DNA from: a virus
IMG/VR virus record: IMGVR_UViG_3300013137_000015
Span: 1 to 64,000 of that record
Length of the DNA stretch: 64,000 nt
Direction: 5' to 3' (one strand)
The notes below the pieces were generated by a model that ran no database searches, had not been told where the DNA came from, and saw nothing but the letters and a program-made list of their open reading frames with translations. Each line of letters opens with the position of its first letter. The stretch's first letter is position 1. Below are positions 1 to 64,000 of this stretch, in pieces. The translations under genes were made by a program, and so were the position numbers.

Positions 1-3000
1 AATGCTTTGTTGAGTTCTAATTCCAATTTTTGTTGTAGCAATTGTGATAATTCGCTTTGCAAATCTTGTATAGCAACCTGAGTTAATTTTTTTCTTTCTT
101 CTAATAATTTATTTATTTCGTCATTAGTTTTTTGAATTTCTGAACATTTAGTATTCATCAATTCTGATAAATTGTTTAATTGAATTGCATCAAGATTTGT
201 TATACTTATCTTTTTCAATGCTTCTAATTCAATTATTAAAGCATTAAATTTTAATCTTAATTTCTTTATCTGTATATCAATATCTACAATGGCTTGACCA
301 GTAACAATATTTTGTAAATAATTTATTCTTGGCATTATCTTTGACAATTTTTCAGCCTTATCTTTCAAGTATTGTAATTTTTGTTCAACAATATTTTCTG
401 GTATAGAAACTAATTTTAATTGAACCAAACCTTCCATTTTTTCCATAAAATCTGGTGCATTAAAATTTAAACCTATCTTAGTTAAAACAGCAAGTTTCTT
501 TTTATTCAACACATCCAAGAAATCTATACCCAACTTTTTAAAATTTACAGCCTTATTATATAATTCCAACCAATTATCATCTATGAAATCTATACCCATT
601 GTACTTAAATTGGATAATTGTGCAATCCAATTTTTTACACCATTTGTACCAACAGATGCAAAATTGATTCCCATATCTTTCAATTTTGATAATTTAGTAG
701 TACAATCAATATCATTTAAATTAATACCAAAACCAATTAATTGATTTATAGCATTTTCAAAATCATTATCAGCTATATTTAAACCTATTGACATCAAATC
801 TGTTAGCATAGATTGCCAATTTTCTTTGTTGAAATTGAACCCCATACAGATTAATGTTATCAATTTTTTATCCATATCTACATCATAATTCAAATCATCA
901 TTTTGAGTATTTGTCGGTGGTATCTTAAAACTAAATCCAAATTGAATAAGGTAATCTAATTTTTGTACAGCATTTTTACAGTTGTAATGCCAACCTAATG
1001 CACATAAACTATCAACTATATCAACTGTTTCAAATGCACTTATATTAAATTCTAAACCAGATAGTTTATTTAATAATGTAAAGTAATTAGGATTTTGAAA
1101 ATTAAATCCCATCTTATTAATTGAATCAAATTGAATAATAGTTTTTGTTGGTTGCTTTTGAACATTAGGATCTATTATATTTGTTATTTCTATTCTTGCA
1201 TTATATCTATCATCATCAAAAACTTTTGGATCTGGTTTACTAACAGCTAAATCAATTTGATTTAAAACATCATATGCTCCTGAATCGCCTCTTTCATACC
1301 AAGTTAATGTTACTTTTCTTTTTGTATCAAAAATATTAATTTCATCAACCTTAATTTTTAATATATCTAACATTTGTCTGAATTTGGTATTATAATTTGG
1401 ATCTCTTACATTTAATCCTAATTTATCAAAATTACCGTAAATTCCTGATAATTGGTCATAAGTTATTTGTTGATTGGCAGGCGTAGCACCTGTTACTAAT
1501 TGCAATCCAGAACCAGCAACCATATTCTCATAATCTTGTTGTAATGTTGAAAAATTGTCAGCAACTCGTATTCCATCAATCACCCAACCTTGATTTAAAA
1601 CAAAATCACGCATTAAGTCTAGCATAAAATAAATCTCTTTGGTTCCCTGCATCATGGTCACTCTTTCGACATTTTTATTGATGCCTATAAATTTAGATGC
1701 TCCAACATATGGTAATGTTGGAGAGTTCAAATCCAATTTAATATTATATTTATTCCATTGATTTATTATACTCATTATAGGTGTTGAAGATAAAGGTACA
1801 CAATATAATTTATCACAATATGTTATAGCTGTAAAAATAACAGAATCATATGTACCACCACTACCATCATCATTAATAATATTTGTATATCCTGTAAATA
1901 ATGTTTCCTTATAAACTAAACCATTATCATGTAAAACTCTTATTTGTGAAGAATCTTTTAATGTAATATTTTCATACCATCTTGGATTTGTAGTGTCATA
2001 TTCTTCTCTATATTCGTATAATTGTGGGGAATCATCAATTTTAAAAATGGATGTACCACCATCATTTAAAATATTCATTATACTTACTATACCATTATCA
2101 CGAACACCATCTATACCAAATGTATAAATATATTTTACAAATTCGTCAATGTTTACAGAAGTTTTGTTGAAGTATAAATTTAAAGTATTATTGATTGGAT
2201 TATCAAAATATTGTAATATTCCTTTCATTCTATCAACTTGTTCTACTGTTATGGTTGATAAAATTTCTGCTTCAGTTTCTAAAAAATTACCACCATTCCA
2301 ATTCAAATTTAACCAAGAATATTTTTTCAAAACTTGTTCTATATAAGGATTATTCAAATTGATATTTTTAGATAAAGCATTATCATATCCAGATACAGTT
2401 TTAATATCAACATATTGACCTAAGATTCTTAGTCTTTCGACAGCATATACATTGTTGAAATTAAAACCTATAGAATTCAACCTCTTTAATATATCAATAT
2501 CATTAGGATTTATCCCCAAATCATTGTGTATTGCAATTATTATATCATAAAAATTTGAATTATTAAAATTAAACCCCAACTCCTGTAATATTAATAACAA
2601 ATCTGTATTTCTTATATCAATTCCATGTTGTTGTAGAAAGCCCAACTTTGTCAAATAATCAGGATCATTTAAACTAAACCCAAGTTGATATAACTTAAAT
2701 AATAAAGTAGCATCATTGAAAGTAAATCCATATTTATCCCTTAATTCTCTTATTCTATCAATGTATTTTTCATTTGAAAAATCATATCCTATTTTTTGTA
2801 AAAATTCTGTAACTTGATTATCAAAAACATTAACTCCAATATCCCACAAATTTGATATAGTATCTGTTAAACCATCTTGTGGAACATTAGCATCAAAAGC
2901 AATCAACAATGATCTTTTAGCAAAGTTTTTAAATGAAACATTTGGTTTATTATCATCTACTAAATTTGTCAAATCGCTTTGTAAACCAGACAATTCATTT

Positions 3001-4445
3001 TTCAAATCATCTACATTTAAAGAATCTAATCTAAGTTGTTCATTTAATTTAAATTGAATTGTTTCTTCTAATTGTTTCTTTTTTTCTGTTAATTTTTCAC
3101 AATTTTGTTTTAATTGATTTTCTAAATCAAGCAGATAATCGGCTCCAAGATTTATATTTTGTTCTATTTTGTTTTTTAATTCTTCGCCTTTATTAATTAA
3201 TTGATCAACCGAATTTGATAGTTTTTCTTCTAATGCAACAAACTTATTAACCAAATTAATATCATCTGTCAATTTTTGTATTTTATCTCTTAGATTTGAT
3301 AATTTTTTTAATTTAATATTCTTAAATTTTTCTTCAAATTCCTTTTCTTGTGATTTTACAAAGTTAGTTATTTGAGCCTGCCAATCAGAAGCTACAAGAC
3401 TTGGATCTATATTAATATTAAATGGTGTTAATTTATTAAAATAACCATAAGGGTCAATCTTTGGTATTTTTAATGTAAATGGTAACAATGGTATCATTGA
3501 ACCAATATCTAATTCAAAAGATGGTATAGGTATATTAATATCAAATAAAGGACTTAACATTTTACTATACATCCATTTACTAGCATCTGTAAATAATAAT
3601 TTTAAATCTTTTAATATTTTAGGCAAACCAGGAACCATATTTCCTAACAATTCACCAAGTTCTAAACCAGCAATTAAATCAATGGTATTTTTAAAAAAGA
3701 AAAATTGTTTTGCAAACCCCTGACCAACGGCTTTTAATATTGTTTCTATGAAAGTCTTTAATAATGAAGGCAATCCTGGTGTGTCAAGATTAAATAAATT
3801 ATTCAATCTCTCTGATTTTAAATCAGATGGGAAATCTGATGGTATAGTTTGGAGTCCAGAACTAAAAATACAATTCATAGTCTGTGCTATAACAGCATTC
3901 ATTGGGTAATTTATATAAACGCCTAAATTTTCATCTATCCAAACTTTCTGCGTATCAAATAAATTACCACTATTATTACCAAAGTCTAACCCTTTGAATT
4001 TTATATTTTTTAAATTTTCTAATTCATCTAATCTGAGTTTTTCTCTTATTCCAGAAATTTTTTCATCAATTTCACTAACTTTTCTTAAAAGTTCATCAAT
4101 TTCTAATTGGTATTCGGCTGGTAATTTTGATAGTGCGATTCTATTTTTTAAATTTAATTCAGAATTCAATTCTCTTAATAAATTTTCATTCACTGTTAGT
4201 TTATTACAAAAACTGGTTAATTCATCATACTCTTTCTGTAATTTTTTAGGATCAGTATCATATACAGAAATACTATATTGCTTTTCTTTTAATTGAGATA
4301 TTAGTGTTTCTCTTTCTTTTCTTGCAATATCAATCTTACCAGTAAGAATCCTATCAGGTATACCAGTAAGAATATCTTGTTTTTCTTTTATTTGTTCAAG
4401 TAATTTATTCTTCTTACTTATCTGTGATTGAAGAAGTTCCTCCAT
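1..4445 (-). CDS. Giant virion-type protein with coiled coils and about 20-residue repeats (partial, C-terminus outside window)
   Basis: The minus-strand frame is open from an ATG at 4445 to the left edge, at least 1481 codons. A TAA directly precedes the ATG, so this start is secure. It overlaps the end of the HAD gene by 32 bases. Residues about 1-130 and 350-480 are charged and heptad-like. A hydrophobic Pro/Leu-rich stretch lies near 230-330. Two arrays of a roughly 20-residue repeat, of the type hydrophobic-G-F/I-N-F-N followed by Leu-x-x-Leu, lie near 550-660 and 1010-1330; examples are LGFNFNN and MGINFAS. The end in view is again coiled coil. I do not recognise the family. Size, strand and position next to tail genes suggest a tail or baseplate structural protein; this is inference. 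Confidence 0.8.
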   Translation of the reverse strand, partial: MEELLQSQISKKNKLLEQIKEKQDILTGIPDRILTGKIDIARKERETLISQLKEKQYSISVYDTDPKKLQKEYDELTSFCNKLTVNENLLRELNSELNLKNRIALSKLPAEYQLEIDELLRKVSEIDEKISGIREKLRLDELENLKNIKFKGLDFGNNSGNLFDTQKVWIDENLGVYINYPMNAVIAQTMNCIFSSGLQTIPSDFPSDLKSERLNNLFNLDTPGLPSLLKTFIETILKAVGQGFAKQFFFFKNTIDLIAGLELGELLGNMVPGLPKILKDLKLLFTDASKWMYSKMLSPLFDINIPIPSFELDIGSMIPLLPFTLKIPKIDPYGYFNKLTPFNINIDPSLVASDWQAQITNFVKSQEKEFEEKFKNIKLKKLSNLRDKIQKLTDDINLVNKFVALEEKLSNSVDQLINKGEELKNKIEQNINLGADYLLDLENQLKQNCEKLTEKKKQLEETIQFKLNEQLRLDSLNVDDLKNELSGLQSDLTNLVDDNKPNVSFKNFAKRSLLIAFDANVPQDGLTDTISNLWDIGVNVFDNQVTEFLQKIGYDFSNEKYIDRIRELRDKYGFTFNDATLLFKLYQLGFSLNDPDYLTKLGFLQQHGIDIRNTDLLLILQELGFNFNNSNFYDIIIAIHNDLGINPNDIDILKRLNSIGFNFNNVYAVERLRILGQYVDIKTVSGYDNALSKNINLNNPYIEQVLKKYSWLNLNWNGGNFLETEAEILSTITVEQVDRMKGILQYFDNPINNTLNLYFNKTSVNIDEFVKYIYTFGIDGVRDNGIVSIMNILNDGGTSIFKIDDSPQLYEYREEYDTTNPRWYENITLKDSSQIRVLHDNGLVYKETLFTGYTNIINDDGSGGTYDSVIFTAITYCDKLYCVPLSSTPIMSIINQWNKYNIKLDLNSPTLPYVGASKFIGINKNVERVTMMQGTKEIYFMLDLMRDFVLNQGWVIDGIRVADNFSTLQQDYENMVAGSGLQLVTGATPANQQITYDQLSGIYGNFDKLGLNVRDPNYNTKFRQMLDILKIKVDEINIFDTKRKVTLTWYERGDSGAYDVLNQIDLAVSKPDPKVFDDDRYNARIEITNIIDPNVQKQPTKTIIQFDSINKMGFNFQNPNYFTLLNKLSGLEFNISAFETVDIVDSLCALGWHYNCKNAVQKLDYLIQFGFSFKIPPTNTQNDDLNYDVDMDKKLITLICMGFNFNKENWQSMLTDLMSIGLNIADNDFENAINQLIGFGINLNDIDCTTKLSKLKDMGINFASVGTNGVKNWIAQLSNLSTMGIDFIDDNWLELYNKAVNFKKLGIDFLDVLNKKKLAVLTKIGLNFNAPDFMEKMEGLVQLKLVSIPENIVEQKLQYLKDKAEKLSKIMPRINYLQNIVTGQAIVDIDIQIKKLRLKFNALIIELEALKKISITNLDAIQLNNLSELMNTKCSEIQKTNDEINKLLEERKKLTQVAIQDLQSELSQLLQQKLELELNKA

Positions 4446-5325
4446 TTAAAAATCCATTAAAATTTTTAACTCGTTCAGTGATTTTTATAGGATATTTTTG
4501 AGGTGATTTTAAAGTAACCTTATTAGTTTCAAAAGGATTGATTTCGTTATTTGTTACTAAATTATTAGTTAATGTTATTACATTGTTATTTAATCTATCC
4601 ATTACCAATTTAAATAATTCATCATCAGTATTTTTTAACACCCTATCGAAAATTTTCTGAACATCATTTGCATAATCAATATTCATCTTTTCATCATCGT
4701 AGAAATAAACATTATTAAACCAATCTTGTTTATATGGTTTAAATTCGCCATCTTCGATTTTAAGACCTATTAAGTGTTCAATAAGTACATTTAATTTATT
4801 CAAACTAATATTTTCGTTTTGTTTGTAATAAAACTTATCAGCCACAAAATATATCTTATATATTTCTATACCTATGTCCTGCAGTTTTTTTCTTAATGTG
4901 TTTAAAATATCAGCGTGTCTATCCCTATGAGCCCTACCTGTTAATAGGCAAATATACTCATCTTTATTCCTCAAATGTCTTATATTATTAAATAAAAATG
5001 TCGCTTTTGTATTATTTATATATTTTTCGTCATTAAACTCTATCCAGGATATACCAAATCTTTCAATTGGTATTCTTTTTTTCTTATTTACTTCATTAAA
5101 CAATTCATTAGAAATAAAATACGAATCACCATTATATTCCATTTTCAAATTATCTTTTATATAAACCCCGTTTATAATTTTATTAACTTCAAAACTATCT
5201 AGTCTTATAATAGGTTTATGTGGTTCTTCTTTGTCTATAATCCATACTTTACAATCTATCTTCCAAAGCGTTCCGTCTAAATCGAACATATGAAGTGATT
5301 TGCTATTTGGTTGCATATAAATCAT
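4414..5325 (-). CDS. HAD-superfamily phosphatase-like protein
   Basis: 303 residues. HAD motif I is MFDLDGTLW (Asp15 and Asp17 as nucleophile and acid/base), motif II is LLTGR (Thr129), and a late acidic motif YFYDDE lies at 207-212. The LTGRAHRDR context resembles phage and fungal 'Swiss Army Knife' HAD domains linked to nucleic-acid end repair, but a general phosphatase is equally possible. The C-terminal 80 residues are an unassigned tail. The first ATG overlaps the upstream endonuclease stop by 23 bases; ATGs at 5316 and 5289 are also possible, because motif I begins only at residue 14. The 3' end overlaps the giant protein gene, so the two are probably translated from one late message. 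Confidence 0.75.
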   Translation of the reverse strand: MIYMQPNSKSLHMFDLDGTLWKIDCKVWIIDKEEPHKPIIRLDSFEVNKIINGVYIKDNLKMEYNGDSYFISNELFNEVNKKKRIPIERFGISWIEFNDEKYINNTKATFLFNNIRHLRNKDEYICLLTGRAHRDRHADILNTLRKKLQDIGIEIYKIYFVADKFYYKQNENISLNKLNVLIEHLIGLKIEDGEFKPYKQDWFNNVYFYDDEKMNIDYANDVQKIFDRVLKNTDDELFKLVMDRLNNNVITLTNNLVTNNEINPFETNKVTLKSPQKYPIKITERVKNFNGFLNGGTSSITDK

Positions 5326-6214
5326 ATATATTTTTTAATATATTATCAGAATTTAAATTTCTAGTGTATTTTATTCTTAATAATTTAATATTATTGTTTT
5401 TACAAAAATTATTCTTTATGTTATCATGTTTTTTTATATATTCGTAATAATCTTCTCCGCCCCAATATTCTATGACTTCAAAATGTTGAATACCGTCATA
5501 TTCTATACAGGTATTATAGTCTGGTAAATAAAAATCGAATGGAAGTTTTCTTTTATCAACGCATTTATCAAATATTTTCTGTTTAATAAAATATATATTA
5601 TTATCTATTAATGTCTTTTCTATAATATTTTCACCTATGCTTTTTTTACAATGTGGACAACCTTGTTTTCTATGAATATGACATTTTGGACTTTGTAAAA
5701 ATACACCATGTTCGGGGCATATTATTTTTACTTTGGTGTTATTATTTTTATAACAAACTAATGAATAATTGTATTTTTTATTATGGATATTATTTGACTC
5801 TTCTATAAATTTTTGTATACTTTTTCTATTTTTGCCATTACATTCTGGACAACCCTGACCTAAAAGGTGATTTAATGGGGTTTGTTCAAATATTCCATGA
5901 ATCGGACAGATTATTCTGACTTTTGTATAATTATTTTTATATAAAACATAAGAATAATCATATTTATTATGTTTTTCTTTAAATTTAGAAATAATTTCAT
6001 CAGTGGTATAATTGTAACGATTTGAACATTTTGGACAACCTTGTTTTAAACCTATATGATTATTAGGAGTTTGTAAAAATGATCCGTGAATAGAACATCT
6101 TATTTCTATTTTTTCCATGTAATTAATATAATTAGAAAAAGAATAATCATATTTATTATTATGAATTATACTTGCTTTCTCTATAAAATCTTCTTTTGTT
6201 AATCTTTTACCCAT
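5303..6214 (-). CDS. Homing endonuclease, zinc-repeat plus Vsr-like nuclease domain
   Basis: 303 residues from the ATG at 6214 (start MGKRLTKEDF). The frame is open 40 codons further upstream, but that part is hydrophobic and lies beyond the promoter motif. Three repeats of the form C-x-x-H-G-x-F-x-Q-x-P-x-x-H ... GCP-x-C lie in residues about 25-200 and should bind zinc and DNA. The C-terminus has LPFDFYLPDYNTCIEYDG followed by QHF, a PD-(D/E)XK/Vsr-type catalytic core as in free-standing phage homing nucleases. A TTTAATATATA motif ends 5 bases before the start codon. The gene is wedged between oppositely oriented phage genes, as expected for an intergenic mobile endonuclease. The smaller gene at 15266-15700 is a close relative. 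Confidence 0.8.
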   Translation of the reverse strand: MGKRLTKEDFIEKASIIHNNKYDYSFSNYINYMEKIEIRCSIHGSFLQTPNNHIGLKQGCPKCSNRYNYTTDEIISKFKEKHNKYDYSYVLYKNNYTKVRIICPIHGIFEQTPLNHLLGQGCPECNGKNRKSIQKFIEESNNIHNKKYNYSLVCYKNNNTKVKIICPEHGVFLQSPKCHIHRKQGCPHCKKSIGENIIEKTLIDNNIYFIKQKIFDKCVDKRKLPFDFYLPDYNTCIEYDGIQHFEVIEYWGGEDYYEYIKKHDNIKNNFCKNNNIKLLRIKYTRNLNSDNILKNIYDLYATK

Positions 6215-6219
6215 AACAT

Positions 6220-6230
6220 TATATATTAAA
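6220..6230 (-). promoter_or_regulatory. Putative late promoter TTTAATATATA
   Basis: Exact copy of the shared motif, 5 bases upstream of the endonuclease start at 6214. If it works as a -10 element the message would be nearly leaderless. Confidence 0.5.
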
Positions 6231-6307
6231 TTTTTAAAACAAAACAAAAAATAAATTACGGTTGGATTGACATTCCAAAATATATAATTAAAAAATAACA
6301 AAATTAT

Positions 6308-7255
6308 ATGAGTGAACATGATAAAAAACAACAAGAAGATTATTTATCAAAATTTTTAACAGAACAAAAAGAAGACATTAAGGAAATAAAATCTTCTGTA
6401 AAAACAATAAGTCAAGCTAATAGTAGTTCACTAGAATACCTTAGTGTCGATTTGGACATTTTACCATTAGGTATTTTTTACCAAGAAGGTACAAAAATAA
6501 AAATAAGAGCTGCTAAAGTACATGAAGTACAAGCATATTCTGTTGTTGATGATAAGAACTTCTTAGATGTAACAGAAAAAATGAATCAATTACTATCAAG
6601 TTGCGTTAAGTTTACTTTACCAAATGGTAATGCTGGTTCTTATAAAGATATAAAAGATGGTGACAGATTATTCATTGTTTTTATGATCAGAGAATTAACA
6701 TTTCAAAAAGGAAACTCACTTGCAAAAGAAGTAACTTGTCCTCATTGTAGTTGGGAATTCTCAATACCATTTAGATCAACTGCAAATAATGAATTTCCTA
6801 GGACATTTGAAAAACATGAAATGACAGATTCTATTAAAAAATTCTTTAACAAAGAATTAAAATGTTTTGAATTCAATATTAATGGTGTTGTTTATAAATT
6901 AGGACCTCCTAATATTGGAATTCAAGAAATATTCTATTCTGATATAAAAACAAAGGTACAAGCTCAGAAAAATCCTAATGTATCATTCCTTAAAATTATT
7001 CCTTATATGTTGTGGGATAGAACTACTATCACAGATGACGGAATAAAAGCAAAAGAAGATGAATTTAAGAAAATGGATATGTACTCTTTCCAAGTTATTA
7101 ACCAAGCTGTAGATAAGATGCAATTTGGTCTTAAAGGAATAAAAATGAATTGTCCTGAGTGTCAAGGGGAGGTGCACTCAGATATGACCTTTCCCAACGG
7201 AGCGTCAAGTCTTTTCGTTATTCCAGATTTCTTTGATAACTTTACTAAAGAATAA
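6308..7255 (+). CDS. T4 gp26-like baseplate hub assembly protein
   Basis: 315 residues. The N-terminal 40 residues are charged and helical. The core has two zinc-ribbon-like pairs, CPHC (Cys144, Cys147) and CPEC (Cys282, Cys285), and ends in an aromatic tail (DFFDNF). This layout resembles the T4-type baseplate protein family (T4_baseplate, gp26/gp51) needed to assemble the baseplate hub; the assignment is by recall of the family pattern, not by alignment. It is followed by an overlapping small gene, an arrangement common for tail assembly chaperones. It is the first gene of a short plus-strand block inside otherwise minus-strand tail genes. Confidence 0.6.
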   Translation: MSEHDKKQQEDYLSKFLTEQKEDIKEIKSSVKTISQANSSSLEYLSVDLDILPLGIFYQEGTKIKIRAAKVHEVQAYSVVDDKNFLDVTEKMNQLLSSCVKFTLPNGNAGSYKDIKDGDRLFIVFMIRELTFQKGNSLAKEVTCPHCSWEFSIPFRSTANNEFPRTFEKHEMTDSIKKFFNKELKCFEFNINGVVYKLGPPNIGIQEIFYSDIKTKVQAQKNPNVSFLKIIPYMLWDRTTITDDGIKAKEDEFKKMDMYSFQVINQAVDKMQFGLKGIKMNCPECQGEVHSDMTFPNGASSLFVIPDFFDNFTKE

Positions 7256-7265
7256 ATTTGAATTT

Positions 7266-7487
7266 ATGTGGCAAAAACATATCCAACCTTCTGAAGTTGA
7301 TAGGATGGATTACTGGGAATTTGAAGAATATATTAAATTCATGAACGAAAGAAATAAGGAAGAAAATGAAAAACAGAAGAAACAGCAAGAGGAACAACAA
7401 GAGTATCAAAATAAAATGACTCCTAAAATGCCTAATTTCAACGATTTCAGACCAGGTAACAGTAATTTTAAAATGCCTAAAATGTAA
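7266..7487 (+). CDS. Small charged protein following the gp26-like gene
   Basis: 73 residues from ATG 7266 (MWQKHIQPSEVDRM). The frame is open to 7233, overlapping the preceding gene by 23 bases. A DYWEFEEYI segment is followed by a Lys/Glu/Gln-rich helix and a Pro/Met/Asn-rich tail. Small acidic-aromatic proteins behind a baseplate or tape-measure assembly gene are often tail assembly chaperones, sometimes made by ribosomal frameshifting with the upstream gene; I see no clear slippery heptamer here. Function is unproven. Confidence 0.6.
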   Translation: MWQKHIQPSEVDRMDYWEFEEYIKFMNERNKEENEKQKKQQEEQQEYQNKMTPKMPNFNDFRPGNSNFKMPKM

Positions 7488-7535
7488 AAACTAATTATGA
7501 ATAAATAATTGACAAATTGATGTTTATTTTTAATT

Positions 7536-7886
7536 ATGTCTAAGAATAAATTATTAAATGTAATGTCAGAAAGAGCCTTTGAGTGTTTACAAAGACTTTC
7601 AATAGCAACATATGTTAATATGGTAAAAAATCAACCATATGATTTTGATTCTTATTTTGAATTAACTTATAAAGATAGTCTTCGTTATATTTTAGAATTT
7701 GTAAAATATGATAACATTGACAAATATAAAGATGTATTTTACAAGTATTGTAAAGTAATAAATGATATGAGCGAACAATGTGCCATAAATTATATTCAGT
7801 ATAAAGACACTAATAAAAGATTTATGTTTAACTGGTGGCACTTAAACAAGAAAAATTTCCTTGGAGAAATTATGAAATTAATTTAA
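7536..7886 (+). CDS. Hypothetical protein
   Basis: 116 residues, Tyr- and Lys-rich, with several predicted helices and a C-terminal NWWHLNKKN segment. No domain is recognised. It follows the gp26-like pair 48 bases downstream and ends the plus-strand block. The convergent tagged gene at 8108-8845 lies beyond a bidirectional hairpin. Confidence 0.6.
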   Translation: MSKNKLLNVMSERAFECLQRLSIATYVNMVKNQPYDFDSYFELTYKDSLRYILEFVKYDNIDKYKDVFYKYCKVINDMSEQCAINYIQYKDTNKRFMFNWWHLNKKNFLGEIMKLI

Positions 7887-8082
7887 ACTTTTTATAAAAT
7901 TATATTTATAATAGAAATTATATTTCGAAAGATATGGAGCAAATAAGAAAGATTTTAGGAATATGTTTAACCTTACATAATAACTTTTTTTTAAAAATAA
8001 ACGTATAAATCAATATAACATTAAAAAACAAGATTGATAATTTAAATAATACTAATACTTATACAAGTTATAAGAATTAATA
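7887..8082. other. AT-rich intergenic stretch
   Basis: About 200 bases of very AT-rich sequence with no convincing gene; only a 24-codon ATG frame at about 7934. It ends at the terminator hairpin between convergent genes. Confidence 0.5.
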
Positions 8083-8110
8083 AAATCCACAAGAAATTGT
8101 GGATTTTTTA
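8083..8110. terminator. Bidirectional hairpin terminator
   Basis: A perfect stem AAATCCACAA / TTGTGGATTT with a GAAA loop, A-rich on one side and T-rich on the other, between convergent genes ending at 7886 and 8108. Its core is the exact reverse complement of the hairpin at 8872-8897. Confidence 0.85.
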
Positions 8111-8845
8111 ATTTATAGGATTAAATTCATATTTGTTTTTTATATAATTTTTAAATTTATATAAATTTTCTTTAATCTTTGGAATTAGTTTAACCAATTC
8201 TTCTACTGTTAAATTATTTTCACTTATTTTAAATACTTTACTAAAATAAGCATCTTCTTTATCTGGTTTGCCGTATAAAAGTTTGTCTAACTTTTTTAAA
8301 ACATTATCACATTCTTCATCTGATATTTCTACACTACCATCAAATCTTTTAGTACTTTTTATTCCACCTAAATCTGCCATATTTGCGCTAATTCTCGTTG
8401 TCGTTATAGAAGGACTAAAAAACAATTTAAATTTATCTTTTTCATATTCAAGTATTTCATCATCTAACATATGAACTTTGATCGAAAATTCTATCTTAGT
8501 ACTATAATCATCATCTAAACCAGGAAATACAATAATTTTATTTTTTCTAAAATTTAATACTTCATATTCATATGTGTTATATTCATTTAATACAAAAGTT
8601 TTTACTTCTGGTATTTCTTTTATTAAAATTTTATACAAATATTCTAATATTCCATGTCTATCATATCTATTGTGTTCTATATGATTGATCGCATTATTTA
8701 AATCAAAAGAATTTCCAGCATATAAACCATATTCAAATTTATTTTTATATGGTTCTAATTCAACCATCTTTTTAAAATCTGGTGGCAATCCTTTACCTTT
8801 TAATTCTTCTGTATCAAAATATTCAAATGATTTAATGTATTTCAT
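8108..8845 (-). CDS. Tagged protein of unknown function (capsid-targeting-like N-terminus)
   Basis: 245 residues starting MKYIKSFEYFDTEE, a member of the shared N-terminal tag family. The remainder is a mixed alpha/beta domain with Lys/Asp-rich stretches and no recognised motif. The gene is enclosed by two inverted copies of the same terminator hairpin and sits between the tail tube gene and the plus-strand baseplate block. A TTTAATATATA motif ends 5 bases before the ATG, pointing to late expression. By analogy with T4 internal proteins I infer packaging in the head; the effector activity is unknown. Confidence 0.75.
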   Translation of the reverse strand: MKYIKSFEYFDTEELKGKGLPPDFKKMVELEPYKNKFEYGLYAGNSFDLNNAINHIEHNRYDRHGILEYLYKILIKEIPEVKTFVLNEYNTYEYEVLNFRKNKIIVFPGLDDDYSTKIEFSIKVHMLDDEILEYEKDKFKLFFSPSITTTRISANMADLGGIKSTKRFDGSVEISDEECDNVLKKLDKLLYGKPDKEDAYFSKVFKISENNLTVEELVKLIPKIKENLYKFKNYIKNKYEFNPIN

Positions 8846-8850
8846 ATTAG

Positions 8851-8861
8851 TATATATTAAA
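8851..8861 (-). promoter_or_regulatory. Putative late promoter TTTAATATATA
   Basis: Exact motif copy 5 bases upstream of the tagged gene start at 8845. Confidence 0.5.
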
Positions 8862-8871
8862 TAAAAATAAA

Positions 8872-8897
8872 AAAATCCACAATTTCTTGTGGATTTT
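8872..8897 (-). terminator. Hairpin terminator after the tail tube gene
   Basis: Stem AAAATCCACAA / TTGTGGATTTT with a 4-base loop. Read on the minus strand it ends in a T run just after the tail tube stop at 8918. Confidence 0.8.
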
Positions 8898-8917
8898 ATA
8901 AATTGTTTATTATTTGC

Positions 8918-9475
8918 TTAATAATACATGTCCTCATAGTAATCTGCAACGAATTTAGCAGTTAATGTAGCAATTTCATTTGAAGACCAATCTAAATCTT
9001 CCCAACCACTAAAATTAGTAATCTGAGCGTTATGATAGGTAACTCTTCTTATGATATGACCTTCTTTATCATGAGCGTGTACAATAATATCAGAAATAAT
9101 ATTTTTCTTATAATGTACAGAACCATCTTCATTATTCCATACTAAATCATACCAATCTTTCATCATTCTCCAAGTCATAACTTGATAATTTTCATTAACA
9201 TTCATGTTAAAGTTAATATCAACTGATGTATCAGTTTTATCAGGAAATGTCATGAACAATCTGGTCGAATATTTAAATCTTTGAGATTGTGTAGCAATAT
9301 CAGGATAAGTTGGAAATTTAACAGTCGTTGTATTTTCAAGCAATATGGTTTCATAACCAGGATGAATAGCTTGAATAGCTGGTGGTAATATAATTACTAC
9401 CTCATATAAATTTTTATAAACTGGTTCCCAAATTTTATTGTGAGAACTTATGTTCGTAAAATGTGGTAAAGGCAT
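8918..9475 (-). CDS. Tail tube protein (T4 gp19-like)
   Basis: 185 residues. The sequence has the look of T4-type tube proteins: an N-terminal segment with YEVVIILPP, a central beta-rich region (VKFPTYPD), an MMKDWYDL helix, and a C-terminal pattern ending in a WEDLDWSSNEIATLTAKF strand. Length is close to the usual 160-190 residues. Such subunits stack as hexamers to form the inner DNA conduit. The neighbour in the same direction is the tail sheath, the usual partner, separated here by a homing endonuclease. Two upstream TTTAATATATA motifs (9509 and 9556) suggest late transcription, and a hairpin follows the stop. Confidence 0.8.
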   Translation of the reverse strand: MPLPHFTNISSHNKIWEPVYKNLYEVVIILPPAIQAIHPGYETILLENTTTVKFPTYPDIATQSQRFKYSTRLFMTFPDKTDTSVDINFNMNVNENYQVMTWRMMKDWYDLVWNNEDGSVHYKKNIISDIIVHAHDKEGHIIRRVTYHNAQITNFSGWEDLDWSSNEIATLTAKFVADYYEDMYY

Positions 9476-9508
9476 ATTCTTTCTTAATTATTTTTTGTTT
9501 GTTACTCT

Positions 9509-9519
9509 TATATATTAAA
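9509..9519 (-). promoter_or_regulatory. Putative late promoter TTTAATATATA
   Basis: Exact motif 33 bases upstream of the tail tube start. Confidence 0.6.
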
Positions 9520-9555
9520 TATTTTAATCGAAAAATTACATTTTTTGTTCAATGT

Positions 9556-9566
9556 TATATATTAAA
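9556..9566 (-). promoter_or_regulatory. Second TTTAATATATA copy upstream of the tail tube
   Basis: Exact motif between the endonuclease stop (9575) and the tail tube. Two copies 47 bases apart may reflect the endonuclease insertion. Confidence 0.5.
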
Positions 9567-9574
9567 TTTAAATA

Positions 9575-11272
9575 TCAAATTTTACGTTTCCATATAAAAC
9601 ATATATGACCAGAATTATAAATTCGAAAAATATTTCTATTTTGCATTTCTTCGTGTTCTGTTTTATCTGTGTTCAACTTATTTTTTCTAAAATTGAATCT
9701 GTGCTTTCGTATTTTATCAACAACATAATGATAACCAATTTTTGTTATATGATCTTCTATAAAATCCAATTTTTTATATACATTACCATTAGAATAGCTT
9801 CTATCAGCATATGAAACTATTAAATTTGTATTATATTTAGTTGTAAAATATTTAAACAATTTGCTTGCACCACCTATAATATTAGTGTTCAATTTATTAC
9901 AAAAACGCAAAAGTTCATAGTCATATTGTTTTAATTTTCCAATACCCAATCTATTTTTACCAAGTGTCATTAAAGAAACTAATTCATTATTATAATATAA
10001 ACCTAATTTTACAGAAGAACCAACAAAACCTTGAATATGATTATTATTAAGAAAATCTCTTACTAAAATATTATCTGTTATTTCTTTTATTTCACATTTT
10101 CTAGCATAAATTCTATTTTCTATTTTGTTCAATTTATTTAAAATCATCGATTTAATTATATTTTTTTTATAATTCCAATCGTCTTCATAAATGTGTATTA
10201 ATTGAATATTTTTATTCAAACAATCTATTGTTTTATTATAATGATAATATTTAGGTTTATGTAATTCAGAATGCCAATATAAACCATTAAATTCAAAAGC
10301 TAATCCTAAATCAGGTAAATAAATATCTAATTCGTTTTTTATTGTATTTCTATCATTCTCTAATATTTTACCATTATAATTATTTTTTATAAAATTTAAT
10401 AATTCTATTTGTAATCCTGATATAGATTTATTAATAGGATTACATTCAGTACATAAAACGGTGTTTGTTCTTCTTCTACTACTTAATAAAACATAATTTA
10501 TTTTAAATTCATGACCATATTCGCATTTCATTAAATATTCTTTATTTTCTAAATCGATATTTATTACATTATATTCATCATAATAATTTAAAAATTTTGT
10601 TAATAATGTTTTGTTTTGTTTTTCTCTTGCTTTAATTTGTATATCTTTATTTTGTAAAGCATATTCAACACCATATCTTTCTTTCATAGTCTTTAATATT
10701 TTATCATTTATTTTCTTTACTTTTTTCACATTGTCAACACCATATCTTTCAAAATTTGTTTCTTTCATCTTTTCTTTTATTATATCAGATTTTAAAGGAA
10801 CAACCACATTATAGTTATCAAATAAAGTTTCTTTAGACTTTTTATTTATTTCATCATTTTGCAAAGGACAATTACATCCATATTTTTCATTATTCGTTTT
10901 TATCATTTTTTCTTTAATGATACTTGATTCTGCTGGTGTCTTTGTGCCAAATTTTTCTAATGATTTATTTTGTTTTTCCTTTATTATATTTGGATCTGTT
11001 CCTAAACATTTGTTACAACAATATGAATAATAACCAATTGTCGAATTTTTAAATTTCACTACATTATTACAATTTGGATTTTTACATCTTACAATTTCTT
11101 TTATATTATTTAAATAGTGATATACTTGTTGTTTAAATGGTAGTATAACAAGATTATATTTATTTACAAATGTTTTTATTTCTTCATAAATTTCATTATA
11201 ATGTTCTGTTACATATTTTTCTCTAAACATTTTACCAGATGGATCTATTAATTCCCTCAGTTTTTCTTTCAT
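9575..11272 (-). CDS. Hef-like free-standing homing endonuclease
   Basis: 565 residues. An N-terminal part carries Cys pairs (CKNPNC, CCNKC). Several repeats of the type N-x-K/R-Y-G-V/C ... K-x-I-x-x-K (about residues 110-230), as in NUMOD-type DNA-binding modules, follow. Another Cys pair (CEYGHEF, CTEC) precedes a nuclease core LDIYLPDLGLAFEFNG with LYWHSE near 320-335. The C-terminal third has an IHIYEDDW segment and a GNAT-like region (FLNNNHIQG, GLYYNNELVSLMTLGK). This order matches the Hef/mob family of T-even-type phages, which cut competing genomes to spread. It lies between the tail tube and tail sheath genes. Confidence 0.8.
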   Translation of the reverse strand: MKEKLRELIDPSGKMFREKYVTEHYNEIYEEIKTFVNKYNLVILPFKQQVYHYLNNIKEIVRCKNPNCNNVVKFKNSTIGYYSYCCNKCLGTDPNIIKEKQNKSLEKFGTKTPAESSIIKEKMIKTNNEKYGCNCPLQNDEINKKSKETLFDNYNVVVPLKSDIIKEKMKETNFERYGVDNVKKVKKINDKILKTMKERYGVEYALQNKDIQIKAREKQNKTLLTKFLNYYDEYNVINIDLENKEYLMKCEYGHEFKINYVLLSSRRRTNTVLCTECNPINKSISGLQIELLNFIKNNYNGKILENDRNTIKNELDIYLPDLGLAFEFNGLYWHSELHKPKYYHYNKTIDCLNKNIQLIHIYEDDWNYKKNIIKSMILNKLNKIENRIYARKCEIKEITDNILVRDFLNNNHIQGFVGSSVKLGLYYNNELVSLMTLGKNRLGIGKLKQYDYELLRFCNKLNTNIIGGASKLFKYFTTKYNTNLIVSYADRSYSNGNVYKKLDFIEDHITKIGYHYVVDKIRKHRFNFRKNKLNTDKTEHEEMQNRNIFRIYNSGHICFIWKRKI

Positions 11273-11293
11273 AATATAAGTATCTTTTATTCC

Positions 11294-11304
11294 TATATAT
11301 TAAA
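11294..11304 (-). promoter_or_regulatory. Putative late promoter TTTAATATATA
   Basis: Exact motif 21 bases upstream of the Hef-like endonuclease start. Confidence 0.55.
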
Positions 11305-11307
11305 AGA

Positions 11308-11337
11308 AAAAAGCCAAAAAATGATTTTTGGCTTTTT
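11308..11337 (-). terminator. Hairpin terminator after the tail sheath gene
   Basis: Stem AAAGCCAAAAA / TTTTTGGCTTT with an ATGA loop. On the minus strand it ends in a T run just after the sheath stop at 11346. Confidence 0.8.
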
Positions 11338-11345
11338 AAATTTAA

Positions 11346-14300
11346 TTATTGTGCGAATCCACCTGATTCAATATCACCTTTTTTCAAGATTGTAATATTG
11401 TTTACAATGATACCCATACCTTTAATGATCTCTATATACGTATCAAGAACACCCATTTGTAAATCTATGATATAATTTGTATTATTTGTTTCATCGATTA
11501 CATTTCTGAAATTGTATAAAGCGTCTCTATCTTGCATATCTTTACAGATTTTATCAGCTCTATATTTAATTTCGGCTCTGATTTCAGGAGTATTAAATCT
11601 CCATTGGTATCTAAGTAACATATCGTACAACGAGTTTTCAAGTTCAATCAAAACTTCTCTTGAGTGAATTATGCTCAATGAACTGTATGGAAATACTTGT
11701 GCAGTTGATTCTGAGTTAATAGCGTAACCTACATCTCTAACTTTAACGATTGGGTTAAGGTTCATAGCATATAAATTTTCTAAATCATTATCATTGAAAT
11801 CCATTTCTACACCAGCGATATTAGTAACTCTACCACTTGTGATACCTGCACATATTGTCCAAGGTTCGATTGCACCAGAGATCGATACAAATTTTTGCAT
11901 ATAGGTTGTTGCTGCCCAAGCTGATGGTGGTACATCTTTAGGTATACCGTTATCATCAACAGTTACATATGGGAAGAAGTAACCTACACAAGAACGACCA
12001 ACTCCACTTGCGAATGAATATAAGAATGATGGGTTTTTGCTTTCATCACCACCTGCTTTAAGATAGGTTGTATTCAAAGTTCTATCATCATTTATAAATG
12101 AAGGATTTGAACTTGATTTAAGTGTTCTAACACTTGGTGCATTAATGAAACCTAAGCAATTTAATTTCATTCCGCAAAGGTCAGCGAATTGTTGTTTTGA
12201 ATTTGCAGTTAATCCTAAACCAAATGAATCTACCAAATATCTCCAAGAGATTTTGTTTTTGTTTACAAGACCTTTAGCAAGATTTGTTGTTTTACCCATA
12301 ACATCAAGGATTGTAGTTAATCTTGATTCTGTGTTATTAGGTATAGAATCTGCGTGTATTGTAAATGGAGTTAATGCAATGCCTTTATATGTTGATGCAT
12401 AAGTATCAATATGTGGATAAAGTGTAGTTTGATAATCAACACCACCACCTACTTGTGAAATTTGTGAAATCTTAATAGGCGCATCTGTTGTAATAACTTT
12501 CCAATCAGTATTAGTAGAGTCTATTGTTGTACTTAATACTCTTGTAAGTTTACGAGCATCATAAGTCAAACTTTCATCATACCAAGCTTCAAGGAAATCA
12601 CCTTTCTTAATTTCTGAATATCTTAGTTTATCAACTTTAATTTGATAAACTAAGTTAGGTAGTTTAGTTGTATCTAAATATTCAATTTCAACAGTTTGTT
12701 TATAACTTGATTTATTTGACCAAATTGTAAGTTGGCTATCATAAGTTGATGTTGATGTCCAGTTAGTAATAGGTTGTGAACTTATTTGATCGTTAGCCAT
12801 TAAATCAATATACATAATATCTGTTCCTTGAATCCAAGATTTAATATAAATCTTTAATGTAGAACCTGTATCATTATTTACATAAGCATAATCCCAATTA
12901 TTAATTACACCATCATAAATATCAATGTATAAGTCTGAATATTTACCAATTATACCTGCAGCATATGAAGCACTTTGACCAGAACCACCCATTATTTCAA
13001 TTGGAGCTAATGTACTAACTAATCTATCCGTGGCTGTTGAACCAATTCTAAATTCATTATCAAGATAGTAAACTAACCATTTGTAAGAATTTGTATCATA
13101 AAAATCTGTATAATCATATGAACCTGTGTTAATTGTTATACTAGCGTTATAAGTTGTTGAATAATCTATGAATGTTGCATTTTCTATTGCAAGTTTGTAG
13201 CCAGTTGTATTATTAATTAAAAGACCTTTTCCATCACCAAGATAAGACTCCATCTCATCATAAGCTGCTCTATATCTTAATTGTGTATAGTCCTTTAAGC
13301 TTGTTGCTCCAAGTGTATTACCAAATGTTAATACAGTATAATTTGTATCAGCAATAGTGTAACCACTTATAACAATATCAGTTAAAGGTAAATAACCAGC
13401 AGTATAATCTAATGTTATAGGAGTATACTCTGTGTCAATATAATGATCAGTTATACCTGATGGTGTTGATAAACTTGTGTCAGCAGATAATACTTGGAAA
13501 TGAACATAACCTAAAATAATAGCATCTGAATAATTTGTGTCAAAGTCTGGTAATTCAGCAGTTGAATTATCAGATTGCGTACCTTTAAGTATATTTACTG
13601 TATCTGTACCTTCTGTTAAATATAATACATCATATCTTTCAATACCTGTATCTTTATTAGAAGAAGAAATTGTTAATGGTTCAAATGTATAAACTGTTGT
13701 ACCACTATCAAGTTTATATTGAGCACCACCTAAATTAAAATATGATGCAGTTGATAAATCAAATTCTACTGTAGCTTTTTGTACGTAGAAATTTGAAGGC
13801 AATGTTGTAGTACCAGTTGCAAAAAGTATTGGCGAACCACCATATGTTTCTGATAAGCTAATCCAGTCATTATTTGTTGCAGATTCTTCAACATAATATG
13901 ATTGATAAGCTATAAGACCACCATAATTTTGGTTAACATAAACCACATCACCTGCTACGAATTTTGAATGATAATCACTTACTGGTGATGTATCAAAATC
14001 AACTGTAGCCGCATAATTTGTACATAACCAACTCTTACCTGTAGCATATGTTACTTCAGTCATATTAATAAGAGTCCTTCCTGTACTATTGATATGTGTA
14101 TTATGAACATACCAATTTGTATTAGAAGCTTTTCTACTTGCTCTTGAAGCAAAAGCATCTGTATATAAATCTGTACTATAATTACCAAATACATTATTTA
14201 ATGCATCTAATGATACTTGTTCATAAGTAAGTGATTCAATAATACTTTCTTGATATGACAAGAAATCAATTTCACTTGTTTCTTCACCTACAACACCATC

Positions 14301-15239
14301 ACCAATTAAATCAAGTTTTCCTGTTGGATAATCAGAATCTAATAAAACACTTTCATTATAAGCACAGAATAAACCAGTCTTATCGGTGTTGTTATTAATA
14401 GTAGATTTGATATACATATCTCTACCATCAAGATCCTTAAAATAAGGAATTAATGAACAGTCATAATAAGCTGCAACTGTTACATTAGTTTCATTAACAA
14501 AGTCTTGAATTGTAGTTTTATCTAAACCTTCAGATGTGAAGTAATTGCTCCAAGTTGTATCAACTGACAAGTTATCATAATCTGTCCAGTCACCATAAAC
14601 AACTAATACAGAAACCATATAATCAGAAATCCAATCTTTTGGGTGAATGTATGCAGGAACTTTTGTAACACCTCCATACCAATCTTCTGCTGTTACATCA
14701 AATCCAGTTACGGATGATTTATAAAGGAAAACTGTGATAGTTTTATCACCTAAGTTTGTTATATGTAATAATCTATCTTCATCTGGTGTTGGATCATTTA
14801 CATAATCTAAAAATGATTCATCATCTCTATTCCAGAAATCTTGTCTGTTGAATATTCTTGAATATGGAATTTGTGCTGAAGCAGCATTGTCATAAGCTGA
14901 TGCACAAGATACAGATTTCCAAGTTAATTTGTCTCTTGTATCATTTGTACTCAATAAATTTAGAGCCCATATTGGACCGTTTTCCAACATTTTTATACAA
15001 GTTCTGTGGAAAAATGAACCTTTTCTTTCCAAAGATTTGTCTATTTCACCAAATATTGTTTCAAAATCAGTTCTATTTGTTACATAAACAGGTCTATTTA
15101 CTGGTCCTTTTTTTGAAAATCCTGGTACTAAATTAATTAGCACATTCTGTACTGGCAATTCTATAATAGACTGGTCTATTTCGTTGATAAAAATACCTGG
15201 TCTTTTATATTTTCCAAGGTCCTTTGTTTGTACGCCCAT
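11346..15239 (-). CDS. Tail sheath protein, greatly enlarged
   Basis: 1297 residues, about twice T4 gp18 (659). The N-terminus (YKRPGIFINEID and VPGFSKKGP) and C-terminus (FRNVIDETNN, DTYIEIIKGMG, ILKKGDIESGG) match contractile-tail sheath subunits, whose conserved ends form the sheath mesh around the tube. Between about residues 200 and 850 is a Thr/Ser/Tyr/Asp-rich beta-type insertion, likely surface-exposed domains. A conserved block GVGRSCVGYFFPYV lies before the C-terminal domain. TTTAATATATA lies 27 bases upstream and a terminator follows. The sheath drives DNA ejection by contraction. Confidence 0.88.
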   Translation of the reverse strand: MGVQTKDLGKYKRPGIFINEIDQSIIELPVQNVLINLVPGFSKKGPVNRPVYVTNRTDFETIFGEIDKSLERKGSFFHRTCIKMLENGPIWALNLLSTNDTRDKLTWKSVSCASAYDNAASAQIPYSRIFNRQDFWNRDDESFLDYVNDPTPDEDRLLHITNLGDKTITVFLYKSSVTGFDVTAEDWYGGVTKVPAYIHPKDWISDYMVSVLVVYGDWTDYDNLSVDTTWSNYFTSEGLDKTTIQDFVNETNVTVAAYYDCSLIPYFKDLDGRDMYIKSTINNNTDKTGLFCAYNESVLLDSDYPTGKLDLIGDGVVGEETSEIDFLSYQESIIESLTYEQVSLDALNNVFGNYSTDLYTDAFASRASRKASNTNWYVHNTHINSTGRTLINMTEVTYATGKSWLCTNYAATVDFDTSPVSDYHSKFVAGDVVYVNQNYGGLIAYQSYYVEESATNNDWISLSETYGGSPILFATGTTTLPSNFYVQKATVEFDLSTASYFNLGGAQYKLDSGTTVYTFEPLTISSSNKDTGIERYDVLYLTEGTDTVNILKGTQSDNSTAELPDFDTNYSDAIILGYVHFQVLSADTSLSTPSGITDHYIDTEYTPITLDYTAGYLPLTDIVISGYTIADTNYTVLTFGNTLGATSLKDYTQLRYRAAYDEMESYLGDGKGLLINNTTGYKLAIENATFIDYSTTYNASITINTGSYDYTDFYDTNSYKWLVYYLDNEFRIGSTATDRLVSTLAPIEIMGGSGQSASYAAGIIGKYSDLYIDIYDGVINNWDYAYVNNDTGSTLKIYIKSWIQGTDIMYIDLMANDQISSQPITNWTSTSTYDSQLTIWSNKSSYKQTVEIEYLDTTKLPNLVYQIKVDKLRYSEIKKGDFLEAWYDESLTYDARKLTRVLSTTIDSTNTDWKVITTDAPIKISQISQVGGGVDYQTTLYPHIDTYASTYKGIALTPFTIHADSIPNNTESRLTTILDVMGKTTNLAKGLVNKNKISWRYLVDSFGLGLTANSKQQFADLCGMKLNCLGFINAPSVRTLKSSSNPSFINDDRTLNTTYLKAGGDESKNPSFLYSFASGVGRSCVGYFFPYVTVDDNGIPKDVPPSAWAATTYMQKFVSISGAIEPWTICAGITSGRVTNIAGVEMDFNDNDLENLYAMNLNPIVKVRDVGYAINSESTAQVFPYSSLSIIHSREVLIELENSLYDMLLRYQWRFNTPEIRAEIKYRADKICKDMQDRDALYNFRNVIDETNNTNYIIDLQMGVLDTYIEIIKGMGIIVNNITILKKGDIESGGFAQ

Positions 15240-15265
15240 ATAAAGTTAATTTTTTTTTCTTTTTA

Positions 15266-15700
15266 TTATATATTAAATAAAAAATCCATTTTTTCGTTAA
15301 TTTTATCCTTATAAGATATTCTCAACAAAAATATTCCATTTTTAAAACAATAATTATCTCTGATTTTATCTTTTATTTGTATTTCTTCAAACTTTTCTAT
15401 ACCACCAAAATAATCAATAGGTTTATAATGTTGTAAACCATCATATTCTATACACATATTCAAAATTGGTAAATAAAAATCAAACGGTAATTTATATTTA
15501 TATCTACAATTATCAAATGTATGTTCTCGTAGATATTTTATTCTCAATGAATCTGGTGATTGTGGAAATATATAACCGCAATCATTACATTTTATCATAA
15601 CTTTTGTTCTAGTATTTATGTAATTTACTAAACTATAATCATATTTATCACCGTGTATTTGTGCTTTTGATACAAATTCATCTTTGGTCAACTTTTTCAT
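15266..15700 (-). CDS. Small homing endonuclease, internally shortened relative of the gene at 5303
   Basis: 144 residues from ATG 15700 (MKKLTKDEF); the frame is open to 15742, but that extension overlaps a promoter motif and a terminator. The N-terminus matches the sister gene (LTKDEF, HGDKYDYSLVNYIN), then one zinc-type half-repeat (CNDCGYIFPQSP). It then passes directly into LPFDFYLPILNMCIEYDG and QHYKPIDYFGG of the nuclease core. Two of the three zinc repeats and the GCP-x-C of the third are missing, so this looks like an internal deletion. The catalytic segment is intact, so activity is possible. It lies between the sheath and the polymerase-like gene. Confidence 0.75.
   Translation of the reverse strand: MKKLTKDEFVSKAQIHGDKYDYSLVNYINTRTKVMIKCNDCGYIFPQSPDSLRIKYLREHTFDNCRYKYKLPFDFYLPILNMCIEYDGLQHYKPIDYFGGIEKFEEIQIKDKIRDNYCFKNGIFLLRISYKDKINEKMDFLFNI
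15267..15277 (-). promoter_or_regulatory. Putative late promoter TTTAATATATA (sheath)
   Basis: Exact motif 27 bases upstream of the sheath start; it overlaps the last codons of the preceding endonuclease gene. Confidence 0.65.
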
Positions 15701-15705
15701 ATAGA

Positions 15706-15716
15706 TATATATTAAA
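15706..15716 (-). promoter_or_regulatory. Putative late promoter TTTAATATATA
   Basis: Exact motif 5 bases upstream of the small endonuclease start. Confidence 0.5.
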
Positions 15717-15745
15717 AAAGTGGTTAATAAAAAATTAACCACTTT
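15715..15745 (-). terminator. Hairpin terminator after the polymerase-like gene
   Basis: Stem AAAAGTGGTTAAT / ATTAACCACTTTT with an A-rich loop, followed by T residues on the minus strand; it follows the stop at 15767. Confidence 0.75.
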
Positions 15746-15766
15746 TAGAGTTGTTGATATTGATGT

Positions 15767-16942
15767 TTACAAAAGATTTTTAAGGTGTTTTCTGAAGATT
15801 ATTTCAACCTCTTCTTTATACTTAACAGGATAACAGATAGAATCATGAATAGTGAACAACTTTATCTCTGGAAATTTCATTTTTATCTCAGTAACAACCT
15901 TACCGAATATAAAATCACTTTCTAATAACTGTAATTCATGACTTAATTCCTTATATGAATCGGACATATCTTTATATTCTTTTATATATGAATATATCGA
16001 TGGATATAACTTTTGAAACATCTTATCTGATTCTCTATACTTATTGTGTCCAAATAAAACCTTATACATTAAGGTTTTAGCATCGTTTCTATTTTGTATT
16101 TTATCTGGATATGCTTGTAATATTTGATCGTATATCAAACCGTTCTTAACACATTCAACATATTTTTTCACTTCATCATTAAAATTCTTTTCACTTAATT
16201 CATTTTTTAGATATACTGCAAAGAAAAATGGTTGAGAATTACTTATGTCTGTTTCTTTTATATCTTCACCATCTATTGTGAGATAATTGTTCCTTAGATA
16301 TTTTTTAAGAACAGTGAAATTAGTATGCAATCTACCATAACCATCAAATTTGAAAAAAATATGACCAGTATTTATACCATCTATTGATATAAGATTTTTA
16401 AAATATTTATTTAGGTCTAAGTCTTTATTAGCCTTTTTATTATTTAACCAGTCCAATGATTTTTCATAATCTATTGCAACATGGTATAAATCATCTATCA
16501 ACTTTTTCCTTAAATTAAAATCTATAGGACTCTCTTGTTGAGATGTAAATGTACGATATAAATAATCTTTACTATGTTTTTTGAGTAAGATATTATCAGT
16601 TATTTTGTGTCTTGTTATGTCAAATGTAGTTATATTAAGTTTGTAAGTCTTTGATTTTCTACCTGCATAATAATTAGAGGTGAGTTTCATGAACTTAATA
16701 TATGTAAGATATTCTATATAAATATTGTATGTTTTACCATACTTTCTTCTTAATATACTTGACCATAAATTATGAGATTCTTCATTAGTTGTTAGATACC
16801 TGAGTATTAACTCATGCATTATATTAATAATGTAATCTGTTTTTAACTTATATTCTTTATATTCAATTGTTTTAACTTTTGTTAAATGTTCAAATTCTCG
16901 GGGGATAAATTGCCAGAAAAAAGTCTTATCAGGTCTGCACAT
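15767..16942 (-). CDS. Polymerase-like protein (family A / single-subunit palm motifs)
   Basis: 391 residues. A GRLHTNFT block (residues 203-210) is followed by ETDISNSQPF with Asp232 (motif A-like), RNDAKTLMYKVLFGHN with Arg285 and Lys289 (O-helix/motif B-like), and TIHDS with His366-Asp367-Ser368 (motif C-like). Order and spacing agree with the palm and fingers of the family A DNA polymerase/T7-type RNA polymerase fold. His-Asp-Ser is the motif C form of single-subunit RNA polymerases. At 391 residues it is far shorter than either, with no exonuclease or promoter-binding domain visible. It could be a DNA or RNA polymerase, a terminal transferase-like enzyme or a primase; only the fold relation is argued. 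The start ATG is at 16942. Confidence 0.55.
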   Translation of the reverse strand: MCRPDKTFFWQFIPREFEHLTKVKTIEYKEYKLKTDYIINIMHELILRYLTTNEESHNLWSSILRRKYGKTYNIYIEYLTYIKFMKLTSNYYAGRKSKTYKLNITTFDITRHKITDNILLKKHSKDYLYRTFTSQQESPIDFNLRKKLIDDLYHVAIDYEKSLDWLNNKKANKDLDLNKYFKNLISIDGINTGHIFFKFDGYGRLHTNFTVLKKYLRNNYLTIDGEDIKETDISNSQPFFFAVYLKNELSEKNFNDEVKKYVECVKNGLIYDQILQAYPDKIQNRNDAKTLMYKVLFGHNKYRESDKMFQKLYPSIYSYIKEYKDMSDSYKELSHELQLLESDFIFGKVVTEIKMKFPEIKLFTIHDSICYPVKYKEEVEIIFRKHLKNLL

Positions 16943-17056
16943 TCATATATCATTCGTTTTGTAATTTTACTCGATTTCATCAATAAAGTTTTATAAATTA
17001 AAATTATTAGTAAGTATCATGATTTTGCACTTTTTTTTATTTTGAAATTTTTGCCA

Positions 17057-17064
17057 TATCTTTG
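17057..17064 (+). promoter_or_regulatory. Host-type promoter element TATCTTTG
   Basis: Matches the Bacteroidota -7 consensus TAnnTTTG; the ATG at 17089 lies 24 bases downstream. Probably read by the host primary sigma factor. Confidence 0.6.
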
Positions 17065-17088
17065 CATTGTAGAAGAAATATCTGAAAA

Positions 17089-17280
17089 ATGAAAAATACT
17101 TATTTAGAATGTTCACGCCCAAAACTTTATGAGAAGGCTTATAAAGAAATGCCTATTTTTGATGCAAAACAAGGTGTTGTTTCTCACCCACTTGATAAAA
17201 AGTGGTTAAGAGAAGAAAAATTAGAAAGAATAGAAAATCCTTCAGATGGTGTCCTTTACAAGATATTATTCAAAAATTGA
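17089..17280 (+). CDS. Small hypothetical protein
   Basis: 63 residues, charged, starting MKNTYLECSRPKLYEK. It does not carry the capsid-type tag. It stands directly behind a TATCTTTG host-type promoter and 55 bases ahead of the ClpC-like N-terminal half, with which it may be co-transcribed. No domain recognised. Confidence 0.65.
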   Translation: MKNTYLECSRPKLYEKAYKEMPIFDAKQGVVSHPLDKKWLREEKLERIENPSDGVLYKILFKN

Positions 17281-17335
17281 AATAAACTTTTAAAAAAATA
17301 AATAATACATTAGAAACATAAAAACATTTTCAAAT

Positions 17336-17599
17336 ATGAACGAAAACGCTAACGCAAATAAAGAAAGTATTTTAGCACAATTTTCCACTGATATTACGGA
17401 ACTTGCAAAATCTGATTTGCTCGACCCTGTGATTGGTAGAGAAAGAGAAATTGAAAGGGTTGCTCAAATACTTTCACGTAGAAATAAGAACAATCCCGTT
17501 CTTATAGGAGAACCTGGTTGTGTTGATAGTGATACAATAATAAACGTACAGAAAATATCAGATGATTTTTCTCATGAAAATGTAGAAATTGACTATTAA
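17336..17599 (+). CDS. ClpC-like AAA+ unfoldase, N-terminal half with split N-intein
   Basis: 87 residues. Residues 1-61 are an N-extein with ClpA/B/C features: [20 protein letters not shown] followed by [15 protein letters not shown], stopping in the middle of the Walker A loop. Residue 62 is Cys and begins a 26-residue N-intein ([13 protein letters not shown] ...) that ends in a stop codon. Joining Gly61 to Thr138 of the downstream half restores GEPGTGKS, a complete Walker A. The usual Clp N-terminal repeat domain is absent. The protein can act only after trans-splicing with the product of 18817-21060. Confidence 0.85.
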
Positions 17600-17601
17600 T
17601 T

Positions 17602-17612
17602 TTTAATATATA
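17602..17612 (+). promoter_or_regulatory. Putative late promoter TTTAATATATA
   Basis: Exact motif 3 bases after the stop of the Clp N-half and 42 bases before the endonuclease start; it would give the endonuclease and the C-half their own late promoter. Confidence 0.55.
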
Positions 17613-17620
17613 GTTATACA

Positions 17621-17642
17621 GGTGTAGGGAAATACCAACACC
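17621..17642 (+). other. Small hairpin before the endonuclease gene
   Basis: Paired segments GGTGT / ACACC with an inner GG / CC, just upstream of the start at 17655. No T run follows, so it is more likely a leader structure that limits translation than a terminator. Confidence 0.4.
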
Positions 17643-17654
17643 AAATTTACTAAT

Positions 17655-18827
17655 ATGATAATAAAAATAAAAGGCAAAAAAGATTTAATATTCAATGACT
17701 ATAATAGTTTTTATGAATATGTTAAGATTAATATTATAAATAATCTAAAATTTGATTATTTATCTAAATTAGAAATATTTTACAATAATAATTCTAATTT
17801 CGATGGTATAAAAAATTTTAAATATATTGTTCGAAAATTATATTATAATACAACACACTTAAATAAAGAATATTGGATATCCAGAGGATGGAATAATGAT
17901 GAAGCTCTTTCTAAAATAAAAGAAATTCAAAGAAAAAATTCTAATATTTCTCAAGAAAAATCTAAAAAATTGAAAGAAAAAGATTATTTAAAATGGTGTG
18001 AGTCTCGTACAACTAAAAAAGAATACTATCTTAAAAAAGGATTGTCTGAAGAAGAATCATTAGAAGCTTTAAGCAAAAGACAATGTACATTTTCGTTAGA
18101 AAAATGTATAAACAAATATGGTGATGAAGGTCTTAATATTTGGAAAAATAGGCAGGAAAAATGGTATAATAAAATTAAAAATTATAATTTTGATAAAAAT
18201 TCATCATCATCGACATATTTTAAAAACAAATATGGAAATGATTGGATAATATATGCAATAAATAAATTATCATTCATAAATAAAGAATTTATAAAAAATA
18301 TTATAAAAACAAGTAGTAATGATTTTAAAAAATTTTTAAAGGAATATTCAAAATATAAAACCATTATTTCTTTACAGGATTTATATTTTTTATATAACTC
18401 TAATATTTTACTAGAATTTTTTAATCTTACTAAAAATGAAATGATTGATATTATAAAAAAAGAATTGAATATTAAAATATTATCATTCGGAAATATTAGA
18501 TATTTCAATGGGCATATATGTAGAAGTAATGGTGAATATTATATCGCTAAAAAATTAAAAGAAAATGATATTACATATATTTATGAAAAAAAATATACAA
18601 ATAGTAATTATATTTGTGATTTTTATATACCAAAATATGATTTATACGTAGAATATCTGGGAATGATAAAAAGTGACTACACTAAAAAGAATCATCCAGA
18701 AATATATTTTAAATATGTAGAAAAATATAATCAAAAAGAAATATTTTGTAAAGAAAATCATATAAATTATATGTATGAAAAAGACTTTAAAATAATAACA
18801 CAAAAAATAATAAACTATGGAAATTAA
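17655..18827 (+). CDS. Free-standing homing endonuclease inside the split intein, Vsr-like
   Basis: 390 residues, encoded between the two intein halves. Modules YWISRGWNNDEA and YYLKKGLSEEESLEAL, with CINKYGDEG and W-x-x-R-Q-x-K-W, are typical of phage homing nucleases. The C-terminal domain has SNGEYYIAKKL, then YICDFYIPKYDLYVEYLG, a PD-(D/E)XK/Vsr-like core. Gene organisation (N-intein, endonuclease, C-intein) matches the 'fractured gene' arrangement reported for split inteins. The stop overlaps the C-half ATG by 11 bases, so the two are probably translationally coupled. Very AT-rich with Asn/Lys/Ile codons, unlike the clp coding parts, which suggests separate origin. Confidence 0.82.
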   Translation: MIIKIKGKKDLIFNDYNSFYEYVKINIINNLKFDYLSKLEIFYNNNSNFDGIKNFKYIVRKLYYNTTHLNKEYWISRGWNNDEALSKIKEIQRKNSNISQEKSKKLKEKDYLKWCESRTTKKEYYLKKGLSEEESLEALSKRQCTFSLEKCINKYGDEGLNIWKNRQEKWYNKIKNYNFDKNSSSSTYFKNKYGNDWIIYAINKLSFINKEFIKNIIKTSSNDFKKFLKEYSKYKTIISLQDLYFLYNSNILLEFFNLTKNEMIDIIKKELNIKILSFGNIRYFNGHICRSNGEYYIAKKLKENDITYIYEKKYTNSNYICDFYIPKYDLYVEYLGMIKSDYTKKNHPEIYFKYVEKYNQKEIFCKENHINYMYEKDFKIITQKIINYGN

Positions 18828-21060
18828 AATCAAAGATTTTTATGAATTAATAAAAAATAATTCAGGTACATATGAAGTTAAAACTCCAGATGGATTTAAA
18901 CCAATAGGTAATATTTATAAAAAAAATAATAAGATAAAGTATAAAATATTATTTGAAAATAATATTGAATTAATAGCTTCTGAAGATCATCTTATACAAA
19001 CCGATACAGTTAATGTATCTGAAAACGATTTAAATTTAAATATAGAAATATTAGATAATAATACTTGGTTAAGATTAAAAAATCTTAAAAAATCCGATAA
19101 AATATTAACCAAAAATGGTTTATCATTTCCAAAAGAAATTACAAAAATAGGTTATGGTGTAACTTATGATTTAGAAGTATTAGATAAAGAACACAGATAC
19201 TATTCAAATGGTATTGTTTCACACAATACTGGAAAATCCGCCATTGTTAATGGTCTTGCACAACTTATTATTAAAGGCGAATGTCCTACAAACCTTTTAG
19301 ATAAAAAGATTCTTTCTATCGAAATGAGTTCTTTGGTGGCTGGTACTAAATACCGTGGTCAATTTGAAGAAAGAATGAAGGCTATCATTGATGAATTGAA
19401 AAAGAGAAATGATGTTATCATTTTTGTTGATGAACTACACACAATGGTTGGAGCTGGTAGTTCATCTGGTTCTCTTGATGCCGCTAATATTCTTAAACCA
19501 GCTCTTGCAAGAGGACAAATTCAATGTATAGGTGCAACAACATTTGATGAGTACAAAAACTCTGTAGAGAAAGATGGTGCATTGGAACGCAGATTTCAAA
19601 AAGTTATTATTGAACCACCTACAGCAGAAGAAACAAGAATCATTCTTGAAAAATTGAAAGAACGTTATGAAGATTATCATAATGTAAAGTATACTGATGA
19701 AGCAATAGACCTTTGTGTAAAATTAGCAGACCGTTTCATCTTTGAAAGATCATTTCCTGATAAAGCCATCGATATTCTTGATGAAGCTGGTTCACGCACA
19801 CAAATAAGCAAATCTATACCAGAACACATTAAGAAAATGAGCGAAGAAATAAAAAAAGTCATTGCTCTTAAACAATCATCAGTAAAACAACAAGATTTTG
19901 AAAAATCTGTCGTTTATCGTGACAAAGAAAAAGAACTTAAGAAAACTCTTGAAACTACTAAAGCAGAATGGAAAGAAAAGGTGGCTCAGAATGCACAAAT
20001 AGTAGATAGTGATGAAATTAGAAAGGTAGTGTCGATGATTTCAAAGATACCTGTTGAAAAAGTATCAACCAATGATGCTAAAAAGTATCTTGAACTCGAA
20101 AATATTATGAAGAAAGAGATTGTTGGACAAGATGAAGCAGTATCTCTTGTTGCAAGAGTTCTTAGAAGAAACAGAACAGCCATCTCAAACCCTAATAAAC
20201 CTATTGGAACATTTATGTTTCTTGGTAATACAGGCGTAGGTAAAACAGAAACAGCAAAAGTTATTGCAAATGAGATTTTTGGACCCAATTCGCTGATCAG
20301 AATTGATATGTCTGAATACTCTGAAAAAATCTCTGCATCAAGACTTACTGGAGCAGCACCAGGATATGTTGGTTATGAAGAAGGTGGTCAATTGACTGAA
20401 GCCGTAAGGCGTAAACCTTTTTCAGTTGTTTTATTTGATGAAATTGAAAAAGCACATTCTGACATTTATAATGTACTTCTTCAAATCCTTGATGAAGGTC
20501 GTTTAACAGACAATACAGGTCGTGTTGTTAATTTTAAAAACACTATCATTATAATGACTTCTAATGTTGGTGTTAAAAAGGCTCAAGCCTTTGGTAAAGG
20601 TGTTGGATTTACAACTTCTTCATCTCTTAAAGAAGAAGAAACTATTAAAAACAACATTATGAAAGAGTTGAAAGATAAATTTGCACCAGAGTTTTTAAAC
20701 CGTGTAAACGAATTGGTTACATTCAATCAACTGAATGAAGAAAATATCAAGGAAATTGTAAAAATTCAGATGAATAAATTGAAAAAACGCATTGATGACA
20801 TTGGATATGTTTTAAGTTGGACTCCTTCCGTAGTTGATTTTATCGCTAAGGAAACTTATGATCCTATGTACGGTGCAAGACCTGTTGAAAGAGGTATTCA
20901 GAAATTAGTAGAGGATATGATTTCAGAAGAACTTCTAAGAAATGAACCTTCATTGGGTTCTACCATGAAATTAAAATTCAGTAAGAAAGATAATAAACTT
21001 TCTGTGGCTTTCAACGAAAAGCCAACACTTGAATTGCCATCAGGTGATGTGACTGAATAA
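18817..21060 (+). CDS. clpC: Split C-intein plus main body of a ClpC-like AAA+ unfoldase
   Basis: 747 residues. Residues 1-137 are a C-intein: a block B-like ASEDHLIQT with His, a block F YDLEVLDKEHRYYSNG, and terminal VSHN. Thr138 is the +1 extein residue, followed by GKSAIVNGLA. The extein (610 residues) has D1 Walker B (VIIFVDELHT), a short ClpC/UVR-type middle domain (LKQSSVKQQDFEKSVVYRDK), D2 Walker A (GNTGVGKTETAK), D2 Walker B (VLFDEIEKAH) and a KGVGF loop that matches the VGF ClpP-docking motif of Bacillus ClpC. Mature length would be about 671 residues. The role is probably ATP-driven unfolding, perhaps feeding host ClpP. A strong terminator follows. Confidence 0.88.
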   Translation: MEIKIKDFYELIKNNSGTYEVKTPDGFKPIGNIYKKNNKIKYKILFENNIELIASEDHLIQTDTVNVSENDLNLNIEILDNNTWLRLKNLKKSDKILTKNGLSFPKEITKIGYGVTYDLEVLDKEHRYYSNGIVSHNTGKSAIVNGLAQLIIKGECPTNLLDKKILSIEMSSLVAGTKYRGQFEERMKAIIDELKKRNDVIIFVDELHTMVGAGSSSGSLDAANILKPALARGQIQCIGATTFDEYKNSVEKDGALERRFQKVIIEPPTAEETRIILEKLKERYEDYHNVKYTDEAIDLCVKLADRFIFERSFPDKAIDILDEAGSRTQISKSIPEHIKKMSEEIKKVIALKQSSVKQQDFEKSVVYRDKEKELKKTLETTKAEWKEKVAQNAQIVDSDEIRKVVSMISKIPVEKVSTNDAKKYLELENIMKKEIVGQDEAVSLVARVLRRNRTAISNPNKPIGTFMFLGNTGVGKTETAKVIANEIFGPNSLIRIDMSEYSEKISASRLTGAAPGYVGYEEGGQLTEAVRRKPFSVVLFDEIEKAHSDIYNVLLQILDEGRLTDNTGRVVNFKNTIIIMTSNVGVKKAQAFGKGVGFTTSSSLKEEETIKNNIMKELKDKFAPEFLNRVNELVTFNQLNEENIKEIVKIQMNKLKKRIDDIGYVLSWTPSVVDFIAKETYDPMYGARPVERGIQKLVEDMISEELLRNEPSLGSTMKLKFSKKDNKLSVAFNEKPTLELPSGDVTE

Positions 21061-21073
21061 GAACAAATAACTA

Positions 21074-21106
21074 AAGTCCAAACAATTTTTTTGTTTGGAC
21101 TTTTTT
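21074..21106 (+). terminator. Hairpin terminator after the ClpC-like gene
   Basis: A 12-base-pair stem AAGTCCAAACAA / TTGTTTGGACTT with a T5 loop and a T-run tail. Confidence 0.9.
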
Positions 21107-21107
21107 G

Positions 21108-21115
21108 TATCTTTG
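21108..21115 (+). promoter_or_regulatory. Host-type promoter element TATCTTTG
   Basis: Directly after the terminator and 30 bases before a 22-codon reading frame. Confidence 0.55.
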
Positions 21116-21145
21116 TACTGTTGTTTAATCATAATCAAAATTTAT

Positions 21146-21214
21146 ATGACTCTCGAAAATGCCAAAAAATTAGTTGACAAATTAATGAGTAAAAACTTCA
21201 ATAGTATTTTATAA
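21146..21214 (+). pseudogene. 22-codon remnant reading frame (MTLENAKKLVDKL...)
   Basis: A promoter-led ATG opens a 22-residue frame that stops early. The start MTLENAKKLVDKLMSK resembles the beginning of SprT-like metalloprotease proteins, but nothing follows. A truncated gene or a leader peptide are both possible. Confidence 0.3.
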
Positions 21215-21272
21215 TGAATAAACAAAAATTAGAAAAATAGTATAAATATTTTATAATATATAAAATTTTACT

Positions 21273-21280
21273 TATCTTTG
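21273..21280 (+). promoter_or_regulatory. Host-type promoter element TATCTTTG
   Basis: 91 bases before the nucleotidyltransferase ATG at 21371, leaving a leader of roughly 80 bases. Confidence 0.6.
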
Positions 21281-21283
21281 CAT

Positions 21284-21370
21284 TCGTGTTCCTATAGCAC
21301 ATTAAACTGTAGGTGGTGGCGTTTAAAGTGGATTAACGTCAAAATCCTCTCACAAAATAATATTATTTTT
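21284..21370 (+). promoter_or_regulatory. Possibly structured 5' leader
   Basis: The leader is more GC-rich than its surroundings. It can pair GGCGTT with AACGTC (with one G-U) and GGATT with AATCC, alternatives that exclude each other. No known riboswitch is recognised. Confidence 0.3.
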
Positions 21371-22462
21371 ATGACTATTCAAGAGTTTAATTCATTTATT
21401 AATGATAAATGCCAAGGTGCAAAACCTTTATTCGTTGTTATTAGAGGATCACATGCTTATGGCACAAATACATCAACCTCAGATACAGATTATGCTGGTG
21501 TATATATTCAGAAACATGATGATATATTGGGAATTTCATATAAAGAACAAATCAATGATGAAAAAAATGATATTGTATTTTATGAAATTAAAAGATTTTT
21601 AGAATTATTAAAGACTAATAATCCAACAATATTAGAATTATTAAACACACCAGAAGATTGTATTTTATTCAAAGACCCATTGTTTGATTCCATCTTAGAA
21701 AATAAAAACTCATTTATTACAAAAAAATGTAAAAATAGTTTTGGTGGTTATGCTAAGCAACAAATTTCTAAAGCTATTGGACAAGATAAAAAACAAAATT
21801 GGGAAAAAGAAAGAATTGAAAGAAAACAACCTATAGACTTTTGTTATATTCATTTAAATGAAAAATCAATTCCTTTAAAAGATTATCTTCAAAATAATAA
21901 TCTTTCACAAGAATTGTGTGGATTATCAAAAGTTCCTCATTCTAAAGATTTATTTGCATTATTTTATGATTTTTCAAACACTCATAATTTTAGAGGAATA
22001 AATTTTGAAAATTCTAATGATATAAGATTAACCTCTATACCAAAAATGTCAAATTTTATAGGATTAATATCTTATATAAAAGATGCTTATTCTACTCATT
22101 GTAAAGATTTTAATGAATATCAAACTTGGCTCAAAAACAAAAATGAACAAAGATGGATTGATGTGAAAAATCATAATCAGAAAATTGATGGCAAAAACAT
22201 GATGCATTGTAGAAGGCTTTTAAATATGTCAAGAGAAATTGCTTCAGGTAAAGGTATTATTGTTAAAAGACCAGATTCTATCGAATTATTAAAAATAAGA
22301 AAGGGTGAAATCGATTTACAAACATTAATAGATTCTGTTCAAAATGACATTAAAGAAATAGATTTATTATTTGATAATTCAAATTTACCAGATGATATAA
22401 ATGACAATTTAATAAATAATATACTTGTGAAAATCAGGAAAGACTATTATAAAAACTTTTAA
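21371..22462 (+). CDS. RlaP-like nucleotidyltransferase
   Basis: 363 residues from ATG 21371 (MTIQEFNSFI). The frame is open to 21278, but that part is the leader. The signature GSHAYGTNTSTSDTDYAG (Gly26-Ser27, Asp38, Asp40) is the GS-x(n)-D-x-D catalytic motif of the polymerase-beta nucleotidyltransferase superfamily, in the form seen in the RNA ligase-associated RlaP family (PF10127). A second acidic residue set and MHCRRLLNMSREIA near the C-terminal third fit the family. RlaP-type enzymes have been linked to RNA repair; the substrate is unknown. It does not carry the head tag and has a host-type promoter, so it is probably made early. Confidence 0.75.
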   Translation: MTIQEFNSFINDKCQGAKPLFVVIRGSHAYGTNTSTSDTDYAGVYIQKHDDILGISYKEQINDEKNDIVFYEIKRFLELLKTNNPTILELLNTPEDCILFKDPLFDSILENKNSFITKKCKNSFGGYAKQQISKAIGQDKKQNWEKERIERKQPIDFCYIHLNEKSIPLKDYLQNNNLSQELCGLSKVPHSKDLFALFYDFSNTHNFRGINFENSNDIRLTSIPKMSNFIGLISYIKDAYSTHCKDFNEYQTWLKNKNEQRWIDVKNHNQKIDGKNMMHCRRLLNMSREIASGKGIIVKRPDSIELLKIRKGEIDLQTLIDSVQNDIKEIDLLFDNSNLPDDINDNLINNILVKIRKDYYKNF

Positions 22463-22548
22463 ATAATAGATATTTTTTATATTTACGGCTTAATCCAAAA
22501 TTATCATTAAATCTATTGTTTCTTTTTTCAACATTTTGTTTTTATTTT

Positions 22549-22559
22549 TATATATTAAA
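22549..22559 (-). promoter_or_regulatory. TTTAATATATA copy without a downstream gene
   Basis: Exact motif oriented towards the 3' end of the nucleotidyltransferase gene. No minus-strand gene starts below it, so any transcript would be antisense. Confidence 0.35.
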
Positions 22560-22667
22560 AAATAAAATGTAAAAAATTCAAATATTACTGAATATGGGTT
22601 AAAACGAAAAAAGTTGAATTTACAATAAAATATATAAATTACTAATAATTAAAAAATCACACACTAC

Positions 22668-22904
22668 ATGGGAATTTGGGAAGTTGTATATGTAACTTTT
22701 GCATTTAAAAATGATAAAGGAATTGAAATAGAAAAAACGAAGACACATATTGTCTTTGGTGAAACAAAAGAGGACGCTAAGAAGAACTTTGAAAAAGAAA
22801 TTACAAAATTCAAAAAGATTAATTCTATCACAGAAGATAGAAGTAACACACTCGCTAATTTATGTCCTGAATTAATAAAGCTTAGGAATCAAATGCCGAA
22901 ATAG
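22668..22904 (+). CDS. Small hypothetical protein
   Basis: 78 residues, starting MGIWEVVYVTFAFKNDKG. The pattern of a beta hairpin then KTHIVFGETKEDAKKNFEKEI suggests a compact alpha/beta fold. It ends with TAG, overlapping the convergent tagged membrane gene by 16 bases. Function unknown. Confidence 0.6.
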   Translation: MGIWEVVYVTFAFKNDKGIEIEKTKTHIVFGETKEDAKKNFEKEITKFKKINSITEDRSNTLANLCPELIKLRNQMPK

Positions 22905-23575
22905 TTTTCGTACAATTTATTAACACTTTCAAAAGATTGTACAACACTTGGTATTTCTGGAGTTTTCTTAGATTTTAATAATCTATTTATTTTCTTTACT
23001 ATAACACTTATTATTTGTTTCAATGATATTGTCAAAACTCCTATACCTGTACTAACAAGTGCGCCTACTGGATTTGTCATAATCTTATCAAATGTATTAA
23101 AATCTAATTTATAAAGATTAATAACATCAATAATAGCAACTGAGAGAGGAACCAAAAGTGTCGTATATGCTATCATATCCATCATTCCTTTGATAGTTTT
23201 TCCAAAAGTAGTTGCAATTGTTTCAAATAGTTTTGTGAAATTTTTTAAAGTACTTATAAACTTATCAAGCAATTCTGTTAAACCTTTTTCTTTTATTAAA
23301 GTCATCATCTTATTTATATTATCTTTACTTTCTTTAAATAAAATGGAAACCGCACAAATAGATAATAATACTATATCTTGGTCTGATAATTTATACATTT
23401 CAGTGTTTTTGACTATTGATTCAAAAAACGGATATAATGCAGCAATAGAAGTACCGAAAGTCGCAACACAATATAAATTAATACCCAAATCTTTAGTTAC
23501 AAGTCTTTGTGTTTTGTACCATTTATTAAAAAATAATCCTTCAGATAATTGATTATAAGTCTTTAAAGTTCTCAT
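22889..23575 (-). CDS. Tagged multi-pass membrane protein
   Basis: 228 residues starting MRTLKTYNQLSEGL, a clear tag variant. Hydrophobic segments lie near residues 33-52, 66-80, 138-160 and 170-195 (the last ends in LKQIISVIV), separated by Lys-rich loops. A second charged tail (KKTPEIPSVV, NKLYENYFGI) is at the C-terminus. Combining a head-targeting tag with membrane segments is unusual. If ejected with DNA, the protein could insert in the host inner membrane, as a channel, lysis factor or exclusion factor. TTTAATATATA ends 6 bases before the ATG. Confidence 0.7.
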   Translation of the reverse strand: MRTLKTYNQLSEGLFFNKWYKTQRLVTKDLGINLYCVATFGTSIAALYPFFESIVKNTEMYKLSDQDIVLLSICAVSILFKESKDNINKMMTLIKEKGLTELLDKFISTLKNFTKLFETIATTFGKTIKGMMDMIAYTTLLVPLSVAIIDVINLYKLDFNTFDKIMTNPVGALVSTGIGVLTISLKQIISVIVKKINRLLKSKKTPEIPSVVQSFESVNKLYENYFGI

Positions 23576-23581
23576 ATGTTC

Positions 23582-23592
23582 TATATATTAAA
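23582..23592 (-). promoter_or_regulatory. Putative late promoter TTTAATATATA
   Basis: Exact motif 6 bases upstream of the tagged membrane protein start. Confidence 0.5.
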
Positions 23593-23660
23593 ATTTTCAA
23601 ACAATAAATATTTTAAATCATATAACTACATGATAATTTTTTTATTTAAAAATATGTTCT

Positions 23661-23668
23661 TATCTTTG
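23661..23668 (+). promoter_or_regulatory. Host-type promoter element TATCTTTG
   Basis: 23 bases before the ATG at 23692, divergent from the late-type site at 23582. Confidence 0.6.
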
Positions 23669-23691
23669 TATTAATATTAAAATAAACAGAT

Positions 23692-24090
23692 ATGCAAGAA
23701 AACGACAAAAATGTGTATGTGACTAAAACTCTGGTAGAGAAAACTGAATTTTCTGAATTGGATTTTGATTTATATGATGAATTCAGGTTCTCATGCGATG
23801 AAGATAATGATTTTATAGAAATCGAAAAGGGTCGTGGTTATGCTGATACATACCCAATAAAAATCGAAAAACTTATTGAGAAATTACAATCTCTAAAAGA
23901 AAAGGGTTCAACACATGTTGAATTAAGTTATCTTTGTGACCACATAGGTTATAACATCGATGGTTACAAAATGGAACTATCAAATAATAAAGATATTTCT
24001 GATTATAAGATTAAAAACAAATTTGAAAGAGATAAATACGAGAAAATAAAAAAATTACAAGACGAGATTAGGCAAATTGAAAGAACCTAA
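23692..24090 (+). CDS. Hypothetical acidic protein
   Basis: 132 residues, starting MQENDKNVYVTKTLVEK. It is acidic in the middle (DEFRFSCDEDNDF) and ends in a Lys/Glu coiled-coil-like helix (KIKKLQDEIRQIERT). No tag and no known domain. It has its own host-type promoter and lies 53 bases ahead of the next plus-strand gene, so it is probably an early gene. Confidence 0.65.
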   Translation: MQENDKNVYVTKTLVEKTEFSELDFDLYDEFRFSCDEDNDFIEIEKGRGYADTYPIKIEKLIEKLQSLKEKGSTHVELSYLCDHIGYNIDGYKMELSNNKDISDYKIKNKFERDKYEKIKKLQDEIRQIERT

Positions 24091-24143
24091 TCCGTTTTTT
24101 TATTCGAATAACAATTAATAATTTTACATTAAAATAAAAATTT

Positions 24144-25025
24144 ATGGCACGAGCAAGACGAATTGAAAAAACCTACGATAAGGATGCTATTTTCGTAACA
24201 CTTGATAACCTCAAACTTTCAAGAAATAATAATAACATTCTTACTCATTACGATGACAGGCTGATAGCAAACACAATCGTAACAGATAAATATGAACTTT
24301 TTGATTTTCCGCCATTTGCTAAGCAAGTGATTGCAGAAATTGAAAACTATTTCTCACCTGAGAAATATGAACTCAGAATTACAAAAGGTCAGCAAGAACT
24401 TCGCCTTATTGGTGAAGACATTCTTATCAATGACCATCGTTATCGCAAAATGTTCAGCATTTTGAACTCAACTGATAAATCAAGGGCTCTTCAAATTAAC
24501 ATTGGTCTTATGAGATATGTACAATCAGTATATATCAATGGTGTTATTATTGGTGATGAATATTCTGGTCTTAGAACCAAACACTTCAAGGCTACTATGC
24601 CAGAAAGAGTTGCTAATTTTGTAGAAATTCTTAAAGACTTTGATATTATCATCAATTCACAGAAAAAAGCACTTGAAGAACTTGCTAATAAATCTGTTTC
24701 TTTCAAGAAACTTGCTACAAAAGTTGCTCTTGATGAAGATGGCGTTATGAATGATAACAAAGCTCTCAAACTAAGAGCATTTGCAAAGAGACTTCTAACA
24801 TCTAAAATAGATGGTATTGAAGGATTGGATGATACTCAGTTACTTCTTTTAAGAAATCCTCATTTCTTTAACAAGCCTGAATATGCAAATGTTGATTTTG
24901 AAATTCCTGCACTCAAAGCTCTTAACTGTTGGACAGAAGTTTATAAATTATATGATTCTTCAGTTATCAGAAGAGAGACAAAGAGAATTATTGACCTCTT
25001 TGCTGTTGAAGAAACCAAAGAATGA
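24144..25025 (+). CDS. Conserved-looking phage protein, DUF932-like
   Basis: 293 residues, starting MARARRIEKTYDKDAIFV. The segments LRITKGQQELRLIG and INIGLMRYVQSVYINGVIIGDEYSG recall DUF932-type phage proteins, in which a similar 'NG' block recurs; this is a weak resemblance. The C-terminal half is helical and charged. Codon use (CTT, GCT, AGA) is like the clp and sigma genes and differs from the more AT-biased tagged genes. Function unknown. Confidence 0.6.
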   Translation: MARARRIEKTYDKDAIFVTLDNLKLSRNNNNILTHYDDRLIANTIVTDKYELFDFPPFAKQVIAEIENYFSPEKYELRITKGQQELRLIGEDILINDHRYRKMFSILNSTDKSRALQINIGLMRYVQSVYINGVIIGDEYSGLRTKHFKATMPERVANFVEILKDFDIIINSQKKALEELANKSVSFKKLATKVALDEDGVMNDNKALKLRAFAKRLLTSKIDGIEGLDDTQLLLLRNPHFFNKPEYANVDFEIPALKALNCWTEVYKLYDSSVIRRETKRIIDLFAVEETKE

Positions 25026-25105
25026 ATGGTGAACGGCTGGGTATTGGCTTTCGTTGCCGATGCTCAATTAACCACAAATAATTGTTAAATGCTAAACTAA
25101 AAAAT

Positions 25106-25339
25106 ATGAATGAACTTTCAAAAAGCCCACAAGACAATGAAGCTAATTTATCGGTTGTTTTTCGTCCTAAAACACGAGGAGAATTACTCGATAAATTAAA
25201 GCAAGGCATAAGGTGTGAAGTGGTTGCATCAAACGAGGAAATAACATCTATTTGTTTAGATGGTTGGTTAAAATTTGCAGGTAAGTATAAAACCTACCCA
25301 TCTGATAATATTGGTTGGGTTATTTACGAGACTCTTTAA
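25106..25339 (+). CDS. Small hypothetical protein
   Basis: 77 residues from ATG 25106 (MNELSKSPQD); an in-frame ATG at 25082 would add eight residues. Contains FRPKTRGELLDKLKQGIRCEVV and a C-terminal GWVIYETL. Similar small proteins are frequent in Bacteroidota mobile elements, but no function is known. Confidence 0.55.
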   Translation: MNELSKSPQDNEANLSVVFRPKTRGELLDKLKQGIRCEVVASNEEITSICLDGWLKFAGKYKTYPSDNIGWVIYETL

Positions 25340-25753
25340 AATAACTGTCGTTGAAGAACTTGAAAGAAGAGATTTCAAATAATGACACAGGGTGGCATGA
25401 ATGAAACAGATACCATTATAAAATGGTAGATATGAAAAAAGAAATTATGATGTATTTTGTTTGAAAGACGGTGGGATTTTCCATTTGATAAACTTACAGA
25501 AGATGAACAAAAGGATATCTCTCTTGAAATAATTGAAGGAAGATATTCTATTGATGATACTTTTCAAGGTTAATTAAAAAAGTTTACATTTCGATGCAAC
25601 TTTTTTAATATATTAGAGTATAATATTGGATACATGAGAAACAGTTAAAATTTTCTAAAGTCTTGGTCTTTAACCATAAATAATAGAGAAAATCTATTGT
25701 AATTCTTTTTGTGTCTCAACTACTAAAAAATAATAACTAATTTAACTGATTTT
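25340..25753 (+). other. Gap with decayed coding sequence
   Basis: No intact gene. A stop-terminated frame ending at 25573 encodes ERRWDFPFDKLTEDEQKDIS and IIEGRYSIDDTF, which looks like protein, but it has no start in frame and is preceded by a stop. A one-mismatch version of the late motif (TTTAATATATT) lies at about 25604. Probably the remains of a small gene plus the sigma gene leader. Confidence 0.4.
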
Positions 25754-26353
25754 ATGAATCATTTCGAAAAGAAATTTGAACAAAAGACTGGATTGAATTT
25801 CCAAAAGTTCTACAAAGACCAAAAGCCAAAGCTTACTTGGTATTTGTCAAAATGGACTAAAGACTTAGAAGTATCAGAAGATTTTGCGGATGATGCTTTT
25901 GTCAAAGCATTGATGAGTATTGATAGTTATGATGGTGTAAAGGCGCAAGTTCACACTTGGCTATACACAATAGCTGTAAACTTCGTAAAGAAGGATTATC
26001 AAGACAAGCAGAAACTTCCTTTAATTTCTATGGATAAGGAATTGTCTAATTCAGCTTCAATTAACATGTTCTTGCCTTATGTTGATGGTACAAAAGATAT
26101 GACTAGGTATAAAGAAATCTGTAAAAAAGCAGAAATAGTTAGAGATGCCATCTTCAGTATGTCAGAGAAACAACACAAGTATAAGAAAGTTCTTATTATG
26201 AGAGAAATTGAAAATATGTCTTATAATGAGATTTCTGACTCATTAAAATTAAACCTTTCAACAGTTAAATCACAGATTAAAAAAGGTCGTGAATTAATTT
26301 CTAAGAAAGTAGAAAAGAAATTGTCTTTTATAGACGAACATGGTTTAGAATAA
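25754..26353 (+). CDS. Phage-encoded RNA polymerase sigma factor
   Basis: 199 residues, with the two-domain layout of small (ECF-type) sigma70 factors. Region 2 includes EDFADDAFVKALMSIDSY and WLYTIAVNFVKKDYQD, which would bind the core polymerase clamp and the -10 element. Region 4 is a helix-turn-helix (MSYNEISDSLKLNLSTVKSQ, KKGRELISKKV). Its codon use matches the other early-type genes. A bidirectional terminator follows. By analogy with T4 gp55, it is a candidate to direct the host polymerase to the TTTAATATATA sites; that link is inference. Confidence 0.85.
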   Translation: MNHFEKKFEQKTGLNFQKFYKDQKPKLTWYLSKWTKDLEVSEDFADDAFVKALMSIDSYDGVKAQVHTWLYTIAVNFVKKDYQDKQKLPLISMDKELSNSASINMFLPYVDGTKDMTRYKEICKKAEIVRDAIFSMSEKQHKYKKVLIMREIENMSYNEISDSLKLNLSTVKSQIKKGRELISKKVEKKLSFIDEHGLE

Positions 26354-26357
26354 TATT

Positions 26358-26382
26358 AAACCCCACTTCGGTGGGGTTTTTT
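26358..26382. terminator. Bidirectional hairpin terminator
   Basis: Stem AAACCCCAC / GTGGGGTTT with a stable TTCG tetraloop and T run, between the convergent sigma factor and methyltransferase genes. Confidence 0.92.
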
Positions 26383-27166
26383 ATTTAAACAATCTATTGA
26401 ACGCGGTTTTGAAAAATTCAGGTGTTATTTCACTTGATATAAAATATCTATCATTATTTTTGCATGTAAAAGCTGTAGTTCCAATTCCTCCAAATGGATC
26501 ATAAATTATACTTTCATGTGGAAAATAAATATCTAATAACTTAGAAACTAACTCTGTTGAAAATGTTGCTTTAAGATTTGTTTTTATACCATCATTATTT
26601 CGGGCTTCAATATAATTTGTGTAGTTTTTGTAAAATTTTTGACCAGTATTTTCGTTTATCTTACTAATCTCTTTATTTGTAATAAAATCTTGTAAATTTT
26701 TTTTATGTACCAATACATATATTAATTCACAAAGTCTAGATAATTTTGTTGGACTTGTTTGAAAAGGAATACTATTAGATTTTTTCCATATAATTATATC
26801 AGCAACAGTTAAGTTAGTCAGTTTATCTACATCATACATTAATTTTGTTGGTAATATCGGATTTTCATTGTGATAACTAATATTATAGCATATTACTCCT
26901 TTATCATGTAATATTCTGTCGAATTCGACAAATTCATTTATTCTTAAATCAATATAATCTTTTTCTAATAAGTTATCAATATCAGAATAACCATTATTAT
27001 AATAACAATCTTTTCGTTTTGTTGTTATATTATAAGGCGGACTTGTTATGATACCTGAAATATAATTATCAGGTATTTTTTTCATGGTAATTATGTTATC
27101 CTCATTATACAGAGTGTTTAATTTAATCATTGAATCAAATATTATTTTTTCTTGATAAACCATCAT
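26381..27166 (-). CDS. DNA methyltransferase (beta-class, N4-C or N6-A type)
   Basis: 261 residues from ATG 27166 (MMVYQEKIIF). The catalytic motif TSPPYN (residues 41-46) precedes the SAM-binding motif DPFGGIGTT (from residue 223), the order of beta-class enzymes; TSPPY is common in N4-cytosine and some N6-adenine enzymes. No restriction partner lies nearby, so it is an orphan, probably protecting phage DNA. The open frame continues upstream of the ATG to a TTG at 27298 with an endonuclease-like remnant (separate entry). Confidence 0.85.
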   Translation of the reverse strand: MMVYQEKIIFDSMIKLNTLYNEDNIITMKKIPDNYISGIITSPPYNITTKRKDCYYNNGYSDIDNLLEKDYIDLRINEFVEFDRILHDKGVICYNISYHNENPILPTKLMYDVDKLTNLTVADIIIWKKSNSIPFQTSPTKLSRLCELIYVLVHKKNLQDFITNKEISKINENTGQKFYKNYTNYIEARNNDGIKTNLKATFSTELVSKLLDIYFPHESIIYDPFGGIGTTAFTCKNNDRYFISSEITPEFFKTAFNRLFK

Positions 27167-27298
27167 ATTATGTTTTATTTTATAATCAGATTTTAAACAT
27201 TTGTTGAATAATTCTCTTCTACCCTTGTGTAATTTTACACAACCATCGGCGAATAAAAATCCCAACCAATAAGATTTTTCTTCAGAATATTGTTTCAA
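27167..27298 (-). pseudogene. LAGLIDADG endonuclease N-terminal remnant fused in frame to the methyltransferase
   Basis: Upstream of the methyltransferase ATG the same frame encodes YSEEKSYWLGFLFADGCVKL. YWLGFLFADGCV is the classic first LAGLIDADG helix of intron or intein endonucleases. A stop lies just upstream of the TTG, and there is no second motif. It is probably the truncated start of a lost homing endonuclease gene, or a fusion if TTG is used. Confidence 0.55.
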
Positions 27299-27345
27299 AA
27301 TAAAATAAATTTAAAACAAAAAATAATATATAGAATATATTTAGT

Positions 27346-27576
27346 ATGCCAGAAGAATGTAAATGTTCATGTTCAGTAAACAATAAAACCAAAAAGAAAC
27401 CAAACTTATTAAATAAATTATTGTTATGGTCTATAACCATATTCATGGTAATGTCCTTGATTATAATAGCTTATTCGCTATGGATTTTAATAATTGGAAT
27501 TGTTGTAATTGGATTAATAATCTTTGGTTCTATTGAATTTTTTAATAGATTAAATAAAAAGAAGAATGAAATATAG
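27346..27576 (+). CDS. Small membrane protein with Cys-rich N-terminus
   Basis: 76 residues. An N-terminal CKCSCS cluster and Lys-rich stretch are followed by one long or two tightly spaced transmembrane segments (residues about 26-68) and a KKKNEI tail. Overlaps the next gene by 11 bases. Function unknown; small phage membrane proteins may serve in lysis or superinfection exclusion. Confidence 0.6.
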   Translation: MPEECKCSCSVNNKTKKKPNLLNKLLLWSITIFMVMSLIIIAYSLWILIIGIVVIGLIIFGSIEFFNRLNKKKNEI

Positions 27577-27910
27577 AGTTTTTACAAATGTTTTAGGTTG
27601 GTCAGATGCAATATATATTTTTGACAATGATACTACATTTAATGAAATTAAGAACAATCCAAGAACAAAATATTTAGATAAATCAAATTATATAGGCTCA
27701 TATGATTTTGATGAAAAAATCTTAAACCTATTCAACAAATCAGAAATATGTGGCAAACCTTATTATTACAAATTTATGTATATGAAAGATGATATACCAC
27801 AAGAAGAAAAACAATGGAAATTAATACCAGAATATGTTGAAAAAGAAGTAAAAAAATATAAAAACATAGATGCAGATGGATTTTCAGATGCATCACAATC
27901 ATTATTTTAA
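27566..27910 (+). CDS. Hypothetical protein
   Basis: 114 residues, starting MKYRVFTNVLGWSDAIYIFD, rich in Tyr, Lys and Asp. The first four residues do not continue into the tag pattern. Its start overlaps the membrane protein gene and its stop abuts the next start (27912), so the three genes probably form an operon. Confidence 0.6.
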   Translation: MKYRVFTNVLGWSDAIYIFDNDTTFNEIKNNPRTKYLDKSNYIGSYDFDEKILNLFNKSEICGKPYYYKFMYMKDDIPQEEKQWKLIPEYVEKEVKKYKNIDADGFSDASQSLF

Positions 27911-27911
27911 T

Positions 27912-28145
27912 ATGCCAATCTCAGCACAAGAAGCAATGGATAAAGTATTCACCTTAGAATTAAAAGGTGATGAAGAAGCATGGTATCAAAAACTTTGTTT
28001 ATACACAGATTATCATATAGATAAATATTTTGATGGTAAGTTAATCAAATTGTCTTTTGAAAATTTGTCTATTCCAGATCCAAATAGAAGAGGTACGATA
28101 AACCTTGTTATGTGTAGGTGTGGATTATTATCACCAAAGAAATAA
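27912..28145 (+). CDS. Small hypothetical protein
   Basis: 77 residues from ATG 27912 (MPISAQEAMDKVFTLELK), chosen because it immediately follows the upstream stop. An earlier in-frame ATG at 27870 would overlap the neighbour. The C-terminus has a CRC motif. Function unknown. Confidence 0.55.
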   Translation: MPISAQEAMDKVFTLELKGDEEAWYQKLCLYTDYHIDKYFDGKLIKLSFENLSIPDPNRRGTINLVMCRCGLLSPKK

Positions 28146-28201
28146 TAATATAAAATGAAAAATAAAAACAATAAAATTTCATATTAAAAATAAAAATTAA
28201 A

Positions 28202-28561
28202 ATGTTTGAACAAACAGTAAATAAATTTAAAGAATTGTATATAATTCTTTTAAAATCAAAAGTTAAAAACGATTTGAAATCAAAACTAAAATTATTAGAA
28301 TTGGGTATTAAATGTGATTCTGGTTATGAGTGGATGTTAGAATTAATCAATTTTAATAAAGATATTATTAATTATTTTGATTCAATTGATAAAAAATATT
28401 GTAAAAAATATCACACATATAGAACAAATTATCCAGATATGCCTACAAAATTACCTGAAATATATCAAGATTTTAAATTATACACAACATATCTAATTGA
28501 AGAAAAGTATGAAAGTCTTGAAAATATAAGAATGGATATATTAAATAAATATAATATATAA
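28202..28561 (+). CDS. Hypothetical helical protein
   Basis: 119 residues, Lys- and Ile-rich and mostly helical (KLKLLELGIKCDSGYEWML), with KYCKKYHTYRTNYPDMPTK in the centre. No recognised domain or tag. Confidence 0.55.
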   Translation: MFEQTVNKFKELYIILLKSKVKNDLKSKLKLLELGIKCDSGYEWMLELINFNKDIINYFDSIDKKYCKKYHTYRTNYPDMPTKLPEIYQDFKLYTTYLIEEKYESLENIRMDILNKYNI

Positions 28562-28605
28562 ACTTTATATGTATTTTATTTACAATATTTAAAATTTTCT
28601 ACAAA

Positions 28606-28692
28606 ATGTTGATTAGAACAATGACGGAACACTTATTTGAGCCAAATCTTAGAGAACTCAAATTAGAAAGAATTTTAGAAGAAGATGTGTAA
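28606..28692 (+). CDS. Possible 28-residue peptide
   Basis: An ATG frame encodes MLIRTMTEHLFEPNLRELKL and eight more residues, and overlaps the next ATG by 8 bases. It may be a translated leader or a gene remnant. Confidence 0.3.
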   Translation: MLIRTMTEHLFEPNLRELKLERILEEDV

Positions 28693-29017
28693 AGTAGTTC
28701 ATTGGAAAAAGGATGATTATGATGTTTATATTGGTCGTCTACCAAACGGTGAATATAACAAATGGGCATATCCGAAAGAATTAAGAGAAACATTTCCTGA
28801 AGGTACTCCAAGACAAACAATAATAAATGCTTACGAAGATTATCTTCTTTCAAAACCAGATTTAATGGCAGATTTACATGAGTTGAAATATAAAACATTG
28901 GGTTGTTGGTGTAAGAATAAAGGTGGAGGTGGAAAATCTTGTCACGGTGATATAATAAAAAAGTATGTCGACAAACTTGAAAAGATTGATGAACGAAAGA
29001 AATTAATTGATAATTAA
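28685..29017 (+). CDS. DUF4326-like protein
   Basis: 110 residues. The YDVYIGRLPNGEYNKWAYPK start, the R-x-x-x-I-x-x-Y-x-x-Y-L helix and LGCWCKNKGGGGKSCHGDII match the conserved features of DUF4326 (PF14216). Its conserved Cys/His cluster (CWC ... CHGD) suggests metal binding. The family is common in phages and has no proven activity. Confidence 0.75.
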   Translation: MCKVVHWKKDDYDVYIGRLPNGEYNKWAYPKELRETFPEGTPRQTIINAYEDYLLSKPDLMADLHELKYKTLGCWCKNKGGGGKSCHGDIIKKYVDKLEKIDERKKLIDN

Positions 29018-29040
29018 GTTTCAGAGTTGATTTTAAATGT

Positions 29041-29271
29041 ATGTGTGGAAATTGTTCGAAAATTCCGTGTTTTGCCTTGTTCTTGCATTTTTATATTCAA
29101 CCAAAGAGTTTTATTAATAAATTATTATATGAAGTTATTCAAAATCTATATGAAAAAACTTATAAAATTAAAAATCTTTTTATTGGAGAACCAAAAATAA
29201 ATATGGAAGTTAAAGTGACAGATACATATGGTTGCGATATGGTCTCACTATGTTTTATAGATTTTGAATAA
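29041..29271 (+). CDS. Hypothetical Cys-containing protein
   Basis: 76 residues, starting MCGNCSKIPCFALF, with a CxxC pair near the start. Weak support: short, no recognised domain. The frame is open and consistent with the operon direction. Confidence 0.4.
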   Translation: MCGNCSKIPCFALFLHFYIQPKSFINKLLYEVIQNLYEKTYKIKNLFIGEPKINMEVKVTDTYGCDMVSLCFIDFE

Positions 29272-29327
29272 AACAATTAATGTTTATCCTCTCTTATAAC
29301 TACGCCGAAAATAAATAACACAAAAGA

Positions 29328-29354
29328 AAAAGTTAGTCATTTTGACTAACTTTT
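29328..29354. terminator. Bidirectional hairpin terminator
   Basis: Stem AAAAGTTAGTCA / TGACTAACTTTT with a TTT loop, between convergent genes. Confidence 0.85.
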
Positions 29355-29370
29355 ATTTACTTTTATATAT

Positions 29371-30261
29371 TTAATCTACTAAGATTTTGTAATTTGGTGC
29401 ATTAATTGTTTGACGTCCATTTCTAAAATTATCAGTATGCCACCAAGTATGTACACTATAACCTTGTGTATCTTGTTGTTCGAATCCTTCACCCCAACCA
29501 TCTGAACATTGACCAGATATATATTCTTTTACAATTTCTTTATCCTCATCTGTCAATGGTTTTGTTGATTTTACTTCTATTGTAAATCTACTATCATCAT
29601 CAAAATCGTTACCAACAACTTTCATATCAACAACACCAAGATTTTTTGATTCATCAAAATATTGAACTAAGTTAGATTCATTGAAATCATCTTGTAAAAC
29701 ATCAAAAATTTCCATTCTTTCGCGATCAGTAGTATTTTCTACAACACTACCATATACTTGGAATTCAAGTAAAAATCTATCCCAATTTCCAAATTCATCT
29801 TCAATGTAATTATCTATAGTAGCTTCCCAATTATCATATTCTTGTTGTCTATCATTATAATCTTGTAATTCTGATTGATAATCATCATCACTATCAAAAT
29901 CTTCTCTTTGTGGTTCTTCGCCTGGTTCTTCTGGTCTAGCATCTCTTTCCCATCTTTTATATTGGTCAACAAACCACCAAGCATCAATACCTTCTCTATC
30001 AAGTCTTTCTGCTATAATCCTTGGATCTTGACTATCAAATGTACTTTCGTCTATATTTCTTTCAATTGTAACTGGTACTTTAAAATTAGTAATATGTAAA
30101 TTATCAGTTTTTACTGGTTGTGCAGGAGTTTCTTGTGCAGGCTTTTGTACTTGTTGATTAACTTGTTCAGGTTCTCTTATATTACCTGTACTTGTTGTTG
30201 TCCAACCTGGACCGTAAATATTTTCTTCGTTAAATTGATTCCAATTTTTTATAGTTCTCAT
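29371..30261 (-). CDS. Tagged acidic protein of unknown function
   Basis: 296 residues from ATG 30261, starting MRTIKNWNQFNEEN; an ATG two codons earlier is possible. The tag is followed by a Pro/Gln-rich linker (residues about 35-55) and then a very acidic, Trp-rich domain with WWFVDQYKRWERD. A DE-rich segment lies at about 110-150, and a C-terminal fold contains WGEGFEQQD and YSVHTWWH. The tag plus linker plus domain layout suggests a packaged cargo protein. No enzyme motif identified. Confidence 0.7.
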   Translation of the reverse strand: MRTIKNWNQFNEENIYGPGWTTTSTGNIREPEQVNQQVQKPAQETPAQPVKTDNLHITNFKVPVTIERNIDESTFDSQDPRIIAERLDREGIDAWWFVDQYKRWERDARPEEPGEEPQREDFDSDDDYQSELQDYNDRQQEYDNWEATIDNYIEDEFGNWDRFLLEFQVYGSVVENTTDRERMEIFDVLQDDFNESNLVQYFDESKNLGVVDMKVVGNDFDDDSRFTIEVKSTKPLTDEDKEIVKEYISGQCSDGWGEGFEQQDTQGYSVHTWWHTDNFRNGRQTINAPNYKILVD

Positions 30262-30267
30262 ATTCAT

Positions 30268-30444
30268 ACAAATTTAATTTTTATGTTATTTATTATATAT
30301 TTTTTTCTACAAACGGTTTTTTATTTTATTTTTGTTTTAATTTAATTTTTTTTCTTTTGGTAAAAAGGAAATAACACTTTTAAAAAACTTTTAGAATACA
30401 CAATACCATCGGAACAACCTTGATGTTGTTAGTTGTTAGATATT
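30268..30444. other. AT-rich intergenic region
   Basis: About 175 bases with no gene. It contains ACAACCTTGATGTTGT near 30415-30432, which can fold into a small hairpin behind the gene ending at 30445. Confidence 0.4.
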
Positions 30445-31494
30445 TTATACAGTTATATCAATCGGTGGATCAAAAATTATTGTTGATTTATCTTTAGCAT
30501 CAACTTCATAAGATTGTCTTATCTTGTATATTGTGTTACTATCAAATCCATATGTTTCTTCAAAATATTTTGGATTAAAATTCTTCATTATATTGCCTTC
30601 TTTACCAGGTAAATATATTTCAAACAATTCTGCACTTGAACCTTGAATTAAATACACTTCTTGTTCATCTCTTAAATTATAAATACTTCTTTCAAAAGTT
30701 ATGTCCCATTCTACATTTTCTACTTTAACCCAAGATTTTAAAACGAGTTCTTGCATAACTGAACCGTGATGCCCACCATAAGCAATTGCACCATTTTCAC
30801 TATATGACCAATAAACACCAACACCTTTATAATCTTCCATATTCTCTAAACTTTGAACTGTTTTTGGAATCATTATAGACCTGTATATAGGAATTTTATT
30901 ATCATCACTTTCATATCTTAAAATATATATGATTATATTCCAATATTGATCATCTACAACCTTGCAATAATCAAAATCATTACTATATCCTTTTTGAATG
31001 TATCTTAAAAATTCTTCTTCATCTGTTATTATTTCTGATTTTATAATATCATCAAAATCTATACGGTGTGATATATATTCTTCGGCTTTATTTATTCTTT
31101 CTTCTTCATTTTCAATATCATCAAAGTATTCACTCCAGTCACCAGTGTCTTTTAAATAGTCAATTAAAACATCTTTATTATTTTCAAAATATAATTTTGC
31201 AGCATAATCATATTCATATAGATCTATCATATCTGTTTCGTTGAACAAATCATTACAAGACTTATTAAATATCCTTTCATTGTCGTAATATTCAATCACT
31301 TCATCTGTTGTCTTAAATTTATTTTCAAAATTTTTCTTTTGATTTGGTTTGTATTTTTGAACAAACTTTTTTGCAACATCTTGCACCCTATCAGTTTTTT
31401 GATCTGGAAAAAGACTTAATTGCCTTACTTCTTTATATTTTTCATATGTCTTTATGTACTTCATATTCTTGTTATATGTTTGTAAATATTTCAT
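30445..31494 (-). CDS. Tagged ADP-ribosyltransferase-like protein
   Basis: 349 residues. The N-terminus carries two tag copies in a row, MKYLQTYNKN and MKYIKTYEKYKE (second ATG at 31464). A charged helical linker follows. The C-terminal domain has IPIYRS (Arg205), GVYWSYSENGAIAYGG (Ser230) and DEQEVYL (Glu277-x-Glu279), in the order and spacing of the R-S-E class of ADP-ribosyltransferases, where Arg binds NAD, Ser supports the fold and ExE is catalytic. T4 Alt is a head-packaged R-S-E enzyme that modifies host RNA polymerase, so the combination with a capsid tag is biologically coherent. The fold is inferred from motifs only. Confidence 0.65.
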   Translation of the reverse strand: MKYLQTYNKNMKYIKTYEKYKEVRQLSLFPDQKTDRVQDVAKKFVQKYKPNQKKNFENKFKTTDEVIEYYDNERIFNKSCNDLFNETDMIDLYEYDYAAKLYFENNKDVLIDYLKDTGDWSEYFDDIENEEERINKAEEYISHRIDFDDIIKSEIITDEEEFLRYIQKGYSNDFDYCKVVDDQYWNIIIYILRYESDDNKIPIYRSIMIPKTVQSLENMEDYKGVGVYWSYSENGAIAYGGHHGSVMQELVLKSWVKVENVEWDITFERSIYNLRDEQEVYLIQGSSAELFEIYLPGKEGNIMKNFNPKYFEETYGFDSNTIYKIRQSYEVDAKDKSTIIFDPPIDITV

Positions 31495-31622
31495 TCAAAT
31501 TTCTTTCTCAATATAACCAAAGCAAGTACCAACTAACCAATTTAATTTTAGATATGTTGAATTCCATTTTGCTCTAATTGAATCTGAATTTTCTGTTATT
31601 AATTTATATGTCTTTAAATTTT
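31495..31622 (-). pseudogene. Remnant of a tagged micro-gene
   Basis: The frame just upstream of the ATG at 31494 reads NLKTYKLITENSDSIRAKW, followed by a Leu-rich stretch to a TGA. NLKTYKLITEN is a tag without its MK start: the start position now reads TGA, overlapping the end of the HAD gene. Probably a broken copy of a tag-only gene. Confidence 0.4.
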
Positions 31623-32840
31623 TCACTTACCAAGTATCTTTTTTAATTGATTCAAAGTATCTTTTGTATTTTTGTGTAATATTCCAATACCACCTTTTTC
31701 TCTCCATGGTTTTATATTTTTTTCAAGATCATCTATTAATATTGTTGTTGGTGTAGCATATGATTCTTTTCTAAAGAATAAATTTACTTTTATATCACCT
31801 AATTTTCTTTTACACCATATCTTCTTACCAATTCCTGATAATTTATCTCTTGAAGGTTTTGATAAAATTTCAGTACCTTCAAATTCTTTAATATAATTCC
31901 ACAATTCTTTACCATCTGGCATCCAAGACATTTTTGACCAAAAATCTAACCCCAATGCTTTAATCTCTGACCAAAATTCCTTAGAACCACAAACTTCTTC
32001 AAATTCCCATCCAGTTTTAAAATCTGTATCGTTTTCTTTATTAAATTCTTTTAAAAATTTTCTATAAACATCACCATCAAAATCAGTCAATACCCCATCC
32101 AGGTCACAGTATATCTTGAAGTTAATCTTTTCTTCATTTATAAAATTTTTAAATTTTGTTTCAAGACTTTCTTGGTATTTGGCTTGTCTCCAAGCTAATG
32201 GATTTTTCGAATCCCATGCAGTCATGTCAGACCCCCAACCTTTACCCCAACCTTTCTTTTTAAGTTCTTGTTTTTCTTTCCAACTCATTAAATGAATGAT
32301 TTTCATTTCTTCTTCACTTCTTTTTTTAGAACCTCTATAATTTGATAGTGGTACTAAAAAAGGTTTAATTTTATCATTCAAACCTTGACACCAATAACCT
32401 TCATTCCAATCCGCATCATCTGGATCTGTCAAATCTTTATCAATAACTTCAATTAACCACTCAGGTTGTGAGAAATCTAATTCTTTTAATAAAGGATATT
32501 TTTTATTAAATGCTTCTTCAATATCATCTAAAATTTGTTGCATTTCAGATGGTTGTGGATATGTCCAAAAAGAAATAACTTGTTGTTCATACCAAAATCT
32601 TCCTAAAAATTTATATGCAGCGTCTCTGTCCAAGACGTGGTCTTCGTCTACAAACATTTCATATTCATCGTCTGTCAACATTTGAATATGTGTTTTACAC
32701 AATCCAACTCTCATTTCATCACCTCTATAACCAAAAGCGACTGCATCATCTTTTTGCCAATTGACATAAATTGATCTTGGTTCTTTATATGTAATAATAT
32801 CTGGATTTTCAAAAAGTTTATATTTCAATATTTTGTTCAT
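31623..32840 (-). CDS. Tagged two-part protein: shared N-terminal module plus HAD 5'-nucleotidase-like domain
   Basis: 405 residues, starting MNKILKYKLFENPD. Residues about 1-225 form a module shared with the next gene, ending in KKGWGKGWGSDMTAWDSK. A second tag-like segment, ETKFKNFINEE (residues 227-237), marks the junction, as if a tagged HAD protein had been joined to the module. The HAD domain has YCDLDGVLTDFDGD (Asp246, Asp248) and a late ILIDDLEKN, like deoxyribonucleotidases (NT5C type). It shares one base with the gene upstream at 32840, so translation is probably coupled. Confidence 0.75.
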   Translation of the reverse strand: MNKILKYKLFENPDIITYKEPRSIYVNWQKDDAVAFGYRGDEMRVGLCKTHIQMLTDDEYEMFVDEDHVLDRDAAYKFLGRFWYEQQVISFWTYPQPSEMQQILDDIEEAFNKKYPLLKELDFSQPEWLIEVIDKDLTDPDDADWNEGYWCQGLNDKIKPFLVPLSNYRGSKKRSEEEMKIIHLMSWKEKQELKKKGWGKGWGSDMTAWDSKNPLAWRQAKYQESLETKFKNFINEEKINFKIYCDLDGVLTDFDGDVYRKFLKEFNKENDTDFKTGWEFEEVCGSKEFWSEIKALGLDFWSKMSWMPDGKELWNYIKEFEGTEILSKPSRDKLSGIGKKIWCKRKLGDIKVNLFFRKESYATPTTILIDDLEKNIKPWREKGGIGILHKNTKDTLNQLKKILGK

Positions 32841-34234
32841 TATTGGGTATATATTTTATCATAAAAACGATTTACAACATTTATCAGTCTACCAAAATCG
32901 CCATTATTTCTTAATTTTTTGAAAACTAAATTTTCAAGTGAAAATTCACCTCCCCTTGATAATCCTTCTTTTCTTTCATTGTGTATTTTCTTTTTATATT
33001 CAGATGCAAAAAGATAATTCTTATGTGATACTTCTGATGTACTTGTTATATTACTTATTTCTTCTAATTTATCAATACCGCTTTTATATGTGAGGTATTT
33101 AAAATCAACTTCTTCTTCATTTATTTGTGGCTTATTCCAATCAGGTTTTGATATCCATTTATTACTTAACAGAGAATAAATACCTTGTGAAACATTTGGG
33201 TCGTTAATATCTTGAATATATAATTCAACATCATGACCTTTAATTCTTATATTATGTTTTAAATTCCATAATGCTCTTTCATTATCAACTATTTTCTTTC
33301 CTAATTCTACATTTGAATTTATTTTAGAAACATCAACTAAGATATGAACATCCAAATCTGAAAATTCATTCCAATTATAATTTGCTAATGAACCAGTTAA
33401 AATAATATCAATGATAGAAGATTGATATCCAAAACCAGTATAAAACTCTGTTGCTATTGTAACTAATTTTTGTCTAATTCTTTCATTAAAAATTTCATCA
33501 GACCAGAATTTAGGATTTAATTCTTTTTTATAATAAAATTGTGCGCTTTCTTGGTATTTAGCTTGTCTCCAAGCCAATGGATTTTTCGAATCCCATGCGG
33601 TCATATCGGAACCCCAACCTTTGCCCCAGCCTTTCTTTTTCATTTCTTGTTTTTCTGCCCAAGATAGTAAATGGATTGCTCTTTCTTCTTCTGAAAATTG
33701 TTCTGAACCCATATAATCTTTTATCTTAATAAGTTTAGAATTATCAGAATCGCCCCAATATTTATAATCATTTTCTATTTGTTTTCCTGCTTCGTTTGTA
33801 ACAATTTCAATCCACCAATCATCTGTTATTTCAATATCAATGTTTTTCTTTTTAAATGCTTTCATAATATCATTTAAAACTTTCCATAATTTTGTATAAT
33901 CTTTTGGAAAATCCCAAAAAGTAATGTATTTGTTGTCTTTCCATAATCTTCCTGAATATTTTAAATCCTCTCTCTCTAAACCATAATCTGTTAATTCTCC
34001 ATGACACATTCTAGCATATGAAGATACCAATATTTTATCTTTATAATATCCAAATATATATGCATCATTTTCATAATAATCTATTTCAACGCCATCTTTT
34101 TTTATCAAATGATCTGGACTTTCATTTAATACACTTTCTTGATTGGAACTCCATTCATTGATCTTTTCGTCATCTTCTATTTTGCAGATAGCGTTTAGAT
34201 TTTCAAATAGTTTATATTTATTTAGATGTTTCAT
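32840..34234 (-). CDS. Tagged two-part protein: shared N-terminal module plus nucleotidyltransferase-like domain
   Basis: 464 residues, starting MKHLNKYKLFENLN. The first 230 residues are paralogous to the neighbour, including KKGWGKGWGSDMTAWDSK and NPLAWRQAKYQES, which are almost identical in both protein and DNA. The C-terminal domain has ILTGSLANYNWNEFSDLDVHI (Gly281-Ser282, Asp293, Asp295), the catalytic signature of polymerase-beta-type (MNT/KNT) nucleotidyltransferases. Such enzymes add nucleotides to proteins, tRNA or small molecules; the target is unknown. The one-base stop/start overlaps on both sides indicate an operon. Confidence 0.75.
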   Translation of the reverse strand: MKHLNKYKLFENLNAICKIEDDEKINEWSSNQESVLNESPDHLIKKDGVEIDYYENDAYIFGYYKDKILVSSYARMCHGELTDYGLEREDLKYSGRLWKDNKYITFWDFPKDYTKLWKVLNDIMKAFKKKNIDIEITDDWWIEIVTNEAGKQIENDYKYWGDSDNSKLIKIKDYMGSEQFSEEERAIHLLSWAEKQEMKKKGWGKGWGSDMTAWDSKNPLAWRQAKYQESAQFYYKKELNPKFWSDEIFNERIRQKLVTIATEFYTGFGYQSSIIDIILTGSLANYNWNEFSDLDVHILVDVSKINSNVELGKKIVDNERALWNLKHNIRIKGHDVELYIQDINDPNVSQGIYSLLSNKWISKPDWNKPQINEEEVDFKYLTYKSGIDKLEEISNITSTSEVSHKNYLFASEYKKKIHNERKEGLSRGGEFSLENLVFKKLRNNGDFGRLINVVNRFYDKIYTQ

Positions 34235-35133
34235 TACAATTTCTTTTCAAATGCCCATAAATCAAATTCTGTTATATTACTAACATTTGTATTTTTATTG
34301 AATTGGTCACCTGTAAATGATTTTATAGTTTTATATGAACCTAATAATTTCTTACCTTCATAAACTTGAACGGTTCTGTTTAATTCGCCTAATGCACCAA
34401 CAACAGCTAAATAATCATTCGAGAAAATTGTTTTTAAGATGCTTATTTTAACATCCTTAGGATTTGACTTACCTTCTTTTATTGTAGGATTAGACCATGG
34501 ATCTTTAAGATTCAATACAGTACCAGTATTTTTAATTGAAATTTTTGGTGTTCCAATTGGTTTTTGTGCTTGAATTTTTACTTCTTCTTCTTTCTCAATC
34601 TTTCCAGCTTTTATAAGTGCTTCTTGATTTCTTCTAATAGTATTAAAATCTGCTCTTGCAATAGTTCTTTCAGTCATAACTCTATCATTCATCTTATAAC
34701 CTTTTGGTGGAAGACGATAGAAATGACCAGTAAACATCATACCCTTTACATTACTTGCTTTAAATAATCTCCAAACTTTTTTAGTTTCTTTTTTCTGTGA
34801 TACTGAATAACCTTCTAAATGCCAACCTCTAATCAATTCATTCTTGGTGTTTTTATTTATACCAAGAACCATAGGATATACAATTCTCTCTCTCCCTCCG
34901 CCCCAAGTGTCTTTTTCGCCTTTATATAATATTAATAAAACCATACCATTCTGAATGGCTTGAACCATTTTAGCACGGTCATATTTAATTCTTTTATTAA
35001 CAGGAAAACCAGGAACAATATCCATAATTTTCTGATTTTCATTTAATTTAAAACGTATTTTTGGTATATATTCTATATCATTTTTTGTAGATTCTATTCT
35101 CTCCACAAATCCTTGATAATCTAGGTCTAACAT
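34234..35133 (-). CDS. Hypothetical protein with possible WYL-like domain
   Basis: 299 residues, starting MLDLDYQGFVERIESTK, without a tag. The segment MVLLILYKGEKDTWGGGRER with IVYPMVLGINKNTKNELIRG and WRLFKASNVKGM resembles the beta-barrel pattern of WYL/SH3-like ligand-binding domains; weak. The C-terminal third contains a second beta-rich unit. It is first or second in the operon with the two modular tagged genes. Confidence 0.55.
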   Translation of the reverse strand: MLDLDYQGFVERIESTKNDIEYIPKIRFKLNENQKIMDIVPGFPVNKRIKYDRAKMVQAIQNGMVLLILYKGEKDTWGGGRERIVYPMVLGINKNTKNELIRGWHLEGYSVSQKKETKKVWRLFKASNVKGMMFTGHFYRLPPKGYKMNDRVMTERTIARADFNTIRRNQEALIKAGKIEKEEEVKIQAQKPIGTPKISIKNTGTVLNLKDPWSNPTIKEGKSNPKDVKISILKTIFSNDYLAVVGALGELNRTVQVYEGKKLLGSYKTIKSFTGDQFNKNTNVSNITEFDLWAFEKKL

Positions 35134-35408
35134 ATATTTGATGATTTTTTTAAATTATTAATTCTTTTAGTGCTGCATAAATTTGTAACATCTGCAATAA
35201 TTTCTGCAGCAATATCATTATCATATCCATATTTTATCGATATTTTGTGTTTTTCACAACCACAATTGTCACATTTCGCAACTACTTTTTTAATAGAATT
35301 TGGTAATAAACTATGAACACTTACACGAATTTTTTCACCTATATTTCCTAATTCTTTATAAATACTACTATTAGTTATAGTTATATATACAAATTCTGTT
35401 ATTAACAT
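35127..35408 (-). CDS. Truncated HNH-type homing endonuclease N-terminal fragment
   Basis: 93 residues. IRVSVHSLLPNSIKKVVAKC with DNCGCEKHKISIKYG is the zinc-ribbon 'C-x-x-C' opening typical of phage HNH homing endonucleases (I/V-x-V-x-x-L-x-x-x-S ... C-x-x-C-G). The HNH core is absent and the protein ends with NLKKSSNIC. Probably a remnant; its stop overlaps the next gene by 7 bases. Confidence 0.5.
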   Translation of the reverse strand: MLITEFVYITITNSSIYKELGNIGEKIRVSVHSLLPNSIKKVVAKCDNCGCEKHKISIKYGYDNDIAAEIIADVTNLCSTKRINNLKKSSNIC

Positions 35409-35534
35409 ATTATTTAATTTATTTTCATTATCTTACAAAATAAGGTGCAAGATCATGATACCTTACAATCTAACTTATATATTATTTTTTGATTTCCATA
35501 ATTTATATATAGTTGTAAAAAATATTAATTCGTC

Positions 35535-35702
35535 ATGAAATATTTAGAAACATTTGAAAAAATTTGCTCAACAAGATAATTGTAAAGGTTGTGGTGTTCC
35601 ATTAGCCCTAAGAAAGATAAATGTGATTACTGTGGTTCACCTTATAGAAAAGATATTGGGAAAGACTATCAAAGACAAAACAAAATGTCTCGACACAAGT
35701 GA
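35535..35702 (+). pseudogene. Tagged double-zinc-knuckle protein with two compensating frameshifts
   Basis: The ATG at 35535 encodes MKYLETFEK and then runs into a TAA. Shifting one base at the A-run near 35553 gives FAQQDNCKGCGVPL. Shifting back near 35603 gives SPKKDKCDYCGSPYRKD and SRHK before a TGA at 35702. The first and third segments are in the same frame and the total of 56 codons is a multiple of three. The restored protein would be tag plus CKGCG and CDYCG zinc knuckles. Decay or two sequencing errors are equally possible. Confidence 0.6.
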
Positions 35703-35741
35703 AATGACGGAGGTCCAAAATAATAAAAATAATATAAATAT

Positions 35742-36668
35742 ATGAAAACATTACAAAATTGGAATCAATTTAATGAAAACTTACGAGATTATGTAGGTAA
35801 AGTTAGAAAAGCATACGATGGTAAAGATACAGATGTTAAAACTATAGCTGATACTATTGGTTTAACACCATCGCAAGTTATAAAAATTATCAGATATGAC
35901 TTAAAACATCCAGAAATTGCTGATGAATTTGAAGGCAAATTCAAATCTAAAAAGGCTACTGATGAACCAGAAAAAACCAAAAAACCAGAAAAACCAAGAC
36001 CAGCAAGAGCTGCAAAATCAGGTAAAAATATTGTTTTTGAAATGACTGGTTCTCCAAGAAGTGCAATGCAAATGTTGCCACCAAAAGAAAGAACAAAAGC
36101 TGTTTTTTCAGAAGAATTGGCAAAACATGGATATGTTTGGGGTAGATTAGGTAAAAACTGTGACCTTTTGGTATCTGGTGATTTAAAAGAAGAATCAGTT
36201 AAAATGAGAAAAGCAAAAGATCTAGGCATCGATATAACAACCTATGATTCACTTATTAAAAAACATAAATTGTTCAAAGATAATGAAGCATTAAATGAAA
36301 ATTATGATGAAGATGAAATTGGTCAATTAGAATTATGGTGGGATGGACAAGGTCCTTCGACTTGGTTTTATTTAGGTGATGCAATTAAAGATGGTATCAT
36401 TGATGAAAAACTAGGTTTAGATGATGATATGGCAACAGATTTTGCTGAATATCTAGCAGGAATTGGTGAATTAGAAGAAGATTCGGTTGAATGGTTTGAT
36501 TTAGATGAATTATCAATGATGCTTGAACAAGACTTTGATGATACATTAGATAAATTATTTGATTTCTTAATGGAACAAAATGTTATAGAACATAAACCAA
36601 GTGTTGAAATTAAAGGTGAAGATGAAAATGGTGAAGAATGGGAATTTAGTTATCATCCAGAAAATTAA
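35742..36668 (+). CDS. Tagged BRCT-domain protein
   Basis: 308 residues, starting MKTLQNWNQFNENL. Residues about 18-65 form a helical, possibly helix-turn-helix unit (TIADTIGLTPSQVIKII). A Lys/Pro linker follows at 70-93. Residues about 94-175 match a BRCT domain: KNIVFEMTGSPRSA, an HGYVWGRLGKNCDLLVSGD core, and KAKDLGIDITTYDSLI at the end. The C-terminal 120 residues are very acidic (DLDELSMMLEQDFDD). BRCT domains bind DNA ends, nicks or phosphoproteins, as in bacterial ligase, so an ejected DNA-protecting or repair-recruiting role is possible. Confidence 0.75.
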   Translation: MKTLQNWNQFNENLRDYVGKVRKAYDGKDTDVKTIADTIGLTPSQVIKIIRYDLKHPEIADEFEGKFKSKKATDEPEKTKKPEKPRPARAAKSGKNIVFEMTGSPRSAMQMLPPKERTKAVFSEELAKHGYVWGRLGKNCDLLVSGDLKEESVKMRKAKDLGIDITTYDSLIKKHKLFKDNEALNENYDEDEIGQLELWWDGQGPSTWFYLGDAIKDGIIDEKLGLDDDMATDFAEYLAGIGELEEDSVEWFDLDELSMMLEQDFDDTLDKLFDFLMEQNVIEHKPSVEIKGEDENGEEWEFSYHPEN

Positions 36669-36677
36669 TTACTAAAA

Positions 36678-36995
36678 ATGAAAAGGTTCAATAATTTTAT
36701 TAACGAAAGTGATAAAATATCAAATGTCACAGGTTACGGAAATACTGTCATGGAACACAATAATGTGGAATTAGATAGTATTTATGGAGCTATTGAAGAA
36801 TCTATTGATCATATTAATAGTTTAGAAACACAATTAGATGAACTTGATGTTGAATTTACTGGTGATGAAATTCAATCAACAAAAGACATTGAACAAATTG
36901 AAGGTAAATCAAAAGAGTTAAAAGAACTTTTGAATAAAGCATTAGAAATTGCTGATGAATTAAAAGAAATCAGCGAAAAATATATTCAATATTAA
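36678..36995 (+). CDS. Tagged coiled-coil protein
   Basis: 105 residues, starting MKRFNNFINESDK, a textbook tag with an I-N-E cleavage-type site. The rest is an acidic coiled coil (HINSLETQLDELDVEF and KSKELKELLNKALEIADEL). It is small and acidic like T4 internal proteins or prohead core components. It lies 9 bases downstream of the BRCT gene. Confidence 0.7.
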   Translation: MKRFNNFINESDKISNVTGYGNTVMEHNNVELDSIYGAIEESIDHINSLETQLDELDVEFTGDEIQSTKDIEQIEGKSKELKELLNKALEIADELKEISEKYIQY

Positions 36996-36997
36996 TT

Positions 36998-37075
36998 ATG
37001 AAAACAATAAAAAACTTTAAACAATTTGAGGATGTATATTTCCTACCAGAACCTATTCATTACCAAAAAAAGTAA
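36998..37075 (+). CDS. Tag-only micro-protein, 25 residues
   Basis: Starts MKTIKNFKQFEDVYFL and ends after PEPIHYQKK. Almost the whole product is the tag. The ATG lies 2 bases after the preceding TAA, consistent with coupled translation. Confidence 0.5.
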   Translation: MKTIKNFKQFEDVYFLPEPIHYQKK

Positions 37076-37109
37076 CTGGGTATTCAAGATATTCATTTGG
37101 AGGTTAATT

Positions 37110-37211
37110 ATGAAAACAACATTCAATAGTTTTTTAAATGAAGAGAAATTTTTCAACTTTTTAAATAAACTTCATTTTTTAAATAAACTATATTTAAAAT
37201 GGAAAATATAG
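37110..37211 (+). CDS. Tag-only micro-protein, 33 residues
   Basis: Starts MKTTFNSFLNEEKFFNFL and ends KLYLKWKI. The frame is open to 37026, but ATG 37110 has a strong Shine-Dalgarno sequence (GGAGG at 37099), unusual in this AT-rich genome, and it places the tag at the N-terminus. Tag plus a short amphipathic, basic-hydrophobic helix. Confidence 0.55.
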   Translation: MKTTFNSFLNEEKFFNFLNKLHFLNKLYLKWKI

Positions 37212-37276
37212 GCAAAAAAATTATAGTGGAATTAACACCTCATGAATTAGATTTGATTATAAGTAAACTAGTTTGA
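37199..37276 (+). CDS. Possible 25-residue peptide
   Basis: Starts MENIGKKIIVELTPHELDLI and overlaps the preceding micro-gene. No tag; weak support. Confidence 0.25.
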   Translation: MENIGKKIIVELTPHELDLIISKLV

Positions 37277-37349
37277 ATTTTGTAATACTTACAATCAAAA
37301 ACAAAATAATTCTAAAGCCAGAAAGATACAAATTAATAGGGTTTAAAAC

Positions 37350-37380
37350 AAAAAAGTCTTGAAGTAATCAAGACTTTTTT
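37350..37380 (+). terminator. Hairpin terminator
   Basis: Stem AAAAAAGTCTTGA / TCAAGACTTTTTT with an AGTAA loop, ending the tagged cluster just before thymidine kinase. Confidence 0.88.
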
Positions 37381-37399
37381 ATAAAAATAAAAAACGATA

Positions 37400-37978
37400 A
37401 TGGCAAAATTATATTTTAAATACGGAACAATGGGCAGTGGTAAAAGTTTAGAACTTATAAGGTCTAGTTATAACTATATTGAAAAAAATCAGAATGTTTT
37501 ATTATTATCATCTTGTTTAGATGATAGACATGGTAAAGATAAAATAGCATCAAGAACAGGTGTTGAAATGCCTTGTATATCATTACAAAGAAATAGTGAT
37601 ATTGTAACAATTTTTAAAAATCAAAATAAAAATAAAAAAATAGATTGTGTTTTTGTAGATGAATCTCAATTTTTAACAAAAGAACAAGTAAAACAATTAA
37701 CAGAAATTGTTGATAGATATAATACGCCTGTAATAGCTTATGGTCTAAGAACAGATTTTCGTTTAGAGGTTTTTGAAGGATCTAAATATCTATTATCAAT
37801 ATCAGATGAAATACAAGAGATAAAAAGCGTTTGCCACTGTGGTCACAAAGCCACTATAAATGCCAGAATAGTAGATGGTAAAATAACCACAAAAGGCGAA
37901 CAGGTTCAGATAGGTGGTAATGAATCTTATATCTCATTGTGTAGAAAACACTTTAAAGAAGGAAAAATAAATAAATAA
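37400..37978 (+). CDS. tdk: Thymidine kinase
   Basis: 192 residues, the normal size. Walker A GTMGSGKS (residues 9-16), Walker B-type DCVFVDESQFL, lasso region VIAYGLRTDFR, a zinc site around CHCGHKATINARIVDG and a substrate loop ending IGGNESYISLCRKHF are all present. It phosphorylates thymidine to dTMP for phage DNA synthesis. No tag, so it acts in the cytosol after synthesis. Confidence 0.93.
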   Translation: MAKLYFKYGTMGSGKSLELIRSSYNYIEKNQNVLLLSSCLDDRHGKDKIASRTGVEMPCISLQRNSDIVTIFKNQNKNKKIDCVFVDESQFLTKEQVKQLTEIVDRYNTPVIAYGLRTDFRLEVFEGSKYLLSISDEIQEIKSVCHCGHKATINARIVDGKITTKGEQVQIGGNESYISLCRKHFKEGKINK

Positions 37979-38038
37979 CCTTCTTATTATCAATATAATA
38001 ATTTATATAAATTATTTTTTTTATTCATCATTTTGCTG

Positions 38039-38046
38039 TATCTTTG
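38039..38046 (+). promoter_or_regulatory. Host-type promoter element TATCTTTG
   Basis: 26 bases before the ATG at 38073. Confidence 0.6.
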
Positions 38047-38072
38047 TATTATCAAATTAAAACAAAGAATAT

Positions 38073-38891
38073 ATGATGAACCAAGTAGAAAAAATAAAGA
38101 ACTTCGTAAAAGACGCTAAAGGTACTAATCTTAATGTTTGGAGAGAAGTTATTGCTGAAAAATTTGGCGTAAAAATTTCCATAAAATCTTGGGAAGGCGT
38201 ACTTATGGATGTTATTTATTCTATGGTTCTTGGTGTTGCTGCTCCTGGAAACAAGTTGGGGAAAGATTTTGATGCTTTTGAAAACAAGACTATTAAGGTT
38301 TATTCAAAGAATACAGGCTTAAAGGCTGGTGGTGATATTCGTATATCTAATGTTCTTTTTGATAGTGAAAGAAACAATTCATACAATGACAGCCTGTTAA
38401 AAAATAAATCTCTTGTCAGTTTATTTAATCTTCATGTTGATGGTATTCTTGTTGATTTCAGAATGACAAATGTATCTTCAGACATTCTTGAAAACGAATA
38501 TAGTACATTACTTACTAATTTTCAGAATGGTTCTATAAAGACTGATCCTAAGTCAAGAAAATGTGAATTTCTTAATATTAAGTATCATCCAAAAACTGGT
38601 GATGGTGTATTTGCTTGGAGAGGTGGAAAAATGATGGAAGTTAGTGACTCTATAGTAGATGATTCAAAGAATGTAATTGAAAATCAGAAAGACTATATTC
38701 TTTCACTCGTTGAAAAATACAATATGGCGTTTGTTGCACCTATTACAAACTTGACAAAGACTATTGAAAATAAGGCTTTACCAAAAAGGGAAATGTTTGG
38801 TTTTCTTCTCAAAAGAAGTGGTAAAGTAATGGATTTATCTTTAATGACTGAAATTCTTCAGTACTTAGAAGGAACTGGTGTGATTGCATAA
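38073..38891 (+). CDS. Hypothetical protein, probably early
   Basis: 272 residues, starting MMNQVEKIKNFVKDAKGTNL. Features include WREVIAEKFGVKISIKSWEG, a beta-rich middle with GGDIRISNVLFDSE and VDGILVDFRM, and a C-terminal SGKVMDLSLMTEILQYLEG. No family recognised. It has its own host-type promoter and a strong terminator, so it is a monocistronic early-type unit; codon use matches the clp and sigma genes. Confidence 0.7.
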   Translation: MMNQVEKIKNFVKDAKGTNLNVWREVIAEKFGVKISIKSWEGVLMDVIYSMVLGVAAPGNKLGKDFDAFENKTIKVYSKNTGLKAGGDIRISNVLFDSERNNSYNDSLLKNKSLVSLFNLHVDGILVDFRMTNVSSDILENEYSTLLTNFQNGSIKTDPKSRKCEFLNIKYHPKTGDGVFAWRGGKMMEVSDSIVDDSKNVIENQKDYILSLVEKYNMAFVAPITNLTKTIENKALPKREMFGFLLKRSGKVMDLSLMTEILQYLEGTGVIA

Positions 38892-38911
38892 TATCATAAA
38901 AATATTTTTAT

Positions 38912-38942
38912 AAACCTCTCAATAATACTGAGAGGTTTTTTT
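38912..38942 (+). terminator. Hairpin terminator
   Basis: Stem AAACCTCTCA / TGAGAGGTTT with a 7-base loop and T tail. Confidence 0.88.
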
Positions 38943-38958
38943 ATTTTATATTTTAGAA

Positions 38959-38969
38959 TTTAATATATA
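38959..38969 (+). promoter_or_regulatory. Putative late promoter TTTAATATATA
   Basis: Exact motif 24 bases upstream of the tagged AAA+ gene. Confidence 0.6.
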
Positions 38970-38993
38970 CATAAAAATATAGTCTCAAAATAG

Positions 38994-40217
38994 ATGAAAA
39001 AGTTTTATACATTTGTAAATGAAACACTAACTAATAAACAACAAACATATATTGATGTAATAATAAATTATTTAAAAAAGAATGCTGAATTTGATGTTTT
39101 TGAATATAGTGAAAAATTTGAAGTTTCAAAGACTGACTATCCAAGAAAACTCACAGGTAAATTATTTTTAATACCAAACGAAAAGGCTGTTAGATTTAAT
39201 TTTGATAAAGATAGAATTGTTTCAATTGATATGTGGAATAATTTTCAATTTAGTTTTGAAACTATTACTAATAAACCAGATTTTACAATGGAATTAGAAG
39301 GTTCTATTGTTTCTGTATTAGATGATATTGTCGCTTTTATTGATGGTGAATTTGATGTTGTTGAAAAATTAAAAAACGAGCCAACAATAGAAGTTAAGAA
39401 AGCCAGTAAAGAAAAAGTAAATTTAGATTCATTAAATATTAATAAAAAAGTTCTTGATGAAGATATAGATATATTCGAATCAATAAAACTTTATACAATG
39501 CAAGTTGGATATAAAGTATCCAATTCTCTCGTTATAAGTGGTTTGCCTGGTTTGGGTAAAACTTGGGATGTGGAAGATACTCTAAAAAACATGCACATTG
39601 ATTTTGTTCCAGTTGCAGGTGATATTACAACAGCAGGTTTATATGAAATTTTATTTTTAAATAGGGATAAATTAATTCTATTTGATGATATGGATTCTGT
39701 ATATGATTCAAAAGAATCTGTAAACTTATTAAAAGCTGTGTTAGATACTAAACCAAAAAGAAAAGTATCTAGAATTTTAAAAACACATTTCGATTCATTT
39801 ACAATGACAGATGATCAAATTCAGAAAACATATGAAGAAACTGGTAAATTACCAAAACAATTTGAATTTACAGGAAGAATTATATTTATAACAAATATGT
39901 CTGGTGATGAATTAGATGAAGCTCTTATTTCAAGATCCTTATTCGTTGATGTAAATCCAGATATAGATGAAATTATAAGAAGAATAAAATCTATAATACC
40001 AAGTATTCAATCAAGAATTCCAATTGAAAAGAAGAATGATATACTTAACTTTATGATGGCTATGTCACAACAATATGAATTGAGATTTCCATTAAATTTG
40101 AGAACATTTGTACATTGTTTAAATATCAGAATAGCAAATGAATTTGATGTAACAATTGGTGGTGAGAGTATTCCACAATGGCAAAGACTTATTAAAAATT
40201 ACTTGATAAAGAAATGA
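38994..40217 (+). CDS. Tagged AAA+ ATPase
   Basis: 407 residues, starting MKKFYTFVNETL, a tag with V-N-E at the cleavage-type site. Residues about 15-150 are an unassigned domain. The ATPase has Walker A GLPGLGKT (183-190), Walker B LILFDD (about 228-232), a sensor 1-like IIFITNMS and an SRS arginine-finger motif, then a helical lid (FPLNLRTFVHCLNIR). A packaged, ejected ATPase is unexpected. The next tagged gene starts inside its stop codon (ATGA overlap). Confidence 0.8.
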   Translation: MKKFYTFVNETLTNKQQTYIDVIINYLKKNAEFDVFEYSEKFEVSKTDYPRKLTGKLFLIPNEKAVRFNFDKDRIVSIDMWNNFQFSFETITNKPDFTMELEGSIVSVLDDIVAFIDGEFDVVEKLKNEPTIEVKKASKEKVNLDSLNINKKVLDEDIDIFESIKLYTMQVGYKVSNSLVISGLPGLGKTWDVEDTLKNMHIDFVPVAGDITTAGLYEILFLNRDKLILFDDMDSVYDSKESVNLLKAVLDTKPKRKVSRILKTHFDSFTMTDDQIQKTYEETGKLPKQFEFTGRIIFITNMSGDELDEALISRSLFVDVNPDIDEIIRRIKSIIPSIQSRIPIEKKNDILNFMMAMSQQYELRFPLNLRTFVHCLNIRIANEFDVTIGGESIPQWQRLIKNYLIKK

Positions 40218-40372
40218 AAAACTTAAAAACATATGAAGGATTTATCAATGAAGGAATATTAGATATTCCTGTTCAAATAATGAAAATTATTCGTAAATTT
40301 AAGTTGTTTGATATTTTATCAAAAATTAAAAAGGCATTAAAAGAAATGCCAAGTAATATAGATGCCGCATAA
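40214..40372 (+). CDS. Tagged micro-protein, 52 residues
   Basis: Starts MKNLKTYEGFINEGILD, an exact tag, followed by an amphipathic basic helix (IMKIIRKFKLFDILSKIKKA) and KEMPSNIDAA. It overlaps the AAA+ stop by 4 bases. The helix could bind membrane or DNA. Confidence 0.65.
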   Translation: MKNLKTYEGFINEGILDIPVQIMKIIRKFKLFDILSKIKKALKEMPSNIDAA

Positions 40373-40399
40373 TTATTTTTAAAACACTACAACAGAGAA

Positions 40400-40780
40400 A
40401 TGTCTTTTTTAAAGAATGAATCTGTTTTAGAATATATTAACACTGATAAAATACAGAAAAGATGGAGAAGGGAAGAAATGTGGGATAAAATAAAATTAAG
40501 TGGTAAAGTTTTAGGATTTTTTGTAGCAGCATGTATTGTATTAGCATTTCTTGGTGGAGGATTATCCAAACAATATGAATCAAAATGTAAAGAATTTTTA
40601 CAAAATCAAAGATATGAAAATATAAAAGTTGTCGGTTGGGACCCAATATCTGAAAACAAAGGAGATATAACATCTATGAAATTTGAAGCCACAAATGAAA
40701 ATGGTAAAAATGTTAAAGGCGTTGTAATTGTTGGTGGTAGTGTTTTATTCGGAGAAACATACCAAGTTAAGTTTAAATAA
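40400..40780 (+). CDS. Single-pass membrane protein
   Basis: 126 residues. A cytosolic-type charged start (KRWRREEMWDKIKLSGK) is followed by one transmembrane helix (residues about 37-56, LGFFVAACIVLAFLGGG) and an 70-residue beta-rich domain on the far side. No tag. Its stop and the next ATG share a base at 40780. Function unknown. Confidence 0.65.
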   Translation: MSFLKNESVLEYINTDKIQKRWRREEMWDKIKLSGKVLGFFVAACIVLAFLGGGLSKQYESKCKEFLQNQRYENIKVVGWDPISENKGDITSMKFEATNENGKNVKGVVIVGGSVLFGETYQVKFK

Positions 40781-41403
40781 TGAAAAATTATAAAAATTTC
40801 ATAAAAGAATATAATATATGGGATGAATTTCATACATTGAAATCAAAAAATCCCAGAAATCCTCAATTAATATACGAAAGAGAACCTGATAAAAATATTT
40901 TAGATCGTCTAACATATGATTTAGAAAACGGTTCAAGTATTTTAGATTTAGGTTGTGGTGATGGTGTCGATGCTATTTATTTTGATAGTAAAGGATTTGA
41001 TGTTAGTGCATTAGATATTTCACCAGTAGTTATAGAAGAGAATTTTAAGAAAAATCCTAATATAGATTGGAGAGTTTATGATATTGGAAAATTTGAATTA
41101 CCTTATGAAAACAATGAGTTTGATTTAATATATTGCAGATTATCTTTACATTATTTCGATAGATATACAGTAACACAAATTGTTCATGATATTAATAATA
41201 AATTAAAAGATGGTGGTATTTTTTATTTTACAGTAAAAACACAATCATTTGCAGAAAAAGTAAAAACTGGAAAACAATTCTTACATAAAAAAGAATGGAT
41301 TAAAGTTTTAAACTATTATTTCAAAGATATACATATAACAGAACATTCAGGAAAGTTATACAACATACCTAGTAATTGGTTGGAAATAGAATGTTATAAA
41401 TAA
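40780..41403 (+). CDS. Tagged class I SAM-dependent methyltransferase
   Basis: 207 residues, starting MKNYKNFIKEYN (I-K-E cleavage-type site). SAM motif I is ILDLGCGDGVDAIYFDSKG, with acidic LDIS after strand 2. A post-motif FDLIYCRLSLHYFD and LKDGGIFYFTVKT complete a Rossmann-type methyltransferase resembling the tellurite-resistance/UbiE-like group. The substrate is unknown: host protein, RNA or a small molecule. Tag plus enzyme suggests delivery with the DNA. Confidence 0.78.
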   Translation: MKNYKNFIKEYNIWDEFHTLKSKNPRNPQLIYEREPDKNILDRLTYDLENGSSILDLGCGDGVDAIYFDSKGFDVSALDISPVVIEENFKKNPNIDWRVYDIGKFELPYENNEFDLIYCRLSLHYFDRYTVTQIVHDINNKLKDGGIFYFTVKTQSFAEKVKTGKQFLHKKEWIKVLNYYFKDIHITEHSGKLYNIPSNWLEIECYK

Positions 41404-42126
41404 TTATTGTAAGTTTTCATCACCAAATTCGTACTTTATAATCTCTTTTAGTAACCAAGCGTCATTAATATCTTCTAATGGCTTTGGAAATGTTTTTAAT
41501 GATAATATTTCTTCTGTATTTTCAACATAAAATTTATCCAAAATACAATTTGATTTAGAGTCCAATATCAATTTAAACATATCTTTTTTATCAAAATCAC
41601 CACCTTTTTTACCATCCATAGTATTTATTTGCTTTACGATTTTTTCCTTTTTCTTACCTATGTTAACCATTTCATAACCAAACACCATTTCACATGATGT
41701 TAGTTTCAAAGATTTTGGTGCAATTATTTTTATTTTCTTTATATTTGGTATGGATTCAAAAATCTTACCTCTTATTATAGAACCAACACCAACCAAATCT
41801 ATTATTTGTGAAGAATCTTTACCATAAGAATAACCTTCAATATAAATAATTGTTTCTTTTGTAGCATCAATTGTAGTAACAATATCATCTATTAAATCGT
41901 TTGATATTTTTGTAAATATTGATAATTTATTTATTTCTAAATCTGAATAATTATCAATGGTATTATCATACTCATATGTTCTTATTTTTACAATATTTTC
42001 AATACTTTTATTCCACTTGTATGTTGGTTTATTTGTATTGTATGAGAATATGTATTCTTTTTCTTTATTAACTTCGATGACCATCGAAGTCGAAATTTTC
42101 GATATATCTAAACCTATTAAATTCAT
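41404..42126 (-). CDS. RuvC-like Holliday junction resolvase
   Basis: 240 residues. RNase H-fold pattern: MNLIGLDIS (Asp7), IYIEGYSYG (Glu97) and EDINDAWLL near the C-terminus (Asp219 or Asp222), as in phage and poxvirus RuvC-type resolvases. A Lys-rich APKSLK region follows the second motif. It would resolve replication and recombination branches before packaging. No tag. It overlaps the Nudix gene stop by 4 bases. Confidence 0.7.
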   Translation of the reverse strand: MNLIGLDISKISTSMVIEVNKEKEYIFSYNTNKPTYKWNKSIENIVKIRTYEYDNTIDNYSDLEINKLSIFTKISNDLIDDIVTTIDATKETIIYIEGYSYGKDSSQIIDLVGVGSIIRGKIFESIPNIKKIKIIAPKSLKLTSCEMVFGYEMVNIGKKKEKIVKQINTMDGKKGGDFDKKDMFKLILDSKSNCILDKFYVENTEEILSLKTFPKPLEDINDAWLLKEIIKYEFGDENLQ

Positions 42127-42584
42127 AGTAATGTTTCGAGAAATTTCCCCGATATTAATTTTTTAGCTGTTTCAATCTCTATAAATCTGGCTTCATCTAT
42201 TTCTTCTATTTGTAGATTTTCTTTTGGTATAACAAACTCAGAATTAAAATATGTTTCAAATTCTTCGTGAGTTAGACTATGTTTATAGTACCAATAATGC
42301 TTTATACCAGATTGCTTTTCTACAGGATTTAGCTCATATAATTTTTTGTTGTCCAAAAAATTCTTAGGTAATTTTACACCAGTTTCTTCTTGAAATTCTC
42401 TTATAGCCGCTTCGTTCCAATCTTCACCAGATTCTACTCTTCCTTTTGGATATGACCAATTATTATGTTTAAACCCAGTAGGATGAACTAATAAAAATAA
42501 TTTACCATAGTTAAAAACTATACCAACAGAGCCATAATGCAATTTCTTTTCAAATGTAAAATATCTTGTTATTAAATGTTTCAT
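42123..42584 (-). CDS. Nudix hydrolase with tag-like start
   Basis: 153 residues. A perfect Nudix box starts at Gly48 (GRVESGEDWNEAAIREFQEE, then TG), fitting G-x5-E-x7-R-E-x2-E-E-x-G. It hydrolyses nucleoside diphosphates linked to another group (for example dNTPs, ADP-ribose, caps). The start MKHLITRYFTFEKK resembles the tag only loosely. It overlaps the neighbours on both sides by 4 bases, so it is part of an operon. Confidence 0.88.
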   Translation of the reverse strand: MKHLITRYFTFEKKLHYGSVGIVFNYGKLFLLVHPTGFKHNNWSYPKGRVESGEDWNEAAIREFQEETGVKLPKNFLDNKKLYELNPVEKQSGIKHYWYYKHSLTHEEFETYFNSEFVIPKENLQIEEIDEARFIEIETAKKLISGKFLETLL

Positions 42585-42856
42585 GATGTTATCATTTTAA
42601 ATTTATTGTTTAAAGCTTTTTCAATAACACCACAAATCGGCTTATTACCTATTATATGAGCGTTTTCATTGAAACACCTGAACCCCATGCCAAATTGAAA
42701 ATACAATGTTAAATCATTCGATATTTTAACACCTTGCATTAACAAAAAGTATAATTGGTTATTGTCAAAATTTTCAATTAAGTTTCTAACTACAGGTTTC
42801 ATTGTCATTTCATTGTAGTTATTTTCTAATAAAATATTTAAACAGTCTTTTATCAT
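42581..42856 (-). CDS. Small hypothetical protein
   Basis: 91 residues, starting MIKDCLNILLENNYNEM, helical at the start and ending with NNKFKMITS. It overlaps the Nudix start by 4 bases. No tag match and no recognised domain. Confidence 0.6.
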   Translation of the reverse strand: MIKDCLNILLENNYNEMTMKPVVRNLIENFDNNQLYFLLMQGVKISNDLTLYFQFGMGFRCFNENAHIIGNKPICGVIEKALNNKFKMITS

Positions 42857-42873
42857 AACATACTATATTAATT

Positions 42874-45800
42874 TTAATCCTCTAAATATATAAATCCTTC
42901 ATTATCAAACCAATAATACTGACCACCTACATTTAGGTATCTATAATCTGGCACATGGAAGTTATTATTTACAAGTACATAATTTTTACTTGTTGAGGTA
43001 TTAACCATTTTATTATATTTTTGACCAACACCATAATCATTATAAGATGATGTTTCTATGTATAAATATTCATCAATATATTTATCCAAATTAAATGAGA
43101 AATTACCCAAATCATTTTTCATTAATTTAAAATATTTTTGTGGTATTAATTTATTCGTACCATCTGTTGATTTACTAAATGTTTGAATTTTACAAGTCCA
43201 ACCACTTGGTGATATACCACTTCTTGTATAAAATTCTATTTCAAATAAATAGTTGTGGTCAAAATTAAGTGTTTCTGTATAAGTAAAATTAACAACTGTA
43301 GAATCATTTTCGGAATATGATTTTATAACTTGATTTGAAACATCATAATTTTGATAATTGTTGCAAGGAACATCGGCAACACCAGTTATATCAATTAAGT
43401 TTGAAGATAAAGGAAGAATATTTCTTTTTAGCCATCTCTTTAATTTATTTAGTTTTATTTGTATTTCATCCAAAGAATATAACAAAATATTATTACCATC
43501 TTCGTCTGTAATCCTATATGTTAAATTAAATAAATTCGTTTTCTTAAATAAACCAGTATTATATTTTCCACTTATATAATCTGTAGGTGTCCAACCTTCA
43601 ACGGTATTATCAAAAATGTCCTGAATTAATACTTTATGTAATTTTTGATACAAAGGAGAATTTGGATTTACATTTTTATAATATTCAAATAATTGTAAAT
43701 CATTCCAACCAAAATAATTTATAGCATTTATCACAGACTTATAAGATCCGATATAATTATAAATTTCTGGATATTGTAACAACATTTCTTTTCGTTTTCT
43801 ATTCAATAAAGTATAATCTACACCATCTTCATCAATATCGGATTCTATAAATATCTTTTCTACATCTTCATCCAATTGAATACCAAGATTATTAAGAACC
43901 ATTCTAAATCTTTCATCTTCTACTTCTGTTTCACCTAAAACATTTAACCTTAATATTGGTTTTGGCTGAACCTTTATTTCATAATAATAACCAGATGTTT
44001 TTCCTGTTGTTGTAAATGCCGAAAATTCATTTCCATCATTATATTCAAAATCTCTATAATCTTCATAGAATTTCATTTGTTTACCACCGACTTTTTCTAT
44101 TAATAAAGTTCCATAATTTTCAAAAATTGTAGTTCCTGTAACAGATTGATCTATAAAATCTATTGTAATTGGTTGATATTTTTCAAACCCATAATCTATA
44201 AAATTGAAATTTTGTTGTGTTGTTGTAATCAATAAAGTACCAGCTGAATTGAAACTGAATTCAATACCATTTAGATTGTTTAATGAATTTGTATATCCTG
44301 AAAATATTATATTTTCAACCTTATCCATAACAACAGTTGTTTGAGATACGCCTTCGTTTGTAGAATTAAAGCCTAAAAATACTTGCAATGGTGTTGGTGT
44401 GTAATCATATTCTGTTAATTCATTATAAGAATCTAATAAGAAATTTAAACAGTAATCACCATCTTTTCCTCTAAAAACGGTTTGTTGTTTTGTAGGATCG
44501 GCTACATCTTCTAATTTTTTATTTGGTTCATCTCTAAGTATAATATTTTGATTTACACTTGAACAAGGATTTTCTGTGTCCCATAACGGTTTTGGACCAG
44601 TATATGTCAATCTACTATCATCTAAATATGGTTGTAAATGGTCACCACTTATATCATAATAGAAAATATCTTCAGAATAAGGTATATCAAATTTTAGAGA
44701 ATAATAAACATCTTTTGTTGCACTTTCTCTTGGTTTTCTCAAAAATCTATCAACTTCTAAAGTTATATTAGCAAAATCACTATAAAATAATCCTTGATAA
44801 GATAATTCTAATATTGAATCGGTTAATCCAACGATATTATACTTTGAGTTATTTTGGGTATAATTTGAATCACTGACTGTTATGATCATACCAGTTGCAA
44901 AACCTAAATCATAAAAGCTATTAATGTTTGATAAATATGATAACTCTATTTCGTTGCCAGATAATGATATGAATCTATTTTCAATTTCAGTTGTTATTTC
45001 ATAACTTGAATAAGCATTTACTTTAACTTTATATGAATGTATTTCAATATTTGGAAATGTAGCATATATACCTAAACTATTTGTGCCGCCTGTCATTATG
45101 AATCCTGCAGTAGCAAACAAAGTCGCATATGTTGAAATAAATGATTGAATTGTAGTTTGAGTATCACCAGAAAACGCAATATAATAATCAGTGTCATTTA
45201 ATTCTAAATTAAATCCAAAATTAGTTTCATTATTATTTAAATCAAAATATATTTCTAAATAATGTTCTCTATTAAAATTATCATAATCATTTGGATAAAT
45301 ATTTTCTTTATATAACTGATTATCAAATTCTAATAAAACCTTATTTATTTCATAATTTGTAATTGCGGTTGTTGTAACTAATATATCATTAATATAAACA
45401 CTTGGTATAAAATATTTATCATATGTTAAAGCCGAATTAGTATCTTTATTTAAAGAATATGCAGAATGTATATTCAATGTACATGCTGATAATGTTGTTG
45501 CTGTTTGTGAGTAAACTAAAATTCCATAATTATTTAACAAATAATCACCATATGAAGTATTAAATGCGTCCAATGTTGAGTTCATGTTTGTTACACCAGA
45601 TATTTTTAATATTTGTTGTTCAAATGATAAAACATTTGATGTATCGTATGCTATAACATTTTTTGTAAATGTTTGTGGAAATGATGCTGGTATTGACATT
45701 GTACAAACAATTGTCTTAACTTCATCTATTGTTATTAATTTTTTAATTGAATAAGAGTTTAATACCGTTTCAGGAATTGTATATTCTTTTACTTTAAATC

Positions 45801-47256
45801 TTTCGTATCTTTGTGCAAGTGGTATATATTCTGCGTGAGAAGAATTAATATCAACATTATTATACATCCAAATCGCATCTAATTCTAATTGTTCTTGTGT
45901 AGTTCTATTGTTACTTTTTGATTTTGTAACAATCATATTATACCAGTTACTATCATTTATAATTCTATTTTTCCAATACTGTATTCTAATATCATAAAAT
46001 GTTTGAATTGCTGTAACTGTAAATTCTCTCAAATCATTTTTATGTCTTGTAGTTCCAGTTGTTACTGAATTTGCAAGTAGTTGAATAGTGTCACCAACAT
46101 CTAAAGCATAATCAAAACTTGAAGATGCTCCAGTTATTTGAATAAAATAATCATATGTAAAAAATGCACTTGGATAATATGTCTGAAAGAAAGACATATA
46201 CTTATTAAAATTCGTTGGTGTTGTATTTTTAATAAAGTTCTGAGATGATTTTCCTTTATTTCCAAAATGAGACATGAAGGTTTTATTTGTATTTAAACTC
46301 TTTATTAGTTCTACATTACCGTTATATAAATCAAATTCTGTTGTACCATCAACAATAGTAAAAATAGTATTATTCATAACAGGATTATCATCATAATCTT
46401 CGAATACTACTTGTTGATTTTCTTCTAATCCTATCAATGAGTTTAATTTTTTACCAAATTCTATATAAGCTGTTGAACCAGAAACAGTAAATTTTGCAGA
46501 ACCTTGGTATAATTTTGGTCTTTCTGTTTTTAATTCAAAATCTATTCTTAGCATATCACCACTATTTCCACTCAACGCCCAGGTTTGGTATACGGTTTTC
46601 ATCTGCGTATTATCTGCATAAATATTCACACCATCGTTTAATTGAGTACCTATGATGCTGAATTTTTTATTATCGTGTAAAGTCCAAGATGAAACTTGTG
46701 GGTATATAGTGTTATCATAATCATTAAATGAAACTATGTTATGAGATGATATAGTACCACCAACAAATATATATGACCAACCACTATTTGAGGTTTGAGT
46801 ATTAACTAATATAGCGTCTGGTTTTGTATCTAAAACCGTATAATATTTGTTATTAAAATCTGTATTTGATGTATTAAATGAAACACCAGAAAATGAAACT
46901 ACTGTGCCTTTTGGATATTTTTGGTCAAAATCATCACCATAAACCCATTTTGAATAAAAAGTGCCTGCGGCATTTACTCTTGCTATGTTTGTTATAGTAT
47001 CACCAGAATATGTAAATGGTTGAAAACTTATACCACTTGTATTGTATAGTTCCATTTTATTCATTAATAAATAATCGGTAAGTGTAAATGGTTGAACTTC
47101 TTCAAAAGTGTAGATAGTCATGGTTTTGAATAAATCACTTGAATTTTCTTCAAACCTTACAGTGCCTTCATAAACACCTTCATCATTAATCTCAAAATTA
47201 TATGGATATCCTTCTTGGTTAAAGAACAGTAACTTTTTATCGTTGTAAAATGGCAT
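42874..47256 (-). CDS. Giant virion protein, probable baseplate or tail-fibre component
   Basis: 1460 residues, starting MPFYNDKKLLFFNQEGYPYN. It is Asn/Thr/Ser/Tyr-rich with many short beta motifs, repeated 'TVLDTKPDAILV'-like and 'FTIVDGTTEF'-like units, and a helical KLNKLKRWLKRNILPLSSNL segment near residue 1290. C-terminal residues about 1310-1460 form a Tyr/Asn-rich beta domain ending with YYWFDNEGFIYLED. No precise family recognised; composition, length and late motif (47281) argue for a structural tail protein such as a baseplate wedge. Confidence 0.75.
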   Translation of the reverse strand: MPFYNDKKLLFFNQEGYPYNFEINDEGVYEGTVRFEENSSDLFKTMTIYTFEEVQPFTLTDYLLMNKMELYNTSGISFQPFTYSGDTITNIARVNAAGTFYSKWVYGDDFDQKYPKGTVVSFSGVSFNTSNTDFNNKYYTVLDTKPDAILVNTQTSNSGWSYIFVGGTISSHNIVSFNDYDNTIYPQVSSWTLHDNKKFSIIGTQLNDGVNIYADNTQMKTVYQTWALSGNSGDMLRIDFELKTERPKLYQGSAKFTVSGSTAYIEFGKKLNSLIGLEENQQVVFEDYDDNPVMNNTIFTIVDGTTEFDLYNGNVELIKSLNTNKTFMSHFGNKGKSSQNFIKNTTPTNFNKYMSFFQTYYPSAFFTYDYFIQITGASSSFDYALDVGDTIQLLANSVTTGTTRHKNDLREFTVTAIQTFYDIRIQYWKNRIINDSNWYNMIVTKSKSNNRTTQEQLELDAIWMYNNVDINSSHAEYIPLAQRYERFKVKEYTIPETVLNSYSIKKLITIDEVKTIVCTMSIPASFPQTFTKNVIAYDTSNVLSFEQQILKISGVTNMNSTLDAFNTSYGDYLLNNYGILVYSQTATTLSACTLNIHSAYSLNKDTNSALTYDKYFIPSVYINDILVTTTAITNYEINKVLLEFDNQLYKENIYPNDYDNFNREHYLEIYFDLNNNETNFGFNLELNDTDYYIAFSGDTQTTIQSFISTYATLFATAGFIMTGGTNSLGIYATFPNIEIHSYKVKVNAYSSYEITTEIENRFISLSGNEIELSYLSNINSFYDLGFATGMIITVSDSNYTQNNSKYNIVGLTDSILELSYQGLFYSDFANITLEVDRFLRKPRESATKDVYYSLKFDIPYSEDIFYYDISGDHLQPYLDDSRLTYTGPKPLWDTENPCSSVNQNIILRDEPNKKLEDVADPTKQQTVFRGKDGDYCLNFLLDSYNELTEYDYTPTPLQVFLGFNSTNEGVSQTTVVMDKVENIIFSGYTNSLNNLNGIEFSFNSAGTLLITTTQQNFNFIDYGFEKYQPITIDFIDQSVTGTTIFENYGTLLIEKVGGKQMKFYEDYRDFEYNDGNEFSAFTTTGKTSGYYYEIKVQPKPILRLNVLGETEVEDERFRMVLNNLGIQLDEDVEKIFIESDIDEDGVDYTLLNRKRKEMLLQYPEIYNYIGSYKSVINAINYFGWNDLQLFEYYKNVNPNSPLYQKLHKVLIQDIFDNTVEGWTPTDYISGKYNTGLFKKTNLFNLTYRITDEDGNNILLYSLDEIQIKLNKLKRWLKRNILPLSSNLIDITGVADVPCNNYQNYDVSNQVIKSYSENDSTVVNFTYTETLNFDHNYLFEIEFYTRSGISPSGWTCKIQTFSKSTDGTNKLIPQKYFKLMKNDLGNFSFNLDKYIDEYLYIETSSYNDYGVGQKYNKMVNTSTSKNYVLVNNNFHVPDYRYLNVGGQYYWFDNEGFIYLED

Positions 47257-47280
47257 ACATTATTAAATTATAATTTGTAT

Positions 47281-47291
47281 TATATATTAAA
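47281..47291 (-). promoter_or_regulatory. Putative late promoter TTTAATATATA
   Basis: Exact motif 24 bases upstream of the giant virion gene start at 47256. Confidence 0.65.
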
Positions 47292-47367
47292 ATGTCATGA
47301 ATAAAAGAGAATAAATAAACTTTTTTTGACAAACCAAATACAAACCATTAAAAACAACCATTTTAGT

Positions 47368-47670
47368 ATGGAAATTAAATTAAAAGACAATGTAATTTTT
47401 ACACCTTATGATGATGCTAAACTCTTGAAAGAAAGAATATTAGACTTCATATTTGAAGCAAAAACCGACAAAATCCTTTATAAAGGTAATCCTAGTGGAA
47501 TAAATTACAAACTATTAAAAAAGATTTTACCACTTGAACAAATAAAAAAAGATTTAGATTCGAAATCTATAAACAATTTTATAGAAATAAGAAGTGATAA
47601 TATAAGGGAGGTATATACTGATTTGATAATGAAGGTTAATTGTAAATATTGTCTAATATACAAGGTATAA
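47368..47670 (+). CDS. Small hypothetical protein
   Basis: 100 residues from ATG 47368 (MEIKLKDNVIFTPYDDAKLL); a TTG at 47326 is in frame but less likely. Charged alpha/beta composition, with a CKYC pair near the end. No family recognised. Confidence 0.55.
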   Translation: MEIKLKDNVIFTPYDDAKLLKERILDFIFEAKTDKILYKGNPSGINYKLLKKILPLEQIKKDLDSKSINNFIEIRSDNIREVYTDLIMKVNCKYCLIYKV

Positions 47671-47698
47671 AAAGAGAATATAAAACTCATTAATCAAA

Positions 47699-47890
47699 AT
47701 GAAAGCAGATTATATAACAGGAGCGTTTTTGTTTGGATTTATTTTACTTGGAATATTATTTTGGTTTTCAACTATGAATAAAAAAGAATGGAAACATTTT
47801 TTAGATAGCGGAGTATTGTATGGAATGATGTACCCAATTGGAATATGCGTTGTATTTATTATTGCATTTCTTTACGCAGCATTTTCTTAA
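47699..47890 (+). CDS. Small two-helix membrane protein
   Basis: 63 residues. Transmembrane segments lie at about 7-25 (ITGAFLFGFILLGILFWFS) and 40-62 (LYGMMYPIGICVVFIIAFLY), joined by a basic loop NKKEWKHF. Function unknown; size and topology would suit a holin-like or exclusion protein. Confidence 0.6.
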   Translation: MKADYITGAFLFGFILLGILFWFSTMNKKEWKHFLDSGVLYGMMYPIGICVVFIIAFLYAAFS

Positions 47891-48051
47891 TTAACTATTT
47901 AGCAGAATTAAAATCTTTTGGTTTAAAAATAGATGAATTTCCATTGTCATATCAAGAAGCGGATAAATTGTATGGATTAGGAGATGGTTATTGTTGTGAT
48001 GATTGTGATGGTGATTATAACAATTATAAAAAAATCCGAATGAAAAATTAA
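47845..48051 (+). CDS. Possible small protein with Cys/Asp-rich end
   Basis: 68 residues at most. The second half (KSFGLKIDEFPLSYQEADKL, then GDGYCCDDCDGDY) looks like real protein, but the ATG start overlaps the membrane protein gene by 46 bases and the beginning is a shadow of it. A 5'-truncated gene or a non-ATG start are possible. Confidence 0.35.
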   Translation: MRCIYYCISLRSIFLINYLAELKSFGLKIDEFPLSYQEADKLYGLGDGYCCDDCDGDYNNYKKIRMKN

Positions 48052-48054
48052 AAT

Positions 48055-48083
48055 AAAAAGACCTCAAAAACGAGGTCTTTTTT
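48055..48083. terminator. Bidirectional hairpin terminator
   Basis: Stem AAAAAGACCTC / GAGGTCTTTTT with an A-rich loop, between convergent genes. Its stem nearly matches that of the hairpin at 61143. Confidence 0.88.
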
Positions 48084-48085
48084 GC

Positions 48086-48412
48086 TTACTTATGTTTTTC
48101 CTTGAATGACTTTATAGAATCTTTAACATAATTCTCATCATCAAGTTCTGTTACCTCAACGATAGCAGTCACTTCATCTGGAAAAAAGAATCTTGAGAAA
48201 TCGATTAATCGAACATTTTTTTCCAAATAATCTAATAGAATGTAACATGATGCAAGATTGTGATTTTTTTCAAAACCAAGTTCTTCATTAGACATTTTGA
48301 CTAAGTTAACTACTTCATCATATGAAAATTGAGCCATACTATAATCTCTACACATTGCTAGTGATTTTATCTTATTTTCACGAATTATTTCCTGTACCTT
48401 TTTAGACTTCAT
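48086..48412 (-). CDS. Hypothetical protein
   Basis: 108 residues, starting MKSKKVQEIIRENKIKSLAM. Helical at the N-terminus, with VRLIDFSRFFFPDEVTAIVE as a hydrophobic core. No family recognised. It is divergent from the tagged aldolase gene. Confidence 0.6.
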   Translation of the reverse strand: MKSKKVQEIIRENKIKSLAMCRDYSMAQFSYDEVVNLVKMSNEELGFEKNHNLASCYILLDYLEKNVRLIDFSRFFFPDEVTAIVEVTELDDENYVKDSIKSFKEKHK

Positions 48413-48481
48413 AAAAATTTTCTGATTTATTAATTTTATATATAAAAAGAGATAAAATGTTTAAAAAATAAAACCTATATT

Positions 48482-49357
48482 ATGAAACTTAAAAAATATA
48501 ATCAATTTATTAATGAGGCTTGGGTTGATGGTGTGAGTGATATGGCTAAATATAACAAAATGATAGATTATACATTACTTGATAATAATGCAACAACAGA
48601 AGATATTATAAGTTTATGCGAAGCTGCAAGAATAATGGATGTAAAATCAGTTTGTGTTATGCCTAAACATGTTCATATTGCTGCAGAAGAATTATCAGAT
48701 TGTGGTGTTTTAGTTTGTACTGTAATATCATTTCCCGAAGGAACAAATACAAATATACAAAAAGAAAAAGAAACTATTCAAGTTATTCAAGATGGTGCAG
48801 ATGAAGTTGATATGGTATTAAATTATCAAAATTTAAAGAAAAACTGGAATGAAAATAATCAATCTGGTGCTATTCCTCATGAAAATGATGATTTGTATAT
48901 AACTGTTGTGGAAGAAATTGGCGAAATTGCTAAAATATGTCATAGTTCAGAAAACAAAGACAACGAACCAATAATATTAAAAGTTATTGTCGAAAGTGGT
49001 AGGTTAGATATTGATCAGACAGAATTTGTTACAAATGCTTGTATGCAAGCAAATGCAGATTTTATAAAAACATCAACTGGTAAAGTAGAAATTGGAGCAG
49101 AACTTGATAAAGTTAAAGCAATGTATAATATTATACAAAATGCTGATGAAGATAATTCTATTGTTATGTATGATGAACATGGTAATGATGAAAATATTTA
49201 TCCTTATAATATTAATTTAAAAATAAAAGCTTCTGGTGGTGTTAGAACAATGGAAGATATTAAAAAATTTGAACCATATGTAGATAGATTTGGAATGGGT
49301 TATGCTGCAGTTGATGCACTCAATGGTTTAGAAAGAAAAGGTGATTCCAATTATTAA
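48482..49357 (+). CDS. deoC: Tagged deoxyribose-phosphate aldolase
   Basis: 291 residues: a tag (MKLKKYNQFINEAW) and a complete DeoC TIM barrel. Visible active-site elements are IDYTLLDNNAT, ADEVDMVLN (Asp110), LKVIVESG (Lys167), DFIKTSTGK (Schiff-base Lys196) and KASGGVRT (Lys249). DeoC splits 2-deoxyribose-5-phosphate into acetaldehyde and glyceraldehyde-3-phosphate. Its usual length is about 250, so the tag and a short acidic insertion explain the excess. The adjacent tagged deoxyribosyltransferase-like gene suggests a joint role in deoxynucleoside breakdown. A TTTTATATATA variant of the late motif lies at about 48434. Confidence 0.92.
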   Translation: MKLKKYNQFINEAWVDGVSDMAKYNKMIDYTLLDNNATTEDIISLCEAARIMDVKSVCVMPKHVHIAAEELSDCGVLVCTVISFPEGTNTNIQKEKETIQVIQDGADEVDMVLNYQNLKKNWNENNQSGAIPHENDDLYITVVEEIGEIAKICHSSENKDNEPIILKVIVESGRLDIDQTEFVTNACMQANADFIKTSTGKVEIGAELDKVKAMYNIIQNADEDNSIVMYDEHGNDENIYPYNINLKIKASGGVRTMEDIKKFEPYVDRFGMGYAAVDALNGLERKGDSNY

Positions 49358-49372
49358 AAATAAATATAAAAT

Positions 49373-50278
49373 ATGAAAGTATTAAAAACTTACAACCAAT
49401 TTAATGAATCGTTATCAAGTAATGATGATATGGATATTGTATATGTTATAGATTCATTAGTAAAAGATGCCAAAAGTTCAAAGGATATACTAAAAGTAAA
49501 AGACCTCATAAAACAAATTCAAACAAATGAAGGAAAAGTAAATGAAGGAATTTTACAAAATTTAAAAAATTGGTTAGATGATAAATTATTCAAATATTTA
49601 ATAAATAGAAAATCAAGTTTCTATACAAAATTGATGAATAAATTAAATATTTTCGATTTGTCAACTTTGGATGATGTTTTTGAATCTTATCCAGGTTTTA
49701 CAAAATTACATTCTTTATATTTAGCTGGTGGAATGGACGAAAGTCCAGATTGTGGTAAAGGATGGAGAGTTAAATTGGAAGACCAATTTGGCGAAGATCA
49801 TATTATTGAAGATGATACATTAGTTAGAGTAATTAGAGACCCTAAAGTTTTATCAGAATTTTCATATCCTGTTTTATTAAATCCTGTTAGAAAAGAAGTT
49901 GATAGAAATAAATCAGATGAATTTGATAAAGCAATCGCAGCATTAAAATCTCCTGATTATGACCCAAGAAAAGACGATGAAAAACCTATTGATTTCTTTA
50001 AAAAGACATTTGCAAGTTCAATTGAACCAGATGATGAACATCTTTTAAGAATTTCTGATGCTGTATTTTTAGGACAAGATAGAGCCGCTGGAGCAGGAAC
50101 TTATGGCGAATTGGAATTACTTTCATTATCAAGAAAACCTCTTTTCTGTTGGCTTATTAATAAATCTGCTGGCAAAATTGGTGAAGTTAAATTATGGACA
50201 ATTCCAACTTTATCAAAAGTTATGTTAAACGAAGAAGATATGAAAACATTTGTTAAAACAATAAAAAAATATACTTAA
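49373..50278 (+). CDS. Tagged nucleoside 2-deoxyribosyltransferase-like protein
   Basis: 301 residues, starting MKVLKTYNQFNESL. Residues about 15-110 are a helical linker with another NEG site. The C-terminal domain has LYLAGGMDES (117-124), LLNPVRKE, RISDAVFLGQD (Asp229) and GAGTYGELELL (Glu246), as in the NDT family, where the conserved Glu is the nucleophile that cleaves the N-glycosidic bond. Related folds also attack nucleotides and NAD-type molecules. It is 15 bases downstream of the tagged deoC. Confidence 0.78.
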   Translation: MKVLKTYNQFNESLSSNDDMDIVYVIDSLVKDAKSSKDILKVKDLIKQIQTNEGKVNEGILQNLKNWLDDKLFKYLINRKSSFYTKLMNKLNIFDLSTLDDVFESYPGFTKLHSLYLAGGMDESPDCGKGWRVKLEDQFGEDHIIEDDTLVRVIRDPKVLSEFSYPVLLNPVRKEVDRNKSDEFDKAIAALKSPDYDPRKDDEKPIDFFKKTFASSIEPDDEHLLRISDAVFLGQDRAAGAGTYGELELLSLSRKPLFCWLINKSAGKIGEVKLWTIPTLSKVMLNEEDMKTFVKTIKKYT

Positions 50279-50279
50279 T

Positions 50280-50408
50280 ATGGCACTCAAAAAATATAGT
50301 GATTTTATTCCACTATCTATTGGTATTGAAGATTATTTAAATGGTGGACAAATACATAGAATTTATTTACACGGTGAAGTTATAGTAATGGAATTTTTCT
50401 TGGGTTAA
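50280..50408 (+). CDS. Micro-protein with weak tag
   Basis: 42 residues, starting MALKKYSDFIPLSIGI; KKYSDFI resembles the tag, but no N-E follows. It starts one base after the preceding stop and is read in the same direction. Confidence 0.45.
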   Translation: MALKKYSDFIPLSIGIEDYLNGGQIHRIYLHGEVIVMEFFLG

Positions 50409-50849
50409 TTATTCAACAATTCTCCCCAATTTTTTAATACGAAGAAGTCTCTTAACGACTTCTTCTTTTGTTTCACGACCATTCAAATAATAATCTTTAT
50501 CAATTATTTCTGAATATTTATTATACTTAACATATGCAGGACCATTCTCATTATGAATAAATCCATTTTTTAAAAAATATTTACTTGATGTTGTTATTTT
50601 GTTACAGAATATTTGGTCTAATTTATAAAAGTTATCATACACAAAAAGATGAAAATCAACAAAATCTTTAAAAACGGTTGTTGTACCTGTAACATCAAAT
50701 ACAGAAATCATATAACTATAATTTCCTATTCTGACCCACGAAATATCTTTTGCTTTTATTGTAATGACTTTACCCCTTCTAACAACATCATATTCATATG
50801 GTAGATTATTAATTTTCTCTTTTAATTTTGCATCACTGAATATGTTCAT
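50409..50849 (-). CDS. NGPA-motif protein
   Basis: 146 residues, starting MNIFSDAKLKEKINNLPYEYDV. The segment FIHNENGPAYVKYNK, followed by YYLNGRETKEEV, is a repeat unit frequent in phage proteins (N-G-P-A then Y-x-x-N-G). The next gene has the same unit, so the two are distant paralogues. Function unknown. Confidence 0.65.
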   Translation of the reverse strand: MNIFSDAKLKEKINNLPYEYDVVRRGKVITIKAKDISWVRIGNYSYMISVFDVTGTTTVFKDFVDFHLFVYDNFYKLDQIFCNKITTSSKYFLKNGFIHNENGPAYVKYNKYSEIIDKDYYLNGRETKEEVVKRLLRIKKLGRIVE

Positions 50850-51179
50850 TTATTTAACATCTTTTTCTACTACTACTCTTGTCAATTTCTTTTCTCTAAG
50901 AATTTGATTAGCCTTTAGTCTCCATTCTGTTTCATTCATTGCTTCACCATATAAATAGAAAAATCCTCTATTACCATTGTGAAATTCTATGGCTGGACCA
51001 TTTAATCTGTGATAGACACCATTCTCTTTATATTCCCATCTATCTTTAAAACGAATCTTTTGATATGTAGAATCATCAATAAGCCATTCGTTTACTTTTA
51101 TTTCATTTTCGTAAAATTCTTTTAATTTCTGTTCCTTTTCTTGTGGGTCAGATAATTGCATAATATCTTCGTATGTCAT
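50850..51179 (-). CDS. NGPA-motif protein, paralogue
   Basis: 109 residues. GVYHRLNGPAIEFHNGNRGF, followed by FYLYGEAMNETEW, is the same unit as in the neighbouring protein. It directly abuts the next gene. Function unknown; it could be a small surface or tail-associated protein. Confidence 0.65.
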   Translation of the reverse strand: MTYEDIMQLSDPQEKEQKLKEFYENEIKVNEWLIDDSTYQKIRFKDRWEYKENGVYHRLNGPAIEFHNGNRGFFYLYGEAMNETEWRLKANQILREKKLTRVVVEKDVK

Positions 51180-51182
51180 AAT

Positions 51183-51395
51183 TTAAAATTGAGAATATTT
51201 TACAAGATTGCCAACAAAATCGTGTATCCATTGACCAATTGCTTGTCCTGATTCAATTGGAAAAATAATTAGAATTGATAAAATAAAAATAGAGATAATC
51301 CACCATTTTCTTTTTTTACATAAGGAGATTATCCAATTTTTGAACCTTCTTTTTTTAACTTCTTTCTGTTGTTCTTTAACTCTTAAATCTTCCAT
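51183..51395 (-). CDS. Small basic membrane protein
   Basis: 70 residues. A basic N-terminus (KEVKKRRFKNW, CKKRKWW) precedes one transmembrane helix (residues about 32-50, WIISIFILSILIIFP) and a short outside tail. The positive-inside rule puts the N-terminus in the cytoplasm. Function unknown. Confidence 0.6.
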   Translation of the reverse strand: MEDLRVKEQQKEVKKRRFKNWIISLCKKRKWWIISIFILSILIIFPIESGQAIGQWIHDFVGNLVKYSQF

Positions 51396-51404
51396 ATATT
51401 TCTA

Positions 51405-51977
51405 TTATATTTTAAAATATAAACCCCAATTTAATGAATCGTTTATATTATTATATACATCTAGTTTATCAAAACCATTTTTACCAACAACTATCTGTAA
51501 AAAATATTTATAAATTTCATTTTTAGAATCTATTTCAGATGCACCAATACAGAAATAATTTTTAATAATTCTCGATTTCACTGTGTCAACTAATATATAA
51601 TGAATTCTATTCAAAATTTCTATCATTTCATTTTTATTAGTCAATTTTTCATAATCATCTTTATTTAAATCTAAATCTGACAAACTAAATGATATATGAT
51701 TTACAGTACCTTTATTTTTTTCATTTATAGGCATAATATCTATTCTATATGATGTATCACTATTTGTAGAAAAAGTAATTTTGAAATCGTTACCTGCTTT
51801 AAAAATATTATAAGTTGTTTGAATAGGATTGTTGAAAATCTCTTTTATAATACCATGTTCAATTAACAATTTATCTTTTGATGAAGTATAAATTTTTAAA
51901 TTCTTTTTTAATCTATCTGTTTTATACTTATCGATAAATAAACGATAATGTTGATGTTTTGTATATAAATAGTTCAT
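51405..51977 (-). CDS. Hypothetical protein
   Basis: 190 residues, starting MNYLYTKHQHYRLFIDKYKT. Mixed alpha/beta; KITFSTNSDTSYRIDIMPIN is a plausible beta sheet. No tag match and no family recognised. It lies directly downstream of the large MORN-like virion gene on the same strand. Confidence 0.6.
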   Translation of the reverse strand: MNYLYTKHQHYRLFIDKYKTDRLKKNLKIYTSSKDKLLIEHGIIKEIFNNPIQTTYNIFKAGNDFKITFSTNSDTSYRIDIMPINEKNKGTVNHISFSLSDLDLNKDDYEKLTNKNEMIEILNRIHYILVDTVKSRIIKNYFCIGASEIDSKNEIYKYFLQIVVGKNGFDKLDVYNNINDSLNWGLYFKI

Positions 51978-52012
51978 TTTATTTATATAAAATGCTTAAA
52001 GATAAGTTTAAT

Positions 52013-54559
52013 TTATCTATAATTACTTGCTATACTACCACCATAGAAATTTCCTTTAATCCACATTCCTGAATAATAATTACCATTATAGAAATCTCCA
52101 TTATACCAAGTTCCTTTATACCAAGTACCATTCAACCAAGTTGGTACATCAACTTCATCCGAATAGAATGTTTTTACTTGTATATCATAAACTCTTAATT
52201 GTTGACATACGGTCATATCTAAATCAAATGTTAAATTAACTCTCAATCTTTCACTTGATGTAGTTACTAATCGAGGATTATATGTGTCTAAATCAAAAGG
52301 AGGTGTTGCACCACTATAATATAATTCTAAACCTCTATTCTGATCATCAACTAACCCCCACATATCATCTAAATTACCAAAATACCAATTTTCAAGACTT
52401 GAATAATTTAAAGAAACATTTTTTGTTTTACCAATTGGTATATCTGGATATCCAAGTGCAGTATAACCTGTATAATAAGCAGGATTATAATAACACGCAT
52501 CATCTGTTCCCCAAGTTTTAACATCACCACTATCGATATGATTCAATACTAAATCTTTTAGTGGTAACATTGATGTAATATTTTTATAACCACTTCTATA
52601 ACTACTATTTGGTGTTACTTGTGTTTTAAATTTTACCATGTAACCATTTACTAATGTTACATTTAAGTCTGTTATAAAATCATAATTAAAATCAAAATCT
52701 TGGAATGATAACATAGAACTAGTTGTACCTGTTCTTGATGACATCACATTTGTATAATTGACTATTTTTCCAGAATCACTCGATGCGTTTGTTTTATATT
52801 TCTTTGAAACAGTTACATAATATTGACCACCAGTAGTACCAGTTGCCATAACTGTTGTTATACCATTATAACTTTCGTTTGTATAACCTTTATTTTGTTC
52901 AATATAAACAAAATCACCTTTCCTAAATTTTGTTAAATTTGGTCCTATGAATTGTACAACATTATATGTTATTGGTATTGGTATTGATCCAAAACTACTT
53001 CTTGAAAATATTGGTTGACCTTGTTCAACATAAGTAGTAGAATTTATAGCACTATAACCCCAATATGTCATTCCTGTGCCTGTTCCGTTATCTAATTTTA
53101 TTTTCCTACGAATTCGTAAAGTCTGATTATTTCCCATAAAAAATGGAAAAGTAATATTATATATTCCAAATGTCCATGAACCACCACCTAGATTTGTAAC
53201 AGATGATACATAGTATTCAACATTATTCATAACAAATTTTATATCACACCATTCGTTTATTTCTGTAAAATCATATAAATTTGTGACACTTGTACTTGTC
53301 AATATGTCAAATTTATCAACATTAAATGTTAAACTTCTTGATTGTGTAAAAGTAATAGAACTTACTCCATGTGATGATAATTTTATAGCCACATCTTCTA
53401 TATAATGTGTTAATTCATAATATGTATTTGAAGTATTCGATGCTGTAACATCATTTGCAGACATTGTTATGTCTGGCATAACTGTATCACCACTCCATTT
53501 ATATAAATTAGTTCTTAAATCGGCTTGTGATGTGTAAATTGGTTCTGTCCATTCTGTTGCATTTATAAAGCCAAATATACCATTCTTCCAAATACCATTT
53601 TTCCAAGTACCAGTTCTGAAATGACCACCATACCATATACCATTATCCCAAGTACCACTGTGCCATATACTTAAATAATTTTTAGCAGATTCTACTGGTT
53701 GTCCAGTGCTTCCAGTAACATAACCAGAAAACCATTCACCATTTTTCCAAGTACCATCATACCAATTACAAATTGGAGAATAATCGTCTGTGTCTAAAAG
53801 TGTATTACCAAATCTACTAACTTCAGTACTTTTTAATTTACTGAATGTTCCATTCATCCAATCACCATTTATAAATTCGCCATTATACCAATAACCATTA
53901 TACCAAGTATCACCATCAAATGTTCCATTAAACCACATACCATTCAACCACATAGAATTTGTCATATCACCATTTACATGACGACCACTGTTCCATATTG
54001 CATTATAAAACTCACCATTTTGAAATATGCCATCAACCCATGTTGATACTGATTTTTCTTCATATTGTAATGAACCCCCTATTAAATCACTTTCTTTTCT
54101 GAAATTGATATAACTATATCCTTCGTATGTTTCATTATAATAATCAAAGTCTGCCCAATCTTGTGTAGTACCACTTTCACCAAAAGTACCGCTATAGAAT
54201 TTTCCATTCATCCACAAACCATTGTGAAAAGTAGAATAGTTATCACCAGTTTGTCTTATAAAAAATACTTCATTTAATACATCAAATTTATCCAACTGAT
54301 AAGAGAAGAACAAACCATTTTTCCAAACACCAGTATAAAAGTTTCCAGAGTACCAAGTACCATCTTCCCACTCACCACAATACCAATCACCAAAATACCA
54401 AACAATACCTCTATCATTTTCACCTATGATAGCGTCTTTTACTTTTGCGTTTAATAACCAGTTATAACTTATTTTAACTTTTTCTAAAGACATTCCATTT
54501 ACAAAAATCACATTTGATTTTTCAAAATCAGTGCCTTCTATATCTACTCTTACAGCCAT
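52013..54559 (-). CDS. Virion protein with W-x-x-G-x-W/F repeats (MORN-like)
   Basis: 848 residues. Residues about 50-330 and the last 40 consist of short repeats such as GTWYSGNFYTGVWKNG and GTWYNGYWYNGEFINGDWMNG, with Trp/Tyr/Phe and Asn-Gly every 5-6 residues, predicting an elongated beta-strand array. The middle (about 330-790) is a Ser/Thr-rich beta region. Similar MORN-like proteins occur in large phage baseplates and fibres. It shares one base with the next gene at 54559, so they are probably co-translated. Likely an adhesion or baseplate part; exact role unknown. Confidence 0.75.
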   Translation of the reverse strand: MAVRVDIEGTDFEKSNVIFVNGMSLEKVKISYNWLLNAKVKDAIIGENDRGIVWYFGDWYCGEWEDGTWYSGNFYTGVWKNGLFFSYQLDKFDVLNEVFFIRQTGDNYSTFHNGLWMNGKFYSGTFGESGTTQDWADFDYYNETYEGYSYINFRKESDLIGGSLQYEEKSVSTWVDGIFQNGEFYNAIWNSGRHVNGDMTNSMWLNGMWFNGTFDGDTWYNGYWYNGEFINGDWMNGTFSKLKSTEVSRFGNTLLDTDDYSPICNWYDGTWKNGEWFSGYVTGSTGQPVESAKNYLSIWHSGTWDNGIWYGGHFRTGTWKNGIWKNGIFGFINATEWTEPIYTSQADLRTNLYKWSGDTVMPDITMSANDVTASNTSNTYYELTHYIEDVAIKLSSHGVSSITFTQSRSLTFNVDKFDILTSTSVTNLYDFTEINEWCDIKFVMNNVEYYVSSVTNLGGGSWTFGIYNITFPFFMGNNQTLRIRRKIKLDNGTGTGMTYWGYSAINSTTYVEQGQPIFSRSSFGSIPIPITYNVVQFIGPNLTKFRKGDFVYIEQNKGYTNESYNGITTVMATGTTGGQYYVTVSKKYKTNASSDSGKIVNYTNVMSSRTGTTSSMLSFQDFDFNYDFITDLNVTLVNGYMVKFKTQVTPNSSYRSGYKNITSMLPLKDLVLNHIDSGDVKTWGTDDACYYNPAYYTGYTALGYPDIPIGKTKNVSLNYSSLENWYFGNLDDMWGLVDDQNRGLELYYSGATPPFDLDTYNPRLVTTSSERLRVNLTFDLDMTVCQQLRVYDIQVKTFYSDEVDVPTWLNGTWYKGTWYNGDFYNGNYYSGMWIKGNFYGGSIASNYR

Positions 54560-57500
54560 TAGAACGAATTTATTTTTATTTTTTCTAAGAAAATCTTATA
54601 CTGAGTTGGGTCTATTACGTCATAATAAAAATCACCAGGATAAACTTTTCCACCGAAATATGCACCACCATTATAGTGTCCTCCTATATATACACTATCA
54701 TCGACCACACTCAAAGAATTTATGTATAAATTGCTTGTAGATGTTTTGTTATATAAACCTACAAGAGCACCTGTAGTTGGACTCAATTTCATTACATATG
54801 AACCTGTTGTTTGACAATATAATATATTGTTATCTAAAATTGTTGATGAATTGTAATAACCACTAACAAGCAAGAAATTACCAAACATACCATCGTAAAT
54901 TGTAATATCTGTTGCATAATCATTATTATTTCCACCAAAACTTTTGCCCCAGACAACATTTCCATCGGTATCAAATTTCAAAACAAATATATTCCAATTT
55001 GTATTCCAAATTTGTATTGAATAATCTAAACAAGCTTGTGCAGCAGAGGTTGTATGTCCAGATTGTGCAACAATAGCAGCAGTATTTGTTTTGCCAGCAC
55101 CAATAGCATCACTCGTTCCAACAGTATCAGTTATATTACTCCAAGCATAATTACCAACCAAGTTTGATGGACCAGCTTCATAATATGTCCAAGTGCCATC
55201 ACCATTATCAATTTTATGGAAAATCCAACCACTTGCTGGACCATTACTACCAATAGAATAATTAGCAGTTGAAATAAAATCTCTAACTGGTCTAACTGTA
55301 CCATCGTTTATGGTTTTTGGATGCCCAAATAAATAAGGAGTTGTCATTTGTCTAAACCAAGCAAATTGTGGAATAATCCATTCTGAACTAGATAAATAAG
55401 TACCTAAAACAAAATTACCATATCCAGACAATGATAAATTATTATACATCAATGTCATTTCATCTCTTGATGGTAAATACCAATCATCATATGTTATACT
55501 ATTATTAGAACCATATTCTGTTCCATCTATACTTAACCTGCCTTGTGCTTTTATTAACATATATATAGCATCGTTATTGTACAACATTTTATGAACAAAA
55601 TGATTATCATCATTTGAGCTTTGATAATCTAATGTATAAATAGGTTTGCACCAATATAAAAATCCATCAGCTGCATTCAATTTCATTAATGTAATATAAT
55701 TATAACCAGAAGTATTTAATATACAATCTCCTTTTACACCGCCTTCATCAATATATTCTAATCCTGCAGATGAATTAACTCTATTAGATGCATAAATATA
55801 ATTATTAGTATCATCACCAATTAGTTTTGCGGATGTATCATATATTGTATATGTGTTTATTGTATTTCTATTAGCGGTTGGTGGAACTGTTGTGAAAGAA
55901 GATGCCCAGAATTTTTTATACCATAAAATTGTTTTGAAATCTTCACTATATTTAACAATTGCATTTGTACTATAACTACTAGCAGTTATAGAATCTGACA
56001 ATATTTCTACTGGCAAATCATTATTAAATTGTTGATAATATCTACCACTCCAAGCTGATAAAAAAGTATAATGATAACCAGCTACATTTACATAATCCTG
56101 AATACTATTAGTTCCATATAAATCGATAGATTTATATGTTATAGCGGTGACTATTTCCCTTGCATAATTAAACATTAATAAATGACTTTGATACTGCGAG
56201 GTTAAAGCGGATTGTGAATTGATTTGTGTTACACCTTCGGTTGTTGAAGAAGGAGAATCAAATAATAAATATGATGCCGATATATCACGACCTGTATAAT
56301 ACAAATGATATGTATTCAAATCGTCATCAGTTTTTATATCATAACAATAACTGTATGCTGTATTGGCACCAATAAAGTGTGTATAAATAAATCCTTTTTC
56401 TGTTAGATTTTGACCATCAAACACAAGAGCCGCACTATTTCTATACCAATCTAACGTATTATAATCATCAGTTTGAAGTGCAAATTCGTATTTACCTTGA
56501 TATTTAACATTTAAATATATTTCGCCATCAAGAAGTGTAGCAGATTGTACATAAGATTCTGCATCAAATCCATACGCATCATATGAAATACCTGTATAAA
56601 ATATATTTCTAACTGTGGTTAGATCAAGATTTTTCAATTCTAAAGGATATGACAATTTTGTTATACCATCTATACCAACATCTATTAATTCAATAGGTTG
56701 ATATGTCAAATTAACATCATATAAATGTCTATAATTTGTGTCTATATTAATATCAAATATGTCTAAATTAAATAAATCGTCTTTTTGATATAAAAGACCA
56801 GTTGATAAGTTTCTAACAAACTCGTTTTCTTTAAGTATTAAAGCATATTGGGAACAAATTCTACTTCTTACATTATCAGGATACTTGTAGTAATGAGAAT
56901 GAGGGTAATTCAAATAAATATCATATAAAATATCAGATATATCTTGAACTTTGCTAACATTAATAAAATCAAATGTGTTAGCTGTTATTCCAATATCCAT
57001 TCGTGGCTTTTCAATCAACATATATTCATCTGTTATTTCATAAATCATTGTTCTTGAACTATTTGTTGTGAAGTAATATGGTGATGATGGTTCTGTTCCT
57101 GATTTAGCAAGAATTCCAAAATCTATAAATGTATATTGTTTAAAATCTAATAGTTTAGCTGTATCTTTTGGAATAATTTTGAATAAACTCGATTGTATAG
57201 GGAAATATGTATCTGTTGATGTATGTCCTTGGAACGCCCAATTCACTATCATTTCTTCAATTGTATAGTCGCTGCATAACATATATGCTTCATTGTATAT
57301 ATTAACTGGAATTTCTCCCATATTATCTAAGAAAGTTTTCAATTTATAATGTTGATATGGACTTTCAGTAGTAAATGTGTATGCACTTGTTGTACTAGTC
57401 AAACTTATTAGTGTAAAATCAAAATATCTAAAATAATCAGTGTCTTGAATTGTGTTAACTCTAATTCTATCATCAAGAGATGAAAAATCTATTATTTCAC

Positions 57501-59604
57501 CATATGGTGAAGCATTTAAATAATTTTGAAATTGATTATTTATTTCGGCATATGTATTTCCAGAATTACAATGATGTAAATTTCTAATACCAAATCTATA
57601 TGAACTTGAAATCAAATTATTATAAAACCATCCAGGAATTTCACCATCAATTGTTACATAATTAGAATCTATTGCCTTAATCTTTCCAAACCAATTTAAT
57701 AATGAACCACCAGGTAATATTTCTGTTGTTGTGAAAACATTTGTATCATTTCTAAAAGATACAACAACATGGTCACCAACAAGACTATTTGAATAAAATG
57801 TTGAATCGACTACAAATGTTGTATTTCCAGTCCAATCAAACATAGTACTTGCTGTTGTATTTCCAGTTAATGTATAAAACAAATCCCCAGTATTTGATAT
57901 AATATATTGATTATCTAAATAATTAATAATAATTTGATCTGTTGTGCTTGAAAGTGGGTACATATCAAAATAACCCCAATTATCAATTTCTATCAATGTT
58001 CTTGCAACAGCATAATCAGTGAATAACATTTTACAAGGATTACTTAAAGTATTTCCAGAAGAATCTAATAAAATGGTTTTATTAGATGTAATGACATAAT
58101 CTATATGATGTTTTACAATCCAAGAATGTCCTGTTAAAAACGATTTCTCTTCATTTACAATTGGAAACTGAATTCCTTCATTTTTTAGAAAATATTGTTT
58201 TTCTTTATTAGAACCTAATTTAACAAAAAACTTAGCTCTCCAAGCATCATCTCTTGTTGTTAATAATTCTGCATTTTCTAAAAGATAATTATTAGTAACT
58301 CTATAAATATCATTTTCTTCTGAACTATCTTGTGATGTTAATAATATTAAATGACCAGGTTTTACATTTGTATTATCAATAGTAAAATGACTTGTGGTTA
58401 TATCTACATTCTCACTTGAAGCAATATCAACTTGATACATATTTGACATATATTCGTCTATAATATTATATTCATTATACATATTATTAATTGAATATCC
58501 ATCACCTGTCATCAAAGATATATTGTAAATATCATCAGTATCTTTAACATAAGAATAACAAATTCCATTAAAACATTGTTGAAATCTAAAATATGTGTCA
58601 TATGTTTTTAATGTATTACCACTGGTAAATATATCTTCTCTGTACATTAAATTATAAACTTGATCATCATTTATATAAAATGCTCTTGCTTGAATATCAT
58701 ATATTTTTGATACATGATAACACATATAATATGTATCATAACCATTTAAATATCTTGCTAAATACCAATTTCTCTTAGCCTTAACATTATAGAAAGATGG
58801 TATTGTTTCATAACCTCTGAATACATGTTGGGTTGCACCAATCAAAATGCTGAATGTTGAACTCGTTAATATATCTCTTGTTATAGTGTAATCACTCGAC
58901 CACATATCATCTTTTCCACCATATACTACAGTTTCCTTATCTGTTGACCATATATTCGTTGGTGGGAAAACATAATACCCATCATCACTGATATAATATT
59001 GATCATTCTGTGATATTGTAGTTGATATAATTTCTGGTGAATATAATGTAGCGTAATTATTAAAAGTTTGTGCTGTTGTACAACCAGAATTTATATCCAA
59101 AGTAACTAAACTATCATATGTATAATGTGTTATATTATTATCATAATACCATTTATCGTAACCAAATATAATATTTGTTATTGTATTATCATATAAACTA
59201 TATGCAGATTTTGATACCTTAACTTCTAAGCCACATATTGTTGAACCAGTTGGAATATTAAAATTATAATCATATGTTACTAATGTTGGAGTACCAACTT
59301 TTCTAATAGAATGATTGGCGTTTGGTGATAATATAGAAGTATATGAATCATCAAAGGTTTTAACATTGTCTATATTATTCCATATAGATTTCAATTCTCC
59401 ATCATAAATATCATCATAAGAACTATCTACAATATCTGTTTTGTTTGTTGATGTTTTTGGTTCATAATGTGTTGATGAACTAATAGATGTCCCGTAGTAA
59501 CATTGTTTTACTGAATTTGGACTAACCCAATCTGTATGTCTTATTACATTAGATGTACCAGTTAATGTATCGTATTCAATTTTTTGTTGCCAAAACCAAG
59601 TCAT
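54559..59604 (-). CDS. Giant tail adhesin-like protein with DUF1566-type and beta-propeller-type segments
   Basis: 1681 residues, starting MTWFWQQKIEYDTLTGTSNV. Long beta-rich Thr/Ser/Tyr/Asp regions cover most of it. Near residues 1370-1430 is WYLPSRDEMTLMYNNLSLSG, then YLSSSEW, FAWFRQM and VRPVRDF, the signature of DUF1566/Lcl-C-like domains. After it, repeats FVLKFDTDGNVVWGKSFGG and DDSVYIGGHYNG resemble SBBP beta-propeller blades. Both types are common in surface and adhesion proteins of Bacteroidota and their phages. The late motif at 59629 lies 24 bases upstream. Probably host recognition; inference. Confidence 0.75.
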   Translation of the reverse strand: MTWFWQQKIEYDTLTGTSNVIRHTDWVSPNSVKQCYYGTSISSSTHYEPKTSTNKTDIVDSSYDDIYDGELKSIWNNIDNVKTFDDSYTSILSPNANHSIRKVGTPTLVTYDYNFNIPTGSTICGLEVKVSKSAYSLYDNTITNIIFGYDKWYYDNNITHYTYDSLVTLDINSGCTTAQTFNNYATLYSPEIISTTISQNDQYYISDDGYYVFPPTNIWSTDKETVVYGGKDDMWSSDYTITRDILTSSTFSILIGATQHVFRGYETIPSFYNVKAKRNWYLARYLNGYDTYYMCYHVSKIYDIQARAFYINDDQVYNLMYREDIFTSGNTLKTYDTYFRFQQCFNGICYSYVKDTDDIYNISLMTGDGYSINNMYNEYNIIDEYMSNMYQVDIASSENVDITTSHFTIDNTNVKPGHLILLTSQDSSEENDIYRVTNNYLLENAELLTTRDDAWRAKFFVKLGSNKEKQYFLKNEGIQFPIVNEEKSFLTGHSWIVKHHIDYVITSNKTILLDSSGNTLSNPCKMLFTDYAVARTLIEIDNWGYFDMYPLSSTTDQIIINYLDNQYIISNTGDLFYTLTGNTTASTMFDWTGNTTFVVDSTFYSNSLVGDHVVVSFRNDTNVFTTTEILPGGSLLNWFGKIKAIDSNYVTIDGEIPGWFYNNLISSSYRFGIRNLHHCNSGNTYAEINNQFQNYLNASPYGEIIDFSSLDDRIRVNTIQDTDYFRYFDFTLISLTSTTSAYTFTTESPYQHYKLKTFLDNMGEIPVNIYNEAYMLCSDYTIEEMIVNWAFQGHTSTDTYFPIQSSLFKIIPKDTAKLLDFKQYTFIDFGILAKSGTEPSSPYYFTTNSSRTMIYEITDEYMLIEKPRMDIGITANTFDFINVSKVQDISDILYDIYLNYPHSHYYKYPDNVRSRICSQYALILKENEFVRNLSTGLLYQKDDLFNLDIFDINIDTNYRHLYDVNLTYQPIELIDVGIDGITKLSYPLELKNLDLTTVRNIFYTGISYDAYGFDAESYVQSATLLDGEIYLNVKYQGKYEFALQTDDYNTLDWYRNSAALVFDGQNLTEKGFIYTHFIGANTAYSYCYDIKTDDDLNTYHLYYTGRDISASYLLFDSPSSTTEGVTQINSQSALTSQYQSHLLMFNYAREIVTAITYKSIDLYGTNSIQDYVNVAGYHYTFLSAWSGRYYQQFNNDLPVEILSDSITASSYSTNAIVKYSEDFKTILWYKKFWASSFTTVPPTANRNTINTYTIYDTSAKLIGDDTNNYIYASNRVNSSAGLEYIDEGGVKGDCILNTSGYNYITLMKLNAADGFLYWCKPIYTLDYQSSNDDNHFVHKMLYNNDAIYMLIKAQGRLSIDGTEYGSNNSITYDDWYLPSRDEMTLMYNNLSLSGYGNFVLGTYLSSSEWIIPQFAWFRQMTTPYLFGHPKTINDGTVRPVRDFISTANYSIGSNGPASGWIFHKIDNGDGTWTYYEAGPSNLVGNYAWSNITDTVGTSDAIGAGKTNTAAIVAQSGHTTSAAQACLDYSIQIWNTNWNIFVLKFDTDGNVVWGKSFGGNNNDYATDITIYDGMFGNFLLVSGYYNSSTILDNNILYCQTTGSYVMKLSPTTGALVGLYNKTSTSNLYINSLSVVDDSVYIGGHYNGGAYFGGKVYPGDFYYDVIDPTQYKIFLEKIKINSF

Positions 59605-59628
59605 TATAGTTTATTATTTTCTTTGGTT

Positions 59629-59639
59629 TATATATTAAA
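59629..59639 (-). promoter_or_regulatory. Putative late promoter TTTAATATATA
   Basis: Exact motif 24 bases upstream of the giant adhesin start; divergent from the copy at 59690. Confidence 0.65.
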
Positions 59640-59689
59640 ATGTTAATGTTAAAAGAAAGCAACTTTAATTTGAAAAAAGGGTTTTATTC

Positions 59690-59700
59690 TTTAATATATA
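59690..59700 (+). promoter_or_regulatory. Putative late promoter TTTAATATATA
   Basis: Exact motif 27 bases upstream of the tagged gene at 59728; forms a divergent pair with 59629. Confidence 0.65.
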
Positions 59701-59727
59701 CCTATATAAAAAATAATAAATTAGAGA

Positions 59728-61104
59728 ATGAAAAATTTATTTGATTACAAAGATTTCATAAATGAAACAAAGAAAGCTGCAACTTCGTTGACAGTATTTA
59801 AAAAAGATGTTGATAACATCATAAGTGATATGTTTCTCCAAGCAAAGAAACAAAAATATGAATATGATTCTGATGGTTTTCCAATTTCAGTAGAATTTGA
59901 AGTTGTTTACAATGACTGGTTTTGCAAATATGATGATGACCTTAAAAGTGATTTTACAGAAGGCGTTTTAAAGAAAAGAGAATATGAACCAGTTCTTAGT
60001 TATTCATCAAAGAATCAAGATGGAAATGGTAAAGATGAAAATACTTATACTCTTAAATTCAAAATTAAGAAAATAAAAGTTGATAAAGAAGCTTTAGAAA
60101 AAGGTGAAGAAAAGAAAAGAAGTGAACAATTAGAAAGAGATTCTGATGATCAACTTTTGAAGAAATTAAAATCAAAGAAAACATCTGACCTTAATAAAGA
60201 AAAAATTATGGACATCTTAAAAGATAGAGGTGTTGATTTTAAAGATCCATTTGATGAAGAAGATAAAGAAGAAATGTCAGATGAAGAAATGGAAAAAGCA
60301 GCAGAAAGATCTGCAAAAGCTAAAGAGAAAAAATCAAAAAAGAATGAGGCTTATTCATTAAACGAAAGTCATATGAATAATATTTATTTGATTGCTCGAG
60401 AGGCATTAACTTTTGAAGATTTTAAATTAGAAATGACAAAACAATATCCAGATATATTTCGTGGATCTATTGAACAACAAGAAGAAATGGATAATTATTT
60501 AGGCGAACTTTATGATAATGCTAAAAAAGACATCGCAGTACAAGAAAAGAAAGAAGAAAAAGAAGAAAAATGTGGTTGTGGTAAAAACAAAAAAGGCGAA
60601 TGTGAATGTGAAAAAAGTAAAGAAAAATGTGGATGCGAAGAAGGTAAATGTAAATGTAATGAAGGTCTTATTGGCAAAATAGCAAAAGTTTTAAGCAAAG
60701 CAGAATATAATAAAACTTTAAAACATTGTATATTTGCTTGTGATGGCGAATGCACAAAAGAAAAAGTTAAAGATGCTATGAAAGGTATGATTTTTTCAAA
60801 AATTACTAAAAAATCATTAGATGAAGATTCAATACTTATGAATTCTTTAGTTGATGAAATTTATAAAGATTGTAAAAAAGAATTAGATAAAAAAGAATCA
60901 TTTGGTTCAAAAGAATGGCAAGAAAAATATGGCGTTTCTCTTAAAGAAGAAAAAGAAGAATCTTGTTTAAAATGTCTTGTTAATGAAGCTCTTAAAATCA
61001 AAAAAATTGATGAAATGGAATCATTAAACGATGCTTTCAATAAAGTTTATGAAGAAAATAAGATTATTGAAAATTTAGATACAATTAAAAAGTTTAAAGA
61101 ATAA
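59728..61104 (+). CDS. Tagged, highly charged protein with Cys-rich cluster
   Basis: 458 residues, starting MKNLFDYKDFINETKK. A beta-type domain (about 40-115) is followed by a Lys/Glu-rich segment (115-210) and internal SLNES and TFEDF sites. Next comes a cluster of Cys at about 281-311 (CGCGKNKKGECECEKSKEKC, then GCEEGKCKCNEG) with about ten Cys in 30 residues, metallothionein-like. The C-terminal region adds more Cys (CIFACDGEC, CLKCL) and helices. Several L/I-x-E sites suggest processing. It may be a prohead core or packaged metal-binding protein. Confidence 0.72.
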   Translation: MKNLFDYKDFINETKKAATSLTVFKKDVDNIISDMFLQAKKQKYEYDSDGFPISVEFEVVYNDWFCKYDDDLKSDFTEGVLKKREYEPVLSYSSKNQDGNGKDENTYTLKFKIKKIKVDKEALEKGEEKKRSEQLERDSDDQLLKKLKSKKTSDLNKEKIMDILKDRGVDFKDPFDEEDKEEMSDEEMEKAAERSAKAKEKKSKKNEAYSLNESHMNNIYLIAREALTFEDFKLEMTKQYPDIFRGSIEQQEEMDNYLGELYDNAKKDIAVQEKKEEKEEKCGCGKNKKGECECEKSKEKCGCEEGKCKCNEGLIGKIAKVLSKAEYNKTLKHCIFACDGECTKEKVKDAMKGMIFSKITKKSLDEDSILMNSLVDEIYKDCKKELDKKESFGSKEWQEKYGVSLKEEKEESCLKCLVNEALKIKKIDEMESLNDAFNKVYEENKIIENLDTIKKFKE

Positions 61105-61142
61105 ATTATGAAATTCTATAAAAACACACAAGATTATAAAAT

Positions 61143-61172
61143 AAAAAAGACCTCAAATGAGGTCTTTTTTTA
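61143..61172. terminator. Bidirectional hairpin terminator
   Basis: Stem AAAAAAGACCTCA / TGAGGTCTTTTTT between convergent genes. Confidence 0.88.
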
Positions 61173-61490
61173 TTCAATACTATCCATAAAATTTTTATAC
61201 GAATTCATTCGGAATTTCTCATTTTCAATATCAAAGAATATTGTTTGTGCATTAACTTCTTTCATATCCACAAAATAAGCTACAGATTTTCCATCTTTCT
61301 TAATAGTTTCAACATCACCTGGAGATTCCATAACAAATGATAATTTTTGCATTATTCCTTCCGCATCAGAAGGTTTTGAATATGTACTTATAATATCAAT
61401 CAATTCTTCTGAGTATTCGTTATAATATTTTACAATTAACTCATTTAATTTGTTATTATTGTAGGCTTCGTATTGTCTTATATATTTCAT
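61170..61490 (-). CDS. Small tagged protein
   Basis: 106 residues, starting MKYIRQYEAYNNNKLNEL, a tag with a displaced L-N-E site. The remainder is a compact alpha/beta unit with GKSAVYFVDM-like strand (SVAYFVDMKEV). It overlaps the upstream gene by 4 bases and is the last gene of the tandem array operon. Confidence 0.65.
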   Translation of the reverse strand: MKYIRQYEAYNNNKLNELIVKYYNEYSEELIDIISTYSKPSDAEGIMQKLSFVMESPGDVETIKKDGKSVAYFVDMKEVNAQTIFFDIENEKFRMNSYKNFMDSIE

Positions 61491-62398
61491 AATCTGTTAT
61501 TCTTTTGTCTTATTTTTTTACCTGTTTTCTTTTCTAATTTTTGAATGAATTTGAATGATAATCTATCATTTATAAACAAACATGGGCTATCTGTCCAACA
61601 TTCGTTATAACTATTAATTGATATTTTATCTATATGTTGCTTCCAATTTCCTTGAACTGATTCATTATATATTTCTTGCCAACTTAACAATCTAAAATTG
61701 TTCAATGTTGGTGACATCATCATTCTTATTTTTTTGAAAAGTTTACCATTTTCTAAAATTTTAGATAATAATTCATATTGTCTATTATTATTTGGTATTT
61801 CTATATAATCATCTAATGATTTTATTTCATTTTTAAATATTTTAAAATTCTTATCATTTAGTTCTTCTTTAGTTTGGTCTTTGTATATATTTGCAAGAAT
61901 ATTAAAAAAATTATCAATATCATATGAAAATCCTAAATATTCACTTGTTCCCTTTTTGAAAGCTTGAAAAATATCAGATGCTGGTGCTATTCCCCACATC
62001 GAACCGTCAATAGGTATAACAATATATTCTTCATCACCAATTTGTTTTTTACCAAGTGAACAAATAAAAGATTTTGTTCTTTTTGGAAATAATTTCCATT
62101 CTGGAAGATTATCTAACATTAATGTATAATGATTTGAATTGTCTCTTGACCATCTTTTAACAGGTTTACTATAATAAATATCTAATAATTTATTGTTATC
62201 ATCACCATCATTTGATGTCATTGTTATACCTCTCACCATTCTAAAAGGATGATTAATAAAATCTTGACAATTCTTTATTGCGAAATTAACAGCTTTATCA
62301 ATTTTCATTTCTTCAGCCGCTTTTAGAAAACGATTAACTGTTTTCTTTTCTCTCTTTCTCCAAATGCTTGTGTCTTCAAATTGTTGTAAATATTTCAT
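61487..62398 (-). CDS. Tagged paralogue family member 1, possibly ADP-ribosyltransferase-like
   Basis: 303 residues, starting MKYLQQFEDTSIWRK. Core features shared with the next two genes are FRMVRGITM, YYSKPVKRWSRD, YTLMLDN, FPKRTKSFICSL, YIVIPIDGSMWGIAP and a C-terminal ECWTDSPCLFI. The 'RG ... R-x-S/x-R-D ... K-R-x-x-S-F-I ... V-I-P' pattern recalls a phage protein family with ADP-ribosyltransferase-like layout, but this is a weak comparison. It overlaps its neighbours by 1 and 4 bases. Confidence 0.7.
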   Translation of the reverse strand: MKYLQQFEDTSIWRKREKKTVNRFLKAAEEMKIDKAVNFAIKNCQDFINHPFRMVRGITMTSNDGDDNNKLLDIYYSKPVKRWSRDNSNHYTLMLDNLPEWKLFPKRTKSFICSLGKKQIGDEEYIVIPIDGSMWGIAPASDIFQAFKKGTSEYLGFSYDIDNFFNILANIYKDQTKEELNDKNFKIFKNEIKSLDDYIEIPNNNRQYELLSKILENGKLFKKIRMMMSPTLNNFRLLSWQEIYNESVQGNWKQHIDKISINSYNECWTDSPCLFINDRLSFKFIQKLEKKTGKKIRQKNNRL

Positions 62399-63294
62399 TA
62401 TATTAATTCATTCATTTTTCCATTTGATTTAAGCTTTTCTAACAATGGTATTTTTTGCATAGTATTATGTTGTCCTTGTATAAATAAACAAGTTGATTCT
62501 GACCATATTTCATTTCTTGTATTATGAATTCCATATTTTCCTCTTTGATATAACTGTTGTAAATTTAATAATTTAAATCTGTTAATTTCTGGTGAAAATA
62601 TATGTAATAATTTTTTCCAAGCATTTTTTGACATAAAATTGATAAAATCTTCTTCATAATCTATATCATCTTCTCCTATATATTTAACCTCAACACCGTG
62701 TCTATTATTTTTAAATTCTTTCAACTTTTTTTCTATCTCATCTATACCCTTATGCAAATCTTCATAATTTGTTTGGCTCAATTCTACATTAAATTTTTTA
62801 GAAATATCAAGTATTCTATCAACAAAATTATCAGCTGCTTCTGTCATCCAACCAGCGGCATCCATACCATTAATAAATGAATCATATATATCTACTTCAT
62901 TACAAACGCCCCAAATAGAATTATCATTTGGTATAACAACAAATGCGTTACCATTCATATTAGAATATAACAAAGAACAAATAAAAGATTTACTTCTCTT
63001 TGGATAATCTTTCCATTCTGGTGCATTATCCATAATTAAAGTATAATAATTTTCACAATCTCTTGAAATTCTATCTACTGGTTTAGAATAAAAACAATTT
63101 TCAGTTGTTTGAATTCTTCTTCCTATTTTTACTGGATATTCTAACCATTCATTACAATTTTTTATAACATAATCAAAAGCTTCATCTTCGGTTAATTTGA
63201 CCATTGATTTTACGAACCTATTTTTTACATCTAAAGTATTAGGGATTCTTTTTTCATCATATACAAAATATTCATATTTATTTAGATATTTCAT
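62398..63294 (-). CDS. Tagged paralogue family member 2
   Basis: 298 residues, starting MKYLNKYEYFVYDEK. Same blocks as member 1: FYSKPVDRISRD, YTLIMDN, YPKRSKSFICSL, FVVIPNDNSIWGV and a final EIWSESTCLFI. The RG pair of member 1 is replaced by GRRI, and an insertion near residue 195 is acidic (GEDDIDYEEDFI). Divergence with conserved core blocks points to old duplications with changed specificity. It overlaps the third copy by 4 bases. Confidence 0.7.
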   Translation of the reverse strand: MKYLNKYEYFVYDEKRIPNTLDVKNRFVKSMVKLTEDEAFDYVIKNCNEWLEYPVKIGRRIQTTENCFYSKPVDRISRDCENYYTLIMDNAPEWKDYPKRSKSFICSLLYSNMNGNAFVVIPNDNSIWGVCNEVDIYDSFINGMDAAGWMTEAADNFVDRILDISKKFNVELSQTNYEDLHKGIDEIEKKLKEFKNNRHGVEVKYIGEDDIDYEEDFINFMSKNAWKKLLHIFSPEINRFKLLNLQQLYQRGKYGIHNTRNEIWSESTCLFIQGQHNTMQKIPLLEKLKSNGKMNELI

Positions 63295-64000
63295 AAACTT
63301 TCAAATGATATATTTTTATTTATATATTTAGATAAATTATTAATAAAATTTTTAAAATTTTCACCACGATTTCCATATTTTATAAATACACATGGCGAAT
63401 CAGTCCATAGTTCTTTATAATTATCAAATTGATTTTCATCATATTTTATTTCTGTATATTTTTTATGAGTGAATTTGTTCAAATCTGGTTTCATTGCATA
63501 ATCTATTTTATATGGTAATGCTTCTGAACCATTAGTTGTAAAAAAATTATGTACCTGATATAGATTGACATCCTCTACTGAAAGTTTTATGTATTTTTGA
63601 GTAAATAGTTCTTGTGATAATTTATTAATATCTGATAACATTCCTGTGTAAGAATCATCACTTATGCCGTCTAAATCTAATTTAAGTGATAGTCTATTCA
63701 ATTGTTCAAAAAAATTATCTGGACCAGTACCAAGTGTTTCCCAGAAACATTCATAAATATCATCTTCTGGCGCAATACCCCAATTAGAACCATCTATTGG
63801 TATTACCACATAATAAAATGGTCCCAACACTTCATGTTCATCACCGATACTACATATGAAGGATTTACCTCTCTTTGGATATTCTTTCCAATTATTTGAA
63901 TTATCAATCATTAGTGTGTACCAATTTGGATTATCTCTTGATGTTCTTTGTATTGGTTCACTTCTAAAAAAATCAACTTTTGCATTACATTCTCTGTATA
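63291..64000 (-). CDS. Tagged paralogue family member 3 (partial, N-terminus outside window)
   Basis: The frame runs past the right edge; at least 236 codons are visible. It carries FFRSEPIQRTSRD, YTLMIDN, YPKRGKSFICSI, YVVIPIDGSNWGIAP and ELWTDSPCVFI, the same blocks as members 1 and 2. An internal ATG at 63911 is not the true start, because the conserved R-S-E-P segment lies upstream. The N-terminal tag would be just outside the window. Confidence 0.7.
   Translation of the reverse strand, partial: YRECNAKVDFFRSEPIQRTSRDNPNWYTLMIDNSNNWKEYPKRGKSFICSIGDEHEVLGPFYYVVIPIDGSNWGIAPEDDIYECFWETLGTGPDNFFEQLNRLSLKLDLDGISDDSYTGMLSDINKLSQELFTQKYIKLSVEDVNLYQVHNFFTTNGSEALPYKIDYAMKPDLNKFTHKKYTEIKYDENQFDNYKELWTDSPCVFIKYGNRGENFKNFINNLSKYINKNISFESL

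Follow-up and report, generated by a model that had tools for sequence, protein, structure and literature searches.

Two adjacent genes of a viral genome, here called P1 and P2, encode proteins that begin with a short tag and a common module and end in different enzymes, which raises the question of what a phage would do with one module attached to exchangeable partners. The window analyzed (the whole stretch of 64,000 nucleotides) is part of a 72,002-base IMG/VR virus record. The original prediction read the pair as an N-terminal trafficking module with swappable tips, arranged like a polymorphic toxin and carried by a phage.

The gene pair

P1 and P2 are 38% identical across 252 residues (E=9e-33), and a module of ~200 residues is homologous in both, bearing out the prediction of adjacent tagged proteins with a common module but different C-terminal enzymes. 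In P1, residues 238-402 match the PHROG 2643 5'-3' deoxyribonucleotidase (E=2e-22) and, over cut-off, Pfam NT5C (8e-6); P2 residues 232-460 match phrog_36119 (1e-43) and, again over cut-off, NTP_transf_2 (1.7e-4), a domain of pol-beta type. These Pfam and PHROG matches, a nucleotidase and a nucleotidyltransferase (NTase), were found in the two C-termini instead of a toxin domain, and a reading of the neighbouring ORFs for an immunity gene revealed no small untagged partner behind the variable tips. Both enzyme families are also found module-free in other phages. A PDB sequence search returned nothing for the HAD domain, the NTase domain or a ligase-like region of the kind described below; a match of ORF 30445 to a proteasome subunit (E 0.56) in that search was judged to be chance. 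P1 overlaps P2 by one base, as P2 does the ORF upstream, so that co-translation is probable (Table 1).

The nearly identical block noticed in both proteins turned out to be longer than first stated: all 32 of its residues (KKKGWGKGWGSDMTAWDSKNPLAWRQAKYQES) are identical between P1 and P2, and the DNA is conserved at 87 of 96 bases. Because 9/9 base differences are synonymous, the protein sequence is under constraint. A second tag-like segment, KFKNFINE↓E (residues 229-237; arrows mark candidate cuts), is indeed present in P1 immediately before the HAD domain. As had been proposed, it looks like a fusion scar, and similar scars recur across the module family. P2 has a second site of its own, QESVLNE↓SPD (residues 32-41), just ahead of its module, which had been overlooked; the insert that ends in it resembles the junction of two tandem modules and is possibly the remnant of a lost first module.

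Table 1. Positions in the window of P1, P2, their component features and the overlapping upstream ORF.
Feature	Coordinates	Strand	Basis
P1: tag, module, tag-like junction and HAD 5'-nucleotidase, 405 aa	31623..32840	-	ORF; NT5C/phrog_2643; module homology to P2
N-terminal tag of P1, MNKILKYKLFE, with a protease cut predicted behind E11 (LFE↓NPD)	32808..32840	-	LxE[NSTD]PD rule
P1 module; core acidic (pI 4.6), tail basic (pI 9.7)	32166..32807	-	HMM from A2/A3; computed pI
P1 shared block KKKGWGKGWGSDMTAWDSKNPLAWRQAKYQES	32166..32261	-	Identity to P2
P1 internal tag-like segment LETKFKNFINE↓E, at HAD junction	32133..32165	-	Fits [FYW]xx[FYW][ILVM]xE
P1 HAD 5'-deoxyribonucleotidase domain; DLDGV and IDD acidic motifs present	31626..32129	-	Pfam/PHROG; motifs read from sequence
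P2: tag, short insert, module and nucleotidyltransferase, 464 aa	32840..34234	-	ORF; NTP_transf_2/phrog_36119
P2 N-terminal tag MKHLNKYKLFE↓N	34202..34234	-	Sequence; tag enrichment
P2 insert ending NQESVLNE↓SPD	34121..34201	-	Compared with L005 and L058 module junctions
P2 module, core pI 4.7, tail pI 9.5	33545..34120	-	Computed pI; AlphaFold2 model, mean pLDDT 80.6
P2 shared block	33545..33640	-	Identity to P1 block
P2 pol-beta-type nucleotidyltransferase domain; GS...DxD motif present	32843..33541	-	Pfam/PHROG; motif read from sequence
Overlapping ORF upstream (299 aa, untagged, without family match), presumed to be in the same operon	34234..35133	-	ORF; Pfam/PHROG

A module family and its partners

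A database search with the module, the check originally suggested, shows that it is not private to this pair. DNA-pattern scans followed by a profile identified 119 module-bearing IMG/VR loci with 127 distinct ORFs, a count by locus that includes near-copies and loci on a common contig, as well as ORFs truncated where a locus ends; the profile was built from the first locus set and used to count modules in all loci. Single-sequence and alignment-based scans of IMG/VR recovered at most one relative, the peptide patterns being too few or poorly conserved, and many more were recovered by degenerate DNA patterns for GRxWxxxKxIxFW. The first relative (L003) already contains four module copies across three adjacent genes.

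When 46 modules were scanned against Pfam and PHROGs, no family was common to two members, and an isolated match of P2 to T4_y05I_N (E 0.013) was rejected. When three modules were used as tblastn queries against INPHARED, two returned nothing and the third no more than weak Lak matches (E=6). Foldseek comparison of an AlphaFold2 module model with PDB and BFVD produced none at E<=0.001 and best TM-scores of about 0.2, and weak EF-hand matches of the module profile in the PDB sequence search (E 0.02 and worse) were judged to be chance. As a protein family the module is widespread, and it has no match in the libraries searched and no fold match here.

Scanning GTDB genomes reduced 33 pattern matches to one strong module and two marginal ones. 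The strong one (L140, 2194-3954, +) is the single module of a 586-aa ORF on a Bacteroidales MAG contig, which is probably a phage contig in the bin and could hint at the host group. In two IMG/VR loci the module ORFs are interrupted by stops (L039, 664-6834, -; L019, 190-3849, +). All six stops in the L039 module frame are TGA, several of them where other copies have Trp, and with TGA read as Trp (table 4) L039 becomes a single ORF of 2057 codons with six modules and L019 one of 1220 codons with five.

Some copies of the module stand alone, some form tandems of 2-6, and some are fused to other domains, which may lie on either side. Most of the 127 ORFs have one copy (86, some little more than the module alone) and the other 41 have two to six; in L004, L008, L050 and L168 the enzyme precedes the module. 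Such module-only ORFs, strings of up to six and positions C-terminal to enzymes do not support the idea that the module is simply an N-terminal trafficking part. Its partner domains are many and different, and most tips in the family are enzymes that process nucleotides or RNA. Pfam and PHROG searches identified WYL_2 (L005), NUDIX (L007), 2H / 2'-5' RNA ligase (L050, L150), cytidylyltransferase (L008, L168), NTP_transf_2 / phrog_36119 (L004 and L045, as in P2), tRNA-ligase CPD (L031), a poly(A)-polymerase head (L155), phage lysozyme (L147), DUF5661 (L046) and, below the Pfam cut-off, a methyltransferase (L058). By eye only, we noted KxDGQN ligase-like regions (L039, L050, L168), a GNAT-like and a ParB-like stretch (L021, L032) and, in L008 and L203 only, HExxH-like stretches that have no Pfam match and none of which was seen in P1 or P2. 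Several activities can be combined in one polypeptide: L050 has 2H, two modules and a ligase-like region, while L008 and L168 each have cytidylyltransferase, module and ligase-like region (the last again by eye).

The module's tail, taken as the last 40-60 residues after an H..SP..K motif, is more similar than the core within a phage (identity 0.524 vs 0.345), whereas between phages it is not (0.285 vs 0.301); the within- versus between-phage contrast for the tail has p=1e-11, calculated on pairs that are not independent. In the window pair the corresponding identities are 0.76 for the tail and 0.31 for the core, and in both proteins an acidic core is joined to a basic tail by computed pI. This likeness within a phage could have arisen by gene conversion, or could mark a contact co-evolving with the head of the phage concerned. 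A tail-pattern scan returned mostly loci already known, and when five large records were searched for module tails on module-free proteins, the hits were mostly known modules, the exception being a weak match in G004 (E 8e-4).

Tags, candidate cut sites and prohead genes

Nearly every module copy, N-terminal or internal, begins at [L/I]-x-E↓[N/S/T/D]-P-D, in which the middle residue x of LxE is variable. T4 gp21 cleaves after L/I-X-E, and T4 propeptides serve as capsid-targeting sequences (PMC9026906). The module-start motif looks like this prohead-protease consensus, which would make the module borders candidate cut sites. In one set of copies, for which the search required E but not L/I, position P3 of the xxE site is L/I/M/V/F in 34/35 N-terminal and 37/38 internal copies. 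In another, located by the PD anchor alone with E not required, E is present in 54/58 copies and is accompanied by L/I at P3 in 47/58, including 25 of the 30 internal ones.

Similar sites are found outside the module. T4 ipII and ipIII start with MKTYQEFIAE, and the pattern [FYW]xx[FYW][ILVM]xE is present at the N-terminus of 6/70 window ORFs, against 0.68 expected, and also at the P1 HAD junction; many window tags deviate from the exact T4 spacing. Across module-bearing loci 123/588 genes have N-terminal LxE tags, where 61 would be expected and a control stretch gives 58; homologous genes inflate the count. Many tagged genes of the window have no module, so the tag is also used independently of it. 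Its resemblance to the T4 capsid-targeting sequence makes the short tag a better candidate for an address than the module. Among 34 ORFs in which the module is followed by a long partner region, some of them near-copies, a relaxed LxE-type motif lies within 35 aa of the module end in 26, compared with 6/34 and then 14/34 (70-105 aa) in the following two stretches. In P2 there is no LxE between module and NTase, only YQE↓S, and the NTase may therefore stay fused to the module.

The S77, gp21-type prohead protease (PF03420) scored over cut-off in 11 of 20 sampled module-bearing records; none was found in the other nine or in the record that contains the window (72 kb; it may be a fragment). A gp23-like capsid protein was found in 8/8 module-bearing records checked, a comparison made in related records; the capsid protein of the window phage itself was not located. 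In these proteins [L/I/M]xE aligns to T4 E65↓A66, which we take to be the processing point of the T4 capsid protein.

Two further sets of tagged genes were noted in the window. One (48482-49357, +) encodes a DeoC/LacD-family aldolase, which would be surprising as head cargo should the tag serve for targeting. The other comprises adjacent genes (61487-62398 and 62398-63294, -) for proteins of ~300 aa that are paralogue-like by eye and have no Pfam match above cut-off.

Probable head cargo and its alternatives

Judging from these sequence features, we consider it probable that P1 and P2 are head-cargo precursors of a large T4-type phage, targeted to the capsid, cut by the prohead protease and ejected into the host. 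The analysis shows the family, its architectures, the conservation of the sites and their co-occurrence with protease and capsid protein; from these we infer that the proteins are packaged, cleaved and ejected, and what the module itself does, with tag-driven packaging suggested by the resemblance of the tag to T4's experimentally defined capsid-targeting sequence. The short N-terminal tag would draw P1 and P2 into the prohead core, where the S77 protease would cleave behind (L/I)-x-E, both between tag and module and at tag-like sites further in (FINE↓E ahead of the P1 HAD domain, for instance), freeing the module inside the head, plus the partner enzyme where a site exists. Module and enzyme would then be ejected with the DNA, and the enzymes would act early on nucleotides or RNA. 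The module itself would be an internal-head-protein unit multiplied via duplication and fusion, whose phage-specific basic tail plausibly contacts the phage's own core, capsid or DNA. It is also possible, though we lean against it, that the family consists of head-cargo polyproteins of large uncultivated phages in which up to six modules without detectable known relatives, together with enzymes, are split by prohead-protease sites, and in which the genome-specific tail is a private packing address co-evolving with the head. The new element relative to T4 would be the fusion into cleavable strings.

Some of the same observations would fit a module that is itself the delivery or sorting part, carrying interchangeable effector tips and using its phage-specific tail as the address: the partners are many and unrelated, the tail is homogenized inside a phage and not across phages, and an acidic core is combined with a basic tail. 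We nonetheless think this unlikely, given that module-only ORFs and partner-free tandem strings are common, that the module also stands C-terminal to enzymes, and that many window genes are tagged yet module-free. Points that weigh against head cargo are the records in which no PF03420 was found, the P2 NTase with no LxE ahead of it, the LxE-like matches in the stretches further downstream and the inexact T4 spacing of many window tags. A different objection is that LxE-x-PD could be part of the module fold instead of a cleavage site, which also counts against head cargo; motif and tag might then be structural or translational features, and the proteins intracellular enzymes, never packaged, fused to a phage-specific binding domain. 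That would agree with a window record in which no protease was detected and with two enzyme families that are free-standing in other phages, but it seems improbable to us: x varies while L/I and E are kept, internal junctions included, the tag is similar to the T4 targeting sequence, and related records have both the T4-type protease and the capsid-protein site.

Tandem copies with strongly diverged cores (about 30% identity), a window-pair block that is identical with synonymous changes only, and the presence of host-take-over factors among the T4 internal proteins (PMC9026906) could also be accommodated if the module were a host-directed effector, for example a defence-system inhibitor, diversified in copies and with tails that are gene-conversion tracts. 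However, tails are shared in most multi-copy phages and cores are not, and the protein sequence of the window block is kept despite the synonymous changes, which together suggest a function for the tail. We regard such an effector as highly improbable, and note that it would be compatible with head cargo, not exclusive of it.

Among known systems, T4-type internal head proteins and polyvalent proteins are closer analogies than polymorphic toxins. T4 IPI-III and Alt are like the module proteins in having a ~10-residue N-terminal tag of similar design and an (L/I)xE site, and the likeness extends to the gp23-like capsid protein and S77 protease of related records and to the enzymes among the cargo candidates. 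Whereas the T4 tags are N-terminal, tag-like sites in the module family also lie within strings (up to six) and before fused enzymes, and Pfam and PHROG searches indicate no relation between the module and T4 internal proteins. Polyvalent proteins are multidomain phage proteins with disparate enzymes (pol-beta NTase, 2H and others) that are thought to be injected with the DNA (Iyer et al. 2017, PMC5512222), and are the closest multidomain analogy: their partners overlap with those of the module in pol-beta NTase and 2H and, by eye only, in ParB-like and GNAT stretches (PMC5512222). Fusion to a zincin-like peptidase is a theme there (PMC5512222) that is not established for the module proteins, whose processing we ascribe to the prohead protease and whose shared module lies outside current family libraries. 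The ejection proteins of phiKZ and SPN3US are likewise packed in the head and matured by a protease (A-X-E), and have paralogues (PMC5694885); they mostly have long propeptides, compared with short tags here, and a different cleavage motif, and in the passages on them no repeated module is noted. With polymorphic toxins the family shares a conserved region with exchangeable C-terminal domains, and to that extent the original comparison stands. It fails in that we saw no secretion-system N-terminus, recognisable toxin tips or, beside the pair, immunity genes, and in that the module also occurs alone, repeated and C-terminal.

If P1 and P2 are indeed head cargo, the module would provide a sequence handle for capsid-delivered proteins in phages nobody can grow, the LxE-tag rule would predict enzymes that are carried into the cell ahead of any gene expression, and the T4 scheme of one tag per cargo protein would be extended to cleavable polyproteins. 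The likeness of tails within a phage turns the packing address into a testable question. Elsewhere in the window, a ClpA-like start is followed by ORFs that resemble, by eye only, an intein or mobile insertion (17336-21060, +).
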